A DNA stretch of 64,000 bases from an uncultured Tateyamaria sp. (GTDB lineage: Bacteria; Pseudomonadota; Alphaproteobacteria; Rhodobacterales; Rhodobacteraceae). Each line of letters begins with the position of its first letter. Position 1 is the first letter of the stretch. The notes beneath the pieces are model-generated. The model was not told the DNA's origin and did not search any database. It was given only the letters and a program-made list of their open reading frames with translations. Made by a program: the position numbers and the translations under genes. The stretch lies in the NCBI RefSeq assembly GCF_947487805.1, contig NZ_CANKXW010000002.1, positions 558,001-622,000 on the forward strand. Reading direction: 5' to 3'. Below, piece by piece: positions 1 through 64,000 of this stretch.

Positions 1-282
1 GGCCATCGGATCAAGGATACCCCTGATCGTGCGCAGCCCTTCGACCACCTCCCGGCCATCCGGCAAGAGGCGCGCGGTTTTCATGTGACCAAGTTTGTTC
101 ATCTCGGCCAGACCCTGTTCCGACAGCCACACCACGGCGTTTTCCACCTGGTCGATATTGGACGGGATGCCCATTGCACCGCAGCCGATCTTGAGCATGT
201 CGAGAGACAGCTGATCCCCGGTCGTTTCGGCGAGGTGCCGCAGGATCGCCCCACGGCGCTTTTCCTTTTCAATCTCTGCCAC
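1..282 (-). CDS. Phage winged-helix-like protein (VpaChn25_0724-type), 3' part cut by window edge
   Basis: Translating leftward from a GTG at 282 gives about 94 residues with no stop before the edge, beginning VAEIEKEKRRGAILRHLAET. The first 70 residues look like a compact ArsR-like winged helix, with a basic first helix and a segment NAVVWLSEQGLAEMNKLG that resembles a recognition helix and wing. GAGGAG sits 7 bases upstream of the GTG, which supports this start. It follows the DUF2730 gene by 11 bases. Proteins of this type are common next to the Mu gp25/gp26/gp27-like genes of Rhodobacter transposable phages. Function in the phage is unknown. Confidence 0.7.
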   Translation of the reverse strand, partial: MAEIEKEKRRGAILRHLAETTGDQLSLDMLKIGCGAMGIPSNIDQVENAVVWLSEQGLAEMNKLGHMKTARLLPDGREVVEGLRTIRGILDPMA

Positions 283-293
283 TGGCCAACTCC

Positions 294-710
294 TCATTTC
301 TTGTCCTGGGTGCTTGCGGGGCTTGCCCGCAGCGCCGCTTTGTAAAGCGTGTCGACCATGCCGGTCAGTTGTGCGAGGTGGGTCGAAAACGCGCCGCGCA
401 TCTCGGCCATCTCGGACCGGATCAGCGCTACATCGCTGCTTCGCGCCACCGTCTCGAGGGTCCGCTCGACATTGCTCACGCGCCTTTCGATCGTCGCAAA
501 CCCGTCATCGAGACTGCGCAGATCCTCCTCGAGCTTTCCCATGCGATCCGACAGGGCGAGCCGACTGGCGTCCGCCTTGACATCGCCAGCGCTCGCAATC
601 GCCTTGATCCGGCGCTGCAACCAGTAAACACCGCCCGCCCCCACCGAAAATACGGTCAGCATCAGGCCGATCACCAGATCGACGGTGCGCAAAGCCTCGA
701 ACAGTTCCAT
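294..710 (-). CDS. DUF2730 family phage protein (Mu gp25-like)
   Basis: 138 residues. An N-terminal membrane helix (about 9-30) is followed by a long charged, heptad-like region (about 40-125) typical of a coiled coil. This membrane anchor plus coiled coil matches DUF2730, the family of Mu gp25, which lies between the lysis and packaging genes. The start at 710 overlaps the stop of the upstream membrane-protein gene (ATG/TGA sharing), so the two are translationally coupled. A longer in-frame extension upstream runs through the neighbouring gene and was discarded. The molecular role of the family is not known. Confidence 0.75.
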   Translation of the reverse strand: MELFEALRTVDLVIGLMLTVFSVGAGGVYWLQRRIKAIASAGDVKADASRLALSDRMGKLEEDLRSLDDGFATIERRVSNVERTLETVARSSDVALIRSEMAEMRGAFSTHLAQLTGMVDTLYKAALRASPASTQDKK

Positions 711-1129
711 CAGTAGAGCCACCACGCGACAAGGGACCAGATCATCACGGCACCAACCAGCTCGAGGCCGATACGCTGCCGGAAAAACTGCAAGCTCCGG
801 CTGTCGTGATCGACATGCGCGCGTGTCAGCGACACATGCACCGCGTACATGCTGGCCGCCATGATGGCCGACAGGACTTCGGGGGCCGGGTGCAACTGCC
901 ACAGGTTCAGCCCGGACGTCACCAACATGCGTGCGGCAACGTAATAGGCCCGCTCGATCGCCAGACCGATACAACAGAGCGCCAGTGCCGGGATCAGATC
1001 ATAGCGGTCAATAGCCAACTTGACGACGCGGCCATCGAGAAACCGCACGAGGCGGAAAATCAACGTGACCGCAATCAGCAGCAAAAGGACATGGCTGGCC
1101 GCTGCGTATGCGCTGTCGCTCAACCCCAT
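710..1129 (-). CDS. Phage membrane protein of unknown function in lysis cassette
   Basis: 139 residues with four hydrophobic stretches (about 10-28, 45-65, 86-103, 123-138), so probably an integral inner-membrane protein. Its start at 1129 overlaps the holin stop by an ATGA junction and its end touches the DUF2730 start. The position between a holin-like protein and DUF2730 fits a lysis accessory role (second holin or spanin-like), but I recognise no family motif. The longer upstream extension in the same frame overlaps the holin and is not supported. Confidence 0.6.
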   Translation of the reverse strand: MGLSDSAYAAASHVLLLLIAVTLIFRLVRFLDGRVVKLAIDRYDLIPALALCCIGLAIERAYYVAARMLVTSGLNLWQLHPAPEVLSAIMAASMYAVHVSLTRAHVDHDSRSLQFFRQRIGLELVGAVMIWSLVAWWLY

Positions 1130-1641
1130 CAGCGCGCACCCGTCCACTTGGAAATGGCATCCTTGACCGTGTGACCACCCATGTAGAGCGTTAGGAACAG
1201 ACCCGTCAGAGCCATCAGCGTCGCCGCGTCCGTGGGCAAGGCCCACTTCCAGACCGCATTCAGCAGATGCGCGACGATGAGCGTCCAGACCCACAACAGG
1301 CCCAGCAGCATCATCCACAAGGGACGCCATGCCCAGGCAATCCAGTGTTCCTTGTTCAGTTCCGCGTGCTGCAGCTTGAATTGCTCCTCGGCCAGGAGCG
1401 TATGCAGGGCAACCATGCCCGGCGCGATCTGCTCGACCTCGCGGATTGCGCCGACAACCAGATCGGGCGTTGCATCGGCCACGGCGTCCAGCTCGTCCGG
1501 CGCGACCCCGGCCCGCTGCGCGACGGCCTGCAATACTTCACCGGCCAAAGCGGCACCCGCTGGTCCGATCTTGTTGGCCAGAACACGCGACACGATCGGT
1601 GCGCCGATTTGCGTGGCGAGGGAAAGAAGGGCTGCGCTCAT
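1129..1641 (-). CDS. 3TM-type holin
   Basis: 170 residues. The N-terminal half (1-80) is an amphipathic Ala-rich region. The segment EEQFKLQHAELNKEHWIAWAWRPLW leads into hydrophobic helices at about 108-128 and 141-157. The W-x-A-W-R-P-x-W segment ahead of the membrane helices is typical of the Holin_3TM family. It would form lesions in the inner membrane at the end of the lytic cycle and release the endolysin encoded two genes upstream. The start at 1641 was chosen over a longer frame because the extra residues overlap the preceding gene. Confidence 0.75.
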   Translation of the reverse strand: MSAALLSLATQIGAPIVSRVLANKIGPAGAALAGEVLQAVAQRAGVAPDELDAVADATPDLVVGAIREVEQIAPGMVALHTLLAEEQFKLQHAELNKEHWIAWAWRPLWMMLLGLLWVWTLIVAHLLNAVWKWALPTDAATLMALTGLFLTLYMGGHTVKDAISKWTGAR

Positions 1642-1642
1642 C

Positions 1643-1954
1643 TCAATGCACCTCCCCTTCCTCGGGTAGCGTGAATGCCTCCCAGCCAGTCCCGGCGGAC
1701 ACAAGGCACGCCAACCCATTCGCATGGGTCACGACAATGGAAAAGCTGCCACCGTCGCGATGGGCAAACACTGTCACCATCTGAGTTTCAGACGCCATGC
1801 CGCGCCAGATGGGGTGCTCCTGATAGGTCGATGTCAGCCGATCCTTGAGCACTTCGGCGGGCGAACACGGGGCGCTTTGCTGGGCGATCGCAGAGCCGTG
1901 GAACGCAGCCATGGCCAGCGGGGCAAGACCTGCAAGAATGAAGAAACGTCGCAT
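1643..1954 (-). CDS. Secreted phage protein in the lysis cassette
   Basis: 103 residues with a clear signal peptide (basic MRRFF, hydrophobic core 5-18, AIAQ cleavage region near 22-25). Mature part is about 78 residues with two cysteines (C30 and about C83). It could be an outer spanin-like or periplasmic lysis factor because it lies between the endolysin and the holin, but there is no lipobox Cys directly after the signal and no diagnostic domain. Its start overlaps the endolysin stop by one base. Confidence 0.6.
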   Translation of the reverse strand: MRRFFILAGLAPLAMAAFHGSAIAQQSAPCSPAEVLKDRLTSTYQEHPIWRGMASETQMVTVFAHRDGGSFSIVVTHANGLACLVSAGTGWEAFTLPEEGEVH

Positions 1955-2913
1955 CAGAAACTCCTCAGGAATTTGGCAAGGCGGGGCGCAAGACCCTGCA
2001 CCTCCGTGGCGATCGCATCGCGGTACTGGTACGCCTTCCAGGCCAACCAGAGCGCGCCGATCAGGATGATGATCCAGCCAAGTGCATCGACGGACACACC
2101 GGCGACACCTTCGGCAGCCTGGTCCGGCACAACCATGGTGGTCCCTGCACCGCCCACCACGGTGGCAGCGGGACCGGCAGGGGCCGATCGTGCATCGACA
2201 TGCCGCTTGAGCGCCGAAAGACTGGCGCGGCCAAAGATCCCATCGACTGTCAAATCACTGTCGCGCTGGAACTGGCGGAGCGCCGCCTCGGCAATGCCGG
2301 TTTCGTCGTCACCGGGATCATATCCCAGCGTCACGAACATCGCGCGGATATCGGCCATGTCCGTGACCGATAGCGGCAGCGCGACACGTGCCTGGCCCCG
2401 GCGTTTGGCCGGTTCCGTTTTTGCAACGCCGTGGTAGATCCCGTGCAACAGCAGATCCGCCTCTTCGGCGCGACGACGCACAAGACCCGGCAGCACGCGA
2501 CCACCCGCTTTTTTCCAAAGCCCCAGCCGCAGGCGCGCTTGCTCGGAATGACCGTTCAACCACGCCCGCACCCAGCTCGCACGGTGAATGGCACCTGTGT
2601 TCCAATCGAAGCTAACCCCGGCATCAAACTCATATTGGCGCGCGTCGGGCATCGCCTTGGCAACGCGTGGTTCGTAGTTCCGCTGCAAGGCCAGGGTGAG
2701 AAGCCGGGACGCGTCCTGTTTCGACAACCGCATGCCCGCGCGCGGTGTCACGACGCCAGAGGCTTTCGTCAGACCGGCACCGATGGTCCAGATGCCAATC
2801 GGATCGCGGTAGGCCTTGAGAACGACACCCTCGTGCAGCTCAAGGAAGGCGACACCGTGTTCACTGGTGCGGCGGGGCGTGTCAGGGTCGGGCATTTGGG
2901 GGGAATTGCTCAT
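1954..2913 (-). CDS. Endolysin: GH24 lysozyme with C-terminal peptidoglycan-binding region and membrane anchor
   Basis: 319 residues. Residues 17-165 form a T4-type lysozyme (GH24) domain with the canonical E-8-D-5-T catalytic triad at E28, D37 and T43. Residues about 180-235 match a peptidoglycan-binding type-1 repeat (GYDPG...ALRQFQRDSDLTVDGIFG). A hydrophobic helix at about 272-293 is followed by a short C-tail, so the enzyme is probably membrane tethered, unusual for a simple soluble endolysin. It hydrolyses the glycan backbone of murein for cell lysis. GGAGG lies 5 bases before the ATG. Lies upstream of the holin in the same transcript. Confidence 0.9.
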   Translation of the reverse strand: MSNSPQMPDPDTPRRTSEHGVAFLELHEGVVLKAYRDPIGIWTIGAGLTKASGVVTPRAGMRLSKQDASRLLTLALQRNYEPRVAKAMPDARQYEFDAGVSFDWNTGAIHRASWVRAWLNGHSEQARLRLGLWKKAGGRVLPGLVRRRAEEADLLLHGIYHGVAKTEPAKRRGQARVALPLSVTDMADIRAMFVTLGYDPGDDETGIAEAALRQFQRDSDLTVDGIFGRASLSALKRHVDARSAPAGPAATVVGGAGTTMVVPDQAAEGVAGVSVDALGWIIILIGALWLAWKAYQYRDAIATEVQGLAPRLAKFLRSF

Positions 2914-2982
2914 CGAGACCTCCGTTCAACGGGGTCAGGATGCCAAGGCGCAGCACTTGCAAACGTCCGAAACGTTCCCCGA

Positions 2983-3408
2983 TCAGTCGAAGAGGGGCAG
3001 TTGTCCGCCTTCGGGGATATCGTCCCTGCTGATCGGCTCAGGAGCCGGTGTCGCACGATTTGGCAACAGTTTGCGGGCGTTTTGAACGGTGGTTCTGGAG
3101 CACCGCAATTTGCGGATGATCTCGGCGGTTGTGTGCCCTTCCGCATCCAGCGCATGGACCAACCAGGTGCGCGGGATCGGGATCTCGTGGCGGCGATTGG
3201 GCAGCATTTCACCCAGGCGGATCAGGCGGTCGCGCCCGATCAGGGCCTCGGCCTCGGACCGCCCCTTGGGATCATCGGGAAAATAGAGCGAGCAGCCTGC
3301 GAACTGGATCAGGAATTCGACCGCCAAGGCTGGCCCCAAGGCAGACACGAAGGCATCGATATGGGCGGGGTGCGGTGGGTAGTGAGGTGTGGGGGCATTC
3401 TGTTTCAT
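2983..3408 (-). CDS. Mor-like phage HTH transcription activator
   Basis: 141 residues starting MKQNAPTPHY. The C-terminal part has a strong helix-turn-helix: IPRTWLVHALDAEG then HTTAEIIRKLRCSRTTVQNARKLL (about 79-115). The N-terminal half is a hydrophobic helical domain that may dimerise. Its size, HTH near the C-terminus and location between the early genes (GemA side) and the lysis genes match the Mu middle regulator Mor, which switches on late-gene regulation. It overlaps the next upstream gene by ATGA. A 70-base gap separates it from the endolysin and could carry the regulated late promoter. Confidence 0.6.
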   Translation of the reverse strand: MKQNAPTPHYPPHPAHIDAFVSALGPALAVEFLIQFAGCSLYFPDDPKGRSEAEALIGRDRLIRLGEMLPNRRHEIPIPRTWLVHALDAEGHTTAEIIRKLRCSRTTVQNARKLLPNRATPAPEPISRDDIPEGGQLPLFD

Positions 3409-3665
3409 TCGCGCTGCCGCCGTTTCCGCCCGCCCTGCCCCTGTTTCGGCAGATGCTGGGGCATGACGGTCACGACCACACCGCTCGCGCTCAGGATGTA
3501 TCGGAACCCTTCGATATTGACCGAGCACATGCCCTCGTGGCCCTCCGTCGCGGTGTCCACACGCCGCCCGATGTCACGCCGCACCGTCTCGACGTCCAGC
3601 CCCCTGACGCGCTCCAGATAGCGCAGCACGGCGTGGTCGGAAACAGTGTGGCGCGGCAGTTTCAT
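3405..3665 (-). CDS. Small conserved phage protein, unknown function
   Basis: 86 residues, beginning MKLPRHTVSDHAVLRYLERV and ending in a very basic tail (GQGGRKRRQRE). The HAVLRYLERVRGLDVETVRRDI segment resembles small DNA- or RNA-associated alpha/beta proteins found in Rhodobacter Mu-like phages. It overlaps GemA upstream and the Mor-like gene downstream by 4 bases each, so it belongs to a tightly coupled unit. No catalytic motif is visible. Confidence 0.6.
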   Translation of the reverse strand: MKLPRHTVSDHAVLRYLERVRGLDVETVRRDIGRRVDTATEGHEGMCSVNIEGFRYILSASGVVVTVMPQHLPKQGQGGRKRRQRE

Positions 3666-4108
3666 CGGCTGATACGCGCCCAGTCGAACGGGACGCTCTT
3701 GCGCTTCATCCAGGCCTTCAGTGCGGCGATGACCGCTTCGATCTTGTCGGCATCGCGCAGCATGTCGATATCGGCCGGAACTGTGCCCCAGGCGTCCTCA
3801 AAGCGCTTCCGGATGAAGGCGTTCAAACCTTCGCGACTGGGCCGATCCAGTTCGCCCGCGTCCTGGAGGGCCTTCCAGAGAACATGCACAAGCCGCAGAT
3901 CGGACCGCGGGGCTGGGGGATGCTTGCGTTTGCCCTTGGGATTGAACCCGTCTGCGCGCAACCGATCGATCACCGCCTTCATCTCATCATCGGTCATGTC
4001 GGTCATGGATGACTTGCCACAGACCTGCAATTGCAATGCCTTGCGCGCCTCATTGTCGAGACCCAGCTGGGCGCAGCCGACGAAGATGGTTCTCTGAAGT
4101 GCGCGCAT
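3662..4108 (-). CDS. gemA: GemA/Mu gp16-like regulatory protein
   Basis: 148 residues. The start MRALQRTIFVGCAQLGLDNEARKAL and the later segment RLVHVLWKALQDAGELDRPSREGLNAFI are characteristic of the Mu gp16/GemA family (DUF1018). A Lys-rich proline linker (KGKRKHPPAP) joins the two helical parts. In Mu, GemA modulates host gene expression and DNA topology during early development. Here it sits in the usual place between the semi-essential early genes and Mor. Confidence in the family is good; the role in this phage is by analogy. Confidence 0.8.
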   Translation of the reverse strand: MRALQRTIFVGCAQLGLDNEARKALQLQVCGKSSMTDMTDDEMKAVIDRLRADGFNPKGKRKHPPAPRSDLRLVHVLWKALQDAGELDRPSREGLNAFIRKRFEDAWGTVPADIDMLRDADKIEAVIAALKAWMKRKSVPFDWARISR

Positions 4109-4109
4109 A

Positions 4110-4379
4110 TCAAGCCTCCTCGATCAGCTTCCAGGTCGGCAGGCAAACCCGGTCGACGGCACTGCCGCGAAAACCGATGGGGTGGCGACCGGCAACCAGC
4201 CGTTCGCCCTTTCCAGCGCCCCACTTCGTATGCAGCGCATCGCCAGAAATCAGGCGATCTCCCGCGATGGCGATCATCGCTTGCTCGAGGTCCTCAAAGT
4301 CGGTTTCGATCAGTTCGAATGCAAACTTGTCGCTCGACCGCGCATGCGGCTTAAAGAAAACCTGAATGACACAAGGCAT
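4110..4379 (-). CDS. Hypothetical phage protein
   Basis: 89 residues (MPCVIQVFFKPHARSSDKFA...). A beta-rich N-terminus is followed by an acidic helix (ETDFEDLEQAMIAIAGDRL) and a basic Gly-rich loop. I recognise no family. It starts on the last base of the ASCH-domain gene stop, so it is co-translated with it. Longer in-frame extensions through the ASCH gene were discarded. Confidence 0.5.
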   Translation of the reverse strand: MPCVIQVFFKPHARSSDKFAFELIETDFEDLEQAMIAIAGDRLISGDALHTKWGAGKGERLVAGRHPIGFRGSAVDRVCLPTWKLIEEA

Positions 4380-4834
4380 CAGTTCTTTCCCCTTCTGTTG
4401 ACTGCGGATGGATAGAGCACCTCCAACGGATGCACGCCCCAGCCGATGATGACCCCATCGAATTCGCGGGCGTTCGAGCCCGCGACCGCGGTTGTCTTTT
4501 GCCGCTGCCAGAAGCAGTGCATCGCATCGGCATCCCGGAAACCGTCCAGCCGCGCAAAGGCGTCCAGATCGCGCGGCATCACCTCGTCCTGCAAATCCGG
4601 CCCGGTCCAGATCGAGATGATCTCTGTCGAATTGAACAGGATGTTGATCGGGTCGACGAAACGGCAGGTCGGATCCGGTATGATCTTGAAGCAGTCCGGA
4701 CGTCGCATCTTGCAATAAAGCTGGAGCGCCTCGCCTGGGCGGGCATGGCGCTTGCGTTGCCCCCGGATCGTATGGGTTTTAAGACCGGACTGGATGTCGG
4801 GGGCGAATTGCGTCTGGAAGGAATAGGCGACCAT
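4379..4834 (-). CDS. ASCH-domain phage protein
   Basis: 151 residues from MVAYSFQTQFAPDIQSGLKTHTIRG. This opening (a beta strand, a basic loop ending T-H-T-I-R-G-x-R, then a segment typical of PGEALQLY) is the ASCH/PUA-like fold signature; Q-F-A-P-x-I-x-x-G-x-K-x-H-T-I-R-x-x-R is well conserved in phage ASCH proteins. ASCH domains bind RNA and some are N4-acetylcytidine-type amidohydrolases, so a role in nucleic acid or nucleotide chemistry is plausible but unproven. Overlaps neighbours at both ends. Confidence 0.7.
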   Translation of the reverse strand: MVAYSFQTQFAPDIQSGLKTHTIRGQRKRHARPGEALQLYCKMRRPDCFKIIPDPTCRFVDPINILFNSTEIISIWTGPDLQDEVMPRDLDAFARLDGFRDADAMHCFWQRQKTTAVAGSNAREFDGVIIGWGVHPLEVLYPSAVNRRGKN

Positions 4835-5118
4835 CAGATTGCCCTGGCATTCGAGGCGGGGGTGTTGCCTTGCGCTACGTCGATATCGAACTGGGCGGAC
4901 GCCCGACCAATCACACGGTTCTTTTCGATCGAGGTTTCGATGACATCTTGTGGCGTCCCATCCGCCTCGCATAGGCGCTCAAGACGCCCGAGTATTTCCG
5001 CCAGAAGGCAAAGCGCCAGCAGCTTGCCGCGCAGCCTCATGACCTCCAAGACAGAGCGCGAGATGTGACCGTGCAGCGCCTTCTGTTCATCTGTTGCAGC
5101 GAATGTCTGATCAGCCAT
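4834..5118 (-). CDS. Hypothetical phage protein
   Basis: 94 residues starting MADQTFAATDEQKALHGHIS. Mostly helical with a hydrophobic central helix (LRGKLLALCLLAEILGRLERL, about 30-50) that looks like a coiled-coil or packing helix more than a membrane span because charged residues flank it closely. It overlaps the DUF3164 gene by 8 bases. No family recognised; such small helical proteins are frequent next to DUF3164 in Mu-like phages. Confidence 0.5.
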   Translation of the reverse strand: MADQTFAATDEQKALHGHISRSVLEVMRLRGKLLALCLLAEILGRLERLCEADGTPQDVIETSIEKNRVIGRASAQFDIDVAQGNTPASNARAI

Positions 5119-5749
5119 CCGCCGCGCCCTCCGTCTCATAGGCGTTCGCCAGGTTGATCGGCAAAGCGCGCAACCGGCCATGTTCGTCGGCCACAGAGAT
5201 CTGGAAATATTCCTTGCTGCCAATCACCCGCATGCTGTCCGCGATCGCGTCCATCGCCCTGTCCCATTTGGAATGCGGCGGGTCGACCTTCAGGCGGCGC
5301 AGCGCGTACATCTGCTCGCGGTTCACGCGGCCCTGCTCGTCCACTTTGAAGGCGTGGTTCAACAGGGCTTTCACGACGTCCGGAACGCCGTCGCTGACCT
5401 CCTCGAGGTATTCGCCCAGCAGATCCTTGGCGACCTGCAACTCCGCGCCGAAATGCACCCGGTCCTGAACGCGGATCTCGACCTTCACCTTGCCGTCGTA
5501 GCTCGTGAAGCTGACATTGCCCTTGGCCCCGCCCCGCTTGGCCTCATACTTGTCGTAAAGCAGGTCGGTCAGAAGGTTCACATCGTCAAAGGAATGGCCG
5601 CGGAACCGTGCGATCTGGTTCATCAATGCGACGGCGTGGCCCTCGATCGACCGCACCACCTCCTCGATGTCGCGGTCCATGTCAGAGATCAGGTGATCCG
5701 GTACCGAACGCCCCTTGGCGTCGATCCAGTTGTGTGTCTGGTCAGTCAT
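5111..5749 (-). CDS. DUF3164 family phage protein (Mu early region)
   Basis: 212 residues. The opening W-I-D-A-K-G-R-S-V-P segment, the KYEAKRGGAKGNVSFTSYDGK strand pair and the tail containing DSMRVIGSKEYFQI are diagnostic of DUF3164, a family found almost only in Mu-like transposable phages. Function is unknown, although the conserved late-central block resembles proteins that act with the host recombination or Mu Sot/Gam-type region. Overlaps the next upstream gene by 4 bases. Confidence 0.8.
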   Translation of the reverse strand: MTDQTHNWIDAKGRSVPDHLISDMDRDIEEVVRSIEGHAVALMNQIARFRGHSFDDVNLLTDLLYDKYEAKRGGAKGNVSFTSYDGKVKVEIRVQDRVHFGAELQVAKDLLGEYLEEVSDGVPDVVKALLNHAFKVDEQGRVNREQMYALRRLKVDPPHSKWDRAMDAIADSMRVIGSKEYFQISVADEHGRLRALPINLANAYETEGAADG

Positions 5750-5997
5750 GATTGGTCCTCGTTCTTGGGTTTTGGCAAAAGCGCCTGGGCAAGTGATCCG
5801 TGCTGCTCGGCGCGTGTCATGGTTGGATCGGGTGGTGGCGTCAGCGCGCCGGACTGGACAAGCAAGCAGGCCATCGCGTCGATTTCGTCCATCGAGCAGA
5901 GCGTCGTGCCGCGCGGTCCCAAGAGGTCGATCTTGTGAACCGCGCTGCGCGCCAGGCGCAGCATTTCGGCGGAAGTAAACCGGGTCGGATCATCCAT
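5746..5997 (-). CDS. Small hypothetical phage protein
   Basis: 83 residues from MDDPTRFTSAEMLRLARSAV. N-terminal amphipathic helix then a short hydrophobic region (DEIDAMACLLVQSGAL) and a polar tail. The start at 5997 overlaps the end of the RHH/HTH gene by 8 bases. No domain is recognised. Confidence 0.45.
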   Translation of the reverse strand: MDDPTRFTSAEMLRLARSAVHKIDLLGPRGTTLCSMDEIDAMACLLVQSGALTPPPDPTMTRAEQHGSLAQALLPKPKNEDQS

Positions 5998-6355
5998 GGC
6001 GCGCCCACCTTTCCAGCAGTCCGGTTTCAAGGATCTGCCGTGCGAGATCCTCCGGAGCCTTGCCGACCCGTTCCGCCTCTGCGGTAAGCAGGCCGTGCAG
6101 GCGGTTTGGAATGACGATCTGATGGTCGAGCGTGGCCGGTTCAATGGCCTCGGCCTTGACCGTCCGCGACCCTTTCAAGGGGGGAAAGTCCACACCGGAT
6201 TTCCGAGCACGCCGGATCGCATAGCTCACGGTCGCAAGCGACGTGTTCAAGCGCCGCGCGATCTCGTTCGGCCCCATCCCGTCGGTGCGCAGCGCCACGA
6301 TCTTGTCTGTCCGCCCGGTGTCTGTGTGCTGTTCGAACTGGTGATGTTTGGTCAT
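5990..6355 (-). CDS. Phage HTH DNA-binding protein
   Basis: 121 residues. Residues 15-55 hold a resolvase/Hin-type helix-turn-helix: TDKIVALRTDGMGPNEIARRLNTSLATVSYAIRRARKSG. The second half contains an IVIPNRLHGLLTAEAERVGKAPEDLARQILETGL segment that has the shape of a ribbon-helix-helix or Arc-like helix pair. Two potential DNA-binding parts in one small protein suggest a phage regulator or DNA-bridging factor. It overlaps genes on both sides by 4-8 bases. Confidence 0.6.
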   Translation of the reverse strand: MTKHHQFEQHTDTGRTDKIVALRTDGMGPNEIARRLNTSLATVSYAIRRARKSGVDFPPLKGSRTVKAEAIEPATLDHQIVIPNRLHGLLTAEAERVGKAPEDLARQILETGLLERWARHG

Positions 6356-6723
6356 GTCTCGCTGCCTTCTGGTTTGGACCGGGGACAGGCGCGGCAGGCC
6401 GCGGCCATGCGCTTGTGCAGGCTGTTGGCCGCGTTGCCCTTGCGGGCACGCAACCGCCATGCGGTGCACTTTTGCGGCCCGATCTCGCCGAGCATTGGAC
6501 AGGTGATGCGCACGTCCATGAGAACGCCGCGCACGCTGTTCTCGATGTTCTGCGTGTTCGCACGGTAGGTGTTGCCCAGGACCGAGTTGATCGCGCCGGG
6601 CGTATAAGACAGCCTGCGCGCGACGCTGGACTGGCTGGTGCGATCTGCCTCAAGCGCCAGAACCTCGACCCAGTCCGGCACATCGCCGCCATAGGCCTCC
6701 TTTGCCTTGGACAGCGCACTCAT
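6352..6723 (-). CDS. Phage HTH protein with C-terminal Cys motif
   Basis: 123 residues. Residues 25-60 form an HTH (TSQSSVARRLSYTPGAINSVLGNTY). The C-terminal half carries CPMLGEI...KC...KRMAAACRACPRS, four cysteines in a pattern that could bind zinc. This HTH plus conserved CP-x-LGEI motif recurs in Rhodobacterales Mu-like phages upstream of MuB. A role as early regulator is inferred from the HTH; targets are unknown. Confidence 0.6.
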   Translation of the reverse strand: MSALSKAKEAYGGDVPDWVEVLALEADRTSQSSVARRLSYTPGAINSVLGNTYRANTQNIENSVRGVLMDVRITCPMLGEIGPQKCTAWRLRARKGNAANSLHKRMAAACRACPRSKPEGSET

Positions 6724-7247
6724 GACCCGTCTCCCAGCGGCACAAACGCGCCGTCATTCTGGTCGAGCAGGCCGGTGATCCGACGCTTGACCGGTGCACG
6801 ACGTCCGGTGTTGTTGATAAGACGGTATTTCGGCTGTTTCTTGCCCGGCACGGCCTGCTCGAGACACCGCAAATACCCTGCAGTCATCAGGGCGCGGCTG
6901 TATTGGCGGGCGTGGGTTTCGGTGATCTCAATGCCAAGCTGATCGCCAATCGCAACCAGATCCAGCGGCGTGAAATAGGCCTGCCGCCGCATCACCGCCC
7001 ACATCGCGTCCTCGCGTGTTTTGGGCTTGGGCGCGTCCGCCCTTTTCGCGCGGGTGCCAGCCATGCGGAACCACTTGCGATTGCCATCAAGCCGGGCAAT
7101 CTCGATGGTCCCTGCCTTGGCCCACCGCAACAGGTAAACCTGCGCGGAACTGAGTGGCACGCCGCCCGCGGCGAGGTCCTCCCAGTGGAACTCCTCGTGC
7201 TTGGCCGCGATGTCCCAGGCGGCTTTTTCCTGCTCTGATCTGAACAT
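6720..7247 (-). CDS. Hypothetical Mu-like early protein with winged-helix-like halves
   Basis: 175 residues. The first 60 residues (FHWEDLAAGGVPLSSAQVYLLRWAKAGTIEIARLDGNRKWFRM) read like a winged helix, and residues 80-145 (MWAVMRRQAYFTPLDLVAIGDQLGIEITETHARQYSRALMTAGYL) like a second. A tandem winged-helix arrangement is therefore plausible. It lies directly downstream of MuB (adjacent/overlapping stop-start), the usual position for accessory early proteins. Function unassigned. Confidence 0.55.
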   Translation of the reverse strand: MFRSEQEKAAWDIAAKHEEFHWEDLAAGGVPLSSAQVYLLRWAKAGTIEIARLDGNRKWFRMAGTRAKRADAPKPKTREDAMWAVMRRQAYFTPLDLVAIGDQLGIEITETHARQYSRALMTAGYLRCLEQAVPGKKQPKYRLINNTGRRAPVKRRITGLLDQNDGAFVPLGDGS

Positions 7248-8029
7248 CAGCCGACGCTCCGGGTTGCCATCAACTCGACGCGCGCACTGGAACGCGGCTC
7301 TGCGTTCACCGGGATCATGTCGCCGTTCATGAAGGGCCGCTTGCCCCAGTCCTCTCTGGAGAAGCTGACAACCCCCTGCGCCTGGGCCGCGTTGCGCACG
7401 GTGCCAAGCATGCCCGAGACCCGCGCGACAGACCCGTTGGCCTGCTGCACGATTTCGGTCATCAGGACCGGGTCGATGTCGACACCGGGGGCATAGACCT
7501 GCGCCAACCGCGTTGCATCGGCCATGTTGCAGGGCGGCGCTTGCACCCGACCTGTGACCCGGTTGTAGATGTTGGCTGTACCGCGCAGGTGGTCATAGAG
7601 CTTGGGCTCACCCACCAGAATGACCGGCACGATGCTGCCCGCGAGGTTGTAGATGTCGCGCGCCATGCCGATCATGTTGCGCTTCACCAGGTACTGCGCA
7701 TCGTCGATGATCAGAGGGACTTGTTCACCGTCCAGAAAGCTGGCGATTGCGCGTATCTGGCTTGCCGCATCCCGCCGGGCGGGAATGTCGTAGGCTTCGG
7801 TGATGCTGGTCAGAAAATCCAGCTTGCTGGTGTTCTCGATCACCTCGACGACGAGGGCGTTGTAGGCGACCTCACACACAGCGGTGGCAAAGGTCTTACC
7901 CGCCCCGGAGGGGCCATGATAACACCCCATGCGGTGCTGCCCGATCGGCGCATCAATCATCTCCTGAACCAGCGTGGTCATCGCCTCGACGCTCCGAAGC
8001 TGGACAATGCCGCCACTCACTTGTGCCAT
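7247..8029 (-). CDS. MuB-like AAA+ ATPase, transposition target selector
   Basis: 260 residues. Walker A GPSGAGKT at 39-46, Walker B LIIDD at 106-110, sensor-like VILVGEP near 136-142. MuB binds DNA as ATP-dependent filaments, delivers target DNA to the MuA transpososome and protects the phage from self-insertion. It has the length of the AAA core, shorter than Mu B (312 aa), and lacks the N-terminal HTH extension of Mu B, as in many Rhodobacter Mu-like phages. Located 11 bases downstream of the transposase gene. Confidence 0.9.
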   Translation of the reverse strand: MAQVSGGIVQLRSVEAMTTLVQEMIDAPIGQHRMGCYHGPSGAGKTFATAVCEVAYNALVVEVIENTSKLDFLTSITEAYDIPARRDAASQIRAIASFLDGEQVPLIIDDAQYLVKRNMIGMARDIYNLAGSIVPVILVGEPKLYDHLRGTANIYNRVTGRVQAPPCNMADATRLAQVYAPGVDIDPVLMTEIVQQANGSVARVSGMLGTVRNAAQAQGVVSFSREDWGKRPFMNGDMIPVNAEPRSSARVELMATRSVG

Positions 8030-8040
8030 CTGCTATCCTC

Positions 8041-10116
8041 TCATTCTGGGTCGCCACCAAAGGCCCGCTGGAGCCGCTCTCGCGCCTTGAAGGCCGGTGA
8101 CTTGGGGTATTCGGTCAGGAAGGTCCGTTGCGCGTCCGTAAGGGGCTTGCCCTGGGCCTCCATCGCCACGAGCTCGCCGTAGCGCTTGAACACGGCGTCG
8201 GGATCGTCCTCCGCGCTGGGTCGGGTACGCGGGGTAAAGGGTGCAACAGTGCGGGTAACGTCCGCACCATGGGTCGGTGGTGTGCCGCCCTTGGGCGCCT
8301 TGCTGTGCGGCGTGACCAGCTGGACAACATCGGCCTGCGGCAACGCGTCGGGCGCAACCTCTTCGCCCGGCGATCCAACGCGCGCTGCGATTTCCTGATT
8401 GGACAGCTCTTTGTGCAAACGCTGCATGTCGCGTGTCGCGCGCATGAACTGGCCGCGCTTGCGTTTGTGATCCTGGGCGGCGGACTTCGAAAAAAAGTCG
8501 CCCCGTTCCACCAGCGACGCTTCCCCCAGGTAACGACCATCCAGGGCATAGATATGGATCGGCTGATGCAGGTCGTCGGGATCAAACCGCGCAACGACCT
8601 TCTGGCCTGCGATCTCGTGCATCCATTCGGACCAGAACCGGTTGCCATAGACCTTCAGCTCGCCGTTGCCACGCTTGGCAGTCGCAGGTTCCGCGGCCAT
8701 CAGCCAAAGCCGTTTTTGCGCGTCGGTGGCGATGCGCGGCGCGGACGTCTTGTAACTGGCGTTGAACACGTCGTTGAACGACTTGTTGAAGGCGGTTTCG
8801 GTGCGGCGGTCCGGACGCGCGTTGTGGTCGGAGATGACCTGTCGCACAACGGCCATGACGGTGCTGATCTCGGCTGGCTTCTTGCCATAGACATCCGGCT
8901 TGCTGCGCGGATCATTCCCCGTCTGCGCGCCATGCAGCGACGGATGGGTCGGAATACGCCGCGTCAGATCCAGAAAGGCCCGCTCGATCGGTTTGGCCTG
9001 ACCCCATGCCGGGCTGGCCCAGTGCAACTCCATGCCGAGCTGCGGAAAGAGCCCAAGCATATCATCGTCATTGTCCTTGAAGCGGTAGCGCGTGGCAGCA
9101 CCCCCCGTCAGGATCTTGGCGGCGAACTCGCGCCCGTTGTCCATCAGAACATGCCGCGGCAACCCGAACGTCTTGACCAGATCGCCAAAGCACAGACGCA
9201 CGGTCTCGGCATTGGGATGCAGCGACATGCGCCAGGCCAGCAGCTTGCCGGAATAGATGTCGGAAAACACCACGATCTGCGGACGCTGGGGCTTCTCCTC
9301 GCCCGGCCAGTGCACGAACAGGTCGAGCTTGTGATAGTCGGCTTGCACCGCCTCAAGGGCGCTCAGGGATTGCCTGCTGCGGTCCTGGTGCGGATAGAAC
9401 CGTTTCAGAGCATGGGCACCCTCACGGCAAAATACCTCAACCTGCTTGGGCACCTCCTCCTGGTACCGGCGGCGGCACAGATGCAGTGGCGGAATGTCCG
9501 CGATCCCGGCCCGCTTCGCAAATGCGAGGGCATGCTCGTAGGCCACCTGAAACGTGATCGCCTTGTCGCGCAAATAGTCCGATTTGAACACGCCGTAGAA
9601 CTGGGTATCCACCGACTTGCGGGCGCGCTTTCGCTGACGATGCTTTGGGGCCAGGGCGGCAAGCCTGTGCTCGTCCGCAACGCCATCCGCCGCCGCGATC
9701 CAGTTATAGACGGTGCGCGCGCTGACACCGCGCTGAGCGGCCACCGTATCCACCGCAGCCACATGCGTCTGACCGGCAGCATAGAGCGCCGCAACATCAT
9801 CGACAGCGGCCAGCCGGTCGCGCGCCACGGCCTTCGACTTTTCCGGCAGGGCGTCATAGAACGCCCAATCCGGCGCGGGGGCCTGCGGTGCGGCCTGGGC
9901 GTCAAGGATCAACTTGTGCTGGGCAGCCGCGGGCAACACGGTCCAGTGATATTCCCAACCGCCACCACGACCGGACTTGCGCCGCGCGCATCCCGGCATG
10001 GCCCGCCACTCGGGCGCGCGCAGGTTGATGCCGCGCTTGGTGTTCGGCACGTCGGGAAGATCCGACGCGACCAGTTCGTCCACCGTCCACCAAAGCTTGT
10101 CGGGCGTGGGCGTCAT
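8041..10116 (-). CDS. MuA-type DDE transposase
   Basis: 691 residues (Mu A is 663). The N-terminus has the Mu end-binding winged domain (WWTVDELVASDLPDVPNTKRGI), followed by an HTH (RGVSARTVYNWI, 129-140). The RNase-H-like catalytic core has D260 (VQADYHKLD), D326 (LMDNGREF) and E378 (KPIERAF). A basic C-terminal region (DHKRKRGQFMRATRD) corresponds to the domain that interacts with MuB and ClpX. It binds sites like those at 14443-14626, cleaves phage ends and joins them to target DNA. Overlaps the ParB-like gene by 4 bases. Confidence 0.96.
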   Translation of the reverse strand: MTPTPDKLWWTVDELVASDLPDVPNTKRGINLRAPEWRAMPGCARRKSGRGGGWEYHWTVLPAAAQHKLILDAQAAPQAPAPDWAFYDALPEKSKAVARDRLAAVDDVAALYAAGQTHVAAVDTVAAQRGVSARTVYNWIAAADGVADEHRLAALAPKHRQRKRARKSVDTQFYGVFKSDYLRDKAITFQVAYEHALAFAKRAGIADIPPLHLCRRRYQEEVPKQVEVFCREGAHALKRFYPHQDRSRQSLSALEAVQADYHKLDLFVHWPGEEKPQRPQIVVFSDIYSGKLLAWRMSLHPNAETVRLCFGDLVKTFGLPRHVLMDNGREFAAKILTGGAATRYRFKDNDDDMLGLFPQLGMELHWASPAWGQAKPIERAFLDLTRRIPTHPSLHGAQTGNDPRSKPDVYGKKPAEISTVMAVVRQVISDHNARPDRRTETAFNKSFNDVFNASYKTSAPRIATDAQKRLWLMAAEPATAKRGNGELKVYGNRFWSEWMHEIAGQKVVARFDPDDLHQPIHIYALDGRYLGEASLVERGDFFSKSAAQDHKRKRGQFMRATRDMQRLHKELSNQEIAARVGSPGEEVAPDALPQADVVQLVTPHSKAPKGGTPPTHGADVTRTVAPFTPRTRPSAEDDPDAVFKRYGELVAMEAQGKPLTDAQRTFLTEYPKSPAFKARERLQRAFGGDPE

Positions 10117-10988
10117 GCGTCACCATCCAGACTGTCCAGGATTGCGCGCAGCTTGGGCGCGTTGTGACGGACAAAACGGTGCAGGACGGCCTTGTTGGCG
10201 CGGGCGAACATGTCGTTCAGAGGGCGAACCTTGGCGTCGACGGGATCGACGACTGCATCGCCGGGGCGCGCCGTCAGGATATCAAGCGCCTCGCCTGCCG
10301 ACTTGGCGGCACCGATCAGCAGCCCGAACACGATGTGCGGGCGATGCTTGGGATTGCACTTGGCCAGAACCTGAAGGTCGGCGATGGAGACCCGGATCGG
10401 GGCGGCGCGCAGGGCGTCGATCTCGTCTTGGGACAGGCCATCAGCTACTGCAATCATGCGCCGGATATGACGCTCTGTTTGCCCGGTTTGTTTGGCAGTG
10501 GCGGCCACAAACGATACGACGGACATTATGTCCGCCGTATCCCAACGCTTCGCTACTAGGTCTGCGCCTGTCGCGGCTTTCGTCTCGGGATACATCTGCT
10601 CATAGACGTCCTTGCGGCGGCACAGAAACACCGCACGATCCAGCGGCGTCAGCTCGGCGCGGGCCAGATTGTCGTCGATCTCCAACAACCGCGCATAGTC
10701 GTCGGTGCAGTCCCAAATGTCCGCCGGAATGGCCTCGTGCCCCAACTGGTGACAGGCGGCCATCCGATGCGCGCCCGCCACCAGGACCAGCACGTATCCC
10801 GACCCACCCTTGGCACCGACACCCTTGCGGCGCACACGGCGCAGGGTGATCCGGTCCTTCAGGCCGATCTCCTCGATCGACCCGGCCAGCGCGGTCACCA
10901 GCACATCATCGGTCTCGCGCAGGCGGTTCTCCACAAAGATATCCACCAGCGCCACATCGCGGCTTTCGATCAGCGTCGGTTTACGCAT
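10113..10988 (-). CDS. ParB/Sulfiredoxin-fold N-terminal domain phage protein
   Basis: About 291 residues from MRKPTLIES. An opening ParB-N-type domain: VDIFVENRLRETDDVLVTALAGSIEEIGLKDRITLRR then VLVLVAGAHRMAACHQLGHEAIPADIWDCTDDYARLLEIDDNLARAELTPLDRA. The AGAHR and EIDDNLARAELTPLDRA boxes are the classic ParB nuclease/CTPase-like boxes. An HTH-like helix (TGQTERHIRRMIAVADGL) follows. In these phages it precedes the transposase and may help organise ends or regulate early transcription. The start is uncertain: ATGs at 11027, 11000 and 10988 all lack a good Shine-Dalgarno sequence. Confidence 0.75.
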   Translation of the reverse strand: MRKPTLIESRDVALVDIFVENRLRETDDVLVTALAGSIEEIGLKDRITLRRVRRKGVGAKGGSGYVLVLVAGAHRMAACHQLGHEAIPADIWDCTDDYARLLEIDDNLARAELTPLDRAVFLCRRKDVYEQMYPETKAATGADLVAKRWDTADIMSVVSFVAATAKQTGQTERHIRRMIAVADGLSQDEIDALRAAPIRVSIADLQVLAKCNPKHRPHIVFGLLIGAAKSAGEALDILTARPGDAVVDPVDAKVRPLNDMFARANKAVLHRFVRHNAPKLRAILDSLDGDA

Positions 10989-11110
10989 GGCGGCCACCAT
11001 GAACGCAGGTATGGTACTCGCTTGCATGTAGGCCAACCGATAGGAGGCATTGCCCCACAATGGACATCAACGACGAGAAAATCGCGCAAATCCACGCCGA
11101 ATTGAAAGCG

Positions 11111-11413
11111 CTACGCATCGGGTTCGCCTTCCTCGTTCACGAGGTCGACAAGACGGGTCTCAGAGGAACGGCTGATTTCATCAGAGACGGGCTTGTCGGC
11201 CAACGGGACGTCGCCGCCGGAACGGATGCCCGCCTGTGTTTCGCTCTCGAAGACCTCGCCGACATGATCGACACCGGATGACGCCTCCGCGGCCTTCGTG
11301 CCGGCATGAGCACGCAGCGCTTCAGTCCGAGCCGCCATGTGCTCGCGCGCGGCCTCAAGATCGACAAAACCTCGATTGTTCGGACCGGGCAATTTGCTTG
11401 TGTCCTGCGTCAT
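11111..11413 (-). CDS. Small hypothetical phage protein
   Basis: 100 residues beginning MTQDTSKLPGPNNRGFVDLEAAREH. Central helix AREHMAARTEALRAHAGTKAAEA, then a polar, acidic, probably disordered tail. GGAGGG lies 6 bases before the ATG and it overlaps the preceding gene by ATGA, which supports translation. It is opposed by a 73-codon reading frame on the other strand. No function can be assigned. Confidence 0.5.
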   Translation of the reverse strand: MTQDTSKLPGPNNRGFVDLEAAREHMAARTEALRAHAGTKAAEASSGVDHVGEVFESETQAGIRSGGDVPLADKPVSDEISRSSETRLVDLVNEEGEPDA

Positions 11414-11649
11414 TGCTGACCCTCCGGTGATTTGAGCAGCGTGTAATACCAGCGGCGCTGGCCATCCTCGGTCGCCTGTCGGCAACTGATCTGCGCACCG
11501 TTGGCGCGCAGCTCGGCAGCAACGGAACTGACGGCGCAGATCTTTGCGGCCTGCGCCCACTGCATCGTGCTCAATTCGCCCTGCGCGTCCTGCAATGCCT
11601 TCAACGCACGTTGCAGCCGCGGGCTGGATTTCAAACGCCCGTATCGCAT
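11410..11649 (-). CDS. Small winged-helix-like phage protein
   Basis: 79 residues, basic. LQRALKALQDAQGELSTMQWAQAAKICAVSSVAAELRANGAQISCRQATEDGQRRWYYTLL has the strand-helix-helix pattern of a compact winged helix, with RRWYYTLL as the wing strand. It probably binds DNA. It shares one base with its upstream neighbour and overlaps the downstream gene by 4. Confidence 0.55.
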   Translation of the reverse strand: MRYGRLKSSPRLQRALKALQDAQGELSTMQWAQAAKICAVSSVAAELRANGAQISCRQATEDGQRRWYYTLLKSPEGQQ

Positions 11650-11972
11650 CAGTAAGGCCCCATCATGCCCGTGGGCGCGACCCCGGCATCATCGGCGAAC
11701 TGTGCCGCCGCCTGGAACACGCCGCCCCCAGCGAGAACCATTGCGTGGGCCTTCAGCGTCTCACCCGCGATGAACAGATCATGCGACGCATCGGCGAGGC
11801 GCTGTCGCATGTCGTCGCTGGCCTGTTTCGGATCGAACGCGATCTCCGCGCCGCAGGTTTCCGCGTCGACCCGAGCCCTGGCATAAAGGGCGACAACCTC
11901 GTCAAAGCGCCGCAGCTTCTGGGCCAGAGACTGGTGTTCGAAATCCGCATTCGGACCAAAGGGCATGCTCAT
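11649..11972 (-). CDS. Hypothetical phage protein
   Basis: 107 residues from MSMPFGPNADFEHQSLAQKLRRFDEVVALYARARVDAETCGAEI. The core (about 12-85) is an all-helical region with heptad-like spacing. A second ATG two codons in is equally possible. No domain recognised. It lies between the membrane-anchored XRE protein and the winged-helix-like gene. Confidence 0.5.
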   Translation of the reverse strand: MSMPFGPNADFEHQSLAQKLRRFDEVVALYARARVDAETCGAEIAFDPKQASDDMRQRLADASHDLFIAGETLKAHAMVLAGGGVFQAAAQFADDAGVAPTGMMGPY

Positions 11973-12616
11973 GAGATGATCGCTCCTATGAAGTAGATCG
12001 TGAGGAAAAAGGTGATGAACCCGGCCACGGCGATCAGGTCTGAGACCAGCTCCCAAACCGTGGCCCAGGGACCGAAAAAATGACCGCGCGGCCCGTGAGT
12101 GGGGCATGGATTGGCCTTCGCCGCGCGGCCTGCCTGCGCCATCCCTGGGGGATTGGGTGACACAAGGCGTTCTGTAGAAAAGTCGGGGTGATCTGTAGAA
12201 AAGGGCGCGGGTGATGGGTGCGGCCTGCCAGCCAGCGCATCACCCGCGCGAGGTTCCGAGGCAGGCCCACGGGAGGAGATGTGGGCGGCAGTGTTATCCT
12301 CGGGGGATCGTGGTTGTTCAAACGTGATCGGCGATATTTGCTCCAGTTCCGTGAGCATCTGATCAACGCGCTGATACAGTGCGGTCATGCGCTCCCATTC
12401 CCGCTCGGAATGCGTGCAAGCGCCCCGCTCCAGCGCGCAGATCGCCGTTGTATTGGTGCGCAGGATGTCGGCCAGTTCTGCTTGGGTCAGCCCAAGGGCT
12501 TTGCGCCTTGCGCGAACGACTTCGCCGCGCCCCTCGGCCACCATACGCGCCGTCCCATCAATGGCATGCGTGGACACCTCCGCAGGTGCGGTTTTGATGG
12601 CAGCATCAAGCCTCAT
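11969..12616 (-). CDS. Phage XRE-family HTH protein with C-terminal membrane helix
   Basis: 215 residues from MRLDAAIKTAPAEVS. An XRE HTH lies at about 34-75 (GEVVRARRKALGLTQAELADILRTNTTAICALERG). Then comes a Ser/Pro-rich linker of some 80 residues and a single long hydrophobic helix at about 190-214 (LIAVAGFITFFLTIYFIGAIIS) at the very C-terminus. This is a DNA-binding domain tied to the inner membrane by a tail anchor. It directly follows the Ner-position gene in the early transcript. A longer in-frame upstream extension overlaps the neighbour and was rejected. Confidence 0.7.
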   Translation of the reverse strand: MRLDAAIKTAPAEVSTHAIDGTARMVAEGRGEVVRARRKALGLTQAELADILRTNTTAICALERGACTHSEREWERMTALYQRVDQMLTELEQISPITFEQPRSPEDNTAAHISSRGPASEPRAGDALAGRPHPSPAPFSTDHPDFSTERLVSPNPPGMAQAGRAAKANPCPTHGPRGHFFGPWATVWELVSDLIAVAGFITFFLTIYFIGAIIS

Positions 12617-12867
12617 GACGCGACCTTCTTTTGCGCGGGTTTTGGGCGCGGAATATCGGCGGGCCACTCAAGGTCGGCAGGCCAGATAGCACTCATACGT
12701 GCAATCCTTTGTTCTGCCGTCTTGGTGCCAGTATCGCCGCCGTTCTTTAGCTTCGATAGGTAATCACCCTTCTTGCAAAGCCGCATAGAGATCGCCCAGT
12801 GCGTGATTCCCTCATGCCCACCTAGGATGTCAGCCAACCTGAGAATGTTTTTAATTTGCTCACTCAT
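12613..12867 (-). CDS. First early gene: small HTH-like regulator in the Ner/Cro position
   Basis: 84 residues: MSEQIKNILRLADILGGHEGITHWAISMRLCKKGDYLSKLKNGGDTGTKTAEQRIARMSAIWP. The segment ITHWAISMRLCKKGDYLSKLKNGG reads as an HTH recognition region typical of small phage regulators of Rhodobacterales. It is the first gene from the leftward early promoter and faces the repressor, the place of Ner in Mu. Its ATG coincides with the predicted transcription start, so the mRNA appears leaderless. The role as repressor antagonist is inference. Confidence 0.65.
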   Translation of the reverse strand: MSEQIKNILRLADILGGHEGITHWAISMRLCKKGDYLSKLKNGGDTGTKTAEQRIARMSAIWPADLEWPADIPRPKPAQKKVAS

Positions 12868-12966
12868 AGCCCTATAGATACCGAAACGGCTACCGCTGTC
12901 AAGTCCTATAGGGCTAGTGGAATTCCTTACTTTCCCTGCTAGCCTTACAGGGCTAAAAAGCCCTCT
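12867..12966. promoter_or_regulatory. Divergent lytic/lysogenic control region with repressor-like operators
   Basis: A near-consensus leftward sigma-70 promoter reads TTGACA (complement of 12897-12902), a 16-base spacer and TATCTA (complement of 12875-12880). TAGCCCTATAG at 12867-12877 and its inverse CTATAGGGCTA at 12906-12916 flank this promoter. Toward the repressor are TAGCC-6-GGCTA at 12940-12955 and a perfect AGGGCT-AAAA-AGCCCT at 12949-12964, just before the repressor ATG. These are probable binding sites for the repressor and/or the Ner-like protein. No rightward -35/-10 pair is convincing. Confidence 0.75.
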
Positions 12967-13632
12967 ATGAACTCGCTGATGACCGCCATTGATAAAGCTC
13001 TTGAGGAGAAGGGGCTTAGCGACGCCGCTGCGTCAGACCTCGCAGTCGGTCACAAGCAGTTGCTCAAGAACATTAGGAACCCGAGGGGTGGGAAGCGGAT
13101 GCACCCTGTCGAAAGTCTGGCGAGGCTATTCGATGTACTAGACATCGAATTCAATGTGCGCAGTTTAACTGAGCGACAGGCCGCTCCGAATTGGCGCGGC
13201 TTCGCCGAGGACCAACTGACCATCGAGGGCCGCACCGAGGCCCTGGCCGAAGGCTATGCGCCCATCCCCTACCTCGAAGAGGCGGGCGGCACCCTCAACG
13301 TCTCGCCCGTCGCCGTGTCCCGCGATTGGGTCACATCCGCCGGGCTGGACCTCGATGCGCTCTGCGTCGTGCAGCTGCACGCCCCCCAGGTCACCGAGGA
13401 TCTGCGCGAAAACGACCGCCTGATCGTGGATCGACGCAAGGATCCCGAGATTGACGGGCGGCTCTTCGTGTTCTTCAACTCGATCATGGGCGGTGCCGAG
13501 GTTGCGCGCCTCGATCGCCTGAACCCCACGACCATCGCAGCCGCCCGCGCAGGCGAGCGGTTGCAGCAACTTCAACCCGCCGCCAGGATCATCGGCCCGA
13601 TCGTGGGCCTCGTCCGGTTTGATCAGTGGTAG
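12967..13632 (+). CDS. Phage repressor with S24/LexA-like C-terminal domain, protease residues apparently lost
   Basis: 221 residues. N-terminal HTH-like region 1-65 (MTAIDKALEEKGLSDAAASDLAVGHKQLLKNIRNP). C-terminal half follows the S24 fold: YLEEAGGTLNVSPVAVSRDWV, LHAPQVTEDLRENDRLIVDRR, DGRLFVFFN, AEVARLDRL. Where autocleaving repressors have G-D-S-M-x-P this protein has H-A-P-Q-V, and the catalytic Lys position reads Ala. It faces the early operon across the operator region and is the probable lysogeny repressor. No Shine-Dalgarno precedes the ATG. Confidence 0.8.
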   Translation: MNSLMTAIDKALEEKGLSDAAASDLAVGHKQLLKNIRNPRGGKRMHPVESLARLFDVLDIEFNVRSLTERQAAPNWRGFAEDQLTIEGRTEALAEGYAPIPYLEEAGGTLNVSPVAVSRDWVTSAGLDLDALCVVQLHAPQVTEDLRENDRLIVDRRKDPEIDGRLFVFFNSIMGGAEVARLDRLNPTTIAAARAGERLQQLQPAARIIGPIVGLVRFDQW

Positions 13633-13640
13633 CGCCACGG

Positions 13641-14228
13641 ATGGACCAGATACGGATCACCCAGCAGGACGCCGACGAACTCACCGAAGCGCTTGCACCG
13701 ATTTTCAACCATGGCGTGGAACGCCAGCGAAAACTGTTGCGCCAGATGTGTGAGGACGAAAAATGGGCGCAGGTGTTTCGACCTGATGTGCCTCGCCTCT
13801 TTGCCGACAGGTCGCTATTGCTCCTGACGCACGTGCTTCGCACCGACTATGTGCAAAAGAGACGGCAGCAGCTGTCCTCGGACGTGTTTCGCTTCCTGAT
13901 CTACAAGGTCTATAGCCACGCCCCCTGCCCCGAGCACGCGGTGCTTGACGGTGTCATCTTCCCGCGCGACCACACGATGCTCAAGCACTGCATGCCTCCC
14001 AACGGCTGGCGGTGTTTGTGCGATGTATCCGGTGCAGCCTCTGAAAGGATGGCTCCGCTCCTTGGTGGGACACGCATGATTGACACCTGCGACGTGACAG
14101 GCCACGGTGACACCGCTTGGGTGGCGGGGTTCGAGGTCGATCCCGCGTTCCGAAACAATGCGATCCCGACCATGCTGGACACTTTGCACCACATCGCGCA
14201 AGGCCACGCCGACACCGAACTGGCCTGA
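13641..14228 (+). CDS. Orphan MuF/SPP1-gp7-like domain protein next to the repressor
   Basis: 195 residues. The diagnostic MuF motif is at about 93-130: H...CPEHAVLDGVIF...MPPNGWRCLCDV, matching the H-x5-H/G and PPNGW-x-C-x-C core of phage Mu F/SPP1 gp7 minor head proteins. Mu F is about 420 residues and lies in the late region; this copy is half that length and sits beyond the repressor at the phage left end. A GTG at 13626 overlapping the repressor stop is an alternative start. It could be a moron, a truncated duplicate, or an adapted immunity or toxin-associated factor. Confidence 0.65.
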   Translation: MDQIRITQQDADELTEALAPIFNHGVERQRKLLRQMCEDEKWAQVFRPDVPRLFADRSLLLLTHVLRTDYVQKRRQQLSSDVFRFLIYKVYSHAPCPEHAVLDGVIFPRDHTMLKHCMPPNGWRCLCDVSGAASERMAPLLGGTRMIDTCDVTGHGDTAWVAGFEVDPAFRNNAIPTMLDTLHHIAQGHADTELA

Positions 14229-14641
14229 AAATCACTTCCAACTTCGGCGGCCCTTTGCGCCCGGCCCGAATATGCCTAAGCGCCTGTTTTCACGACCGTA
14301 ATCGCTTTCTGGGAACTGCGGCCCCCAAGTTGGCGGTGCTCTTCCCGGTTCACGTTCCATCTTTGCCCAGCCAAACGCCCTTTCAATGCCCCTCACAAGA
14401 CCCTTTGAACCCTGTTTTAAAGGGGTTTGGCGCGTTTTACCCGTACTGCAGCTTATGAAGTTCGCGAGATCGCCAGTCGCCGCCAAAACGCCCGTTTTTG
14501 CCACTTACTGCAATTTTACCGCCAAGAGGCCGTTCGCGCCCGGCGAACCCGTAACCCCTTGTTTTCCCGATGCGCTTCCGATCTCTTCCGCGTTCTTCGA
14601 GCATCTTCCGTTTACTGCAATTTATGATGTCACTACACACA
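14229..14641 (-). other. Mu-like phage left end: non-coding DNA with three transposase-site-like repeats
   Basis: No gene is seen here. Read on the minus strand, three copies of a site with core ATAAATTGCAGTAAA occur: complement of 14611-14625 (outermost), 14505-14519 (TAAAATTGCAGTAAG) and 14443-14458 (ATAAGCTGCAGTACG). The spacings of 106 and about 62 bp resemble the Mu L1-L2-L3 layout. The phage end should be a 5'-TG at the complement of 14636-14641, where TGTGTGTAGTGACATC is read. A further pair of similar blocks (GGCC-x-TT-x-GCGCCCGGC) lies at about 14249 and 14530. Confidence 0.75.
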
Positions 14642-14671
14642 CGTCACGCCTATTCTAAAAAAGGGATCCTC

Positions 14672-15433
14672 ATGTCAGACGCCATTCGCATTCTCACCCA
14701 CGCTGTATCCATGGTCTTTCGCGATTTGGGCGCGACGTTCCGCGCCACATCTGTCGGTGTGGGCATGGTCGCCCTGTCTGTAGTGATCCTGATCGTCGTG
14801 GCACCCGCTTCTTTTGGAACGTTGATCACACAGAACATCGAACTGAATGAAACGGTCCCGAGCATCGGTCTGGTCGTCATAGCGTTCCTGCTGATGGCAG
14901 TGGGGTATCTGACGATGGTTGCGGCCTGGCATCGGTTTGTGCTGTTACCTCAGGATCAACGCGAGGGCGGCTTTACCCCCAGCGCCGGCATTGTCCTTGG
15001 ATATCTGGGGCGCAGCATCCTGTTGGGCCTGTTGATGATGCTGCTCGCAATCCCGGTGTTCATTCCCGTGGGCATCATAGCCGCAGCAACCAACAACCTG
15101 TTCCTGTCCGCTATCGCGGCCATTCCGGCAATTGCGGTCATGATCTGGGTGTTCATGCGGCTAAGCCTGATCCTGCCCGCCTGCACCATCGGGCACGACA
15201 TGAAGATCCGCGAAAGCTGGGACGCGACCAAAGCCATATCAGGTACCATCGCAGTGCTTACAGTGATCCTGGCGCTGGCCGATTTCGTGATCAACCAGGG
15301 CCTGGCCCTTCTGCCTACGGCGAGCATCCTGGGCGGTCTGATCACGGTCGTGGTTTCTGTTTTCTATGCGCTGATCAGTGCCAGCGTTCTGACGACACTC
15401 TATGGCATCGCCGTCCAGGGGCGTCAGATCTGA
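14672..15433 (+). CDS. Integral membrane protein of unknown function
   Basis: 253 residues with about six hydrophobic segments (roughly 25-47, 62-90, 110-135, 138-160, 184-204, 210-240). The layout resembles the DUF4013/glycerophosphoryl-diester-phosphodiesterase-membrane-domain type, but I see no catalytic motif. AAGGG lies 8 bases before the chosen ATG; longer upstream extensions run into phage end DNA. It is the first chromosomal gene beside the prophage, whose insertion only about 30 bp upstream may have removed or replaced its promoter. Confidence 0.7.
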   Translation: MSDAIRILTHAVSMVFRDLGATFRATSVGVGMVALSVVILIVVAPASFGTLITQNIELNETVPSIGLVVIAFLLMAVGYLTMVAAWHRFVLLPQDQREGGFTPSAGIVLGYLGRSILLGLLMMLLAIPVFIPVGIIAAATNNLFLSAIAAIPAIAVMIWVFMRLSLILPACTIGHDMKIRESWDATKAISGTIAVLTVILALADFVINQGLALLPTASILGGLITVVVSVFYALISASVLTTLYGIAVQGRQI

Positions 15434-16507
15434 TCAGGCCATACCGCCTTTGATCAACCCTTCGGCAATGCGCGCATAGGCCTGCGCCATCGGCCCGTCG
15501 CCCACCGCGACGGGCGTGCCCCCGTCCCCGCCCAGCCGCGTGTCGAGATCGATGGGCAGCGCGCCCAAGAGCGGAACACCCATCGCAACGGCTTGCGCCG
15601 CAACGCCGCCCTGCCCGAATATCTCATGCTGTGCGCCACAGTCGGGGCAGACAAACATCGACATGTTCTCGATGAGGCCCAGCACTGGCGTCTTGAGCGT
15701 TGCGAACATGTCCAGCGCCTTGCGCGCATCGATCAGGGCCACATCCTGCGGCGTGGACACGACGATGGCACCCGTGAGTTCGGATTTGGTGCAAAGCGTC
15801 AGCTGCACATCGCCCGTCCCCGGGGGCAGATCGACCAGCAACACATCCAGTTCGCCCCACTCCACCTGCCCCAGCATCTGCTGCAACGCGCCCATCAGCA
15901 TCGGACCGCGCCAGACCACGGCCTTGCCTTCCTCCAGCATGAAGCCGATCGACATCAACGTGACCCCATGCGCGTGCAGCGGAATGATCGTCTTGCCATC
16001 AGGGCTGGCGGGACGCTTGTTCACGCCCATCATGCGCGGCTGGGACGGACCGTATATATCTGCATCCAGCAGACCCACCTTGCGGCCCTGCTTGGCCAGA
16101 GCGACGGCAAGGTTGGACGATACGGTGGATTTCCCCACCCCGCCCTTGCCGGACCCGATGGCGAGGATGCGTTGCACGCCACTGGGCTTGGTCGGGCCCT
16201 CCTGCGGTTTGGGGTGACCGCCGATCTTGAGGCTGGGTGGGGCCGCTGGTTTTGCAGCAGGCCCGTGGGCGGTGAGGGCCACGCGCACATCGTCCACGCC
16301 GTCCATCCCGCGTACCGCAGCCTCGGCAGCGGCGCGCACCGGCTCCATCCGCGCGGCCAGCTCCGGATTGGGCGCTTCGATCACGAACTGCACCGCCGCG
16401 CCCGAGACCTGTACCGCACGAATCAAATCGCGGCTCACAAGGTCGCCGCCATCGGGCATTGCGATCTTGCTCAGGGTTGCGAGAATATCGTCCTTGGTGC
16501 GCGACAT
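15434..16507 (-). CDS. Mrp/NBP35-family Fe-S carrier P-loop ATPase
   Basis: 357 residues. An N-terminal MIP18/DUF59 domain (1-80) is joined by a Pro/Ala linker to the Mrp ATPase core with deviant Walker [10 protein letters not shown] (120-128), [10 protein letters not shown], and VDLPPGTGD. The metal-binding CPDC motif occurs near residue 276 ([13 protein letters not shown]). Mrp proteins dimerise and bind a bridging [4Fe-4S] cluster through CxxC, then transfer it to apo-proteins. Converges with the upstream membrane-protein gene end to end. Confidence 0.93.
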
Positions 16508-16639
16508 GTCAGTTTTCTCCGCTGGGGTGCCGCATTAACTGGCAGAATTCGCGCCAGAGGCAAGAGCAACCCGCGCCCCTGCGGCACAACGCCATTTCGT
16601 TGTGCGACTTGCCTGCAAATTCAACCCAGAGCCTATGCA

Positions 16640-16689
16640 AATGCTGCATAGCAGCATTGTTTTGGTGTCTATTGTGCAGACGCAGCATT
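16640..16689. promoter_or_regulatory. Two 19-bp operator-like palindromes upstream of the DUF1127/sRNA operon
   Basis: Site 1 (16640-16658) is a perfect palindrome, AATGCTGC-ATA-GCAGCATT. Site 2 (16671-16689), ATTGTGCA-GAC-GCAGCATT, keeps the right half and a related left half. Their centres are 31 bp apart, three helical turns. Site 2 recurs almost unchanged before pyruvate carboxylase (31732-31750). A TTGTGC/TATGTT pair overlapping site 2 could be the promoter. The regulator is not identified. Confidence 0.6.
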
Positions 16690-16732
16690 GGCTTATGTTT
16701 GTATCAACGAAATTGAGCAAGAGGCGAGAAAA

Positions 16733-16963
16733 ATGGCCTACTACAATGACATAGCACAGCGCAGCGATCTGGTCGAACGTATCCTCGGCACGGTTGCACG
16801 CTTTCTGGAAACCGCAGCAGAGCGTCACGCACAGCGCCGCGTCTACCGCACCACGCTGGACGAGCTGAACACGCTGACCAACCGCGAACTGGCGGATCTG
16901 GGCATGCACCGCTCCGAACTCAAGCGCATCGCCTGGGAATCGGCCTACGGCAATGCGGCCTGA
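16733..16963 (+). CDS. DUF1127 protein, CcaF1-like
   Basis: 76 residues, Arg-rich. The C-terminal DUF1127 motif is clear: TTLDELNTLTNRELADLGMHRSELKRIAWESAYG. GAGGCGAGA lies a few bases before this ATG, which is preferred over an earlier in-frame ATG at 16688. In Rhodobacter sphaeroides the homologous small gene (RSP_6037, CcaF1) is co-transcribed with the CcsR sRNAs that follow it and its product binds RNA and affects their processing. The same arrangement here (sRNA hairpins begin about 10 bases downstream) supports that role. Confidence 0.85.
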   Translation: MAYYNDIAQRSDLVERILGTVARFLETAAERHAQRRVYRTTLDELNTLTNRELADLGMHRSELKRIAWESAYGNAA

Positions 16964-16969
16964 CGTAAC

Positions 16970-17282
16970 ACGAGATCAGATGTCCCTCTCCTCCTCCCTG
17001 GGGCATCTGTAAATTGGCGGCGGCGCCTTCCTCCTCCCTGGCGTCGCCGCACCTTTCTTTCGCATCTGATCAGATGCACGCCATACATCGCTCTTCCGGT
17101 CCTCCTCCTCCCTGACCGGCGCGATGTTGCAAGAGCGGCGACATTCACCTCCTCCCGAATGTCGCCGCATCCTATCCGCACCACGTGGTGCACCAGAATT
17201 GTCGCGCGCGGTCCTCCTCCTCCCTGACCGCCGGACAAATCGAAGGCGGCGATCCCTCCTCCCTGGGGTCGCCGCTTTTTTT
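16970..17282 (+). ncRNA. CcsR ('cuckoo') sRNA array with six CCTCCTCCC stem-loops
   Basis: Six hairpins each expose a C/TCCTCCC loop. HP1 stem 16977-16982/17004-17009; HP2 17017-17027/17040-17050 (11 bp); HP3 17096-17100/17115-17119 with outer arms 17090-17095/17130-17135; HP4 17135-17145/17158-17168 (perfect 11 bp); HP5 17208-17213/17226-17231; HP6 17246-17256/17265-17275 followed by seven T. Two extra palindromes lie between units (17062-17077, 17178-17191). CcsR RNAs of R. sphaeroides carry this anti-Shine-Dalgarno-like loop and act in stress and C1/pyruvate metabolism; that organism has four, this locus six. Confidence 0.9.
17246..17282 (+). terminator. Rho-independent terminator formed by the last CcsR hairpin
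   Basis: An 11-bp GC-rich stem (one T·G wobble) with loop TCCTCCCT is followed directly by seven T residues. The terminator doubles as the sixth CCTCCCC-type sRNA hairpin, so a stable 3' end is built into the array. Confidence 0.92.
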
Positions 17283-17316
17283 ATTTCCGGATTTTCGAAA
17301 GTTTTTGGCGCCGCGA

Positions 17317-17343
17317 CGTCACAACCGGCAGTGCCAGTCCGTC
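17317..17343 (+). promoter_or_regulatory. ECF41-type promoter before the AhpD-like gene
   Basis: CGTCACA (17317-17323), a 16-base spacer and CGTC (17340-17343) match the published ECF41 consensus TGTCACA-N16-CGTC at all but the first base. It lies about 137 bases before the AhpD-like gene, whose second cistron encodes an ECF41 sigma factor, so the unit is probably autoregulated. Confidence 0.75.
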
Positions 17344-17479
17344 ACATGTTCCGACAGTACAAAGGAACAGGCCCCTTGGCACATCCCATTTCCCCCGTGG
17401 CCACGCGGTCACCACCCGCATCAGGCATCTGGACAAACCTCATCCCCGCGACATCAATACCACTCAAGGAGCGAAAACC

Positions 17480-18028
17480 ATGATCCGCGCATTACTGCAT
17501 TCCGGCACCCGGCGTTTTGCCAGACAGTTCAATTATGACGCCACCTATCAACACGACATGATCGACGCCGACGCGGGTGCCGGTGCGCGGCTGGCCCTGT
17601 TCCAGATGGTCAGCAACTACGCGGGCCCGGCCAGCGCCCACCATGTCCGCATGGGCGCCCTGGTCGGCTCCGCGGTCGAGGGCGATTGCGGGCCGTGTGC
17701 CCAGTTGACCGTCGATATGGCGCTCGCCCATGGCGCGCGCGCAGCGGATATTCAGGCCTGCCTGAACGGGGCGCCCGAGGCCGCAGGCGATTTCGGCCTG
17801 GGCTACCGCTTTGCCTGGGCCGCGATCCGCAACCACACGGACCTGGACACGCTGCGTGACCGGATCGACGCCGCGCACGGACCGCGTGCCGTGATCGCCG
17901 CCTCCTTTGCCGCGGCCTTCACCCGCACCTATCCCGTGCTGAAACGCGGGCTTGGCCATGGTCAGCTGTGCCAACGGCTTAGCGTGGCAGGCACGTCCAT
18001 CACGCTCACGTATCCAGCCCCCGCATGA
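17480..18028 (+). CDS. AhpD/carboxymuconolactone decarboxylase-like protein linked to ECF41
   Basis: 182 residues. The core segment MGALVGSAVEGDCGPCAQLTVDMALAHG has the CMD/AhpD redox motif with C70-G-P-C73 preceded by acidic residue E67. AhpD-like proteins use such a CxxC in peroxide or disulfide chemistry. Carboxymuconolactone decarboxylases are one of the three enzyme types (COE: CMD, oxidoreductase, epimerase) found next to ECF41 sigma factors and transcribed by them. The gene overlaps the sigma factor by ATGA. An AAGGAGC ribosome site precedes the ATG. Confidence 0.8.
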   Translation: MIRALLHSGTRRFARQFNYDATYQHDMIDADAGAGARLALFQMVSNYAGPASAHHVRMGALVGSAVEGDCGPCAQLTVDMALAHGARAADIQACLNGAPEAAGDFGLGYRFAWAAIRNHTDLDTLRDRIDAAHGPRAVIAASFAAAFTRTYPVLKRGLGHGQLCQRLSVAGTSITLTYPAPA

Positions 18029-18930
18029 CATGGGTTGACCAGTTCGAAGCACAGAGGCCGATGCTCACGGCCCTGTGTTACCGCATGCTGGGCGAACGGG
18101 CCGCCGCCGAGGACGCGGTGCAGGACACCTGGCTCAAATGGTCCCGCGCCGACCATGGCGCGATCCGGACACCGGCGGCGTGGCTGCGCACGGCCGCGAC
18201 CCGTGTGGCCATCGACGCGCTGCGGCGGGCGCGGGCGCGGCGCGAAACATATGTGGGCCCGTGGTTGCCCGAACCTCTGGTCGCCGACGATACCACCGCC
18301 GAAACCGGCTTTGAACTGGCCCAGGATTGCGAACTCGCACTGCTGTGGATCATGGACACGTTTCCCGCCAGCGAACGCGCGGCCTTTATCCTGCGCGAGG
18401 CATTTGATGCCGGCTATGCCGAAATCGCCGAAACACTGGGCAAATCCGAAGCCGCCTGCCGCCAATTGGTCAGCCGCGCGCACCGGCGCGTCGCGCAAGC
18501 GCCCCCAGATCTCAGCCAACCCTCCGATCTGCGCGCCGCCCGGATCAGCGGCTTTCTCGCCGCCATAGCCAGCAACGACCTGGAGGCCGCAAAACGCCTT
18601 CTGGCGCCCGATGCCGTGTCGATCTCCGATGGCGGGCGCAAGGCACGCGCGGCACGCCGTCCCCTCACAGGCCCCGACGATATCGTCGCCGTCTCTCATG
18701 CCATCACGCTGAAACATGCCGCATCACGCACAATCGTCCCATTGACCGCCAATGGTCAGCCCGCCCTGCTCTTCTTCGACCGCGACACACCAGACACCCT
18801 GATGACGGCAGTGTTGAATGACCGGGGCGAAATTTGCTGGATCTACACCATGCGCAACCCCGACAAATTGCCCCTACGGGACGGCGGGCGGGGCGATGTG
18901 CGCAGCACGAGCGTCGCGCGGCGTCCCTAG
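18025..18930 (+). CDS. ECF41-family sigma factor with C-terminal SnoaL-like domain
   Basis: 301 residues. Sigma-2 (about 8-70: LTALCYRMLGERAAAEDAVQDTWLKW) and sigma-4 (about 100-155: PASERAAFILREAFDAGYAEIAETLG) are joined by the ECF41-specific WLPEPL motif (80-85). A SnoaL/NTF2-like C-terminal extension (165-285) carries DGGR at 202-205 and NPDKL at 278-282, the two motifs that define the group. In ECF41 the fused C-terminal domain modulates activity in place of a separate anti-sigma factor. The 3' end overlaps the convergent uvrD end by 4 bases. Confidence 0.93.
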   Translation: MTWVDQFEAQRPMLTALCYRMLGERAAAEDAVQDTWLKWSRADHGAIRTPAAWLRTAATRVAIDALRRARARRETYVGPWLPEPLVADDTTAETGFELAQDCELALLWIMDTFPASERAAFILREAFDAGYAEIAETLGKSEAACRQLVSRAHRRVAQAPPDLSQPSDLRAARISGFLAAIASNDLEAAKRLLAPDAVSISDGGRKARAARRPLTGPDDIVAVSHAITLKHAASRTIVPLTANGQPALLFFDRDTPDTLMTAVLNDRGEICWIYTMRNPDKLPLRDGGRGDVRSTSVARRP

Positions 18931-21356
18931 AACGGAATGTCGTCGCAGCCCGAGATAAAGCGCGACACCACCTTCTTCGTACCGGCTTTTTCGAAATCGA
19001 TCTCCAACTTGTCGCCCTCGATCCCGATCACCGCGCCATAACCGAATTTCTGGTGAAACACCCGCTCGCCGACGGTAAAGCTCGACACCGCATTCAGATC
19101 AATGACCGAATTCCGGCTCTCCTTGGGCTGGCTCAACGGCCGATCCGCCGATCGGGCCTGCAACCGCCGCCACCCGGGCGAGTTATAGACATTGGCCTCC
19201 GCCGCTGCCTCGTGCAGACGCGATTCCGCGCCCATCGACGGGGCCGCCGCACCAAATCCACCGCCATAAAGCCCCGGCGGCGTCAGCACATCCACATGCG
19301 CCTCGGGCAACTCGTCGATGAAACGCGACGGCATGGATGACTGCCACTGCCCGAACACCCGCCGGTTCGCGGCAAAGGACACGGTACAGACCTCCTCGGC
19401 CCGCGTGATCCCCACATAGGCCAAGCGGCGTTCTTCCTCGAGCCCCTTGATCCCGCTTTCGTCCATGCTGCGCTGCGACGGAAACAACCCGTCTTCCCAG
19501 CCGGGCAGGAACACGCAGGGGAATTCCAGACCCTTGGCCGCATGCAGCGTCATGATCGACACCTTGGCCTCCGCATCCTCGCTGGCATTGTCCATCACCA
19601 GCGACACATGCTCCAGAAACCCTTGCAGGTTCTCGAACCCTTCCAGTGCCTTGACCAGTTCCTTGAGGTTCTCGAGCCGCCCCGGCGCTTCGGGCGTCTT
19701 GTCGTTCTGCCAATGGGCGGTATAGCCGCTTTCGTCCAGGATGATCTCGGCCAGTTCCATATGGCTAACGGGGGGCGGGCCGTATTCAATGCGCAAGGGG
19801 GTCACGCCATCATCCAGCACGCTGTCATCCTCGGCCACCTCGATCCGGGGGCCGCGCAGTTTGCTGTTCCAGCGCGCAATGCCATCCACAAGGTTGCGCA
19901 GTTCCGTGCCGCCTTTGCCCTTGATCAGCCCCTGCTCGACCGCGATCCGCGCACCCTCGACCAAAGACACCCCATTTGCGCGCGCCGTGATCTGGATCGT
20001 CTGCTGTGCCTTGTCGCCCAGGCCCCGCTTGGGCGTGTTCACGATCCGCTCAAAGGCCAGATCATCATCCGGGCTGACCACGACGCGGAAATAGGCCATG
20101 GCGTCCCGGATCTCCATCCTCTCGTAGAACCGCGGCCCTCCGATAACGCGGTAGGGCAACCCGATGGTCAGGAACCGATCTTCGAACGCACGCATCTGGT
20201 GGCTGGCGCGCACCAGAATGGCCATGTCCTCCAGCGACAGGGGCCGCATGCCGCGCGTGCCCTTTTGTGCCGCCTCGATCTCGTCCCCGATCCAGCGCGC
20301 TTCTTCCTCACCGTCCCAATGGCCGATCAGACGCACCTTTTCTCCGTCATCCTTGTCAGTCCACAACGTCTTGCCCAGACGGTTTTCATTGCCGTCGATC
20401 ACGCCGGATGCTGCGGCCAGAATATGCGGCGTTGATCGGTAATTCTGCTCCAGCCGCACCACATGCGCGCCGGGAAAATCCTTTTCGAACCGCAGGATAT
20501 TGCCCACCTCGGCGCCCCGCCAGCCATAGATCGACTGGTCATCATCGCCCACGCAACAGATATTCTTGTGTCCCTGCGCGAGCAACCGCAGCCACAGGTA
20601 CTGGGCGACGTTGGTGTCCTGATACTCGTCCACGAGAATGTATGCGAACCAGCGTTGATACTGCTGCAACACGTCTTCGTGGGTCTGAAAGATCGTGACC
20701 ATATGCAGCAGCAGGTCGCCAAAATCACATGCGTTCAGTTCGATCAGGCGGCGCTGGTACTGCTCGTAAAGCTCCACGCCCTTGTGGTTATAAGCCCCGC
20801 CATCGGCGGCGGGCACCTTGCCCGGTGTCAGGGCGCGGTTTTTCCATCCGTCGATGATGCTGGCCAGTTGGCGCGCGGGCCACCGCTTGTCGTCGATCCC
20901 CGCGGCCTGGATCAGCTGTTTCAACAGGCGGATCTGATCGTCGGTGTCCAGAATGGTAAAGTTCGACTTGAGCCCCACAAGCTCTGCATGTCGGCGCAGC
21001 AGTTTGACACAGATCGCGTGGAACGTGCCCATCCACGGCATGCCTTCGATGGGCTGGCCCAGCATCTGGCCTACGCGGTTTTTCATCTCGCGCGCGGCTT
21101 TGTTGGTAAAGGTCACCGCGAGGATTTCGTTGGGCCGCGCCCGCCCGGTGTTCAACAGATGCACGATGCGCGCAGTCAGCGCACGCGTCTTGCCCGTCCC
21201 GGCCCCGGCAAGCATCAGCACCGGCCCGTCCAGCCGTTCCACGGCCGCGCGCTGTGCGGGGTTCAGCCCGTCCAGATAGGGCTGCGGACGCGCGGCCATT
21301 GCGCGCGCGGACAGGGATGCGCCCTCGAAGGCGTCCAGATCATCATAGCTGCTCAT
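18927..21356 (-). CDS. uvrD: UvrD/PcrA-type SF1 DNA helicase
   Basis: 809 residues. Motif I GAGTGKT at 51-57, motif II VDEYQDTN, motif III GDDDQSIYGWRGA, motif IV LEQNYRS, motif V/VI MTLHAAKGLEF and YVGITRAE. The C-terminus holds the Tudor-like RNA-polymerase-interaction domain (SFTVGERVFHQKFGYGAVIGIEGDKLEIDFEKAGTKKVV) typical of UvrD/PcrA. It unwinds DNA 3'-5' in nucleotide excision and mismatch repair. Full length compared with family (about 720-800). Whether UvrD or PcrA name applies is a matter of convention. Confidence 0.95.
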   Translation of the reverse strand: MSSYDDLDAFEGASLSARAMAARPQPYLDGLNPAQRAAVERLDGPVLMLAGAGTGKTRALTARIVHLLNTGRARPNEILAVTFTNKAAREMKNRVGQMLGQPIEGMPWMGTFHAICVKLLRRHAELVGLKSNFTILDTDDQIRLLKQLIQAAGIDDKRWPARQLASIIDGWKNRALTPGKVPAADGGAYNHKGVELYEQYQRRLIELNACDFGDLLLHMVTIFQTHEDVLQQYQRWFAYILVDEYQDTNVAQYLWLRLLAQGHKNICCVGDDDQSIYGWRGAEVGNILRFEKDFPGAHVVRLEQNYRSTPHILAAASGVIDGNENRLGKTLWTDKDDGEKVRLIGHWDGEEEARWIGDEIEAAQKGTRGMRPLSLEDMAILVRASHQMRAFEDRFLTIGLPYRVIGGPRFYERMEIRDAMAYFRVVVSPDDDLAFERIVNTPKRGLGDKAQQTIQITARANGVSLVEGARIAVEQGLIKGKGGTELRNLVDGIARWNSKLRGPRIEVAEDDSVLDDGVTPLRIEYGPPPVSHMELAEIILDESGYTAHWQNDKTPEAPGRLENLKELVKALEGFENLQGFLEHVSLVMDNASEDAEAKVSIMTLHAAKGLEFPCVFLPGWEDGLFPSQRSMDESGIKGLEEERRLAYVGITRAEEVCTVSFAANRRVFGQWQSSMPSRFIDELPEAHVDVLTPPGLYGGGFGAAAPSMGAESRLHEAAAEANVYNSPGWRRLQARSADRPLSQPKESRNSVIDLNAVSSFTVGERVFHQKFGYGAVIGIEGDKLEIDFEKAGTKKVVSRFISGCDDIPF

Positions 21357-21511
21357 GCGGGTAAACTAATCCTTGTGCAGGAAAAGGGAAAGCCCGATGT
21401 TCGCAGGTTGTTCCCCTGTGAGTGCAGGATCGACCTGATGCGCATTGATGCGGGCGAACATGGCAAATCCGACAGCTTGCGGGGGACGGCGCACCGCTCC
21501 ATAGTCCGCCC

Positions 21512-22651
21512 ATGGACCTGAACACCCGATACCCTGCGTTGAGTGATCTGCGTACCCGTGCGCAAAGTCGCATTCCGAAATTCGTATGGGAATATCTCGA
21601 CAGCGGCACAGGGGTCGAGGCGACCAGGAAGCGCAACCGCACCGCACTGGATCGGGTTGGCCTGATGCCCTCCGTCCTGCATGGAGAGTTCGAGCCGGAC
21701 CTGTCGACGACCCTGCTGGGTGAGGCGCGCGCCCTTCCCTTTGGTATTGCACCGGTGGGCATGTCGGGCCTGATGTGGCCCGATGCGGAACGACACCTCG
21801 CCCGCGGTGCTGCGCGCACGGGCATGCCCTATACCCTGTCCACCGTTGCCGCGGCCGCCCCGGAGGATGTGGCCCCCGAACTGGGCGAGGATGCGTGGTT
21901 CCAGATGTATCCGCCCCGCGACGAAGGCATTCGCCGCGATATGCTCGACCGGGCACGCGCGGCAGGCTTCAAGACGCTTGTGCTGACCGTGGACGTGCCT
22001 GTTGCCTCGCGCCGCGAACGGCAGACGCGGTCCGGCCTGACAAACCCGCCGCGCCTGACACCACGCCTGCTGGCGCAGGTAGCATTGCGCCCGGCCTGGG
22101 CCATGGCGATGGCGCGCAAGGGCATGCCGCACATGCGCATGCTTGACGCCTATACGACCAGCGCCACCGCCAATCTGCCGGTGACGGCGCATGTGGGCTA
22201 CCTTTTGCGGACCTCGCCCGACTGGGACTATGTCAAATGGCTGCGCGATGCGTGGGACGGTCCGTTCGTGGTCAAGGGGGTCATGCGCGGCACCGATGCC
22301 GAGCGGCTGCAAGGGCTGGGCGTTGATGCCATCTGGGTGTCGAACCATGCAGGCCGCCAGTTTGACGCGGCCCCCGCCACGATCGAAGTGCTGCCCGCCA
22401 TCCGCCGCGCTACAACCCTGCCCATCATCTTTGACAGCGGGGTCGAGGGCGGCCTCGACATTCTGCGCGCCATGGCCTCGGGCGCGGATTTCGTGATGCT
22501 GGGCCGCGCGTGGCACTATGCGCTGGCGGCCCTTGGGCCCGAGGGCATCGACCACCTCGTGCATATTCTGTCGGCAGACCTCAAATCGTGCATGGGCCAG
22601 CTGGGCGCGCGCGACCTGCGTACCCTGCCTAAACCGTTCCTGCACGACTAG
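21512..22651 (+). CDS. FMN-dependent alpha-hydroxy-acid oxidase (LldD-like)
   Basis: 379 residues, full-length for the lactate/glycolate oxidase family. FMN-barrel signatures: PFGIAPVGMSGLMWPD (76-91), the FMN phosphate-side K255 (VVKGV), and the catalytic His279 in VSNHAGRQFD, which differs from the usual SNHGGRQ by one Ala. FDSGVEGGLDI and LGRAWHYALAALG complete the barrel. It oxidises an L-2-hydroxy acid to the oxo acid; lactate is the first guess, but substrate cannot be fixed. It is divergent from uvrD. Confidence 0.85.
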   Translation: MDLNTRYPALSDLRTRAQSRIPKFVWEYLDSGTGVEATRKRNRTALDRVGLMPSVLHGEFEPDLSTTLLGEARALPFGIAPVGMSGLMWPDAERHLARGAARTGMPYTLSTVAAAAPEDVAPELGEDAWFQMYPPRDEGIRRDMLDRARAAGFKTLVLTVDVPVASRRERQTRSGLTNPPRLTPRLLAQVALRPAWAMAMARKGMPHMRMLDAYTTSATANLPVTAHVGYLLRTSPDWDYVKWLRDAWDGPFVVKGVMRGTDAERLQGLGVDAIWVSNHAGRQFDAAPATIEVLPAIRRATTLPIIFDSGVEGGLDILRAMASGADFVMLGRAWHYALAALGPEGIDHLVHILSADLKSCMGQLGARDLRTLPKPFLHD

Positions 22652-22657
22652 GCGCGC

Positions 22658-23299
22658 TCAGGGGCGCCAGGTCAGGAAATTGTGGATCATGCGCAGCCCG
22701 GTGCCCTGGCTCTTTTCCGGGTGGAACTGCATCCCCACCATCGTGTCGCGCCCAACCACCGCCGTGACGTCCTCGCCATAGTCCACATGCGCAAGGCGCA
22801 AGGCGGGATCCGCGACCTCAAAATGGTAGGAGTGCACGAAATAGGTGTGGTCGCCGGTGGCAACCCCGTCAAAAAGCGCGTGCGGCGCGTCGATCACGAG
22901 ATCATTCCACCCCATATGCGGCACCTTCAGCGCCGGATCCGAGGGCGCGATGGGCACGACCTGCCCGCCGACCCAGTCCAGCCCCGGTGTGTCGGTGTAT
23001 TCCCGCCCCATCGTGGCCATCAGCTGCATGCCCACGCAGATGCCGAGGAAGGGCCGGCCCTTGACCTCGACCGCCTCGACCAGCGCGTCGTAGACACCGC
23101 CCGTCCCGCGCAGCGCGGCGGCACAGGCCGGAAAGGCGCCGTCGCCCGGCAGCACGATCCGGTCGGCCCGCGCCACGACATCGGCATCCGCAGTCACGAC
23201 AACCGTGCCCGCATCCGCCTCGCGGGCCATGCGCTCGAACGCCTTTTGCGCCGAATGCAGGTTGCCGCTTTCGTAATCAATCAGAACCGTAAGGCTCAT
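22658..23299 (-). CDS. hisH: Imidazole glycerol phosphate synthase, glutaminase subunit
   Basis: 213 residues; class-I glutamine amidotransferase triad C88 (FLGICVGMQ), H193 and E195 (MQFHPEKS). Y138-P-type oxyanion and LPGDGAF segments agree with HisH. It makes ammonia from glutamine for HisF, which converts PRFAR to imidazole glycerol phosphate and AICAR. The gene overlaps hisB by 4 bases, but hisF and hisA lie about 9 kb away. The start [16 protein letters not shown] is standard; the longer frame overlaps hisB. Confidence 0.96.
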
Positions 23300-23883
23300 A
23301 GGGTGCCCTTGGTCGACGGAATGGCATCGGCCACACGCGCATCGACCTCCAATGCCACCCGCAGCGCGCGTGCCACCGCCTTGAAGGCCGCCTCGGCGAT
23401 GTGGTGACTGTTGAGCCCGTGCAGCATGTCCACGTGCAAGGTGATCCCGCCATGGGTGCTCAGCGCCTGAAAGAACTCGCGCACCAGTTCGGTGTCGAAC
23501 GTGCCGATCTTGGCCGTGGGCAGATCCACGTTCCACACCAGAAACGGCCGCCCCGACAGATCGAGCGCCGCACGCACCAGCGCGTCATCCATCGGCAACA
23601 GGCAGGATCCATAGCGCGCGATGCCCTTCTTGTCGCCAACGGCCTGGCTCAAAGCCTGGCCGATGGCGATGCCCACATCCTCGACCGTGTGGTGGTCATC
23701 GATGTGCAGATCGCCGCTGCACCGCACGGTCATGTCGATCAGCGCGTGGCGTGCCAACTGGTCCAGCATATGGTCAAAGAACCCCACCCCGGTCTGGTTG
23801 TCGTAAATGCCGGTGCCATCAAGGTCGAGCGACACGGAAATGTCGGTTTCGGCCGTCGTGCGGGTGATCGTGCTCTTGCGCAT
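23296..23883 (-). CDS. hisB: Imidazoleglycerol-phosphate dehydratase
   Basis: 195 residues, the monofunctional length. Metal-ligand motifs are visible: [21 protein letters not shown] and, near the C-terminus, [15 protein letters not shown], which bind two Mn2+ ions. It removes water from imidazole glycerol phosphate in step six of histidine synthesis. Translational coupling to hisH by the ATGA overlap. A terminator-like or promoter element is not obvious in the 140 bases before it. Confidence 0.97.
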
Positions 23884-24027
23884 TGCGCGTCTCCTGGGTG
23901 GTGCGGTCTTGCCCGCCCTCTATAGGCAGGCCGGGGCGCATCGCCAAGGGTGCGCGCGCGACTTGCAAGCGCCTGTGCAGACATGTCACTACGGATCACA
24001 CCCGTCCCGTTGCATAAGGCGTTTTCC

Positions 24028-24267
24028 ATGACCACCTGCGTTTTCATCCAGATCCGATGCCGGCCCGGCTCTACCTACAAGGTGGCAGAGGACATCGCCC
24101 TGCGCGAACTGCATTCCGAACTGTATTCCACATCGGGCGACTACGATCTGCTGATGAAAGTGTACATTCCCGCAGGCAAGGACATCGGCAAGTATATCAA
24201 CGACGAGTTGCTGGGCATTGACGGAATCGAACGATCACTGACCACCATGACCTACAAAGTGTTTTAA
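24028..24267 (+). CDS. Stand-alone Lrp/AsnC ligand-binding (RAM) domain protein
   Basis: 79 residues: MTTCVFIQIRCRPGSTYKVAEDIALRELHSELYSTSGDYDLLMKVYIPAGKDIGKYINDELLGIDGIERSLTTMTYKVF. This is a complete RAM fold (beta-alpha-beta-beta-alpha-beta) without an N-terminal HTH. Stand-alone RAM proteins form decameric rings with effector-binding grooves. It may modulate a full-length Lrp, bind amino acids, or be a small metabolite sensor. A bidirectional-looking terminator follows. Start chosen because the upstream frame has no domain. Confidence 0.8.
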   Translation: MTTCVFIQIRCRPGSTYKVAEDIALRELHSELYSTSGDYDLLMKVYIPAGKDIGKYINDELLGIDGIERSLTTMTYKVF

Positions 24268-24301
24268 GGTCACTTCCGAATGCCTGTTGCTTGAAACGAC
24301 G

Positions 24302-24327
24302 AAGGGCCGCCCGAAGGCGACCCTTTT
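24302..24327. terminator. Hairpin terminator between the RAM gene and tRNA-Gly
   Basis: The stem AAGGG-c-CGCC / GGCG-a-CCCTT with loop CGAA is followed by TTTT on the plus strand. It ends the RAM gene and may also help to end the leftward tRNA transcript. A second perfect stem CCACAGG/CCTGTGG lies at 24335-24350. Confidence 0.75.
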
Positions 24328-24354
24328 CGAAATCCACAGGAGCCTGTGGTTTGT

Positions 24355-24429
24355 TGGAGCGGGCGAGGCGATTCGAACGCCCGACCCTAACCTTGGCAAG
24401 GTTATGCTCTACCCCTGAGCTACGCCCGC
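24355..24429 (-). tRNA. tRNA-Gly (anticodon GCC)
   Basis: The minus strand folds as a 75-base class-I tRNA: acceptor GCGGGCG/CGCCCGC with encoded CCA, D-arm, anticodon loop TTGCCAA (GCC), T-arm GTTCGAATC. The plus strand therefore shows its complement next to the RAM gene. Confidence 0.97.
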
Positions 24430-24446
24430 TTCCTTGGGTGAGCCGT

Positions 24447-24475
24447 GGAATACTTATCCCCGCCCCGCGCCGCAA
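24447..24475 (-). promoter_or_regulatory. Probable tRNA-Gly promoter
   Basis: Read on the minus strand, TTGCGG (complement of 24470-24475), a 17-base GC-rich spacer and TATTCC (complement of 24447-24452) lie 17 bases before the tRNA 5' end, a good sigma-70 layout. Confidence 0.6.
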
Positions 24476-24580
24476 GAGGAAAATCGCACCGTTTTCGAAT
24501 TTATTTCCGCGACAGCACATGTGAGCGCAAAACTTTGCTTGGCCGCGACGGAAACACCTGCGTCGTGCGTATTACCGTGC

Positions 24581-24958
24581 ATGAAGCACCACTCACGACA
24601 CGTCATGCGCGCCGCATGTCTTGCCTTATGTCTGGCGGCCCCTCTCCCGGCTGCGGCGCATGATGGCGCGCATGCCCCCGATGTCCTGAGCAGAATTGAG
24701 ACTGCGACGGCGTCGGGGGCCGAGGTTACAGTGCGGCTCACTCTTACCGGGCTTGGCGGGCCGTTGCACTTGCGTGCCGTGAACGCGGACGGCGCGGTTG
24801 CGGCACCTTTCGCGCCGGTCACTGTGTATTTTGCCCAGGATGTCACGGTCGACCTGACGCTCGACTACCCGGACGCGCCGCCCGGCATCATCGCCCTGAT
24901 GCTCGACTTTGGCGCCGCTGGCGCAGGTGTCGTGACCGTGATCCCGGCCTCGGAATGA
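24581..24958 (+). CDS. Small secreted protein, unknown function
   Basis: 125 residues from MKHHSRHVMRAACLALCLAAPLPAAAHDG, with a signal peptide cleaved after AAA-H. The mature part (about 97 residues) begins with His/Ala (HDGAHAP) then a beta-rich segment reminiscent of periplasmic copper chaperone-like beta proteins, but no metal-binding motif is complete. It is 20 bases upstream of the YHYH-protein gene, so the two may act together outside the membrane. A start at 24605 is also possible. Confidence 0.55.
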   Translation: MKHHSRHVMRAACLALCLAAPLPAAAHDGAHAPDVLSRIETATASGAEVTVRLTLTGLGGPLHLRAVNADGAVAAPFAPVTVYFAQDVTVDLTLDYPDAPPGIIALMLDFGAAGAGVVTVIPASE

Positions 24959-24978
24959 CCCATGAAAGGAGACCCCGG

Positions 24979-25869
24979 ATGGCCCTTGACCTGTCTGCCC
25001 TGAAACCCTGGTTGCTTGGCCTTTGCATCGTTGTGGGCTGCGCCAGCTACGCCGATGCGCAGCACCGGTTCCGCCAGCACACGGCGACGCAAACCGCGCC
25101 GCTTGATCTCGTCGATGCCAAAACGAGCTTTACCGCCCACGCCGTGGCCATCTCCCGATCTGGTCCGTGGCGGGTGATACAGTCGAACGGCGTGCCGGAC
25201 CACGCGGTCGGCACATTTCCGAACGCAGGCAACCCGAACCGCATCGCCGGTCAGAACCACATGTTCCGCGTCGCACTGTCACCCGAGGTCGGCGCGGCGC
25301 AGCCACTGCCGCGCGGTGCATCCTTTGGCGTTGCGATCAACGGCGTGCCGTTCGACCCCAACGCGGCCGAGTTCTGGCAAGGCAACCCAAGATCGGGTTG
25401 GAATTACAACGCGTTGGGCGGAGCCGTGGCCCTTGGCCTTGATGCGAACTATGCCCATGTCCAACCCACGGGCGCCTATCATTACCACGGCCTGCCGATT
25501 GGATTGATGCAGGCGCTTGGCTGGTCCGCCGCCGCGCCGTCTCCGCTCTTGGGATATGCGGCAGACGGATTTCCCATCTATGCGCTAACGGCAGAAGTGG
25601 ACGGCGAGACGGTGCGCATGACCTCGTCCTACCAGCTGAAATCAGGGAATCGCCCCGCAGGCGACGGCCCCCAAGGCGCCCATGACGGCACCTTTCTCGA
25701 AGATTTCGAATTCGTGGCCGGGTCCGGCATGCTCGATGCCTGCAACGGGGCCTATGTGAAGTCGCCTGAAACCCAAACCGTGACCTATGCCTATATTCTG
25801 ACCGACACATACCCGGTGATCCCCCGCTGTCTGGTCGGCGATATCGGGCGCGGCTTTGCCAAGAGCTAG
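24979..25869 (+). CDS. Secreted YHYH-domain protein
   Basis: 296 residues. A hydrophobic N-terminal segment (8-25) ending CASYADA is a signal peptide or membrane anchor. The domain core carries the motif AYHYHGLPIGLM, with FGVAINGVPFDPNAAEFW and GYAADGFPIYAL, the three blocks of the YHYH family (PF14240). Members are extracytoplasmic proteins of unknown biochemical role; the buried His-rich motif suggests metal binding. AAAGGAG precedes the ATG by 8 bases; the longer frame starts inside the upstream stop. Confidence 0.85.
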   Translation: MALDLSALKPWLLGLCIVVGCASYADAQHRFRQHTATQTAPLDLVDAKTSFTAHAVAISRSGPWRVIQSNGVPDHAVGTFPNAGNPNRIAGQNHMFRVALSPEVGAAQPLPRGASFGVAINGVPFDPNAAEFWQGNPRSGWNYNALGGAVALGLDANYAHVQPTGAYHYHGLPIGLMQALGWSAAAPSPLLGYAADGFPIYALTAEVDGETVRMTSSYQLKSGNRPAGDGPQGAHDGTFLEDFEFVAGSGMLDACNGAYVKSPETQTVTYAYILTDTYPVIPRCLVGDIGRGFAKS

Positions 25870-26243
25870 CGGCGCTGGATCAGGTCCCACCGGCTGCCGA
25901 ACGGATCACGGAACACCGCAACCGTGCCATAGGGTTCGTGGCGCGGCGCCTCTTCAAAGGTGATCCCACGGGCGACAAGGCGCGCATGATCCCGCGCAAA
26001 GTCGTCCGTCTCAAGAAACAGCCAGACGCGTCCTGCCCCCTGCTGCCCGATGGCGGCCTGTTGAATATCCCCGTCCGCGCGCGCCAGAATGACGCTTGTG
26101 GTGCTGCCCGGCGCGCGCACCTCGACCCAGCGTTTGCGGCCCTGATCCTCGTCCGTGATCAGGTCAAACCCCAGCACATCGCAAAAGAAGGTAATGCCGC
26201 TGTAATAGTCGGGCACGATATAGGTAAAGGCGGCAAGGTTCAT
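25866..26243 (-). CDS. VOC/glyoxalase-fold protein
   Basis: 125 residues from MNLAAFTYIVPDYYSGITFFCDVLGFDL, the standard VOC opening. Two beta-alpha-beta-beta-beta modules end with VAVFRDPFGSRWDLIQ, the typical C-terminal motif with the metal-side residue replaced in part (E/D region DLI). Could be a dioxygenase-like, bleomycin-resistance-like or unknown small-molecule enzyme. It converges with the YHYH gene by 4 bases. An ATG 8 codons upstream is an alternative. Confidence 0.8.
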   Translation of the reverse strand: MNLAAFTYIVPDYYSGITFFCDVLGFDLITDEDQGRKRWVEVRAPGSTTSVILARADGDIQQAAIGQQGAGRVWLFLETDDFARDHARLVARGITFEEAPRHEPYGTVAVFRDPFGSRWDLIQRR

Positions 26244-26322
26244 CGGATGGGTGCCTGCGTGGTGCATTAGTCGCCCACGTCATCGCAGGATGTGACGCCC
26301 GCGACAATGCCCGCGCGACACC

Positions 26323-27471
26323 TCATGCCGTGGGACGGCGCACGGCACGAGCCAGAACGACGATCAGAACGGCAAGGATCACCAGCACCGCAAACCCGGT
26401 GCGCAAGTCGGTGGCGTGGGCGACAAACCCGATGATTGGCGGCCCAAGCAACAGCCCGCCATAGCCCAGCGTCGCCACGCTGGCGATGGCCGTGCCGGGC
26501 GGCAGATGCGGATCCCTCGCGGCGCGGGAAAAGGCCAGCGGCATGATCACCGCATAGCCCACGCCCATCAGCCCGAACCCCACCAGCGCCACTCCGAATT
26601 CCGCCGATATCACCGCACACACCGCGCCCACCGTGGCAACGCAGCCTGCCACCCGCGCGGTCACGACCGGCCCGGCCAGACGCGTGGCCTGATCGCCCAG
26701 CAGCCGCGTCACCACCATCGCGATGGAGAATACGGTATATCCCAAGGCGGCGTTGGCGGCCGTCACGCCGGTCGTTTCGATCATCAACAGCGCGCTCCAA
26801 TCGACCATCGCGCCCTCGCCCATCGAGGTGCAGAACGCAATCAACCCCACCGCGACAAGCGGACCGCGCGGCAGCGGAAAAAGAGGCGTGTCCACCGTAC
26901 CGCTTTGCCGTGGCGACACCCAGCCGATCCGCGCCATCCACAGGCAGACCACGGCCACGACCATGCCTGTTGCGATAAAGTGCGGCGCAAGCCCGATGGA
27001 CGCATATTCCGCCGCAAACCCGCTTGCGGCCCCGACGCCCGCACCAAGGCTGAACATCGCGTGAAAGGATGACATCACCGCGCGCCCGATATGCGCCTCG
27101 GCCTCTCCCGCCCACGTGTTCATGGTCACATCCATCGCGCCATGGGTGACCCCGAAAAAGAACAGCGACAGCGCCAGAACAGGCACCGAAGGCGACACCG
27201 CGATGCACGCCAGCGCAACCACATAAACCATCGCAATCCGCAAGGTGACATAGGCCGACCCAAGCGTGTCCGCGAACCGGCCCGCCAAGGGGAATGCAGT
27301 AATGGCCCCCGCCGCCAGCAACAGCAAGAGCCAGCCAAGCTCGGCCTTGCTCAGGTCATGGGTGGCCGCGACCGCAGGGATCCGCGACGCCCAAATGCCA
27401 TAAAGCGCGCCGTTCAGCACGAACATCGCCGACACGGCCAGCCACGCCGCGCGATTGCTGTGGGTGTTCAT
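26323..27471 (-). CDS. MFS transporter (YbjJ-like)
   Basis: 382 residues with about 12 membrane helices. Typical MFS loop motifs: AGRFADTLGS after helix 2 and FGVTHGAMDVTMNTWAGE in helix 4-5, the latter characteristic of the YbjJ/inner-membrane MFS group. Substrate not predictable. GAGGAA is 8 bases before the start MNTHSNRAAWL; the longer frame has no support. Confidence 0.85.
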   Translation of the reverse strand: MNTHSNRAAWLAVSAMFVLNGALYGIWASRIPAVAATHDLSKAELGWLLLLLAAGAITAFPLAGRFADTLGSAYVTLRIAMVYVVALACIAVSPSVPVLALSLFFFGVTHGAMDVTMNTWAGEAEAHIGRAVMSSFHAMFSLGAGVGAASGFAAEYASIGLAPHFIATGMVVAVVCLWMARIGWVSPRQSGTVDTPLFPLPRGPLVAVGLIAFCTSMGEGAMVDWSALLMIETTGVTAANAALGYTVFSIAMVVTRLLGDQATRLAGPVVTARVAGCVATVGAVCAVISAEFGVALVGFGLMGVGYAVIMPLAFSRAARDPHLPPGTAIASVATLGYGGLLLGPPIIGFVAHATDLRTGFAVLVILAVLIVVLARAVRRPTA

Positions 27472-27563
27472 CGGATCGGTTCCTCTGGGTCCGGCAATGG
27501 TGCACCGTTGACCAGCGCCGACCAGCTTGCAAGAGGCCGTCAAACCGCTTTGGCGGTTCTATT

Positions 27564-28250
27564 TCAATCTGTAAAATGATGTGCGAGGGCGCGTGCGCGG
27601 TCGGGTTCCAACTGCCAGCAGGCGGCGACCTCCCATGCGAGTGCCGCGCGCGACGGGTGCGTGTCCAGGGGCCTGAGATCGAACAGGGGCGCATCACAGC
27701 GCGCCTCGTCCCAATCGATCAGCACGTGCCGTCCACTGGCATCCGTCAGGATATTTTGCGCGTTCAGGTCCCCGTGCACCACTGTTCTCTGGGAGGGCAC
27801 TTTCGCCCACGCGGCGCGCAACCGGCGCACCAGTGCGGCGGGCATTGCACCAAGATCAATGTCGCCGCCGCAATCTCGCGTACACAGATCTCGCGCGCTC
27901 GCAAACCCGGGCCGCTGCGGCCAGTCGCGCAAGGCCGCGTGCATGGCCTGCACCTTGGCTGCGATGACGGATGGCGATGTCGGCGCCCCCGGCAGGTACG
28001 GCTCGCAGGTCCACCCATCGACGACAAAACATCCATTCCCGGCACGCCGCAATGCCGGCACAATCAATCCGGCATCCCCTGCATGGTGCAAGACGGGCAG
28101 CAGCCAAGTGATGGCCGCCTCGGACCGGCGGGTTGTCTTGAGCACGTGGTCACCCACGCGCAGCACCGTGTTGCGGAACCCACCCGCCAGCGCCTCGGGC
28201 GCGCCCGATAGGCCCCAGGCCGACAACGGAGGCGACGGCGCAAGCGGCAT
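27564..28250 (-). CDS. Phosphotransferase (aminoglycoside phosphotransferase fold)
   Basis: 228 residues. Catalytic loop HGDLNAQN (159-166) and metal-binding IDWDE (178-182) are intact. The N-lobe is short (about 80 residues; APHs usually reach 260 or more in total), so this is a compact family member. Substrate could be a sugar, choline-like or aminoglycoside-like molecule; nothing in the context favours resistance. It lies 14 bases downstream of pyruvate carboxylase and may be in its transcript. Confidence 0.75.
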   Translation of the reverse strand: MPLAPSPPLSAWGLSGAPEALAGGFRNTVLRVGDHVLKTTRRSEAAITWLLPVLHHAGDAGLIVPALRRAGNGCFVVDGWTCEPYLPGAPTSPSVIAAKVQAMHAALRDWPQRPGFASARDLCTRDCGGDIDLGAMPAALVRRLRAAWAKVPSQRTVVHGDLNAQNILTDASGRHVLIDWDEARCDAPLFDLRPLDTHPSRAALAWEVAACWQLEPDRARALAHHFTD

Positions 28251-28264
28251 CCGTCGCCCCCCGC

Positions 28265-31200
28265 TTATTCCAGTTCGACCAGCAGGTCCTTGGCGTCGAT
28301 CTGACCGCCCGGTGCGACATGCACTGCCTTGACCACCGCGTCGCGCTCGGCATGGATGCCGGTTTCCATCTTCATCGCTTCGATGGTCAACAGCAGATCG
28401 CCCTCGGTGACCTCCTGGCCCGGCTGCACACCGACGGACGCCACAACACCCGGCATCGGCGCGCCGACGTGGCTGGCGTTGCCCAGCTCGGCCTTGGGCC
28501 GCTGCACGGTGGTCGATTTGACCATACGGTTCGGTACGCGGATCACGCGGGGCTGGCCGTTGAGTTCAAAGAACACCTTCGCCTCGCCATCCTCGTTGGT
28601 CTCGCCCACGGCTTGCAGACGGATTTCCAACGTCTTGCCGGGGTCAATCTCGGCCGTGATCTCTTCGCCCGGCTCCATACCGTAAAAGAACGTTTTGGTC
28701 GGCAGGGTCCGTACAGGTCCGTATGTGCGGTGGCGGCCCATGTAGTCGAGGAAAACCTTGGGGTACATCAGGTAACCGGACAAATCCTCATCATCGACCA
28801 CGCGCCCATCCAGCTGCGCCGAAAGGTCCGCGCGGGTGGCATCAAGGTCGACAGCCGGCACATCCGCGCCGGGGCGCTGCGTGTTGAGCGCCTCGCCCTT
28901 GAGCGCCTTGGTCTGGATCCCGATGGGAAAGCCGCCGGGAGGCTGGCCAAGATTGCCGCGCATCATGTCCACCACGGAATCGGGGAAGGCCACGTCCTTG
29001 TCGGGGTCCTCGACTTCGGCGCGGGTCAGGCCCTGGCTCACCATCATCAAAGCCATGTCGCCCACCACCTTGGAGGACGGCGTGACCTTGACGATATCGC
29101 CGAACATCTGGTTCACGTCGCGGTAGGTGCGCGCGACCTCGTGCCAGCGTTCCTCGAGGCCCATGGACCGCGCCTGCGCCTTGAGGTTGGTGAACTGGCC
29201 ACCGGGCATTTCGTGCAGGTAGACTTCGGAGCTGGGCGCCTGCATGCCGCTTTCAAACGCGGCGTAGTGGTCGCGCACGGCTTCCCAATAATCCGAGATG
29301 TCGCGGATGGCGTCGATGTCGAGGCCGGTGTCGCGGTCAGTGTGTTGCAGCGATTCCACCACCGTGCCCAGCGTCGCTTGCGACGTGTTGCCCGACAGCG
29401 CGTCCATGGCGCAGTCGACCGCGTCCACGCCCGCCTCGGCTGCCGCCAAAATCGTGGCGCAGGCAATGCCCGCCGTGTCGTGGGTGTGGAAGTGGATTGG
29501 CAGGCCCACCTCTTGTTTCAGCGCCTTGACCAGCACGCGGGCAGAGGCCGGTTTCAAGAGGCCGGCCATGTCCTTGAGGCCCAGCACATGTGCGCCAGCC
29601 GCTTTGAGCTGGTTGCCCATGTCGACATAATATTTCAGGTCGTACTTGGCGCGGTCGGGGTTCAGGATGTCCCCGGTGTAGCAGATCGTGCCTTCGCAGA
29701 TCTTGTTCTGCTCTTGCACCGCATCCATGGCGACGCGCATGTTCTCGACCCAGTTCAGGCTGTCGAACACGCGGAACACGTCGATGCCGGTGGTGGCGGC
29801 CACGCGTACGAATTCCTGCACCACATTGTCGGGATAGTTGGTATAGCCCACACCGTTGGCACCGCGCAGCAGCATCTGCGTCATCAGGTTGGGCATACGC
29901 TCGCGCAGGTCGCGCAGGCGCTGCCACGGGCATTCCTGTAGGAACCGGTAGGCCACGTCGAATGTCGCACCACCCCAGCATTCCATCGAGAACAGCTGCG
30001 GCAGGTTGGCGGCATAGGCCGGGGCGACCTTGATCATGTCGTGGCTGCGCATCCGCGTGGCCAACAGCGACTGGTGCCCGTCGCGCATGGTTGTGTCGGT
30101 GATCAGCAGCTGTTGCTGCGCCTTCATCCAGTCCGCCACGGCCTGCGGGCCCTTTTGTTCCAGCAGGTTGCGGGTGCCCATCTGATGCGCGGGATCCGCC
30201 TGCAACGCGGGCGGCTTGGGGGCCTTGAGATCAGCGCGCGGCTTGGGCCGGTCCTTGACCTCTGGATGCCCGTTCACGGTGATGTCCGCGATATAGGTCA
30301 GGACCTTGGTGCCACGGTCGCGGCGGCGCTTGAAGGCAAACAGATCCGGCGTTTCGTCGATGAACTTGGTTGTGTATTCATTCGACAGAAAGGTCGGATG
30401 CTTCAGCAGGTTTTCGACAAAGGCGATGTTGGTGCTGACGCCCCGGATGCGGAATTCGCGCAGCGCACGGTCCATGCGGGCAATCGCCATTTCAGGTGTG
30501 GGGGCCTTGGCCGTCACCTTGGTCAGCAGACTGTCATAATAGCGCGTGATCACGCCGCCCGCATAGGCGGTGCCGCCGTCCAGACGGATGCCCATGCCGG
30601 TCGCCTCGCGGTAAGCGGTGATGCGGCCATAGTCGGGGATAAAGTTGTTTTGCGGGTCCTCGGTGGTGATCCGGGTCTGCAACGCATGTCCGGTCAGCAC
30701 GACGTCGGCCTGGGTGGGTTTGCCGGTGGCCTCCTGGATCGTCTTGCCTTCGGCGATCAGGATCTGGGCCTGCACGATGTCGATACCGGTCACCTCTTCG
30801 GTCACCGTATGTTCGACCTGCACGCGGGGGTTCACTTCGATAAAGTAGAATTTGCCGTCGTCCATATCCATCAGGAATTCGACCGTCCCGGCACATTCGT
30901 AATTCACATGTTTGCAGATCTTGTAGCCCAGCTCACAAATCTCGGTCCGCTGCGCGTCGGTCAGGTAGGGCGCGGGCGCGCGTTCCACGACCTTCTGGTT
31001 GCGGCGCTGCACCGAACAGTCGCGTTCGAACAGGTGATACATGCCGCCATGCTTGTCGCCCAGAATCTGCACCTCGACGTGACGGGCGCGGGTGATCATC
31101 TTTTCAAGATAGCCCTCGCCGTTGCCAAAGGCCGCTTCGGCCTCGCGGCGGCCTTCGAGCACCTTTTCCTCGACCTCGTCATCGGAAAAGATCGGGCGCA

Positions 31201-31711
31201 TGCCACGGCCACCACCGCCCCAGGACGCCTTGAGCATCAGGGGATAGCCCACGGCCTTGGCCTCTTTGCGGATGGCGTCCATGTCGTCGCCCAGCACTTC
31301 GGTGGCCGGAATGACGGGCACGCCTGCCTCGACCGCCACGCGCCGCGCGCTGGCCTTGTCGCCCAGAGCGCGCATGGTTTCCGACTTGGGACCGATGAAG
31401 GTGATCCCGTTCTTTTCGCAGGCATCCACGAAATCCGGGTTCTCGGACAACAGGCCATAGCCGGGGTGGATCGCATCCGCACCGCTTTCGCGGGCGACGC
31501 GGATCATCTCGTCAATGCTCAGATAGGCCGCAACCGGTCCCAGCCCCTCACCGATACGGTAGGCCTCGTCCGCCTTGAACCGATGCAGGCCCAGCTTGTC
31601 CTCTTCGGCAAAGACGGCAACGGTCTTTTTGCCCATCTCGTTGGCGGCGCGCATGATGCGGATGGCAATCTCACCCCGGTTTGCGATGAGAATTTTCTTG
31701 AATTCGGGCAT
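28265..31711 (-). CDS. pyc: Pyruvate carboxylase
   Basis: 1148 residues, single-chain form. Biotin carboxylase domain 1-460 (KKILIANRGEIAIRI; GGGGRGMR ATP loop; EVNPRVQVEHTVTE), carboxyltransferase about 525-800 (TTMRDGHQSL; HFHTHDTAGI), tetramerisation region, and a biotinyl domain with EAMKMETG carrying biotinyl-Lys1114. It makes oxaloacetate from pyruvate, bicarbonate and ATP for anaplerosis. GGGGGAG is 5 bases before the ATG, and a 19-bp operator-like site lies 21 bases upstream. Confidence 0.97.
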   Translation of the reverse strand: MPEFKKILIANRGEIAIRIMRAANEMGKKTVAVFAEEDKLGLHRFKADEAYRIGEGLGPVAAYLSIDEMIRVARESGADAIHPGYGLLSENPDFVDACEKNGITFIGPKSETMRALGDKASARRVAVEAGVPVIPATEVLGDDMDAIRKEAKAVGYPLMLKASWGGGGRGMRPIFSDDEVEEKVLEGRREAEAAFGNGEGYLEKMITRARHVEVQILGDKHGGMYHLFERDCSVQRRNQKVVERAPAPYLTDAQRTEICELGYKICKHVNYECAGTVEFLMDMDDGKFYFIEVNPRVQVEHTVTEEVTGIDIVQAQILIAEGKTIQEATGKPTQADVVLTGHALQTRITTEDPQNNFIPDYGRITAYREATGMGIRLDGGTAYAGGVITRYYDSLLTKVTAKAPTPEMAIARMDRALREFRIRGVSTNIAFVENLLKHPTFLSNEYTTKFIDETPDLFAFKRRRDRGTKVLTYIADITVNGHPEVKDRPKPRADLKAPKPPALQADPAHQMGTRNLLEQKGPQAVADWMKAQQQLLITDTTMRDGHQSLLATRMRSHDMIKVAPAYAANLPQLFSMECWGGATFDVAYRFLQECPWQRLRDLRERMPNLMTQMLLRGANGVGYTNYPDNVVQEFVRVAATTGIDVFRVFDSLNWVENMRVAMDAVQEQNKICEGTICYTGDILNPDRAKYDLKYYVDMGNQLKAAGAHVLGLKDMAGLLKPASARVLVKALKQEVGLPIHFHTHDTAGIACATILAAAEAGVDAVDCAMDALSGNTSQATLGTVVESLQHTDRDTGLDIDAIRDISDYWEAVRDHYAAFESGMQAPSSEVYLHEMPGGQFTNLKAQARSMGLEERWHEVARTYRDVNQMFGDIVKVTPSSKVVGDMALMMVSQGLTRAEVEDPDKDVAFPDSVVDMMRGNLGQPPGGFPIGIQTKALKGEALNTQRPGADVPAVDLDATRADLSAQLDGRVVDDEDLSGYLMYPKVFLDYMGRHRTYGPVRTLPTKTFFYGMEPGEEITAEIDPGKTLEIRLQAVGETNEDGEAKVFFELNGQPRVIRVPNRMVKSTTVQRPKAELGNASHVGAPMPGVVASVGVQPGQEVTEGDLLLTIEAMKMETGIHAERDAVVKAVHVAPGGQIDAKDLLVELE

Positions 31712-31731
31712 GAAGGCTCCCCCGGGGCAGT

Positions 31732-31750
31732 ATTGTGCAGTTGCAGCATT
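31732..31750 (-). promoter_or_regulatory. Operator-like site before pyruvate carboxylase
   Basis: ATTGTGCA-GTT-GCAGCATT is identical at 17 of 19 positions to site 2 of the DUF1127/sRNA operon (16671-16689). On the pyc strand it follows a possible TTGTTT-17-TAAAGA promoter, so a bound protein would block initiation. Confidence 0.6.
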
Positions 31751-31825
31751 CTTTATGACGTTTACGTGACGCAAACAACACGTAGTATTGGGTATGTGTC
31801 CCCGCGGAGACAAAGCCACCTCAAG

Positions 31826-32134
31826 TCAGGTTCGGCTGGCCTTTTCGACCAAGCCGGACATGCCCTGCCGCTGCTCCAGAACCGCCACTACATCCGCCAA
31901 GGCGACATCGCGCGCGGCCAGCATGACAAAGAGGTGGTAGATGACGTCGGCGGCTTCGGACGTCAGGGCGGACTTGTCGTCCTTGACGGCCTCAATGATG
32001 GCCTCGATTGCCTCTTCCCCGAATTTCTCGGCACATTTCTCCGGCCCCTTCGCCAACAGCTTGGCCGTCCAGGATGTGTCCGGATCCGCTCCCTTGCGCG
32101 CCTCGATGGTCGCAAAAAGTTCGTCAAAGGTCAT
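31826..32134 (-). CDS. hisE: Phosphoribosyl-ATP diphosphatase
   Basis: 102 residues, the usual stand-alone HisE length. The MazG-like core [18 protein letters not shown]...[14 protein letters not shown] carries the E-E-x2-E and D-x3 metal ligands. It hydrolyses phosphoribosyl-ATP to phosphoribosyl-AMP in step two of histidine synthesis. It overlaps hisF by 4 bases. Confidence 0.96.
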
Positions 32135-32892
32135 GTCAGCCTCATCGGGATACCGGCGGCGGCCATGTGCGCCTTGGCCTCGGCGATGGTGAAATCGCCG
32201 AAATGGAAAATCGACGCGGCCAGCACGGCGGACGCGCCGCCTTGGGTCACGCCATCGACAAGGTGATCCAGCGTGCCCACGCCGCCCGAGGCAATGACCG
32301 GGATGGTGACCGCATCGGAAATGGCCCGCGTCAGTGGCAAATTGAACCCCGCACGCGTGCCGTCCCGGTCCATGGAGGTCAACAGGATCTCCCCTGCTCC
32401 CTTGGCGGCCGCGGTGCGTGCAAATTCCACCGCATCGATACCGGTGGGCTTGCGGCCGCCATGGGTAAAGATCTCCCAACGGCCCGGTGCCACCGTCTTG
32501 GCATCGATCGCGCAGACGATGCACTGGCTGCCGAACTGATCCGCCGCGCGCGATAGGACATCCGGATCGGCCACAGCCGCCGAATTGAACGACACCTTGT
32601 CCGCCCCCGCCAGCAAGAGCGCGCGCACATCCGCAACCGTACGCACGCCCCCGCCCACGGTCAGCGGGATGAAGCACTGCTCTGCCGTGCGTTGCACAAG
32701 ATCGAACATCGTGCCGCGGTTTTCGTGCGTGGCGTGGATGTCGAGAAAACACAGCTCGTCCGCGCCAGCGGCATCATAGGCCTGCGCGGCGGCGACCGGA
32801 TCACCGGCATCGATCAGATCGACAAAGTTCACGCCCTTGACCACACGGCCATCGGCGACATCGAGACAGGGTATGATACGGGTCTTGAGCAT
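32131..32892 (-). CDS. hisF: Imidazole glycerol phosphate synthase, cyclase subunit
   Basis: 253 residues, TIM barrel. Catalytic D11 in [19 protein letters not shown] and D-containing [13 protein letters not shown]; phosphate-binding VIASGGVG and [10 protein letters not shown]. It pairs with HisH (22658-23299). Overlaps hisE. The start [12 protein letters not shown] is the family norm. Confidence 0.97.
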
Positions 32893-33036
32893 GGGGCCCT
32901 CGTACCCTGCTTTGGTCAGGGTGAAAAGAGGACCATGACACCCTGCCCCGCAGGCACGCGCCCGCCGATCACGCAAAGTTGCGGTGCCGGATCCTGTGAA
33001 TGCGCCATGTTTGTGCCAGACATGGAAGGACGGCAG

Positions 33037-33489
33037 ATGAAGATTTTGGCAACACTCGGACTGGTCATCGCAATGGCAACACCCGCATTCTCAGGCGACA
33101 ACGGCATCATTCGCAAAGAGGCTGCCGCAGGCGTGACGGAAACCATGGACCAACTGGTTGGCGCGCTGGAAGGCGCCGGGCTGAAAGTCTTTGCGCGTGT
33201 GGATCATGGTGCCGGCGCCCAAAGCATCGGTGCCGATATAGGCGCGTCGCAATTGTTGATCTTTGGCAACCCCAAGGTCGGCACGCCCGCCATTCAGGAC
33301 GACCCGGTGTCGGGTCTGTTCCTGCCGCTCAAGGTGCTGGTCTATGAGGACAGCACCGGCAAGACGATGATCGCCTACGAAGAACCGGCCAAGATGCTGG
33401 GACGTCTGGGCGGCGTGTCCGAGGATGCCGCCTATATCCAGACCATGACCGGCGCGTTGGGAAAATTCACCGACGGCATCGCCAAATAG
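33037..33489 (+). CDS. Secreted DUF302 protein
   Basis: 150 residues with signal peptide ([20 protein letters not shown]). The DUF302 core is clear: [33 protein letters not shown] and [33 protein letters not shown]. The fold is known from structures of small periplasmic or cytoplasmic proteins of unknown role, often near sulfur or metal enzymes. It is inserted on the opposite strand between hisF and hisA. Confidence 0.8.
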
Positions 33490-33492
33490 CGA

Positions 33493-34212
33493 TCAGTCCC
33501 TGAGCGTCTCCAGTGCCGCCGCCAGATCGATGGCTCCGTCATAGAGGGCGCGGCCCGAGATGGCGCCTGCGATCACGCCCGTGGCCTTCAACGCCTCCAG
33601 ATCGGCCAGCGAGGAAACGCCGCCGCTGGCGATTACGGGGATGTCCACTGCCTGTGCCAGGGCCTGTGTCGCGGCGATGTTGGGCCCGCCCATCGCGCCG
33701 TCGCGGTTGATGTCGGTGTAGATGATCGCCGCCACGCCCGCATCCTCGAAGGACCGGGCCAGATCAGTCGCGTCCACATCCGTTTCCGTGGCCCAACCTT
33801 TGGTCGCCACCTTGCCACCGCGCGCGTCGATGCCCACGGCCACGTGACCGGGAAATGCCTTGGCCGCCTCGCGCACGAGGTCGGGATATTCAACCGCGAC
33901 GGTACCGAGGATCACGCGCTCCAACCCTTTGGACAACCACATCTCGATCGTGGCCATGTCGCGGATGCCGCCGCCCAGCTGTGCGGGCACCTTGCAGGCC
34001 TTGAGAATCGCCTCGACCGGAGCCGCGTTCACCGGTGCGCCCGCAAAGGCCCCGTTCAGATCCACAAGGTGCAACCAGGCACAGCCCGCTTCAACAAACG
34101 CGCGCGCCTGTGCGGCGGGGTCGTCGTTGAACACCGTGGCACGGTCCATATCGCCATGCACAAGGCGCACGGCCTGCCCGTCTTTGAGGTCGATGGCGGG
34201 ATAGAGGATCAT
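33493..34212 (-). CDS. hisA: Phosphoribosylformimino-5-aminoimidazole carboxamide ribotide isomerase
   Basis: 239 residues, TIM barrel related to His[22 protein letters not shown] contains catalytic D8; the second acid is in [25 protein letters not shown] binds phosphate. It converts ProFAR to PRFAR, the substrate of HisF-HisH. Start chosen at the family norm; the longer frame upstream has only basic residues. Confidence 0.96.
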
Positions 34213-34347
34213 GGGAAAACGGCCCTTTTGCTTTGGTCGCGTGCCCTTTGGCACCTTACGTCACGATTTGCAACGCGACCCTAGGTCATTCTTGATTTGC
34301 CGCCCGCCCCTGCCCCAAGCTCTGGCCCATAACGGAGGAGACACGCA

Positions 34348-34725
34348 ATGAAACATCTGATCGCAGCCGCATGCGTCGCCGTCGCAAGCGCCGGCATGGC
34401 CATGGCGGAACCCGCCAGCGGTACATGGAAAACAGAAACCAGCGACACGGGCGCCTATCTGCACGTCAAGATCGCCCCCTGCGGCGCAAATGTCTGCGGC
34501 ACCATCACCAAGGTCGTGGGCAGCGACGACACCTCGAGCGTCGGCAAGCCGATCATCTGGGACATGAAGTCCAAGGGCAGCGGCAGCTATTCCGGCGGCA
34601 AGATCTGGGCACCGGACACGGACAAGACCTATCGCTCCAAGATGTCGCTCAGTGGCAATGCGCTCAAGGTGTCGGGCTGTGTCGGTCCAATCTGTCGTGG
34701 CCAGACCTGGACGCGCCTGAACTGA
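34348..34725 (+). CDS. Secreted DUF2147 family protein
   Basis: 125 residues: signal peptide (1-20, MKHLIAAACVAVASAGMAMA), then PASGTWKTETSDTGAYLHVKIAPCGANVCGTITKV and a C-terminal LKVSGCVGPICRGQTWTR. This is the lipocalin-like DUF2147 fold; the paired cysteines probably form disulfides in the periplasm. Role unknown. A strong terminator follows. Confidence 0.85.
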   Translation: MKHLIAAACVAVASAGMAMAEPASGTWKTETSDTGAYLHVKIAPCGANVCGTITKVVGSDDTSSVGKPIIWDMKSKGSGSYSGGKIWAPDTDKTYRSKMSLSGNALKVSGCVGPICRGQTWTRLN

Positions 34726-34750
34726 TCCCGTCCATCACACGCACCTGATC

Positions 34751-34785
34751 AAAGACCCTGCATAATGCATGCGGGGTCTTTTTTT
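34751..34785 (+). terminator. Strong Rho-independent terminator
   Basis: AAAGACCC-stem / GGGGTCTTT with a TGCAT-AAT-GCATG inner helix and seven T. On the other strand the A-run gives T residues, so it may also serve the convergent CoA-binding gene. Confidence 0.92.
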
Positions 34786-34792
34786 GTGCGGG

Positions 34793-35266
34793 CTACAGCC
34801 GTGACGAAATGATCCCGGTGTTGAACCCACCCATCCTGAGTTCGCCGAACAAACGCTGGTATTCGATCTTGGGGCAGCGGTTCTGGATCACGTCGCTGCC
34901 TTGCGCGCGCGCCCTTGCTGCGGCCTCCGGATGTGCCACGCCGATCTGCATCCAGATCGTTTGCAGACCCGTTACATGCGACAGAGCCTGATCGACGATC
35001 TCGGGCACCGCTTCGGACCTGCGAAAGATATCGACCATATCGACCGGGCCCTCTATTTCGGAAAGATCGGATACGGTCGTGGCCCCGAAGAGCCGCTCAC
35101 CGGCATAGGCCGGGTTCACCGGAATGACGTCGAACCCCTTGAGCGCAAGATACCGCGCCACAAAGTAACTGGGCCGCACGGGATTGGCCGAGACCCCGAC
35201 AAGGGCCACGGTTTTGGTGCGCCGCAAGATCGTGCGCAGCGCGGTGTCGGAATAGGTTTCGGTCAT
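34793..35266 (-). CDS. CoA-binding (Rossmann-type) protein, YccU-like
   Basis: 157 residues, a single CoA_binding domain. KTVALVGVSANPVRPSYFVARYLALKGFDVIPVNPAYAGE is the nucleotide/CoA binding half; VDMVDIFRRSEAVPEIVDQAL and KTIWMQIGVAHPEAAARA the second. YccU-like proteins resemble the first domain of succinyl-CoA synthetase alpha; physiological substrate is unknown. The longer frame upstream has no domain. Confidence 0.85.
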   Translation of the reverse strand: MTETYSDTALRTILRRTKTVALVGVSANPVRPSYFVARYLALKGFDVIPVNPAYAGERLFGATTVSDLSEIEGPVDMVDIFRRSEAVPEIVDQALSHVTGLQTIWMQIGVAHPEAAARARAQGSDVIQNRCPKIEYQRLFGELRMGGFNTGIISSRL

Positions 35267-35293
35267 GCTCACCCCTTTGGTGCGCTGTTTGAC

Positions 35294-35460
35294 AAAAAAG
35301 CGCCCCAATCGCAAAGCGAAAGGGGCGCGCAAGGTACGGAACGAGGGACAGTGAATTAACCAGCAGGAGTTCCAAACCTGCGGCTCTTAACCTCAGATAT
35401 GATCATCTGAGCTCTGGAAAAGAGGTTCTCTCAAACCTGTGAACGAAGTCTTAAATGACG
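35294..35460 (-). ncRNA. Candidate structured RNA or long 3' UTR with Rho-independent terminator
   Basis: No gene lies between the zinc-ribbon gene and the CoA-binding gene (35267-35499). On the minus strand a series of stems is visible: AGGTT/AACCT and CTCT/AGAG near 35420-35440, CTCAGAT/ATCTGAG (about 35393-35411), GCAGG/CCTGC (about 35362-35380), ending in a strong terminator at 35294-35328 (GCGCCCC/GGGGCGC, inner TCGC/GCGA, then six T). It could be an independent sRNA, a structured 3' UTR of the rlmB operon, or a leader controlling the downstream gene. I match it to no known RNA family. Confidence 0.45.
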
Positions 35461-35499
35461 TGCACATAGTTTTGGCACCTTTGGCGGCTGGCGCTCCGC

Positions 35500-35790
35500 C
35501 TAATCAAAGATATCCTCAATGATATCAAATGCTTCCTCAAAGAACTCACCCCAACGCATTTTCTTGCGCCTGGATTTCTTCGGATTACTTTTTTTCGGCG
35601 ATCCTCCGCGCACGGCGGACGGGCGCACCAGTTCGCGGTCGCCTTGCGATTTCTTGGGCAGCATTTTCAGGTCGTGCAGCGGCGCGCCACAGCTGGAACA
35701 GGCCAGTTCGTGACGGTCACGGCCACGCAGCACCAATGCCGCGCGGGTGCCGCAGTAACAGCATGTCGCAATTTTCGTAGGGTATGCGAT
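35500..35790 (-). CDS. Zinc-ribbon protein with basic linker (start probably a non-ATG codon)
   Basis: From an ATC at 35790 the product is 96 residues: IAYPTKIATCCYCGTRAALV...LACSSCGAPLHDLKMLP, then a Lys/Ser/Pro-rich linker and an acidic C-terminal helix (FFEEAFDIIEDIFD). The pair CYC and CSSC forms a four-cysteine zinc ribbon, but only the second half is encoded after the first plausible canonical start (TTG at 35736). AGGAGG lies 5 bases before the ATC. Conserved in Rhodobacterales; function unknown. Follows rlmB by 9 bases. Confidence 0.65.
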   Translation of the reverse strand: MAYPTKIATCCYCGTRAALVLRGRDRHELACSSCGAPLHDLKMLPKKSQGDRELVRPSAVRGGSPKKSNPKKSRRKKMRWGEFFEEAFDIIEDIFD

Positions 35791-35799
35791 CGTGGCCTC

Positions 35800-36576
35800 C
35801 TAGGCGTGGTCCTTGGATGCATATAGGGCAATCGCCGCCGCATTTGAGACGTTGAGCGATCCAAACCCGCCAGCGGCGTCGATTTTCACCAGCATGTCGC
35901 AGGTGTCTCGGGTTTTCTGGCGCAGACCAGGCCCCTCGGCACCCAGCACCAACGCAACGGCACGGTCCTTTTGTCCCGCAAGCGCGGTTTCAATTGTTGC
36001 CTCCGCCTCGCCATCGAGGCCGAGCACGATATAGCCCATGCCCTGAAGTTCCGTGATCGCGTCCGACAGGTTGCGCACCCGGACATAAGGCTGCCGTTCC
36101 AGCGCGCCCGACGCGGTCTTGGCCAGTGCGCCGGTTTCGGGTGCCGCATGGTGGCGTGTGCCCACGACCGCGGATGCGCCCAACACCTCGGCAGATCGCA
36201 GGATCGCGCCCACATTGTGCGGGTCCGTCACCCGGTCAAGCAGGATCAGCCGGGGCGCTTCGGCGCCGATGGCCACGTCCGCCAGACTGCCCCAGTCCAG
36301 CGGTTTGACCTCCAACACCGCCCCCTGATGCACAGATCCAGGGTCAATGGGCGGCTTGAATTTGCGCGGGTCGATGACCTCGGGCGTGACACCGGATGTC
36401 GCGATGGCCTCGGCCAGCTTTGCCTGCGCGTTCAGCGTCACCATCAGGCGCAGTTTCTGCCGCGCGGGGTTCAACAGCGCATCGCGCACCGCGTGCAACC
36501 CGAACAGCCAGACCGTCGCCGCAGCGTCGGCCTTTTTCGCCTGTTCCTTTTCAACGACCCACTTGGGTTTTTTCAT
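35800..36576 (-). CDS. rlmB: 23S rRNA (guanosine-2'-O)-methyltransferase RlmB-like (TrmH/SPOUT)
   Basis: 258 residues. The SpoU/TrmH knot motifs are complete: LLDRVTDPHNVGAILRSAEVLGASAVV, LVLGAEGPGLRQKTRDTCDMLVKID and GGFGSLNVSNAAAIALYA. The N-terminal substrate-binding domain begins at WLFGLHAVRDAL. It methylates the ribose of a 23S rRNA guanosine (G2251 in E. coli). tRNA-Tyr is transcribed divergently. Confidence 0.92.
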   Translation of the reverse strand: MKKPKWVVEKEQAKKADAAATVWLFGLHAVRDALLNPARQKLRLMVTLNAQAKLAEAIATSGVTPEVIDPRKFKPPIDPGSVHQGAVLEVKPLDWGSLADVAIGAEAPRLILLDRVTDPHNVGAILRSAEVLGASAVVGTRHHAAPETGALAKTASGALERQPYVRVRNLSDAITELQGMGYIVLGLDGEAEATIETALAGQKDRAVALVLGAEGPGLRQKTRDTCDMLVKIDAAGGFGSLNVSNAAAIALYASKDHA

Positions 36577-36613
36577 GCGTGCACCTTTGGTCCTTGGGGG
36601 CTGATTTTGTGCC

Positions 36614-36642
36614 TTGACCCCCGATAGGCGGCCCGGTAATCA
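36614..36642 (+). promoter_or_regulatory. Probable tRNA-Tyr promoter
   Basis: TTGACC (36614-36619), a 17-base spacer and TAATCA (36637-36642) are followed by the tRNA 42 bases on. Good sigma-70 geometry. Confidence 0.7.
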
Positions 36643-36684
36643 CGCGCTCACGCTGACCGGGGTCTTGCACCCTAATGGCGCAGT

Positions 36685-36768
36685 GGGCGACAGGCCGCAA
36701 GGTGTGGCAGGGGACTGTAACTCCCTCGCGGAGACGCACGCCTGGTTCGATTCCAGGGTCGCCCACCA
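36685..36768 (+). tRNA. tRNA-Tyr (anticodon GTA)
   Basis: 84-base class-II tRNA with acceptor GGGCGAC/GTCGCCC, long variable arm (TCGCGGAGACGCACG region) and anticodon loop ACTGTAACT (GTA). CCA is encoded. The monomeric IDH gene follows 155 bases later. Confidence 0.96.
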
Positions 36769-36923
36769 CTTTCCCATCTTTCCGCAAGACCACCGCACAG
36801 GGCGCAAAGCCGGGCGCAAACCTGCGACCGTTGGAAGCGGTGAAACACGCAGGGATCGGCTCGACCCTGCCCATTGTATGCTATAGTACACCTTGTGATA
36901 CCAGCAACGGAAAGCCTGTCCCC

Positions 36924-39140
36924 ATGTCTGCCCAGACCCCCAAGAACGCCGATCTGATCTATACCGTCACCGACGAAGCACCGCAGCTGGCCGCCGCCTC
37001 GCTGTTGCCCATCGTGCGCGCCTTTTCCAATGCCGTGGGCCTTACGGTCGAAGAGCGCGATATCTCTGTCGCCGGGCGCATCCTGGCCGCCTTTGGCGAT
37101 CAGGCGGACGATCTGGCCTGGCTGGGCCAACGGGTGACGCAAGCGGACGCAAACATCATCAAGCTGCCCAACATCTCTGCGTCCGTGCCGCAGCTGACCG
37201 CCGCGATTGCCGAATTGCAGGCGCAGGGCTTTGACGTGCCGGACTATCCAGAAACGCCCGCCACGGACGAAGAGCGTGCCGTGCGCGCCAAATATGACGC
37301 GATCAAAGGCTCTGCCGTGAATCCCGTCCTGCGCGAGGGCAATTCGGACCGTCGCGCGCCTGCCGCGGTCAAGGCCTATGCCAAGTCCAACCCGCATTCG
37401 ATGGGCGCATGGTCCAAGGACAGCAAGACCCGCGTGATGACGATGGGTGCGGGCGATTTCCACAGCAACGAAAAATCCGTCACCCTGACGGCCGCGCAGG
37501 CCGATGGCCCGGTGCGCATCGAACATGTCGCCGCCGACGGCACCACCACCGTGATGGCGCAGGGCCTGTCCTATCCTGCGGCTACGATCCTCGACGCCAC
37601 ATACATGTCCGTCGCGGCCCTGACGCAATTCCTGCACGACGCCATTGCGGCAACGGCAGAGGATGGCACGCTGTTCTCGCTGCACATGAAGGCCACCATG
37701 ATGAAGGTCGCGGACCCGATCATCTTTGGCCACGCCGTGCGCGCCTATCTCGCGCCGGTCTTTGATGCCCATGGCGCGGCCATGGCAGAGGCTGGCGTGA
37801 ACCCGAATTCGGGCCTTGGCACGCTGCGCGATGTTGTCTCGTCCATGCCGCAAGGGGCGGAGATCAACGCCGCAATCGATGCGGCCCTGGCCGCGCGCCC
37901 GCCAATGTACATGGTCGATTCCGATCGCGGCATCACCAACCTGCACGTGCCCAGCGATGTGATCATCGACGCTTCCATGCCTGCCGTTCTGCGCGCGGGC
38001 GGCAAAGGCTGGGGCCCTGATGGCAAGGCCGGTGACACCAACTGCGTGATCCCGGACAGCTCTTATGCCGGGGTCTACGCGGAATCGGTGGCGTTTTTCA
38101 AAGAGAACGGTGCGCTTGATCCGACAACCGCAGGCACCGTGCAGAACGTTGGCCTCATGGCCAAAAAGGCCGAGGAATACGGCTCTCACCCCACCACATT
38201 CGAAGTGGCCGCGGACGGCACCATGCAGGTCGTCGCCGCGAATGGCGACGTATTGATGTCGCACGATGTGGCGGCGGGTGACATCTGGCGCATGGCTTCC
38301 ACACGTATGGAAGCGATTGAAAACTGGCTGGCGCTGGCCCTCGAACGGCAGGCCACAACCGGGTACGAGACGGTGTTCTGGCTGAACGAAAACCGCGCCC
38401 ACGACGCCGAGATCATCAAGGCCATCACCCCGATGCTGGAACAGGCGGGCGCGAAGGACCGGGTGCAGATGATGGCCCCTCCGCAAGCCACACGTCACGC
38501 GTTCGAGGCGATCACCCGTGGCGACAACGTCATCGCGGTCACCGGCAACGTGCTGCGCGACTACCTCACCGACCTCTTCCCGATCCTCGAGGTCGGCACC
38601 TCTGCCAAGATGCTGTCGGTGGTCAAGCTGATGAATGGCGGCGGGCTCTTTGAAACCGGCGCGGGCGGCTCCGCACCCAAACACGTGCAACAGCTGGTCG
38701 AGGAAAACCACCTGCGCTGGGACAGCCTGGGCGAGTTCTGCGCCTTGGCCGAAAGTCTGCGGTTCGCCGGTGAGATGCGTGGCTCCACCGACATCGCGGT
38801 TCTGGGCGACACGGCGGATACGGCAATCACCCGACTGCTGACAGAGAACAAGAGCCCGGGCCGCAAGGTCGGGCAGGATGACAACCGCGACAGCCACTTC
38901 CACTTTGCCCTGTTCTGGGCAGAGGCACTGGCCGAACAGTCGCAGGCCCCCGCCCTGGCCGAAACATTCGCCCCAATCGCAAAATCCATGCGCGACAGCT
39001 ATGACAGCATCCTGGCAGAGCTGAAGACCGGGCGTGGCACAGCCGTGGACATGGGCGGGTATTACAAGACCGACGCCGACAAGATCGCGGCGATCATGCG
39101 CCCGTCCGCCACGCTGAATGCGATCATGGACACGCTTTGA
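36924..39140 (+). CDS. NADP-dependent isocitrate dehydrogenase, monomeric type
   Basis: 738 residues, the monomeric IDH-II length (about 740). Recognisable blocks: [72 protein letters not shown]-like segment, [42 protein letters not shown], and [20 protein letters not shown]. It makes 2-oxoglutarate and NADPH. A hairpin with no T-run follows (39163-39190). Longer in-frame extensions upstream pass through tRNA-Tyr and are not real. Confidence 0.97.
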
Positions 39141-39162
39141 TCCGCTGATCACATGAGACAAC

Positions 39163-39190
39163 GCGCGTGCCGGTCCGAACCGGCGCGCGC
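39163..39190 (+). terminator. Stem-loop after icd
   Basis: A 12-bp stem (39163-39174 with 39179-39190, one G·T) and CCGA tetraloop; no T-run, so it is either a weak terminator or an mRNA-stabilising structure. Confidence 0.55.
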
Positions 39191-39290
39191 CACCCGATTC
39201 AGCGGCTGCGCCCGGATCACCCTGACCTTCCCAAGATGACAAACCCGTGATCTGCATCGCGCAGTGCGGATTCCCTCTTTTCATTTTCCC

Positions 39291-39306
39291 TACCTATCGA
39301 TAGGTA
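39291..39306 (+). promoter_or_regulatory. 16-bp palindrome TACCTATCGATAGGTA over the GST operon promoter
   Basis: A perfect palindrome sits directly upstream of a TATATAAAAT -10-like element, 29 bases before the GST start. Its size and place fit a TetR-family operator; the TetR gene ends this cluster (41821-42354). The same core recurs upstream of the sulfhydrylase gene at 53990-54001. Confidence 0.65.
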
Positions 39307-39334
39307 TATAAAATCAAACCAAATGGAGATGGTC

Positions 39335-39955
39335 ATGAAAGTCTACGACACACCCGGATTTCCGAACCCCACCCGCGTCCGTATCGCGCTTGCGGAAAAG
39401 CAGGCCACAGATCAGGTCGAATTTGTCCCCGTCGACGTCATGGGCGGCGAACACCGCAGCGACGCCTTTCGCGCCATCAACCCCGATGCGACCGTGCCGT
39501 GCCTCGAACTGGGCGACGGAACACGGATTTCGCAGTGCAACGCGATCGTCGAGTACATCGACGGCGCCTTTGATGGCCCTGCCCTGCTGGGCCGCACACC
39601 GCGCGAACGCGCCTTTGTGTCGATGATGAATATCCGCGCCGAGAATGGGCTTTTGAACGCCGTGGCCGCCTATTTTCACCACGCCACCGACGGGCTGGGT
39701 CCGGATCTTGAAACCTATCAGAACGCTGACTGGGGCCAGAAACAGCGCGGGCTGGCACTTGAGACCATGGCCTATCTCGACGGCGTTCTGGCCAGTTCGG
39801 AATACATCGCGGGTGACGCGTTTACCGTGGCGGACATTACCACATATGCAGGGCTGATTTTCGCCGACTTTGCCAAGATCGACATCCCCGCCAATCTGGG
39901 CCACCTTCTGGCATGGCGCGCCAAGGTGTCCGAACGGCGCAGCATCGCGGCCTGA
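39335..39955 (+). CDS. Glutathione S-transferase-like protein
   Basis: 206 residues. Thioredoxin-like N-domain: [22 protein letters not shown], with the glutathione-loop [27 protein letters not shown], then an all-helical C-domain with [21 protein letters not shown] lies 6 bases before the ATG. Probably conjugates or reduces electrophiles. First gene of a four-gene cluster (GST, cupin, amine oxidase, TetR). Confidence 0.9.
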
Positions 39956-39989
39956 CGGCGCGCAACGACAAAGGAAAGGACCCAAACCC

Positions 39990-40658
39990 ATGGAACTCAA
40001 TGCAGATTTCGAGGAACGGGTGCTGGTGCACAGCGACACGCTCGATTGGCTGGCCTCACCCATGCCGGGCGTGGACAGGCGGATGCTGGATCGCATCGGC
40101 GGCGAGGTGGCCCGCGCCACCACGATCGTCCGCTATGCGCCCGGCAGCCAGTTTTCCGCCCACACCCACACGGGCGGCGAGGAATTCATCGTGCTCGACG
40201 GTGTGTTTCAGGACGAGCACGGCGACTTCCCCGAAGGCACCTATGTGCGCAATCCACCAACATCGCAGCACACGCCGGGATCCGAACCGGGATGCACGAT
40301 CTTCGTCAAGCTCTGGCAATTCGACATGGCCGACCGGACCCAGTTCCGCAAAACCATGGCCGAAGAGCTGGGCGCGCCGGAAAACGGTGTGGCCACCGCG
40401 CTGCTGCACGAGGACGACCGCGAGACGGTGACCTATCACCACCTCGACGCAGGTGCACAGTTCGATGTGACCGCAGGTGGCGGGATCGAAGTGCTGATGA
40501 TTGGCGGTGAAATGACCCAGGGCGGCGATACCTTGCGCAAGGGGTCGTGGCTGCGCCTCCCCCAAGGCCAGACCCTGCACGCGGTGGCGGGTGACGCGGG
40601 TGCCAAGGTCTGGATCAAGACCGGACACCTGCCCTTTGCCGTCCCGCCCCAGGTCTGA
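39990..40658 (+). CDS. Double-cupin protein, ChrR-cupin-like
   Basis: 222 residues. First cupin has [33 protein letters not shown]-x-QH, the H-x-H-x5-E-x...-H metal site found in ChrR-type cupins; a second, more degenerate cupin follows (139-218). ChrR cupins bind zinc and serve as anti-sigma sensing modules; here no anti-sigma N-terminus is present, so a stand-alone enzyme or sensor is likely. AAAGGA precedes the start. Confidence 0.8.
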
Positions 40659-40661
40659 CTC

Positions 40662-41744
40662 ATGGCCAGCGCACTGCAGGCTGCAATGCAGACTGACCTG
40701 TTGATTGTCGGGGGCGGGCTTTCCGGCCTGTCCCTCGCCATGCGCCTTCAGGCAGCGGGCGTCGACTACCTGTTGATCGACGCCCGCGACCGCCTTGGCG
40801 GGCGGATCAAGTGCGCGCAACACGACGGCAATGCCTATGACCTCGGCCCGGCATGGTTCTGGCCGGGACAGCCCCGCATGCTGGACCTTATCCAACGCCT
40901 GGATCTTATCGCATTCGCGCAGCAGGCGCAGGGCGACGCCCTCTATGAAGATGACGGCGGCCGAGTGCAGCGTGCACGCGGGTTTGCGTCGATGCAGGGA
41001 TCTTGGCGCATCGACGGCGGCATGGCCGCACTGATCGACCGGATGGCCGCGACACTGCCCGTTGAACGGATCCTGACCGGGTCGGCGGCCACCACGCTGA
41101 CAGACGGGACGCAGGGCGTTTCGGTCATGCTCGCCGATGGTCGGAACATCGACGCGCGCCGTGTGGCCCTTGCCATACCGCCGCGTCTGGCAGCGGCGTC
41201 GCTGGGTTTTGCCCCGGCCTTGCCCGACACCGCGCTAAATGTAATGGCAGATGTGCCCACGTGGATGGCCGGACAGGCCAAGGCGGTGGCGATCTATGAT
41301 ACCCCATTCTGGCGCGATGCCGGGCTGTCCGGTGATGCGATGAGCCAGCGTGGCCCGCTGGCCGAACTCCACGATGCGTCACCGGCGGATCACAGCGCTG
41401 GCGCGCTCTTCGGGTTCATTGGCTTACCTGTCGCCGCACGCGTCAACCAACACGCTCTTGAACAGGCCATACGCGCGCAACTGGGTCGCCTCTTCGGACC
41501 CGCAGCGCAGGCGCCGGACGCGCTCCATATCAAGGACTGGGCCGCCGATCCGTTCTGTGCCACCGATGCGGACCAAGCGCCCCTCTTTGCGCACCCGCGC
41601 TATGGGAAGCCCGCGGCACTGTCCGACCTCTGGGGCGGTCGCCTTCTGTTTGCCGGGACCGAAGTCGCGCCGGAATTCGGCGGCTACCTCGAAGGGGCGC
41701 TTGCCGCGGCAGAGGCCGCCGCCCTGACCTTCTGCGCGCCCTGA
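40662..41744 (+). CDS. FAD-dependent amine oxidase
   Basis: 360 residues. N-terminal FAD dinucleotide motif LLIVGGGLSGLSLAMRLQ (GGGLSG at about 17-22), the RDRLGGRI segment typical of flavin monoamine oxidases, and a C-terminal LLFAGTEVAPEFGGYLEGALAAAEAAA FAD-binding signature. Substrate unknown; shorter than human MAO (about 520). The start overlaps the cupin end by a few bases. Confidence 0.85.
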   Translation: MASALQAAMQTDLLIVGGGLSGLSLAMRLQAAGVDYLLIDARDRLGGRIKCAQHDGNAYDLGPAWFWPGQPRMLDLIQRLDLIAFAQQAQGDALYEDDGGRVQRARGFASMQGSWRIDGGMAALIDRMAATLPVERILTGSAATTLTDGTQGVSVMLADGRNIDARRVALAIPPRLAAASLGFAPALPDTALNVMADVPTWMAGQAKAVAIYDTPFWRDAGLSGDAMSQRGPLAELHDASPADHSAGALFGFIGLPVAARVNQHALEQAIRAQLGRLFGPAAQAPDALHIKDWAADPFCATDADQAPLFAHPRYGKPAALSDLWGGRLLFAGTEVAPEFGGYLEGALAAAEAAALTFCAP

Positions 41745-41820
41745 CCTGTCCAAACCGCATCGGAGGTGGCACTGACGGGCGGCTTTGCCTATGTACGTCC
41801 TGCATGACAAGGCGCTAACT

Positions 41821-42354
41821 ATGACCAAATCCCGCACCGAACAGATCCTCGACTTTGCCGAGGCGGAAATCCGCAAGAACGGGTTTGATGGCGTCAGCTT
41901 TCGCGACATCGCCGCCGCCATCGGCGTCAAGAGCGCCTCGGTCCACTACCACTTTCCGACCAAAGCCGATTTGGGCGTGGCCGTCACCAAACGCTATGCG
42001 GAACGTATGATGACGTCACTGGGTGCGCCGGATGATGCGGGGATGACCCGGCGCGACCTGCTGGCCCGTGTGGCCGACGTTTACATCGCGGCCTACCGGC
42101 AGGATACGTCGACCTGCCTCTGTGCGGTTCTGGGATCCGTGGTCACACATCTGCCACCCGAAACCCGGCAAGAGGTGCAGCAGTTTTTTGCCACGCTGAA
42201 AAAATGGGTCACAACTGCGATGGAGGGCGCGGACACGCGCCTGACGCCCAACATCGTCGTATCGACCATGCAGGGCGCCATGGTGCTGTCAATTGCAACA
42301 GAAGACGATGCGCCGCTGCACGAAGCCAAGCGGCACATCACCGAACTGGCCTGA
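41821..42354 (+). CDS. TetR-family regulator of the GST cluster
   Basis: 177 residues from MTKSRTEQILDFAEAEIRKNGFDGVSFRDIAAAIGVKSASVHYHFPTKADLG, a clean TetR HTH. The ligand domain holds a CLCAVLGSVV segment with two cysteines, as in thiol-reactive or electrophile-sensing TetR proteins. It probably represses the cluster through the palindrome at 39291-39306. An ATG at 41785 adds 12 residues and is less likely. Confidence 0.85.
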   Translation: MTKSRTEQILDFAEAEIRKNGFDGVSFRDIAAAIGVKSASVHYHFPTKADLGVAVTKRYAERMMTSLGAPDDAGMTRRDLLARVADVYIAAYRQDTSTCLCAVLGSVVTHLPPETRQEVQQFFATLKKWVTTAMEGADTRLTPNIVVSTMQGAMVLSIATEDDAPLHEAKRHITELA

Positions 42355-42357
42355 CGC

Positions 42358-43404
42358 CTAGCGGTTGATCAGCGTCGGCAGGCCCAGCATACGCGACAGC
42401 GAGAAGCCCTTGCCTTCGGGGACCTTGCGCGTCTCGCCATGCTTGATGACCAGCGGCAGGATGAAATTCGCCATACGCCCGTGGCGTGGAATGGCAGAGC
42501 CGGTAAAGGGCTTGCGCTTGCTGATCAGGGAAATCGGGAAATTGGCCATCCGGGCGTGCCGCGGAAAGGCGAACTTGTCCTTGGGCTTGCGCTTGCTCAG
42601 CAGCGGGATCGGGAAATTCGCCATGCGTGGCGCGCCGGGGATTAGCGCATTCTGCCCCATCTTGCCATTGATCAAATGCGGGAAGGGCCACCCGGCCATC
42701 CGCGTATGACGTCCGATCACCGTCCCGGTAAAGGGCTTGCGGCGGCTGATCAGACCGATAGGGAAATTCGCCATCCGCGCATGGCGCGGAAAGGCAAAAG
42801 CGTCCCAGGGCTTGCGTTTGCTCAGCAGAGGGATCGGGAAGTTGGCCATCCGCGCATGACGCGGAAAGGCGAACTTGTCCTTGGGCTTGCGGTCGCTCAG
42901 CAAACCGATAGGGAAATTGGCCATCCGTGCGTGGCGCGGAAAGGCAAAGGCATCCACAGGCTTGCGACGGCTGATGAGCGGGATCGGCCAATCGGCCATG
43001 TGATGGTTGCCATCCGACTGGCCCAGACGGCGCGTCAGCATGTGCGGATGTGTGCCAAAGATCGACAGCGAGGGGCCTGGCACGGTCTTGACCGACACCT
43101 CTTCGACCACGTCGCCCATGTCCGCCGCACCCATCTGCGCGGTCAGCTCGCGGGTCAGCCGCGCGGCGCCCAGCGGTTTGTAGGTGGCCTTGGCAAGCAA
43201 TACGGCCCCACCGTCGGCCAGCCGTTTTTCATAGGCGGCGATGGCACCTGGATCGACCTCTGCCGCAGCCAGTGCCGCGCGGGCGTCATCCGCATCCGTA
43301 AATGCGCTCAGGTCGCTGCGCGGAAACCCTTCGACTTCCAGTGATCGCTTGGCGACAAAAGCCTTGGACGCGTCCTCGAAATATCGCGTGATGACTTGGG
43401 TCAT
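42358..43404 (-). CDS. RMANFPI 25-residue repeat protein, last gene of the puc operon
   Basis: 348 residues. Residues 1-110 form an alpha/beta domain resembling the YflT general-stress domain (TRYFEDASKAFVAKRSLEVEGF). Residues 136-310 are seven 25-residue repeats of the type ANFPIPLLSKRKPxDxFAFP, plus a partial eighth. Repeats 2, 3, 6 and 7 are close to identical; 5 is the most divergent. Each repeat has a hydrophobic half and a basic half with RKP. It overlaps pucC by 4 bases and so is translated with the LH2 genes. Function unknown. Confidence 0.85.
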   Translation of the reverse strand: MTQVITRYFEDASKAFVAKRSLEVEGFPRSDLSAFTDADDARAALAAAEVDPGAIAAYEKRLADGGAVLLAKATYKPLGAARLTRELTAQMGAADMGDVVEEVSVKTVPGPSLSIFGTHPHMLTRRLGQSDGNHHMADWPIPLISRRKPVDAFAFPRHARMANFPIGLLSDRKPKDKFAFPRHARMANFPIPLLSKRKPWDAFAFPRHARMANFPIGLISRRKPFTGTVIGRHTRMAGWPFPHLINGKMGQNALIPGAPRMANFPIPLLSKRKPKDKFAFPRHARMANFPISLISKRKPFTGSAIPRHGRMANFILPLVIKHGETRKVPEGKGFSLSRMLGLPTLINR

Positions 43405-44858
43405 GATGCCTCCGCCGTTTTTGTGTGCAGGCCCGATGCGGGCTGCAATTGTGTTTCAGTTTGCAAGGCCTTGGCCCTGCGGGAGTTGCGCACCAATGGA
43501 ACAAGGATAGCGCAGGCCAGCGCAAGGAACAGGATCTCGATGAGAAAAACCGCATTATACGGCACATGTGCCGGCAAATTGCCCGCACCCGGCGCGGCGA
43601 CGATCAGGTCGCGGACAATGCCGGCCAGGGCCACGCCGATGCCGGCCGCCGTCGCTTGCACAGCGCCCCAGGTCCCGAGGGCAAGGCCAATCTGATCCGG
43701 TCCCGCCGACCGCATTGTCGCGGTCAGTGTCGCATGCCCGAACAGCCCCGCGCCCAGCCCGGTCAACACCGTCCCCAACAGGAACATTGGCGCGCCGCCA
43801 CCAAAGGCCGACAGGATGATTGCGGCGAAACCCGGAATGCCGATGGTCGCACCCATCATGGCCAGACGATTGGGCGTACCACCCTGCCCCAGCACGCGGG
43901 ATGCGATGCCGAACCCAATCAGCGTGCCACCGGCCAGCAAAGCCGTAAGCCGCGTGGTCTCCGCCACGGAAAAGCCCAGCGCCTGCCCCCCATAGGGTTC
44001 CAGCAGCACATCCGCTGCGCCAAATCCGAACGTACCCAGCGCGATCACCACCAGCAGGCGCATCTTGCCCGGCTGATCCAGCAATTTGACATAGGCCTCG
44101 CGAAAGGCAGGGCGCGGACGCACCTGCATCTGCTGTGCGCGCGTCCGGTCGCGGGCTTCCTGTTTCCACATGGCAAAGAGGTTCAGCGACACGGTGATCA
44201 CCGCCGCCCCCTGGATGACCTGGATCAACCGACCCGGTGTGTAGTTCGTCAGCAGCGCGCCGAAGACCAGCGCGCTGATCACCATCCCAAAGAGCAGCAT
44301 GACATACATCAGGCCCACAACCTTGGGCTGGTCCGCCTCTTTGACCAGATCGGTCGCCAGTGCGAGACCCACGGTCTGCACCATGTGCACCCCGGCCCCG
44401 ACGAGCAAAAATGCCAGCGCCGCAGAAGACAGCCCCATCCAGCGCGGCGCATCCACCGCCTCGCCATAGCCCGAAAGGACCAAAAGCGCGAAGGGCATGA
44501 TGGCAAAGCCGCCAAACTGATACAGAGTGCCCTTCCAGATATAGGGCACCCGCCGCAGCCCGAGCGCGGAGACATGGGTATCGGACTTGAACCCCACCAG
44601 CATGCGCAGCGGCGCAAACACAACCGGCAGCGCCAGCATGACGGCCACCAGCGTCGCCGGTACCGCAAGTTCCACGATCATCACGCGGTTGAGCGTGCCG
44701 ACCAGCAGCACGATGGCCATGCCAACGGTGACTTGAAACAGCGAAAGACGCAAAAGGCGCGACAGCGGCACGTCATCCGTCGCCACGTCTGCAAACGGCA
44801 GGTAGCGCGGCGCGATCGAAACCAGTTTGCGCAAGGCAAATGTGCGGTAGTCGAACAT
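43401..44858 (-). CDS. pucC: PucC, LH2 assembly MFS protein
   Basis: 485 residues, about 12 membrane helices. BCD-family (bacteriochlorophyll delivery) MFS signatures: LNRVMIVELAVPATLVAVMLALP, GRLIQVIQGAAVITV, GFGAADVLLEPYGGQALGFSVAETTRLTALLAGG, and GLGAGLFGHATLTATM. PucC is needed for LH2 biogenesis, probably delivering bacteriochlorophyll. Follows pucA after 102 bases that include a stable hairpin. Confidence 0.95.
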   Translation of the reverse strand: MFDYRTFALRKLVSIAPRYLPFADVATDDVPLSRLLRLSLFQVTVGMAIVLLVGTLNRVMIVELAVPATLVAVMLALPVVFAPLRMLVGFKSDTHVSALGLRRVPYIWKGTLYQFGGFAIMPFALLVLSGYGEAVDAPRWMGLSSAALAFLLVGAGVHMVQTVGLALATDLVKEADQPKVVGLMYVMLLFGMVISALVFGALLTNYTPGRLIQVIQGAAVITVSLNLFAMWKQEARDRTRAQQMQVRPRPAFREAYVKLLDQPGKMRLLVVIALGTFGFGAADVLLEPYGGQALGFSVAETTRLTALLAGGTLIGFGIASRVLGQGGTPNRLAMMGATIGIPGFAAIILSAFGGGAPMFLLGTVLTGLGAGLFGHATLTATMRSAGPDQIGLALGTWGAVQATAAGIGVALAGIVRDLIVAAPGAGNLPAHVPYNAVFLIEILFLALACAILVPLVRNSRRAKALQTETQLQPASGLHTKTAEAS

Positions 44859-44927
44859 AGCTGTCCCGCCGTGTTATTCGGTATCATCCCAACCGTCCGG
44901 CCCCAACAGACCGGCGGTCAGGTCGCG

Positions 44928-44955
44928 GGTCCCTCGCCGAAACCGACGAGGGACC
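44928..44955 (-). promoter_or_regulatory. Intercistronic hairpin between pucA and pucC
   Basis: A perfect 9-bp GGTCCCTCG/CGAGGGACC stem with an inner TCGG-TTTC region; no T-run. In puc and puf operons such structures protect the LH mRNA 3' end and lower expression of the downstream assembly gene. Confidence 0.7.
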
Positions 44956-44960
44956 ACGCG

Positions 44961-45308
44961 TCACTGTTCAACAATCGCAGGCAAAGGAGCCGCGCTGGCT
45001 TGCACAACGTTGGGCTGCAAGACCGCCGATTGTGTTGTGCCGTCCGGCATGATGACCAGAACCTGCTGGCCGCCGTCGGCATTGGGCACCACATAGGATG
45101 CTTGCGCCACATTGTCGGTTTTCAGCATGTCTGCCGCCGCTTGCGCGTCACCTGTTCCAAGCTCGACGCCGGACAGGAAATCAGCCACCCAGGACGTGTT
45201 GCTCAGCACAGCCACGTGCACCGAGAACGATCCTACCGCGACAGCACCCAGAAAGACCGGGACACCAACGGCAGGCGGGACAACGAGCCACATTTTTGCA
45301 TTATTCAT
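44961..45308 (-). CDS. pucA: LH2 alpha polypeptide with long C-terminal extension
   Basis: 115 residues. Residues 1-50 are a typical LH2 alpha: MNNAKMWLVVPPAVGVPVFLG, H31 (B850 ligand), W40. At the positions equivalent to alpha-Tyr44/Trp45 of Rhodoblastus it has F44 and L45, the pair known to shift B850 to shorter wavelengths. After residue 50 comes a 65-residue extension rich in Ala, Val, Asn and Gln that is absent in classical 50-60-residue alpha chains and is probably periplasmic. Confidence 0.93.
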   Translation of the reverse strand: MNNAKMWLVVPPAVGVPVFLGAVAVGSFSVHVAVLSNTSWVADFLSGVELGTGDAQAAADMLKTDNVAQASYVVPNADGGQQVLVIMPDGTTQSAVLQPNVVQASAAPLPAIVEQ

Positions 45309-45320
45309 AACGTGCCTCCT

Positions 45321-45476
45321 TTATCCGAGCCAGGGTGTGGACGCCGCGACCAGCATGTGTGCGATCAGGGCAATTGCACCAAAGACGCGTGTGCCATCGA
45401 TCAGATAGCTGTGCACCTCTTCGGCTTCGTGAAGGGTAAGACCGGTTGGCCATACCTTATCGGGATCGTCGGACAT
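45321..45476 (-). CDS. pucB: LH2 beta polypeptide
   Basis: 51 residues: MSDDPDKVWPTGLTLHEAEEVHSYLIDGTRVFGAIALIAHMLVAASTPWLG. His22 and B850-ligand His40 are in place with a single membrane helix (about 25-46). Just 12 bases separate it from pucA. GGAGGAAC precedes the start. Confidence 0.95.
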   Translation of the reverse strand: MSDDPDKVWPTGLTLHEAEEVHSYLIDGTRVFGAIALIAHMLVAASTPWLG

Positions 45477-45592
45477 AAATGTTCCTCCAAGTCTGCTTCG
45501 ATTGAAGTGCGACGACGGCCCCCGACCAGGAGACGTGGTGCTGCCGCGCAGCTCCCTGGTCGCGACACGCACACTCGGACCATGCCCGAACG

Positions 45593-45636
45593 TGTCATAA
45601 ATTAATGACAATGCAAAGTGTCTAATTAAAATTACA
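45593..45636 (-). promoter_or_regulatory. Two PpsR/CrtJ operators upstream of pucB
   Basis: Both fit TGT-N12-ACA: 45593-45610 (extended palindrome TGTCA...TGACA) and 45619-45636. Centres are 26 bp apart, upstream of pucB by about 120-160 bases. PpsR represses photosynthesis genes at high oxygen or light, so oxygen control of this operon is expected. Confidence 0.85.
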
Positions 45637-45800
45637 CAAAAACAGCCGCCCTCCGTGGCTTTCCGACCCATGCCCGTCTGTTTTCAATGCAGTAAGGGAA
45701 AAAACGTACCAATCTGCCTCGCGGCAGGATCCCGCCAGGGTTGCGCCATGAGGTATCTTTACACGCAAACGCAGATGTTCGAATCGAACGTGCCGCGCCC

Positions 45801-46841
45801 TCAGCGTACGGATTGGCGGCTTTCGGATACACGCGGAACCAGTGCCTTGAACAGGTCGGTCATCTCCAACTGCCCCACGGGCGTGCCATCTTCGACAACG
45901 CGGTAAATGCGGCTTGTGTCGCCGCCCGACCGGGCGATCAGATCCTCAAGCGTGCTGTTGGCCGTGATGTCGCTGTCATAGGTGGCCTCACCAAGCGGGC
46001 GCATGACAGACCGCACACGCAGCACGCGCGCGCGGTTGATGTCGCTGACAAAGTCCTCGATGTAGGGGTCGCATGGGTTCAACAGGATACCCTGCGGCTC
46101 GCCCTGCTGAACCACCGCGCCATCCTTGAGGATCACGAGGTGGTCGGCCAGCTTCAGCGCTTCGTCCAGATCGTGGGTGATGAACACGATGGTCTTGTGC
46201 AGTTCCTTTTGCAGCTCAAGCAGCAGGTTCTGCATGTCCGTGCGGATCAGAGGATCAAGGGCAGAAAACGCCTCGTCCATCAGCATGATGTCGGTGTTGG
46301 CTGTCAGCGCGCGTGCAATGCCCACCCGCTGCTGCATCCCGCCGGACAGTTGCGAGGGATAATGATCCTCGAACCCTTCCAGCCCCACGCGTGCCAACCA
46401 TTTGCGTCCTTCGGATGCCTGCAGCTCGGCTGACGCCCCCTGCACGCTCAGCGGCAACTGCGCGTTCTCCAGAACGGATTTGTGCGGCAACAACGCGAAT
46501 TTCTGGAACACCATCGACATCTGTTTCTGCCGCAGGCCGCGCAAGGCGGAAGTGCCAAGGTGCATGACGTCCTCGCCATCGACGAGGATTTCGCCCGCCG
46601 ACGGATCGATCAGCCGATTGAGGTGGCGGATCAGCGTCGATTTGCCCGACCCGGACAAGCCCATGATCACCGTGATCTCTCCGGGCTGCATGTCGACATT
46701 GATGTCGCGCAGGCCCAGAACATGGCCGTGCTGGTCCAGCAGCGTGGCCTTGTCCATGCCGCCCCGTACCCGGTCAACCATGGCGACGTGATTGGGGCCA
46801 AAGATCTTGTACAGGCCACGAATGGAGACTTTGGGTGTCAT
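45801..46841 (-). CDS. ABC transporter ATPase for quaternary amines (ProV-like)
   Basis: 346 residues. Walker A GLSGSGKST (61-69), LSGGMQQRVGIARAL signature, LLMDEAFSALDP Walker B, H-loop THD, then a C-terminal CBS-like domain (VRSVMRPLG... to end) typical of the OpuA/ProV class. It energises uptake of betaine-type osmolytes. Last of an X-W-V series reading leftward; the intergenic region to pucB on its far side is a promoter region for the puc operon. Confidence 0.93.
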   Translation of the reverse strand: MTPKVSIRGLYKIFGPNHVAMVDRVRGGMDKATLLDQHGHVLGLRDINVDMQPGEITVIMGLSGSGKSTLIRHLNRLIDPSAGEILVDGEDVMHLGTSALRGLRQKQMSMVFQKFALLPHKSVLENAQLPLSVQGASAELQASEGRKWLARVGLEGFEDHYPSQLSGGMQQRVGIARALTANTDIMLMDEAFSALDPLIRTDMQNLLLELQKELHKTIVFITHDLDEALKLADHLVILKDGAVVQQGEPQGILLNPCDPYIEDFVSDINRARVLRVRSVMRPLGEATYDSDITANSTLEDLIARSGGDTSRIYRVVEDGTPVGQLEMTDLFKALVPRVSESRQSVR

Positions 46842-46842
46842 C

Positions 46843-47877
46843 TCAGGCGTCCTTGCGTTGACGGTCGACGCGGGCCAGCGCGGCCTTGGACACCCGGTCC
46901 AGGATCACCGCCAGCAGCACGATGCCAAGGCCCGCAACGATCCCCACCCCCAGTTCCAGGTTGCGAATGCCGCGCAGCACCAGAACGCCCAGGCCCGGCG
47001 CCGAGACCAGCGAGGCGATCACCACCATGGCAAGGCTCATCATGATCGTCTGGTTCACACCGGCCATAATGTTCGGCAAGGCCAGCGGCAGTTCCACCCG
47101 CGCCAGCTTTTGCCACGCGGTCAGGCCAAAGGCATTGGCGGCCTCGATCACGTCCCGGTCCACAAGGCGGATGCCCAGATCGGTCAGCCGGATCACTGGC
47201 ACGATGGCGTAGAGGATGATGGCGATGCCATAAAGCTTGGATTCCGTGACCGAGAACAGAAAGATCAGCGGGATCAGATACACGAATGTCGGCAAGGTCT
47301 GGAGCAGGTCGAGGATCGGCACGATCGTCCGTTGCGCGGTGTCGGATTTCGACATGCCAATGCCGATCGGCACACCCAGCAGCACCGAAAGACCAGTGCA
47401 GACGAACACGATGGCCAGGGTCTGCATCGCGACCTCGTAGTGGTCGATCAGGCCAAAGAACAACAGCACGACCGCGACAAACCCGGTGACCGAACGCGAC
47501 CGGCTCACCCACCATGTCAGCAGCAAAAGCGCCGGAATCATCGCCCACCACGGCGCGCTTTCAAACACCCACAGCGCGCCGTCCAGCATCCAGCTGAGCG
47601 GTTGCGTGATCGGGTCCAGCACGAATTTCAACTCGGACCGGATGGCCAGGAACCCCGCCTCGATCCCGGCGGTCAGATCGCGGGTCTGCGGCACGGCCGC
47701 ACAGGCTTCGTGCAGCGCGTCGAGCGACGGGAACGGCAAGCCTGCGCTCTCGTCGGCGGCATCCGACGTCCCGCTTTGCGCCAAGAGTTGCGCCATCGAC
47801 ATGGGCGCGTCTTCCTTGTCCGCATCGCACCATGTGCGCAGGCCCATCCCATCAAAAAGGCCATCATATTGTGCCAT
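46843..47877 (-). CDS. ABC transporter permease for quaternary amines (ProW-like)
   Basis: 344 residues with an N-terminal cytoplasmic region of about 90 residues and about 7 membrane helices. The permease EAA-like loop ...VIEAANAFGLTAWQKLARVELPLALPNIMAG is conserved. It pairs with the ATPase (1-base gap) and the binding protein upstream. Confidence 0.92.
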   Translation of the reverse strand: MAQYDGLFDGMGLRTWCDADKEDAPMSMAQLLAQSGTSDAADESAGLPFPSLDALHEACAAVPQTRDLTAGIEAGFLAIRSELKFVLDPITQPLSWMLDGALWVFESAPWWAMIPALLLLTWWVSRSRSVTGFVAVVLLFFGLIDHYEVAMQTLAIVFVCTGLSVLLGVPIGIGMSKSDTAQRTIVPILDLLQTLPTFVYLIPLIFLFSVTESKLYGIAIILYAIVPVIRLTDLGIRLVDRDVIEAANAFGLTAWQKLARVELPLALPNIMAGVNQTIMMSLAMVVIASLVSAPGLGVLVLRGIRNLELGVGIVAGLGIVLLAVILDRVSKAALARVDRQRKDA

Positions 47878-47910
47878 GCCGCGTGTCCCCGAAACCGCCC
47901 CTTGGTCCTG

Positions 47911-47956
47911 CCCCCGGTCAGACGGGGGTGTCGCACCGGCACGTTTGCGCCGGTGC
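47911..47956 (-). promoter_or_regulatory. Two intercistronic hairpins between binding protein and permease genes
   Basis: CCCCCG (47911-47916) with CGGGGG (47923-47928), and a perfect 8-bp GCACCGGC/GCCGGTGC (47933-47940/47949-47956). Such structures usually raise the binding-protein to permease ratio by protecting the upstream transcript. Confidence 0.65.
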
Positions 47957-47973
47957 GTGTCTTGCCTGTGCCG

Positions 47974-48939
47974 TTACTTCAGCAACGCCGCCAGCTTGCC
48001 GCGGGCATCATCGTTCAGCCAGCTGCCCCAGACGTCCTTGTAGGTCGTCAGGAAATACACAGCCGCTTCTTCGTTCGAGGCCTCGTTGGCCTCTTGCCAC
48101 GCCAGTACTTCGCCCATTTGCGCGTTGGTGAACGTCAGGTTCTGCATCAGTGCCGCCGCCTCGGGCTCGCGATCCACAAAAGTACTGGTGGCCGCCGTCA
48201 CGACATTGGACACCGGATAGGAGGACAGACCGGGTGTGGCACAGTCCTCGAGCCCGTTGCAGGTGTGCGTATCCGCGTCATAGGCGGGCATTTCGACCTG
48301 CACCATCGGGTATTTGCCCAACACGGATGTGGGCGCCCAGTAATAGCCGAACCACGGCTCCTTGGCCTCGTAGGCGGCGGCAATCGCCGTGGCCAGTGTC
48401 TCGCCTGATCCATGCTGGAACCGTTCGACGCCCGCATCGGCCAGCCCTGCGGCCTTGAAGTTGTTGTGGTTGGTGATGTCACAGCCCCAGCCCGACGGGC
48501 AATCGTGGAACCGGCCACCGACCAGTTGCGGGTTGGCCTTGATCCCGTCCAGCGTCTTCAGCTCGGGATGGGCGTCCGCCAGATAATCGGGGATCCACCA
48601 CGCCTCGACACCGCCATCGGACAGCACCTTGGACATCTCCACCAGCTTGCCCTCGGACCGCAGCTCTTCGTAGACTTCGGTATAGCTGGTCCAGAGCTCG
48701 GTCAGAATGTCCGGCTCTCCGGTTTCGGCGACCGAAGCCATCGCAGGCACTGTCGTTGTCGGCACCACGGTTACGGTACAGCCATAGCCCTGTTCCATCA
48801 GGAACTTGGCCACGTTGGTCACAACGGCGGCCGACGCCCAGTCCATTTCGGTGATCGACACGGCGCCACAGTCAGCGGCCGCAAGCGACGCGGCACTGGT
48901 GCCCATCATCAATGTGGCAGCAAAAGCGAGTTTCTTCAT
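47974..48939 (-). CDS. Substrate-binding protein for quaternary amines (OpuAC family)
   Basis: 321 residues. Signal peptide 1-21 (MKKLAFAATLMMGTSAASLAA). OpuAC fold with several aromatic residues typical of a trimethylammonium cage (EMDWAS, DGGVEAWWIPDYL, EPWFGYYWAPTS). Cys pairs (GYGCT / CPSGWGC) look disulfide-bonded. The X-W-V gene order is that of the roseobacter TMAO system TmoXWV, so TMAO is a serious alternative to glycine betaine. GGGAGAATAGAA precedes the ATG. Confidence 0.88.
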   Translation of the reverse strand: MKKLAFAATLMMGTSAASLAAADCGAVSITEMDWASAAVVTNVAKFLMEQGYGCTVTVVPTTTVPAMASVAETGEPDILTELWTSYTEVYEELRSEGKLVEMSKVLSDGGVEAWWIPDYLADAHPELKTLDGIKANPQLVGGRFHDCPSGWGCDITNHNNFKAAGLADAGVERFQHGSGETLATAIAAAYEAKEPWFGYYWAPTSVLGKYPMVQVEMPAYDADTHTCNGLEDCATPGLSSYPVSNVVTAATSTFVDREPEAAALMQNLTFTNAQMGEVLAWQEANEASNEEAAVYFLTTYKDVWGSWLNDDARGKLAALLK

Positions 48940-49187
48940 TTCTATTCTCCCTGTTCTGGCGAAAGTTTCGCAGAAGATGTGCAAAGTGATAGACCCAATC
49001 GTGGTCAGGGTTACAGTCCAATTTCGCACGGCCCCCACCGTGGGCCGGAATTTCGACGGGCCAACCCGTTGAGTGATCACAATTTCGCCTCCGATGCCGA
49101 ATTCGTGATTTTGCCCTTGGGTCCGCCACGTTGCCCTTGTTAGGGTCCGGCGAACTCGGAACGACCAAGATACGCGGAAGGTGCGAT

Positions 49188-49559
49188 ATGGATGTGGCTC
49201 AGGCCCTTGTCATGGGGATGCAGACATGGGGGATCGTCGGCGCGCTGGTCGCGGCGGTGTTCCTGACCATTGGAATCGACCGGATCGACGAGGATGCCCG
49301 CGGCGCCTATGCCTTTCGTCCGCTCCTGATCCCGGCGGTGTTGCTGATCTGGCCCATCATCCTGTGGCGCTGGTGGCAGATTGAATCCGAACGGGCGGCC
49401 TGGGCCGCGCGGTATCGCGCCGTGCGCGCGCCCTATGGGCTGGCCGTCTGCCTGATGAGCATCGGGATCGTCGTCATCGTGTTCACCGGGCTCAGCGTGC
49501 GCCAGACATGGCCCGCAGGCATTGCCCCTGTGCAATTGACCAAAGGGGCATCGCAATGA
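49188..49559 (+). CDS. Small membrane protein, first gene of the Rieske operon
   Basis: 123 residues with three hydrophobic segments (about 6-28, 44-63, 88-109); the middle is followed by a Trp-rich loop (ILWRWWQIESERAAW). No family known to me. It overlaps the next gene by ATGA. Start chosen at MDVAQAL because the earlier codons are polar and unsupported. Confidence 0.6.
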   Translation: MDVAQALVMGMQTWGIVGALVAAVFLTIGIDRIDEDARGAYAFRPLLIPAVLLIWPIILWRWWQIESERAAWAARYRAVRAPYGLAVCLMSIGIVVIVFTGLSVRQTWPAGIAPVQLTKGASQ

Positions 49560-50620
49560 GCGTAAAATACACGCCTGTCCAATGGAACCGCAACAAGTGG
49601 ATCTATGACGCGGTGATGCTGGCCGGGGTGGCGGCATTCCTGTGGGTCTTTCTCTATGTGACGCCAGAGGTCCTCAACCACGACCGCGCGATCAATCCCC
49701 AGATTCACAACGCCCGCGCCTTCGGGGCCTGCGCCTTCGTGATGCTCACGGTGATCCTGTGCATCGGCCCCGCCGCGCGGCTGGACAAACGCTTCCTGCC
49801 GCTTTTGTACAATCGCCGCCATTTCGGCGTGATGACCGCGTTTGTGGCGATCACCCATGCGGGTTACATCCTGAATTGGTACTTCAATTTCTCCAGCTCC
49901 GACAAATATGTGGGCCTCCTCTATGCCAATTCCAGCTTTGGCCAGATCGCAGGCTTTCCCTTTGAAATCTTTGGTATCTTTGCGCTGGTCTGCCTGCTGA
50001 TCCTGGCCGCGACATCCCATGACTTCTGGCTCAAGTTCCTGACTCCGCCGGTCTGGAAACGTCTGCACTACCTGATCTATGCCGCCTATTTCTCCGTCGC
50101 CGCCCATGTCAGCCTCGGCATCCTGCAAGACCAGCAGAACCACCTGTTCACCGTGGTCTTCATGCTCGGCGCCGCGGCGGTCATCGTGCTGCACATCGCG
50201 GCATGGCTGTCCGAACGCGGCGAGGCGGCGGCCAAGGACGGCGCCTGGGCCAAGGTCGCCCCGGTGGGCGCCTTTCGCGACGGTTATGCCAAGATCGCCA
50301 AACTGGCCAATGGCGACCGCGTGGCCGTCTACCTGATGGAGGGCAAGCTGAGCGCGATCTCGAACGCCTGCGCGCACCAGAACGGCCCCCTTGGCGAGGG
50401 CAAGATCATCGACTGCCTCGTCACCTGCCCCTGGCACGGCTTTCAATACGATGTGCGGTCCGGCCGCTCGCCTGCGCCCTTCACCGAAATGGTGCCCACC
50501 TACCGCGTCCGGATCGAAGGCGACATGGTCGAGGTCCACCCCGACGCCAACCCGCCCGGCACCTATGTCGAACCGGTGCCGATCCCGACGCCCCCCTCCA
50601 GCGAAGGAGTGACCGCATGA
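49556..50620 (+). CDS. Ferric-reductase-like membrane domain fused to a Rieske [2Fe-2S] domain
   Basis: 354 residues. Residues 15-220 carry about six membrane helices with spaced His residues (H88, H101, H155, H171, H184), as in the heme-binding FRD/MsrQ-type membrane domain. Residues 235-325 form a Rieske domain with C272-x-H274 and C291-x2-H294 (CAHQNG...CPWHGF). Electrons could move between heme and the 2Fe-2S cluster in one protein. Substrate unknown. Second of four overlapping genes. Confidence 0.85.
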   Translation: MSVKYTPVQWNRNKWIYDAVMLAGVAAFLWVFLYVTPEVLNHDRAINPQIHNARAFGACAFVMLTVILCIGPAARLDKRFLPLLYNRRHFGVMTAFVAITHAGYILNWYFNFSSSDKYVGLLYANSSFGQIAGFPFEIFGIFALVCLLILAATSHDFWLKFLTPPVWKRLHYLIYAAYFSVAAHVSLGILQDQQNHLFTVVFMLGAAAVIVLHIAAWLSERGEAAAKDGAWAKVAPVGAFRDGYAKIAKLANGDRVAVYLMEGKLSAISNACAHQNGPLGEGKIIDCLVTCPWHGFQYDVRSGRSPAPFTEMVPTYRVRIEGDMVEVHPDANPPGTYVEPVPIPTPPSSEGVTA

Positions 50621-51372
50621 GCGAGAAACCGTTCTTCGTAGGCTACCTGCCCGCCCCCGGCCCGCTCCGGATGTTCCTGCTGGCGGCCTGCGTGCTGCTG
50701 ATTGCGGGCCTCGGGACCGCAGGATATCTGATGGGGGCCGCCCAGGATGATCCGGGCCCCGGTGCCTTCCGCTTTGACTATGGCCGCCAGACCGTCACCG
50801 GCGTGATCGAAATGACCCCCTATCCAGTGCTGCACGTGGTCGAGGGCAACGACCGGATCATGCCCGGCGACAGCTTCATGATGACGGCGGCGGGCAAATC
50901 CGGCGTCGACAGCCGCGCGATGCCGCTCAATGGCCAGTTGGCGCAAGTGTCCGGTATCGTGTTGGAACGGGGCGATCTTTACATGATGCAGCTGCGCGGG
51001 GGCCGCAACGGGCTGCGCGCGGCCGAAGGGGACGTGCCCGAAATCCCCACCGAGCCACAGGGGCGCTGGCAACTCAGCGGCGAGATCTGTGACGGCAAGT
51101 GCCTTGCCGGGGCCATGCGGCCCGGACGCGGGCTGGCCCACAAGGCCTGCGCCAACCTCTGCCTGCTGGGTGACGTGCCGCCGATCTTCGTGTCGACCCA
51201 ACCTGTGCTGGGCTCGGAATTCCTGCTGATCACCGGACCGGGCGGCACCCGCCTGCCGCGCGCGGCCTATGACTACGTGGCCCAGTTCATCACCGCCGAA
51301 GGCGAGATCACCAAGCGCGGCGATCTGCTGGTCTGGGAAATCGACACCGACACGATCGAGGTGACCGAATGA
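50617..51372 (+). CDS. Hypothetical membrane-anchored protein in the Rieske operon
   Basis: 251 residues with one N-terminal membrane helix (about 18-41), then an extracytoplasmic region with paired cysteines (ICDGKCL, CANLCL) that could hold disulfides or metal. No family recognised. Overlaps neighbours by 4 bases, which suggests it forms a complex with the Rieske fusion. Confidence 0.65.
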   Translation: MSEKPFFVGYLPAPGPLRMFLLAACVLLIAGLGTAGYLMGAAQDDPGPGAFRFDYGRQTVTGVIEMTPYPVLHVVEGNDRIMPGDSFMMTAAGKSGVDSRAMPLNGQLAQVSGIVLERGDLYMMQLRGGRNGLRAAEGDVPEIPTEPQGRWQLSGEICDGKCLAGAMRPGRGLAHKACANLCLLGDVPPIFVSTQPVLGSEFLLITGPGGTRLPRAAYDYVAQFITAEGEITKRGDLLVWEIDTDTIEVTE

Positions 51373-51632
51373 AACGCATCCTGTGGCTGGCAATCGCGGC
51401 AACCGTGGCGGCAGTGCTGTTTTACGTATCGCGCTTCTGGGACTTCCGCCTGTGGTCGCGCGACGGCCTCTTCGGGATCGAGGCGTTGCGACCGCAGGGC
51501 GGGCTGGTCGGCCAATGGGTGCGTGGCACCGATCTGGCCCCGTTCGAGCTGCTGATCTGGGCGGTTGGCGTATTTCTTGTGCTAACGCTTTTGCAAAAAC
51601 TCTATGATCTTCTGAACCCACCGCCGGAGTAG
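51369..51632 (+). CDS. Small membrane protein, last gene of the Rieske operon
   Basis: 87 residues with two hydrophobic stretches (4-22 and 59-80). LWSRDGLFGIEALRPQGGLVGQWVRGTD between them is a conserved-looking loop. Probably an accessory subunit of the same membrane system. Confidence 0.6.
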   Translation: MKRILWLAIAATVAAVLFYVSRFWDFRLWSRDGLFGIEALRPQGGLVGQWVRGTDLAPFELLIWAVGVFLVLTLLQKLYDLLNPPPE

Positions 51633-51719
51633 CGCAAAGCGGGGTCTTTTGTGCCGGGGTGAAGCACTCTATACTCCCGCCTGAGCAAAAGAGACCCAAC
51701 ACGGGCACAGAGCAGACAT

Positions 51720-52727
51720 ATGGCACGCAAGACCAAAGCGAAAACACCGCCACCGTTCAACGTGGCCCTCGTCGGACAGGCCGGCCGCCTTGGTTACGAG
51801 GCAATGCTGTTCGTCGCGTCCTTGCGTGAAAAGAGCCCGGGCTTTGCAGGCCGCGTGCTCATCGCCGAGCCCCAGCCCGGCCCGCTCTGGTCCAAGGATC
51901 CCCGCATCGACGGCGACGTGCGCGACGCGCTGGTCTCCATGGGGGCAGAGATTGTGCCCTTTGACAGCCAGCACTTTGGCGAGGTCTATCCCTACGGCAA
52001 CAAGATCGAGATGCTGAGCGCCCTGCCCGCGGACACCCCCTTCGTGTTCTTTGACAGCGATACGCTGATTACCGGCGATCTGGCAGCGGTGCCCTTTGAC
52101 TTTGCCTACCCGACCGCATCCCTGCGGCGCGAAGGCACCTGGCCACAGCTGGAACTCTACGGACCAGGCTATACTGAGATCTGGAAATCGCTTTATGACA
52201 AGTTCGGGCTGGACTTTGACAGCAGCCTCGATCTGTCCGAACCCGATGAATATTGGCAGAGATACCTGTATTTCAACGCCGGTTTCTTCTTTGGCGCTTG
52301 CCCGCATGTGTTCGGGGCCAAGTTCCTGGAATACGCACTGGCCATCCGCGACGACGCGCCCGCAGCACTTGTCTGCCAATCGCTCGACCCGTGGCTGGAC
52401 CAGGTGGCCCTGCCCTTGGTCATCCACGCCCTGGGCGGAGGCCGCGACAGCGCCGTGCACGACCACCTCGACGGTCCGGTCAGTTGCCACTACCGCCTGC
52501 TGCCGCTGCTCTATGCCCGCGAAAGCGAGGCGGTGATCGCCACATTGGAAGAGATCGCCGCCCCCAACAAGGTCAAGAAGGTGCTCAAGGGCTATGACCC
52601 GATCAAGCGCATGGTGTTTCAGGGCCGCGGCGCCAAGGTCCGGGCGCTGTTCGATCAGGATGACATGCCCCGACGCGAACAGGCGATCCGCAACCGCATC
52701 AAATCCAATGGATTCTGGATGCGCTAG
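51720..52727 (+). CDS. GT-A-type glycosyltransferase-like protein
   Basis: 335 residues. FNVALVGQAGRLGYEAMLFVASLRE opens a Rossmann-like fold; D112-S-D114 in FVFFDSDTLITGD is a DxD metal site of nucleotide-sugar transferases. Residues 215-265 contain an aromatic-rich region (YWQRYLYFNAGFFFGACPHVF) seen in GT-A proteins that bind acceptors. No membrane segment. Family assignment is by motif only; no neighbours hint at a sugar pathway. Confidence 0.7.
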   Translation: MARKTKAKTPPPFNVALVGQAGRLGYEAMLFVASLREKSPGFAGRVLIAEPQPGPLWSKDPRIDGDVRDALVSMGAEIVPFDSQHFGEVYPYGNKIEMLSALPADTPFVFFDSDTLITGDLAAVPFDFAYPTASLRREGTWPQLELYGPGYTEIWKSLYDKFGLDFDSSLDLSEPDEYWQRYLYFNAGFFFGACPHVFGAKFLEYALAIRDDAPAALVCQSLDPWLDQVALPLVIHALGGGRDSAVHDHLDGPVSCHYRLLPLLYARESEAVIATLEEIAAPNKVKKVLKGYDPIKRMVFQGRGAKVRALFDQDDMPRREQAIRNRIKSNGFWMR

Positions 52728-52845
52728 CCTATGACGCGGCGTCGCATAGCGGCTATGCGGCGTGGGTCCTATCCCAGCCGATGACACGGACGCACACCGT
52801 GCTTACGTAAAAATCAACCCGTTCAGTCCAGCCCAGAGAGCCGCC

Positions 52846-53274
52846 ATGCCCTGTTGCCCCCAACAGTTTCTCCAGCAATTGGCCGACGCATTCCGCGCCG
52901 GTCGACTGGACGACATCGCAGACAGCTTTGCCTACCCGATGCCGTTTTATGCGTGTGGCGGCATGGTTGTGTTTGGATCCACCGCGACACTGGCCGAAGC
53001 GCTGGCGCTCTATCGAGATGCCAGCATCGTCGCGGGCGTGGACAGAATCGTGCCACGCATCGTGGCCCAGGGGATCATGATCCGCGGCTATGCCAACATG
53101 TGGGTGGAATGGGATCACCTGGACGCAAAAGGCACCTGCCTCAGAACGAGCCAGGTGCGATACGTGTTCTTTCAGGCCGACGGGATGCCTGCGCCCGTGA
53201 TCGAGATGGTGGACTATACCGTCCAGGCCTTTCCCGATCTGAACGCACAGCTTCCCCTGGCCAGGACCGCCTGA
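52846..53274 (+). CDS. NTF2/SnoaL-like fold protein
   Basis: 142 residues from MPCCPQQFLQQLADAFRAGRLDDIADSFAYPMPFY, the helix-then-strand opening of SnoaL/NTF2 proteins. The rest is beta-rich (VEWDHLDAKGTCLRTSQVRYVFF). May be an enzyme or ligand binder; no catalytic residues identifiable. A GAGAG sequence precedes the ATG. Confidence 0.6.
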   Translation: MPCCPQQFLQQLADAFRAGRLDDIADSFAYPMPFYACGGMVVFGSTATLAEALALYRDASIVAGVDRIVPRIVAQGIMIRGYANMWVEWDHLDAKGTCLRTSQVRYVFFQADGMPAPVIEMVDYTVQAFPDLNAQLPLARTA

Positions 53275-53865
53275 TCAGGCCGGTTTGACCAGCCGCGTAT
53301 AGGTCGCGATCAGCGCGTCAGTCGCGGTGCCGCGTTCGATGCCGCCGCCGTCCTTGCGCATGCTCTTGGCCCCCACGGTCCGCTTGATCACGCGGCCCAT
53401 CTGCTGGTTCAGCGCGGTGCGCACCCGGCGCGCGCGTGTCTGGGCCTTGTCACCCTCGCCCTCTGCCGCGGTCGCGGTCTCGTAGGCGGCGGCAAAATCG
53501 GCATCCTTGGCGGCAGTATTCACCACGTTCAGGATGAAATGTTCGTCAAAGGCACCATCGGCATCCATCTTGGCTGCGGTCGCCTGCACGCTGTCGATGA
53601 CCTGCCGCTTGGCCGCCAGCCGTTTGGCCAGCGCCAGATCCGCAGGCGCGGTGTCGATCACATAGGCCTCGACGATCTTTTGCATCATGTGCGACAGGTC
53701 CAGCCCTTCGGACTTGGCCGCCTGCGCCAGATAGGCCCGCACGGCGGGATCAACGGCAAAGTTGATGGTGTCGGCCTGTTTCAGCTTCTCCAGCTTGGCC
53801 GCGCGTTTGCCGCGCGCCTGTGCGGGTGTTTCTTTTTCTTTGGTCAGTGTTTTTGCTTCGGCCAT
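53275..53865 (-). CDS. RHH-like DNA-binding protein, unknown role
   Basis: 196 residues, basic N-terminus, then TINFAVDPAVRAYLAQAAKSEGLDLSHMMQKIVEAYVID (about 34-72), a ribbon-helix-helix-like strand-helix-helix. The C-terminal part is helical and Lys/Arg-rich. Just upstream lie two CATATATGAT direct repeats, probable sites for the protein itself. Converges with the SnoaL-like gene end to end. Confidence 0.6.
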   Translation of the reverse strand: MAEAKTLTKEKETPAQARGKRAAKLEKLKQADTINFAVDPAVRAYLAQAAKSEGLDLSHMMQKIVEAYVIDTAPADLALAKRLAAKRQVIDSVQATAAKMDADGAFDEHFILNVVNTAAKDADFAAAYETATAAEGEGDKAQTRARRVRTALNQQMGRVIKRTVGAKSMRKDGGGIERGTATDALIATYTRLVKPA

Positions 53866-53899
53866 GTTTTTGGCTCCTCAAGACTGTATCTGAGAGATT

Positions 53900-53937
53900 C
53901 ATATATGATGAGTATGATTCCTGTCAACATATATGAT
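53900..53937 (-). promoter_or_regulatory. Two CATATATGAT direct repeats before the RHH-like gene
   Basis: The 10-mers at 53900-53909 and 53928-53937 are identical and 28 bp apart; related ATGATT and TTATATG fragments lie between and after. AT-rich islands of this type in GC-rich DNA are typical autoregulatory operators of RHH proteins. Confidence 0.55.
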
Positions 53938-53988
53938 TTATATGTAGATAAACTTGTCACAACCAAGCTTGCCCCCATAGCCCCCTTT

Positions 53989-54002
53989 GCCTATCGATAG
54001 GC
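53989..54002 (+). promoter_or_regulatory. CCTATCGATAGG palindrome upstream of the sulfhydrylase gene
   Basis: GCCTATCGATAGGC is a perfect 14-bp palindrome, 30 bases before the gene start. Its 12-bp core equals the GST operon palindrome (39293-39304), hinting at a shared regulator. Confidence 0.5.
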
Positions 54003-54031
54003 CAACACTTGCCCGGCAAAGGATGAACGAC

Positions 54032-55324
54032 ATGAACGACGGCCCCAAATACGGTTTCGATACCCTACAGATCCACGCGGGCGCACGCCCTGATCCGGCC
54101 ACCGGGTCGCGTCAGACGCCGATCTACCAGTCCACCGCCTATGTCTTTCGCGATGCCGAGCACGCCGCCGCACTCTTCAACCTGCAAGAGGTGGGCTATA
54201 TCTACTCCCGCCTGACCAATCCGACCGTGGCCGTGCTTCAGGAACGCGTCGCTACGCTCGAAGGGGGCGTGGGTGGCGTCTGCTGTTCATCGGGTCACGC
54301 GGCCCAGATCATGGCGCTCTTTCCGCTAATGGCACCGGGGCTCAACGTGGTGGTGTCCACGCGCCTTTATGGCGGCACCGTCACGCAGTTCAGCCAGACC
54401 ATCAAACGCTTTGGCTGGGAGGCGACCTTTGTCGACTTTGACGACCTCGATGCGATCAAAGCGGCCATCGACGACAACACCCGGGCCGTGTTCTGCGAAT
54501 CCATCGCCAACCCCGGCGGTTACATCACCGATCTGGACGCCATTGCGGCCATCGCGGATGCCGCGGAAATCCCGCTGATCGTGGATAACACAACAGCCAC
54601 GCCGTACCTCTGCCGCCCCATCGAACATGGCGCGACGCTGGTGGTGCACTCGACCACCAAATACCTCACCGGCAATGGCACCGTCACCGGGGGCTGCGTC
54701 GTGGACTCCGGCAAATTCGACTGGTCCGCCAATGACAAGTTCCCGTCCCTGTCGGCCCCCGAACAGGCCTATCACGGGCTCAAGTTCCACGAGACGTTCG
54801 GCCCGCTGGCCTTTACCTTCCACGGCATCGCCATCGGCTTGCGCGATCTGGGCATGACGATGAACCCGCAGGCCGCGCATTACACGCTGATGGGCATCGA
54901 AACCCTTTCGCTGCGCATGGACCGCCACGTCGAAAACGCCACCAAGATTGCCCAGTGGCTCGAGGCGGATGACCGCGTCGACTATGTGACCTATGCCGGA
55001 CTGGAAAGCTCGCCCTATTACGACCGCGTGGCCAAGATCTGCCCGCGCGGGGCCAGCGGTCTCTTCACCTTTGCGGTCAAGGGCGGCTATGACGCCTGCG
55101 TCAAGCTGGTGAACGCGCTGGAAATCTTCAGCCATGTGGCCAACCTCGGCGATGCGCGGTCGTTGATCATCCACTCGGCGTCGACCACGCACCGCCAGTT
55201 GACAGTGGACCAGCAGCGCGCCGCCGGGGCCGCGCCCGAGGTCGTGCGCGTCTCCATCGGCACCGAGGACGTCAACGACCTGATCGCCGATCTGGATCAG
55301 GCGCTGTCCAAAGCCGTCAGCTGA
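54032..55324 (+). CDS. O-acetylhomoserine/O-acetylserine sulfhydrylase (MetY-type, PLP)
   Basis: 430 residues. Cys/Met-metabolism PLP fold: YIYSRLTNPTVAVLQERVATLEGG, VDNTTATPYLCRPIEHGATLVVHSTTKYLTGNGT with the PLP lysine in STTK, and SSGHAAQIMALFPLMAPG. Makes homocysteine from O-acetylhomoserine and sulfide. AAAGGA is 8 bases before this ATG; the in-frame ATG at 54023 has no spacing and the GST-like palindrome overlaps any earlier start. No SAM riboswitch seen upstream. Confidence 0.93.
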   Translation: MNDGPKYGFDTLQIHAGARPDPATGSRQTPIYQSTAYVFRDAEHAAALFNLQEVGYIYSRLTNPTVAVLQERVATLEGGVGGVCCSSGHAAQIMALFPLMAPGLNVVVSTRLYGGTVTQFSQTIKRFGWEATFVDFDDLDAIKAAIDDNTRAVFCESIANPGGYITDLDAIAAIADAAEIPLIVDNTTATPYLCRPIEHGATLVVHSTTKYLTGNGTVTGGCVVDSGKFDWSANDKFPSLSAPEQAYHGLKFHETFGPLAFTFHGIAIGLRDLGMTMNPQAAHYTLMGIETLSLRMDRHVENATKIAQWLEADDRVDYVTYAGLESSPYYDRVAKICPRGASGLFTFAVKGGYDACVKLVNALEIFSHVANLGDARSLIIHSASTTHRQLTVDQQRAAGAAPEVVRVSIGTEDVNDLIADLDQALSKAVS

Positions 55325-55336
55325 TCTGGCTCCCCC

Positions 55337-56011
55337 TCAGGGCAGCAAGTCAAAGGTGATCGCGACGCGCGCGGTCACCACAACCTCTCCGGCGGCCACC
55401 GGCATATCGGCGGACCGCGCCGCGGCGAACATCTCGGGCCGCCCACCGCCGCCCTGTTCACTCATCGTCACAATCGGACCCAGTGTCACGCCTGCCGCGT
55501 CCGTCATCTGCCGCGCCCGGCGGGTGGCGTCCTCAACAGCCGCGGCCCGCGCCGCGGCTTCGGCGGCGGAACTGTCCTGCACCTGGAACCGCAGCCCGCC
55601 AAAGGCGTTCGACCCTGCGTTCAGCGCCGCATCCAGCACCGCGCCCAGGCTCTCCAGCGCCCGCACCCGTACCGACAGGCTGTTGCGCGCGGCATAGCCG
55701 GTAATCTTGCGCGCACCGGGTGCATTGTCCCACACGGGCTGCACGCTCAACTGCTCAGTCTGCACGTCCCGCGCAGCAATCCCCGCCTCTTCCAGCACCG
55801 CCATCAATGCGCGCACATCACCGCTCACCCGGTCCATCGCGGCCTTCGCCGAGGCATCCTCGTGCGTCACGCCCAGCGACAGGATGGCCATGTCCGGCAC
55901 AAGCGCCACCTGCCCCTCGCCCACGACCGACACGGTCCGCGCGCCCTCGGACGCCCATGCACCCACGCTCAGGACCACGGCCCAGATACAACTCATCACC
56001 CACGTTTTCAT
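55337..56011 (-). CDS. SIMPL domain (DUF541) secreted protein
   Basis: 224 residues with signal peptide (KTWVMSCIWAVVLSVGAWA). Mature part is a SIMPL domain: ARTVSVVGEGQVALVPDMAILSLGVTHED and GEVVVTARVAITFDL. SIMPL proteins form oligomeric rings in the periplasm or outer membrane; role unknown. Ends converge with the sulfhydrylase gene. Confidence 0.85.
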   Translation of the reverse strand: MKTWVMSCIWAVVLSVGAWASEGARTVSVVGEGQVALVPDMAILSLGVTHEDASAKAAMDRVSGDVRALMAVLEEAGIAARDVQTEQLSVQPVWDNAPGARKITGYAARNSLSVRVRALESLGAVLDAALNAGSNAFGGLRFQVQDSSAAEAAARAAAVEDATRRARQMTDAAGVTLGPIVTMSEQGGGGRPEMFAAARSADMPVAAGEVVVTARVAITFDLLP

Positions 56012-56181
56012 ACGGCTCTCCACTCGATTTGTGCGCCATGCGCATCCGCATGTGACGCACTTGGCTGCGACAACTCAACCGGTTCGGCTTGCTTTTGCTT
56101 GCATGGGCAAAGTCCTGCTTTATCTTGGCCCGCGACACGCGCGGCATTCACTCGGCCGCCGGGAATTGCTAAAGGCCCAGT

Positions 56182-58692
<2,511 letters not shown>

Positions 58693-58731
58693 CACCTGCG
58701 GTAGGGTGCGCATCCACTGCGCACCGCCCAC

Positions 58732-59826
58732 CTATTCGGCCGCCAGTTCGCCGTTGTTGATCTGCTCCTGCTCGATACTCTCGAACAGCGCCTTGAAGTT
58801 CCCCTCGCCGAACCCGTCATCGCCCTTGCGCTGGATGAACTCGAAAAAGATCGGCCCGATCACCGTCTTGGAAAAGATCTGCAGCAGGATCTTTGTCTCT
58901 CCCCCGTCCACGACGCCTTCGCCATCGATCAGGATGCCGTGTTTCTTCATCCGGTCCAGCGGCTCGTCGTGACCCACCACGCGGGTCTTGGACAGATCGT
59001 AATAGGCCTCCGGCGGACCCGGCATGAACTTCAGCCCGTTCTCCGCAATCGCATCTGTGCTGTCATAAAGGTCATCCGACCCCACCGCGATGTGCTGGAT
59101 GCCCTCGCCCTTGTACTTGTTGAGATAGGCCACGATCTGCCCGGTCTCGCCCCGGTCCTCGTTGATCGGAATGCGGATCCGGCCACAGGGGGACGTCAAC
59201 GCGCGGCTGAAGAGGCCGGTAAACTTGCCCTCGATATCGAAAAACCGGATCTCTTTGAAGTTGAACAGATCCCCGTAGAAACGGAACCAGGTGTCCATGT
59301 TCCCCTTGTGCACATTGTGCGTCAGGTGATCGAGATAAAAGAACCCGACGCCCCGCGGCTTGGACTGCTCCAGCCATTCATATTCCGCGTTATACGGCGA
59401 GGTGTCGTAATACTGATCCACGAAATAGATCAGGCTGTCGCCAATCCCGTAGATCGCCGGCACGTCCAGCACCTTGCCCGTCCCCTCATAGGGTGTCGCC
59501 CCCAGCGCAACGGCACGCTCAAAGGCGTGCTGCGCATCCACGACCCGCCATCCCATCGATGCCGCGCATGGCCCGTGATCGGCGGCAAAGCCTGCGCCAA
59601 AGCTGTCCGCCTCCGCGTTCAGCACATAGGTGATGTCGCCCTGCTGCCAAAGTTCGATCTCCTTGCTGCGGTGCCGCGCCACCTTCGCATAGCCCATCCG
59701 CGCAAACAGCGTCCGCAGCGCCTCCGGATCCGGATGGGCAAATTCGACAAACTCGAACCCGTCCGTCCCCATGGGGTTGTCTTCGGTGATCTGCGATTTC
59801 GGTGCATTGTGCGGGAATGGGCCCAT
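58732..59826 (-). CDS. hppD: 4-Hydroxyphenylpyruvate dioxygenase
   Basis: 364 residues, two VOC-type modules. Fe(II) ligands are H167 (FYLDHLTHNV), H245 (EGIQHIAVG) and E329 (IFFEFIQRKG). It makes homogentisate in tyrosine catabolism. Divergent from an Lrp-family gene. Start MGPFPHNAPK; an internal ATG 18 codons later is possible. Confidence 0.97.
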   Translation of the reverse strand: MGPFPHNAPKSQITEDNPMGTDGFEFVEFAHPDPEALRTLFARMGYAKVARHRSKEIELWQQGDITYVLNAEADSFGAGFAADHGPCAASMGWRVVDAQHAFERAVALGATPYEGTGKVLDVPAIYGIGDSLIYFVDQYYDTSPYNAEYEWLEQSKPRGVGFFYLDHLTHNVHKGNMDTWFRFYGDLFNFKEIRFFDIEGKFTGLFSRALTSPCGRIRIPINEDRGETGQIVAYLNKYKGEGIQHIAVGSDDLYDSTDAIAENGLKFMPGPPEAYYDLSKTRVVGHDEPLDRMKKHGILIDGEGVVDGGETKILLQIFSKTVIGPIFFEFIQRKGDDGFGEGNFKALFESIEQEQINNGELAAE

Positions 59827-59962
59827 GATGCGTCTCCTCGAGGCTGCTTGTGCCCAAAGCTACGGCATCCACCGCCGGAAATCCGCGCATTCTCAGTCGA
59901 GACCCTTCCGTTCGGCGCGTCTTTCACGCATATTTCATGCCTCACATGCAAAGAACCCGCAC

Positions 59963-60418
59963 ATGCTCGATTCGACCGACACCCGACTTCTGACCGCGCT
60001 GCAACGGGACGCGACCCTGACCGCGCAGGACCTCAGCGCACAGCTCAACCTGTCGCCAAGCCAGATCGGTCGGCGCAAGCAACGGCTCGAGGCCGAGGGT
60101 TTCATCGAGGGCTACGTCGCCCGCCTCGATGCGCGCAGGCTTGGCCTTGGCGTGCAGGGGTTCGTCCAGGTCCACCTCGGCACCCATGGCCCCGAACACT
60201 CCACCAGCTTCGCGCGCTTGCTCAACACCCAGCCACAGATCACAAGCGCTTGGACATTGACGGGCGATGCGGACTATCTGCTCCGTGTCTACTGCGTCGA
60301 CCTCGCCGCACTCAACAGTCTGATCCACGACATCCTGCTGCCGCACCCCGCCGTGGCGCGGGTGCACAGCCAGATCGTGATGGACCAACTCAAACCGGAC
60401 GGCCCCCTGCCGACCTGA
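59963..60418 (+). CDS. Lrp/AsnC-family regulator divergent from hppD
   Basis: 151 residues: winged HTH (TRLLTALQRDATLTAQDLSAQLNLSPSQIGRRKQRLEAEGFIEGYV) and RAM domain (VQGFVQVHLGTHG... to end). Location suggests control of tyrosine/phenylalanine breakdown. An inverted repeat GCAT-atttc-ATGC (59928-59940) lies between the two genes. Longer upstream starts overlap hppD and lack a domain. Confidence 0.88.
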   Translation: MLDSTDTRLLTALQRDATLTAQDLSAQLNLSPSQIGRRKQRLEAEGFIEGYVARLDARRLGLGVQGFVQVHLGTHGPEHSTSFARLLNTQPQITSAWTLTGDADYLLRVYCVDLAALNSLIHDILLPHPAVARVHSQIVMDQLKPDGPLPT

Positions 60419-60436
60419 CACCTATCGGAGACGGAC

Positions 60437-62308
60437 ATGGAAAGCTTCCTCTACCAGGCCTCGATCTACCTCGCTGCGGCCGTGATCGCGGTGCCCATCG
60501 CCGCGCGGTTGGGGCTTGGGTCTGTGCTTGGATACCTTGCGGCAGGCATCATCGTGGGCCCGGTGCTGGGGCTCGTCGGGTCCGAGACCGAGGATTTGCA
60601 GCACTTTGCCGAGTTTGGCGTGGTGATGATGCTCTTCCTGATCGGGCTGGAACTGGAACCCCGCGCGCTCTGGGACATGCGGCACAAGCTGCTGGGCCTG
60701 GGCGGCATGCAGGTCGCCCTCTCCGCCATTGCCCTCATGGGCGTCGCGATGGCCTATGACCAACCCTGGGGCGTGGCGCTGGCCATCGGGTTGACACTGG
60801 CGCTCTCATCCACGGCGATCGTCCTGCAAACCCTGTCGGAAAAGGGGCTGATGCAGACCAAGGGCGGGCGCAACGTCTTCTCGGTCCTGCTCACACAGGA
60901 CATCGCGGTGATCCCGATCCTCGCTTTCCTGCCGCTGCTTGTGGTGACCCTGCCGATCCAGATTTCACAGGATGGCTCGATCTCGCGCGGGGACGATCAC
61001 GGCGACCACGGCCATGCCACGATGAGCCTCGTCGAAGGGCTGCCTGCATGGGGTGTCACGCTTGTGACCATTGCCGCCATCGCTGCCGTGATCTTTGCCG
61101 GTGTCTTCCTGACCCGGCCCGTGTTCCGCTTTATCCACGCTGCGCGCCTGCCCGAGATGTACACCGCGTTGGCGCTCCTGATCGTCGTGTCGATCTCTTT
61201 CCTGATGATGCTGGTGGGCCTCTCGCCCGCGCTCGGCGCATTCCTCGCCGGTGTGGTGCTGGCCAGCTCCGAATTCCGCCACGAGCTGGAATCCGACCTG
61301 CAACCGTTCAAGGGTCTGCTCCTCGGCCTCTTCTTCATCACTGTGGGTGCAGGCATCAACTTCACCCTCCTCTTCGAAGACTGGCCAGCGCTGATCTCGA
61401 TGGCCCTTCTGGTCATCCTGATCAAGGGCGCGGTGCTCTACTGCCTTGCCCGCGCCTTCGCCATCACGGGCCGGGACAGATGGCTCTTTACGCTCGGGCT
61501 GGCACAGGCCGGCGAATTCGGCTTCGTGCTGGTGGCCTTCTCGGTGGGCCAGGGGATCATTCCGCGCGACGTGGCCGAAACACTTCTGCTCGTCGTCGCA
61601 CTGACCATGCTGATCACCCCGCTGCTCTTCATCCTCTACGAAGCGATCAACCGGCGCATGGCAGACACCACAACGGATGTCGAAGCCGACGACATAGACG
61701 AGGCTGGCCCGGTGATCATCGCGGGCATCGGACGGTTCGGCCAGATCGTGAACCGTCTGCTGCAAGGCTCTGGCTTCAAGACCGTGGTGCTGGACCATGA
61801 CATGGAAACCATCGCGCTGATGCGCCGCTTCGGGTTCAAGGGTTTTCTCGGCGATCCCAGCCGCCCCGACATTCTGCACGCCGCAGGGCTGCACCATGCC
61901 CGCATCCTCGTCGTGGCGCTGGATGATCCCGAAACGGCAACCAAGCTGGTGGCCTATGCCCGAAAGGAACGGCCCGACCTGCACATCATCGCCCGCGCCT
62001 ATGACCGGGTCCACGTGTACAAACTCTTCCAGGCAGGTGCCGATGACATCGTGCGCGAAATGTTCGACAGCTCGCTGCGCGCGGGCCGCTACGCATTGGA
62101 AAATCTCGGCCTCACCGAATACGAGGCCGCCGAGGCTGAGCGCGTCTTCTACGCCCATGACCGTGACGCCGTGCGCCAACTGGCCGAGGTCTGGGACCCG
62201 AACGTGCCCGCCTCCAGAAACGACGCATACGTCGCACGCGCCAAGTCACTGGAAAAAACACTCGAAGCGGCCCTCTCGGCACGCCAGGACGACCCCAAAC
62301 GCGCCTGA
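60437..62308 (+). CDS. Kef-type monovalent cation:proton antiporter with RCK_N domain
   Basis: 623 residues. CPA2 antiporter domain with about 12 helices (1-400): GYLAAGIIVGPVLGLVG, FLIGLELEPRALW, ALSSTAIVLQTLSEKGL. Residues 410-530 are an RCK_N/TrkA-N domain: GPVIIAGIGRFGQIVNRLLQGSGFKTVVLDHD with the GxGxFGQ nucleotide motif. Exchanges K+ or Na+ for H+, gated by NAD(H) or glutathione-type ligands. Follows the Lrp gene by 19 bases. Confidence 0.93.
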   Translation: MESFLYQASIYLAAAVIAVPIAARLGLGSVLGYLAAGIIVGPVLGLVGSETEDLQHFAEFGVVMMLFLIGLELEPRALWDMRHKLLGLGGMQVALSAIALMGVAMAYDQPWGVALAIGLTLALSSTAIVLQTLSEKGLMQTKGGRNVFSVLLTQDIAVIPILAFLPLLVVTLPIQISQDGSISRGDDHGDHGHATMSLVEGLPAWGVTLVTIAAIAAVIFAGVFLTRPVFRFIHAARLPEMYTALALLIVVSISFLMMLVGLSPALGAFLAGVVLASSEFRHELESDLQPFKGLLLGLFFITVGAGINFTLLFEDWPALISMALLVILIKGAVLYCLARAFAITGRDRWLFTLGLAQAGEFGFVLVAFSVGQGIIPRDVAETLLLVVALTMLITPLLFILYEAINRRMADTTTDVEADDIDEAGPVIIAGIGRFGQIVNRLLQGSGFKTVVLDHDMETIALMRRFGFKGFLGDPSRPDILHAAGLHHARILVVALDDPETATKLVAYARKERPDLHIIARAYDRVHVYKLFQAGADDIVREMFDSSLRAGRYALENLGLTEYEAAEAERVFYAHDRDAVRQLAEVWDPNVPASRNDAYVARAKSLEKTLEAALSARQDDPKRA

Positions 62309-62371
62309 GCCATAACGCAGGGTCGGTGGGTGGGCGCCTTTTGCGTCAGCAAAACAGACCATCCCACCGGC

Positions 62372-63379
62372 TCACCCGTCCGACACGCCCGCCTCGGCAA
62401 AGGTCGACATGCCCGAATGACAGGCAATGGCACCCTGCAACACGCCGATGGCCAGGGCCGCGCCCGATCCTTCGCCAAGACGCAGGCCCAGCGACAAAAG
62501 TGGCGCCTTGCCCAACGCTTCCAGCATGCGCCCATGGGCGCCTTCGGCACTCTGATGCCCGGCCACCACATGATCCAGCGCACCGGCGACCGTCTTTTCC
62601 AGACAGGCCGCGGCAGCGGTGCAGATGAACCCATCCATGATCACGGGAATGCGCAGGGCGCGCGCCCGCGCCATGGCCCCGGCCATGCCCGCCAACTCGC
62701 GCCCGCCCAGCCGCATCAACACATCAAGCCCGTCGCCTGCATCCGCGTGGCGCAGCAGCGCCTCTTCGACAACGCGCGTCTTCAGCGCCAGCGCGTCGCC
62801 CTCGACGCCCGTGCCGCGCCCTGTCCAGTCTGCCGCTGACCCACCAAAGAGGCGCGCGGCAATCGCGGCCGCAGAGGTCGTATTGCCAATCCCCATCTCG
62901 CCCACAACCAGCACGTCCGCCTGCGCGTCCACCGCGTCCCAGCCCGCACGCAGCGCCGCGACCACCTCGGCCTCCGACATCGCCGGGCCTGCGGTGAAAT
63001 CGGCCGTGGGTCTGTCCAGATCCAGCGAAACCACATCCATGCGCGCGCCAAAGGCCTTGGCCAACTGGTTGATCGCCGCCCCACCATGTTCGAAATTCGC
63101 CACCATCTGCACGGTCACCTCTGGCGGAAACGCACTCACCCCGCGCGCGGCCACGCCGTGATTGCCCGCAAAGACGATCACTTGCGGCGCAGTGATCCGG
63201 GGCCGCGCATCGCCGCGCCAGCCCGCATACCAGATCGCCAGATCCTCGAGCCGTCCCAAGGCCCCCGGCGGTTTGGTCAGCTGGCCATTGCGCGCCGCCG
63301 CCGCGTCACCCGCCTCGGTGTCCGCGCCCGGCATATCTGCCAGAAGTGCGCGCAGCGCGTCCAATGTGTCGAAACTCAT
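62372..63379 (-). CDS. cobT: Nicotinate-nucleotide:dimethylbenzimidazole phosphoribosyltransferase
   Basis: 335 residues. Family landmarks: [68 protein letters not shown] and the catalytic-Glu region [19 protein letters not shown]. It makes alpha-ribazole phosphate for the lower ligand of cobalamin. Divergent from cobS with only 71 bases between; no room for a cobalamin riboswitch. Confidence 0.96.
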
Positions 63380-63450
63380 ATCCGTCGTCCTTGCCTGTTG
63401 GTGCCTTGCTGTTTACCCAATGCGCAGACGCCCGCAAGTCAGGACCGGAC

Positions 63451-64000
63451 ATGGCACACAAAGAAACCGACATGCCCCCCCGCGCGCGCCTGTGGGACCT
63501 GCCCGCGGCCCTCGTCCTGTTGACGCGGCTGCCCCTGCCAACCCTGCCCGACCGCGCCTTCGACGGGGCCGCGCGGGCGGTCTGGGCCTATCCGCTGGTG
63601 GGGCTGATCCTCGGGCTGATCGTGGCGCCGCTGTGCTACGTCCTCCCCGCGATGGGCCTGCCCGACGCGCTGACGGCAGGGCTGGTTCTGGGCGCGCTGA
63701 TCATGCTGACGGGTGCCATGCACGAAGACGGGTTTGCCGACACCGCGGACGGGCTGTGGGGCGGGCACGACCGCGCGCGGAGGCTCGACATCATGAAGGA
63801 CAGCCGCATCGGGGCCTACGGCGTGCTCGCGCTGATCCTCGCACTCGGGCTGCGCTGGACCGCGATGGCAGAGATCACATGGACCGCTTTGGTGGCCGCG
63901 CTGGTCATCAGCCGCGCGATGATGGTGCCACTGATGTGTGCGATGCCCCATGCCCGCGAGGTTGGGCTGTCGCGTCAGGTGGGGCGGGCCACGACCGGGC
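63451..64000 (+). CDS. cobS: Adenosylcobinamide-GDP ribazoletransferase, 5' part (cut by window edge)
   Basis: About 183 codons are present, ending in ...SRQVGRATTG. The CobS membrane enzyme signatures are clear: LPAALVLLTRLPLPTLP, GAMHEDGFADTADGLWGGHDRARRLDIMKDSRIGAYGVLAL with the HEDG/D and DSRIGAYG motifs. Joins alpha-ribazole to adenosylcobinamide-GDP. An internal ATG at 63472 is an alternative start. Confidence 0.95.
   Translation, partial: MAHKETDMPPRARLWDLPAALVLLTRLPLPTLPDRAFDGAARAVWAYPLVGLILGLIVAPLCYVLPAMGLPDALTAGLVLGALIMLTGAMHEDGFADTADGLWGGHDRARRLDIMKDSRIGAYGVLALILALGLRWTAMAEITWTALVAALVISRAMMVPLMCAMPHAREVGLSRQVGRATTG

Follow-up and report, generated by a model that had tools for sequence, protein, structure and literature searches.

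A DUF1127-CcsR operon of a Tateyamaria with a putative PhaR operator in its promoter

A DUF1127 gene followed by hairpins with C-rich loops

The window, by which we mean the whole 64,000-nucleotide (64-kb) stretch of DNA analyzed, belongs to a 4.14-Mb genome and carries a DUF1127-CcsR (cuckoo, CIN1-type) operon of a Tateyamaria (Table 1). The DUF1127 protein has its closest named relatives in Tateyamaria (seven loci, 89-68% identity), and its Pfam score lies above the cut-off, as expected from an earlier, sequence-only reading that had placed the array behind such a gene. The stop codon lies 13 nt 5' of the first hairpin, on the same strand, and the array of six stem-loops that follows extends from 16977 to 17286, almost the same span as the 16970-17282 of the sequence-only reading. 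Published work is cited throughout from excerpts of the papers.

Table 1. Features of the operon, in window coordinates (HP, hairpin)
Feature	Position	Strand	Evidence
Promoter box 1, CTGCATAGCAGCATTG, PhaR-operator-like	16644..16659	+	Conservation over nine loci; match to the R. sphaeroides PhaR site CTGCNNNGCAG
Promoter box 2, ATTGTGCAGACGCAGCA (TGC-N4-GCAGCA), overlapping the -35	16671..16687	+	Conservation; double-box score
Predicted promoter: -35 TTGTGC (16672-16677), 16-bp spacer, -10 TATGTT (16694-16699)	16672..16699	+	Sequence and conservation
DUF1127 gene, 76 aa, CcaF1-like	16733..16963	+	PF06568, 40.3 bits (cut-off 23.3); 51% identity to the 71-aa G046 homologue
Unit 1 hairpin A (HP1)	16977..17009	+	Fold, hairpin finder; unit RF02791 46.2 bits
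Unit 1 hairpin B (HP2), GCGGCG-type stem	17016..17051	+	Fold, hairpin finder
Spacer hairpin 1, GCATCTGATCAGATGC	17062..17077	+	Fold; pair changes among 16 chosen genus spacers
Unit 2 hairpin A (HP3)	17085..17127	+	Fold, hairpin finder; unit RF02791 36.9 bits
Unit 2 hairpin B (HP4)	17135..17168	+	Fold, hairpin finder
Spacer hairpin 2, GCACCACGTGGTGC	17178..17191	+	Fold; alone not beyond shuffles at 5% (0.235)
Unit 3 hairpin A (HP5)	17199..17238	+	Fold, hairpin finder; unit RF02791 36.6 bits
Unit 3 hairpin B (HP6), U-run, terminator	17245..17286	+	Sequence, fold, hairpin finder

The sequence-only reading had described six stem-loops in about 300 bp with exposed anti-Shine-Dalgarno loops, the last of them a terminator, and motif counts, a hairpin finder and RNA folding bore out this description. 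When both strands of the window were searched, the 9-mer CCTCCTCCC was found six times, always on the plus strand (starting at 16990, 17030, 17104, 17148, 17216 and 17255; span 16990-17263), against a mean of 0.5 and a maximum of 3 in 100 shuffles of the window. The hairpin finder, run over the window with the core CCTCCTCC, returned the same six on the plus strand and none on the minus strand; the shorter core CTCCTCC added one, on the minus strand at 51715. The RNA fold predicted for 16965-17285 has an energy of -150.1 kcal/mol compared with -96.0 ± 5 for shuffles (z = -10.8; 0 of 100 as stable) and contains the six hairpins and both small palindromic hairpins. The C-rich segment lies in the loop of all six, with the first two C of the 9-mer paired in HP6, and HP6 runs into the U-run TTTTTTTATTT, which makes it a terminator by form.

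Rfam searches of the window at gathering thresholds yielded one tRNA and nothing else. At a permissive threshold, the CcsR1 model (RF02791) matched at 16972-17055, 17083-17173 and 17198-17280, in each case below its gathering score of 65.3 bits, a score that does not define the operon class because it is reached by 7 of 150 family genomes and because units 2-7 of the Cereibacter sphaeroides array score 39-47 bits. The assignment to the CcsR/cuckoo family made in the sequence-only reading was thus upheld by the covariance search, at scores below the gathering threshold. Two matches to the NfeR1/αr14 family (RF02344) were likewise below gathering (45.4 and 41.2 bits; threshold, 58.8). No other convincing CcsR locus was found in the same genome, where further RF02791 matches had E values of ≥0.013, a laxity at which the search also gives matches in 12 of 14 control genomes. 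When plasmids were searched for distant matches to 16600-17500, only three turned up, all of them partial.

Two known systems resemble the operon. The ccaF1-CcsR1-4 locus of R. (Cereibacter) sphaeroides shares with it the DUF1127 gene, the two-hairpin units, the CCUCCUCCC loops and, by prediction for the window, an RpoH-like promoter. It differs in its stems and spacers and in the number of units, which is seven in the genome copy that we studied and three in the window. The rhizobial cuckoo RNAs, described with two to four hairpins (PMC4504443), likewise have repeated hairpins with CCUCCUCCC anti-Shine-Dalgarno loops; one of them, NfeR1, differs in being a three-hairpin RNA under the control of LsrB and NtrC (PMC10746234). 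Downstream of the array, the interval 17480-18930 holds a 182-aa ORF with no Pfam match, followed by an ECF-type sigma factor gene whose product has a SnoaL-like C-terminal match below the cut-off.

Units, spacers and array size in relatives

The sequence-only reading took the array for an expansion of the four-copy R. sphaeroides version to six copies, a comparison that sets six hairpins against four two-hairpin RNAs. RS0680a, an RNA of R. sphaeroides, contains two stem loops (PMC3927594), and a CcsR unit has two hairpins; therefore, four such RNAs amount to eight hairpins and the six in the window amount to three units. Consistent with this count, the RF02791 model spans 83 positions with two hairpins, and each of the three window matches covers two hairpins, in register with the units. 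Neighboring hairpins in the window are separated by 7, 45, 15, 39 and 10 nt, and across 52 arrays of at least three hairpins the gaps were of two kinds, short ones of 0-19 nt (174) and long ones of 25-54 nt (83; gaps with an undetected C-rich motif were dropped beforehand). In the arrays compared, a GCGGCG-type stem is frequent in hairpin B.

Copy numbers in relatives also spoke against an expansion. RF02791 matched 131 of 150 family genomes at E ≤ 0.01, with a median of 3 matches per positive genome (at least 4 in 51, 3 in 31 and fewer in 49), although the matches in a genome need not share one array. Three matches was also the commonest count in the genus, being found in 11 of 20 genomes, with 2 in five, 4 in three and none in one. 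Within single arrays of named relatives, we counted four hairpins at six loci (L046, L047, L048, L050, L051 and L053, the last labelled Shimia) and six in T. omphalii (L049) and T. pelophila (L052); at L047, L048, L049, L052 and L053, one hairpin each was missed by the finder and read by eye. Larger arrays are found elsewhere, with 14 hairpins in Tropicimonas (L064) and 15 in Antarcticimicrobium (L061), 900 nt having been examined for each, and 14 hairpins, or seven units, in G046, which we took for C. sphaeroides. The array is therefore ordinary in size for a known family, and array sizes are better compared by units than by hairpins.

The identification of G046 draws on its locus L039, which has matches at 99.8% to plasmids of C. 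sphaeroides, including 2.4.1; another of its loci, L044, gave no plasmid match. Its DUF1127 protein has the 71 aa reported for that of R. sphaeroides (PMC10253847). The G046 array (L009, 1511-2252 of the reverse complement; G046:C4:691706-692456) has almost identical units 3-7, and its seven units, compared with the CcsR1-4 of the literature excerpts, may reflect strain, assembly or naming. Four other genomes of its genus had 4, 5, 5 and 8 RF02791 matches, the 8 spread over two contigs.

The same evidence bears on the idea that the locus is an expanded array of six separately targeted sRNAs, which we regard as very improbable. The bases flanking the motif do differ among the six hairpins, and it had been proposed that loop variants could confer target selectivity; for the seed this is unsupported because the 9-mer is the same in all six, and the flanking pyrimidines alone differ. 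HP4, singled out earlier as the most divergent loop, has indeed neither the additional pyrimidines on the 5' side nor the T on the 3' side; its 9-mer, however, is as intact as those of the other five. Six separate targets would also sit poorly with the two-hairpin units, with a match number equal to the family median and with the larger arrays elsewhere.

The two extra palindromes noted between units are present in the window fold, and such palindromes recur between units in other loci. Of 79 distinct inter-unit spacers, 77 folded at or above the shuffle median, 32 beat about 95% of their shuffles, and the median z was -1.5; the hairpin begins about 8-12 nt after hairpin B in most of the folds listed, often behind an A/U-rich stretch. 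Spacer 1 of the window beat its shuffles at the 5% level (0.045). In 16 spacers picked from Tateyamaria-type loci, 97.7% of cells pair and six cells have changed on both sides, a count that illustrates and does not test the hairpin because these spacers were chosen for showing it. The first spacers of L049 and L101 (-0.9 kcal/mol, no convincing hairpin) and the spacer of L108 (-4.2 kcal/mol, a different hairpin) were left out of this count. The spacer hairpins may be processing sites, as the sequence-only reading had suggested; RNase E cutting has been reported in R. sphaeroides (PMC8625941, PMC7866481).

A conserved double box in the promoter and its relation to PhaR

Upstream of the DUF1127 gene, the predicted promoter is accompanied by two palindromic boxes. 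Box 1 contains the PhaR-type operator CTGCNNNGCAG at 16644-16654, and the strict palindrome TGCTGCATAGCAGCA, overlapping box 1, occupies 16642-16656; box 2, in which the half-sites are separated by N4 instead of N3 and the left half is degenerate, overlaps the -35 and the spacer towards the -10. In an alignment of nine loci (the window and L046-L053), the only variable positions of the boxes are two A/G columns (box 1) and the three or four innermost bases of box 2. The double box also precedes arrays in other genera, C. sphaeroides included, with the consensus CTGCATRGCAGCATTG, 11-12 bp, ATTGTGCANNNGCAGCA, and the ccaF1-CcsR promoter of C. sphaeroides itself has the same double box (box 1, 7/8; box 2, 8/8). 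The site at 16644-16687 scored 33/33, and the next best site on either strand of the window scored 25. At six loci (L017, L021, L028, L038, L162 and L170, the last with box 2 alone intact), the distance from box 2 to the start of the hairpins is 48-103 nt, too short to accommodate a DUF1127 gene; the boxes therefore go with the RNA array. These six arrays may be primary transcripts.

The TTG of the predicted -35 and the TAT of the predicted -10 fit the RpoHI/HII elements (-35 TTG, -12 TAT) given for another DUF1127 gene (PMC10673084). In R. sphaeroides, the CcsR RNAs are cotranscribed with ccaF1 from an RpoHI/HII promoter and processed by RNase E, with effects on C1 metabolism and pyruvate dehydrogenase (PMC10253847, PMC8625941). 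The locus could therefore be an ordinary DUF1127-CcsR operon served by RpoH-type sigma factors only, with the palindromes belonging to another regulator or to an extended promoter. Three matches to rpoH models in the genome, one of them above the cut-off and the weaker two perhaps other sigma factors, are compatible with such an operon. A sigma factor, however, needs no fixed bases in the spacer, where the GCAGCA of box 2 is found, or upstream of the -35, where box 1 is found. This argument, together with the resemblance to PhaR boxes and the phylogenetic pattern described below, leads us to consider control by sigma factors only unlikely.

The reported PhaR site of R. sphaeroides, where PhaR represses phasin genes, is CTGCNNNGCAG (PMC12542648), and TGC-rich PhaR boxes have been described in P. 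denitrificans and R. sphaeroides (PMC10888616). We compared the array promoter with the pha genes, identifying PhaR by TIGR01848 (147.6 bits) and PHB_acc domains and the phasin by Phasin_2. The motif CTGCN3GCAG is also present at phaP and phaR of the window's own genome. Of the best-scoring 30 of 145 PhaR loci, 21 have it in the 1500 nt preceding phaR and 11 have it as pairs 26-30 bp apart; the total is 37 in 96.8 kb of these loci versus 4 in the 64-kb window. The boxes at the array are like the CTGC-N3-GCAG boxes of phaP operators in Rhodobacteraceae, but they stand about 31 bp apart, and box 2, with its N4, runs into the -35. The strict palindrome TGCTGCNNNGCAGCA has five sites genome-wide, one in the array promoter, one in the phaC-phaP interval and three at genes without an evident link to PHB. 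The TGCTGCNNNGCAGCA palindrome at L124 (G000:C7:63919-63933), with TGCAGCATTG about 32 bp upstream, precedes a large ORF with GGNDN-type repeats (read by eye) and is a possible further PhaR target.

If PhaR acts on these boxes, their presence should follow that of PhaR, which was detected in 145 of the 150 and in 385 of the 395 genomes of the family searched. Taking the best array per genome, we found the double box, with 11-12 bp between boxes, before the array in 65 of 69 evaluated genomes with PhaR but in 1 of 5 without detected PhaR (Fisher p = 3e-4, a value that ignores phylogeny, the four box-less genomes representing three genera). The genomes with PhaR were a nonrandom sample, the 72 better-scoring of 128 with an RF02791 match; three of the 72 were not evaluable by script, with the boxes visible in one (G127) and not found in two (G072 and G107). 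The full double box was lacking in G007, G030, G085 and G020, and the second, two-hairpin arrays of G087 (L024, L190) and G081 (L192, L193) also lack it. The consensus had been drawn from part of the evaluated genomes; 24 genomes were added once it had been settled, and the double box was present in all 23 of them that could be evaluated.

PhaR is missing from ten genomes, and in nine of them class I PhaC is missing as well. Four of them (G083, G123, G270 and G357, without PhaR and PhaC) gave no RF02791 match at E ≤ 0.05, and a match in another, G341, also without both, proved on reading of the sequence to be false and not an array. The genomes with an array but neither PhaR nor PhaC are G003 and G375 (of one genus), G134 and G297, and in all four the boxes are eroded: the best double-box scores, 22-24/33, are at background level and do not reach the 25 scored by the best chance site in the window. 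In G134, the scorer's best site lies elsewhere and the homologous site scores 22 (box 1, 5/8; box 2, 3/8). The remaining genome, G106 (92% complete, 590 contigs), has intact boxes with no PhaR detected; because it also keeps phaC, a phasin-like ORF and paired PhaR-type boxes between them, its phaR may be missing from the assembly only.

From these observations we infer that PhaR binds the array promoter at a putative operator, and the double site probably ties the CcsR RNAs to this carbon-storage sensor. A precedent for a PhaR-controlled sRNA is already known, as is this type of array: the promoter of S. meliloti MmgR has PhaR palindromes to which PhaR binding was demonstrated by EMSA (PMC12542648). 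MmgR is another sRNA, and the excerpts on it mention neither a DUF1127 gene nor a CCUCCUCCC array. We recognised no report of a link between PhaR and DUF1127-CcsR in the literature excerpts searched, which mention no CcsR in the case of PMC7204398 and no PhaR in the case of PMC11354728; the primary papers on CcsR, CcaF1 and R. sphaeroides PhaR lay outside this search, and a prior report is possible.

Candidate targets and a possible link to carbon storage

The motif GGAGGAGG, in full and 3-11 nt before an ATG, was listed 20 times in the genome compared with 6 times for the reversed pattern, the 20 including the array's own antisense, two pairs that are one site each, and several that are not gene starts. 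One site precedes pdhA (pyruvate dehydrogenase E1 alpha; TIGR03182, 504.7 bits; L083, G000:C11:61496-61515, minus strand), where GGAGGAGGAG lies 7 nt before the ATG and forms a 10-nt perfect complement of the HP1, HP3 and HP5 loops (CUCCUCCUCC). Since a GGAGGAGG Shine-Dalgarno sequence is near-consensus and common, this complementarity is weak evidence and serves as a lead. For R. sphaeroides, an action of CcsR RNAs on the pyruvate dehydrogenase complex has been reported (PMC8307010, PMC8625941). We regard pdhA as the best local candidate target, which the CcsR loops may repress. A full GGAGGAGG also precedes the start of a gene for a GlcD-like glycolate-oxidase FAD oxidase (L065, G000:C1:31040-31056, minus strand), whose product scores below the NCBIfam glcD cut-offs.

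The C-rich loops might instead serve mainly as a sponge for a protein, such as DUF1127/CcaF1 or another RNA-binding protein, and not as mRNA antisense. Repeated identical loops would suit a sponge, and in R. sphaeroides CcaF1 is an RNA-binding protein that influences the levels of CcsR (PMC10253847). The six arrays with no room for a DUF1127 gene argue against this idea, as does S. meliloti NfeR1, which has three CCUCCUCCC loops and silences a reporter, an effect abolished when the loops are mutated (PMC10746234), and we hold the sponge to be quite improbable.

We thus favor, as the probable reading, an anti-Shine-Dalgarno RNA operon under stress and PHB control, combining a DUF1127-CcsR transcript, gating by an RpoH-type sigma factor and PhaR, processing into units, and pdhA as a candidate target. 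One stress promoter would produce a CcaF1-like small RNA-binding protein and a 3' UTR with three two-hairpin sRNA units, which is probably cut into two-hairpin RNAs whose CCUCCUCCC loops would pair with GGAGG-type ribosome-binding sites and block translation. Transcription would probably be gated twice, by the RpoH-type sigma factor and by PhaR, which would occupy the two CTGC-N3/4-GCAG boxes, one upstream of the -35 and one over it, and presumably act as a repressor. In Cupriavidus, PhaR is sequestered on PHB granules (PMC12542648); such sequestration would release the operon.

A wider proposal extends this to most Rhodobacteraceae, in which CcsR would stand under the PHB-sensing repressor PhaR and stress sigma factors, so that PHB titrates PhaR, CcsR rises, pdhA is lowered and less acetyl-CoA is available for PHB, closing a feedback loop. 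We give this loop slightly less than an even chance, because ccaF1 is very low in wild-type stationary phase in R. sphaeroides (PMC11354728). CcsR1 is lower then too (PMC8307010), and PHB production is named among the stationary-phase adaptation genes (PMC11354728). A simple release by PHB does not fit these data unless RpoH activity or RNase E turnover dominates; an operon under sigma factors only would need no PHB control to account for the low levels. Should the feedback loop be real, it may explain the action of CcsR on C1 and pyruvate metabolism.

The result worth following is the conserved double operator, whose boxes are shared between genera of the family, the model Cereibacter sphaeroides included. 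If true, the PhaR input would bring an unexpected second signal, the state of the carbon store, to a studied family of stress sRNAs.
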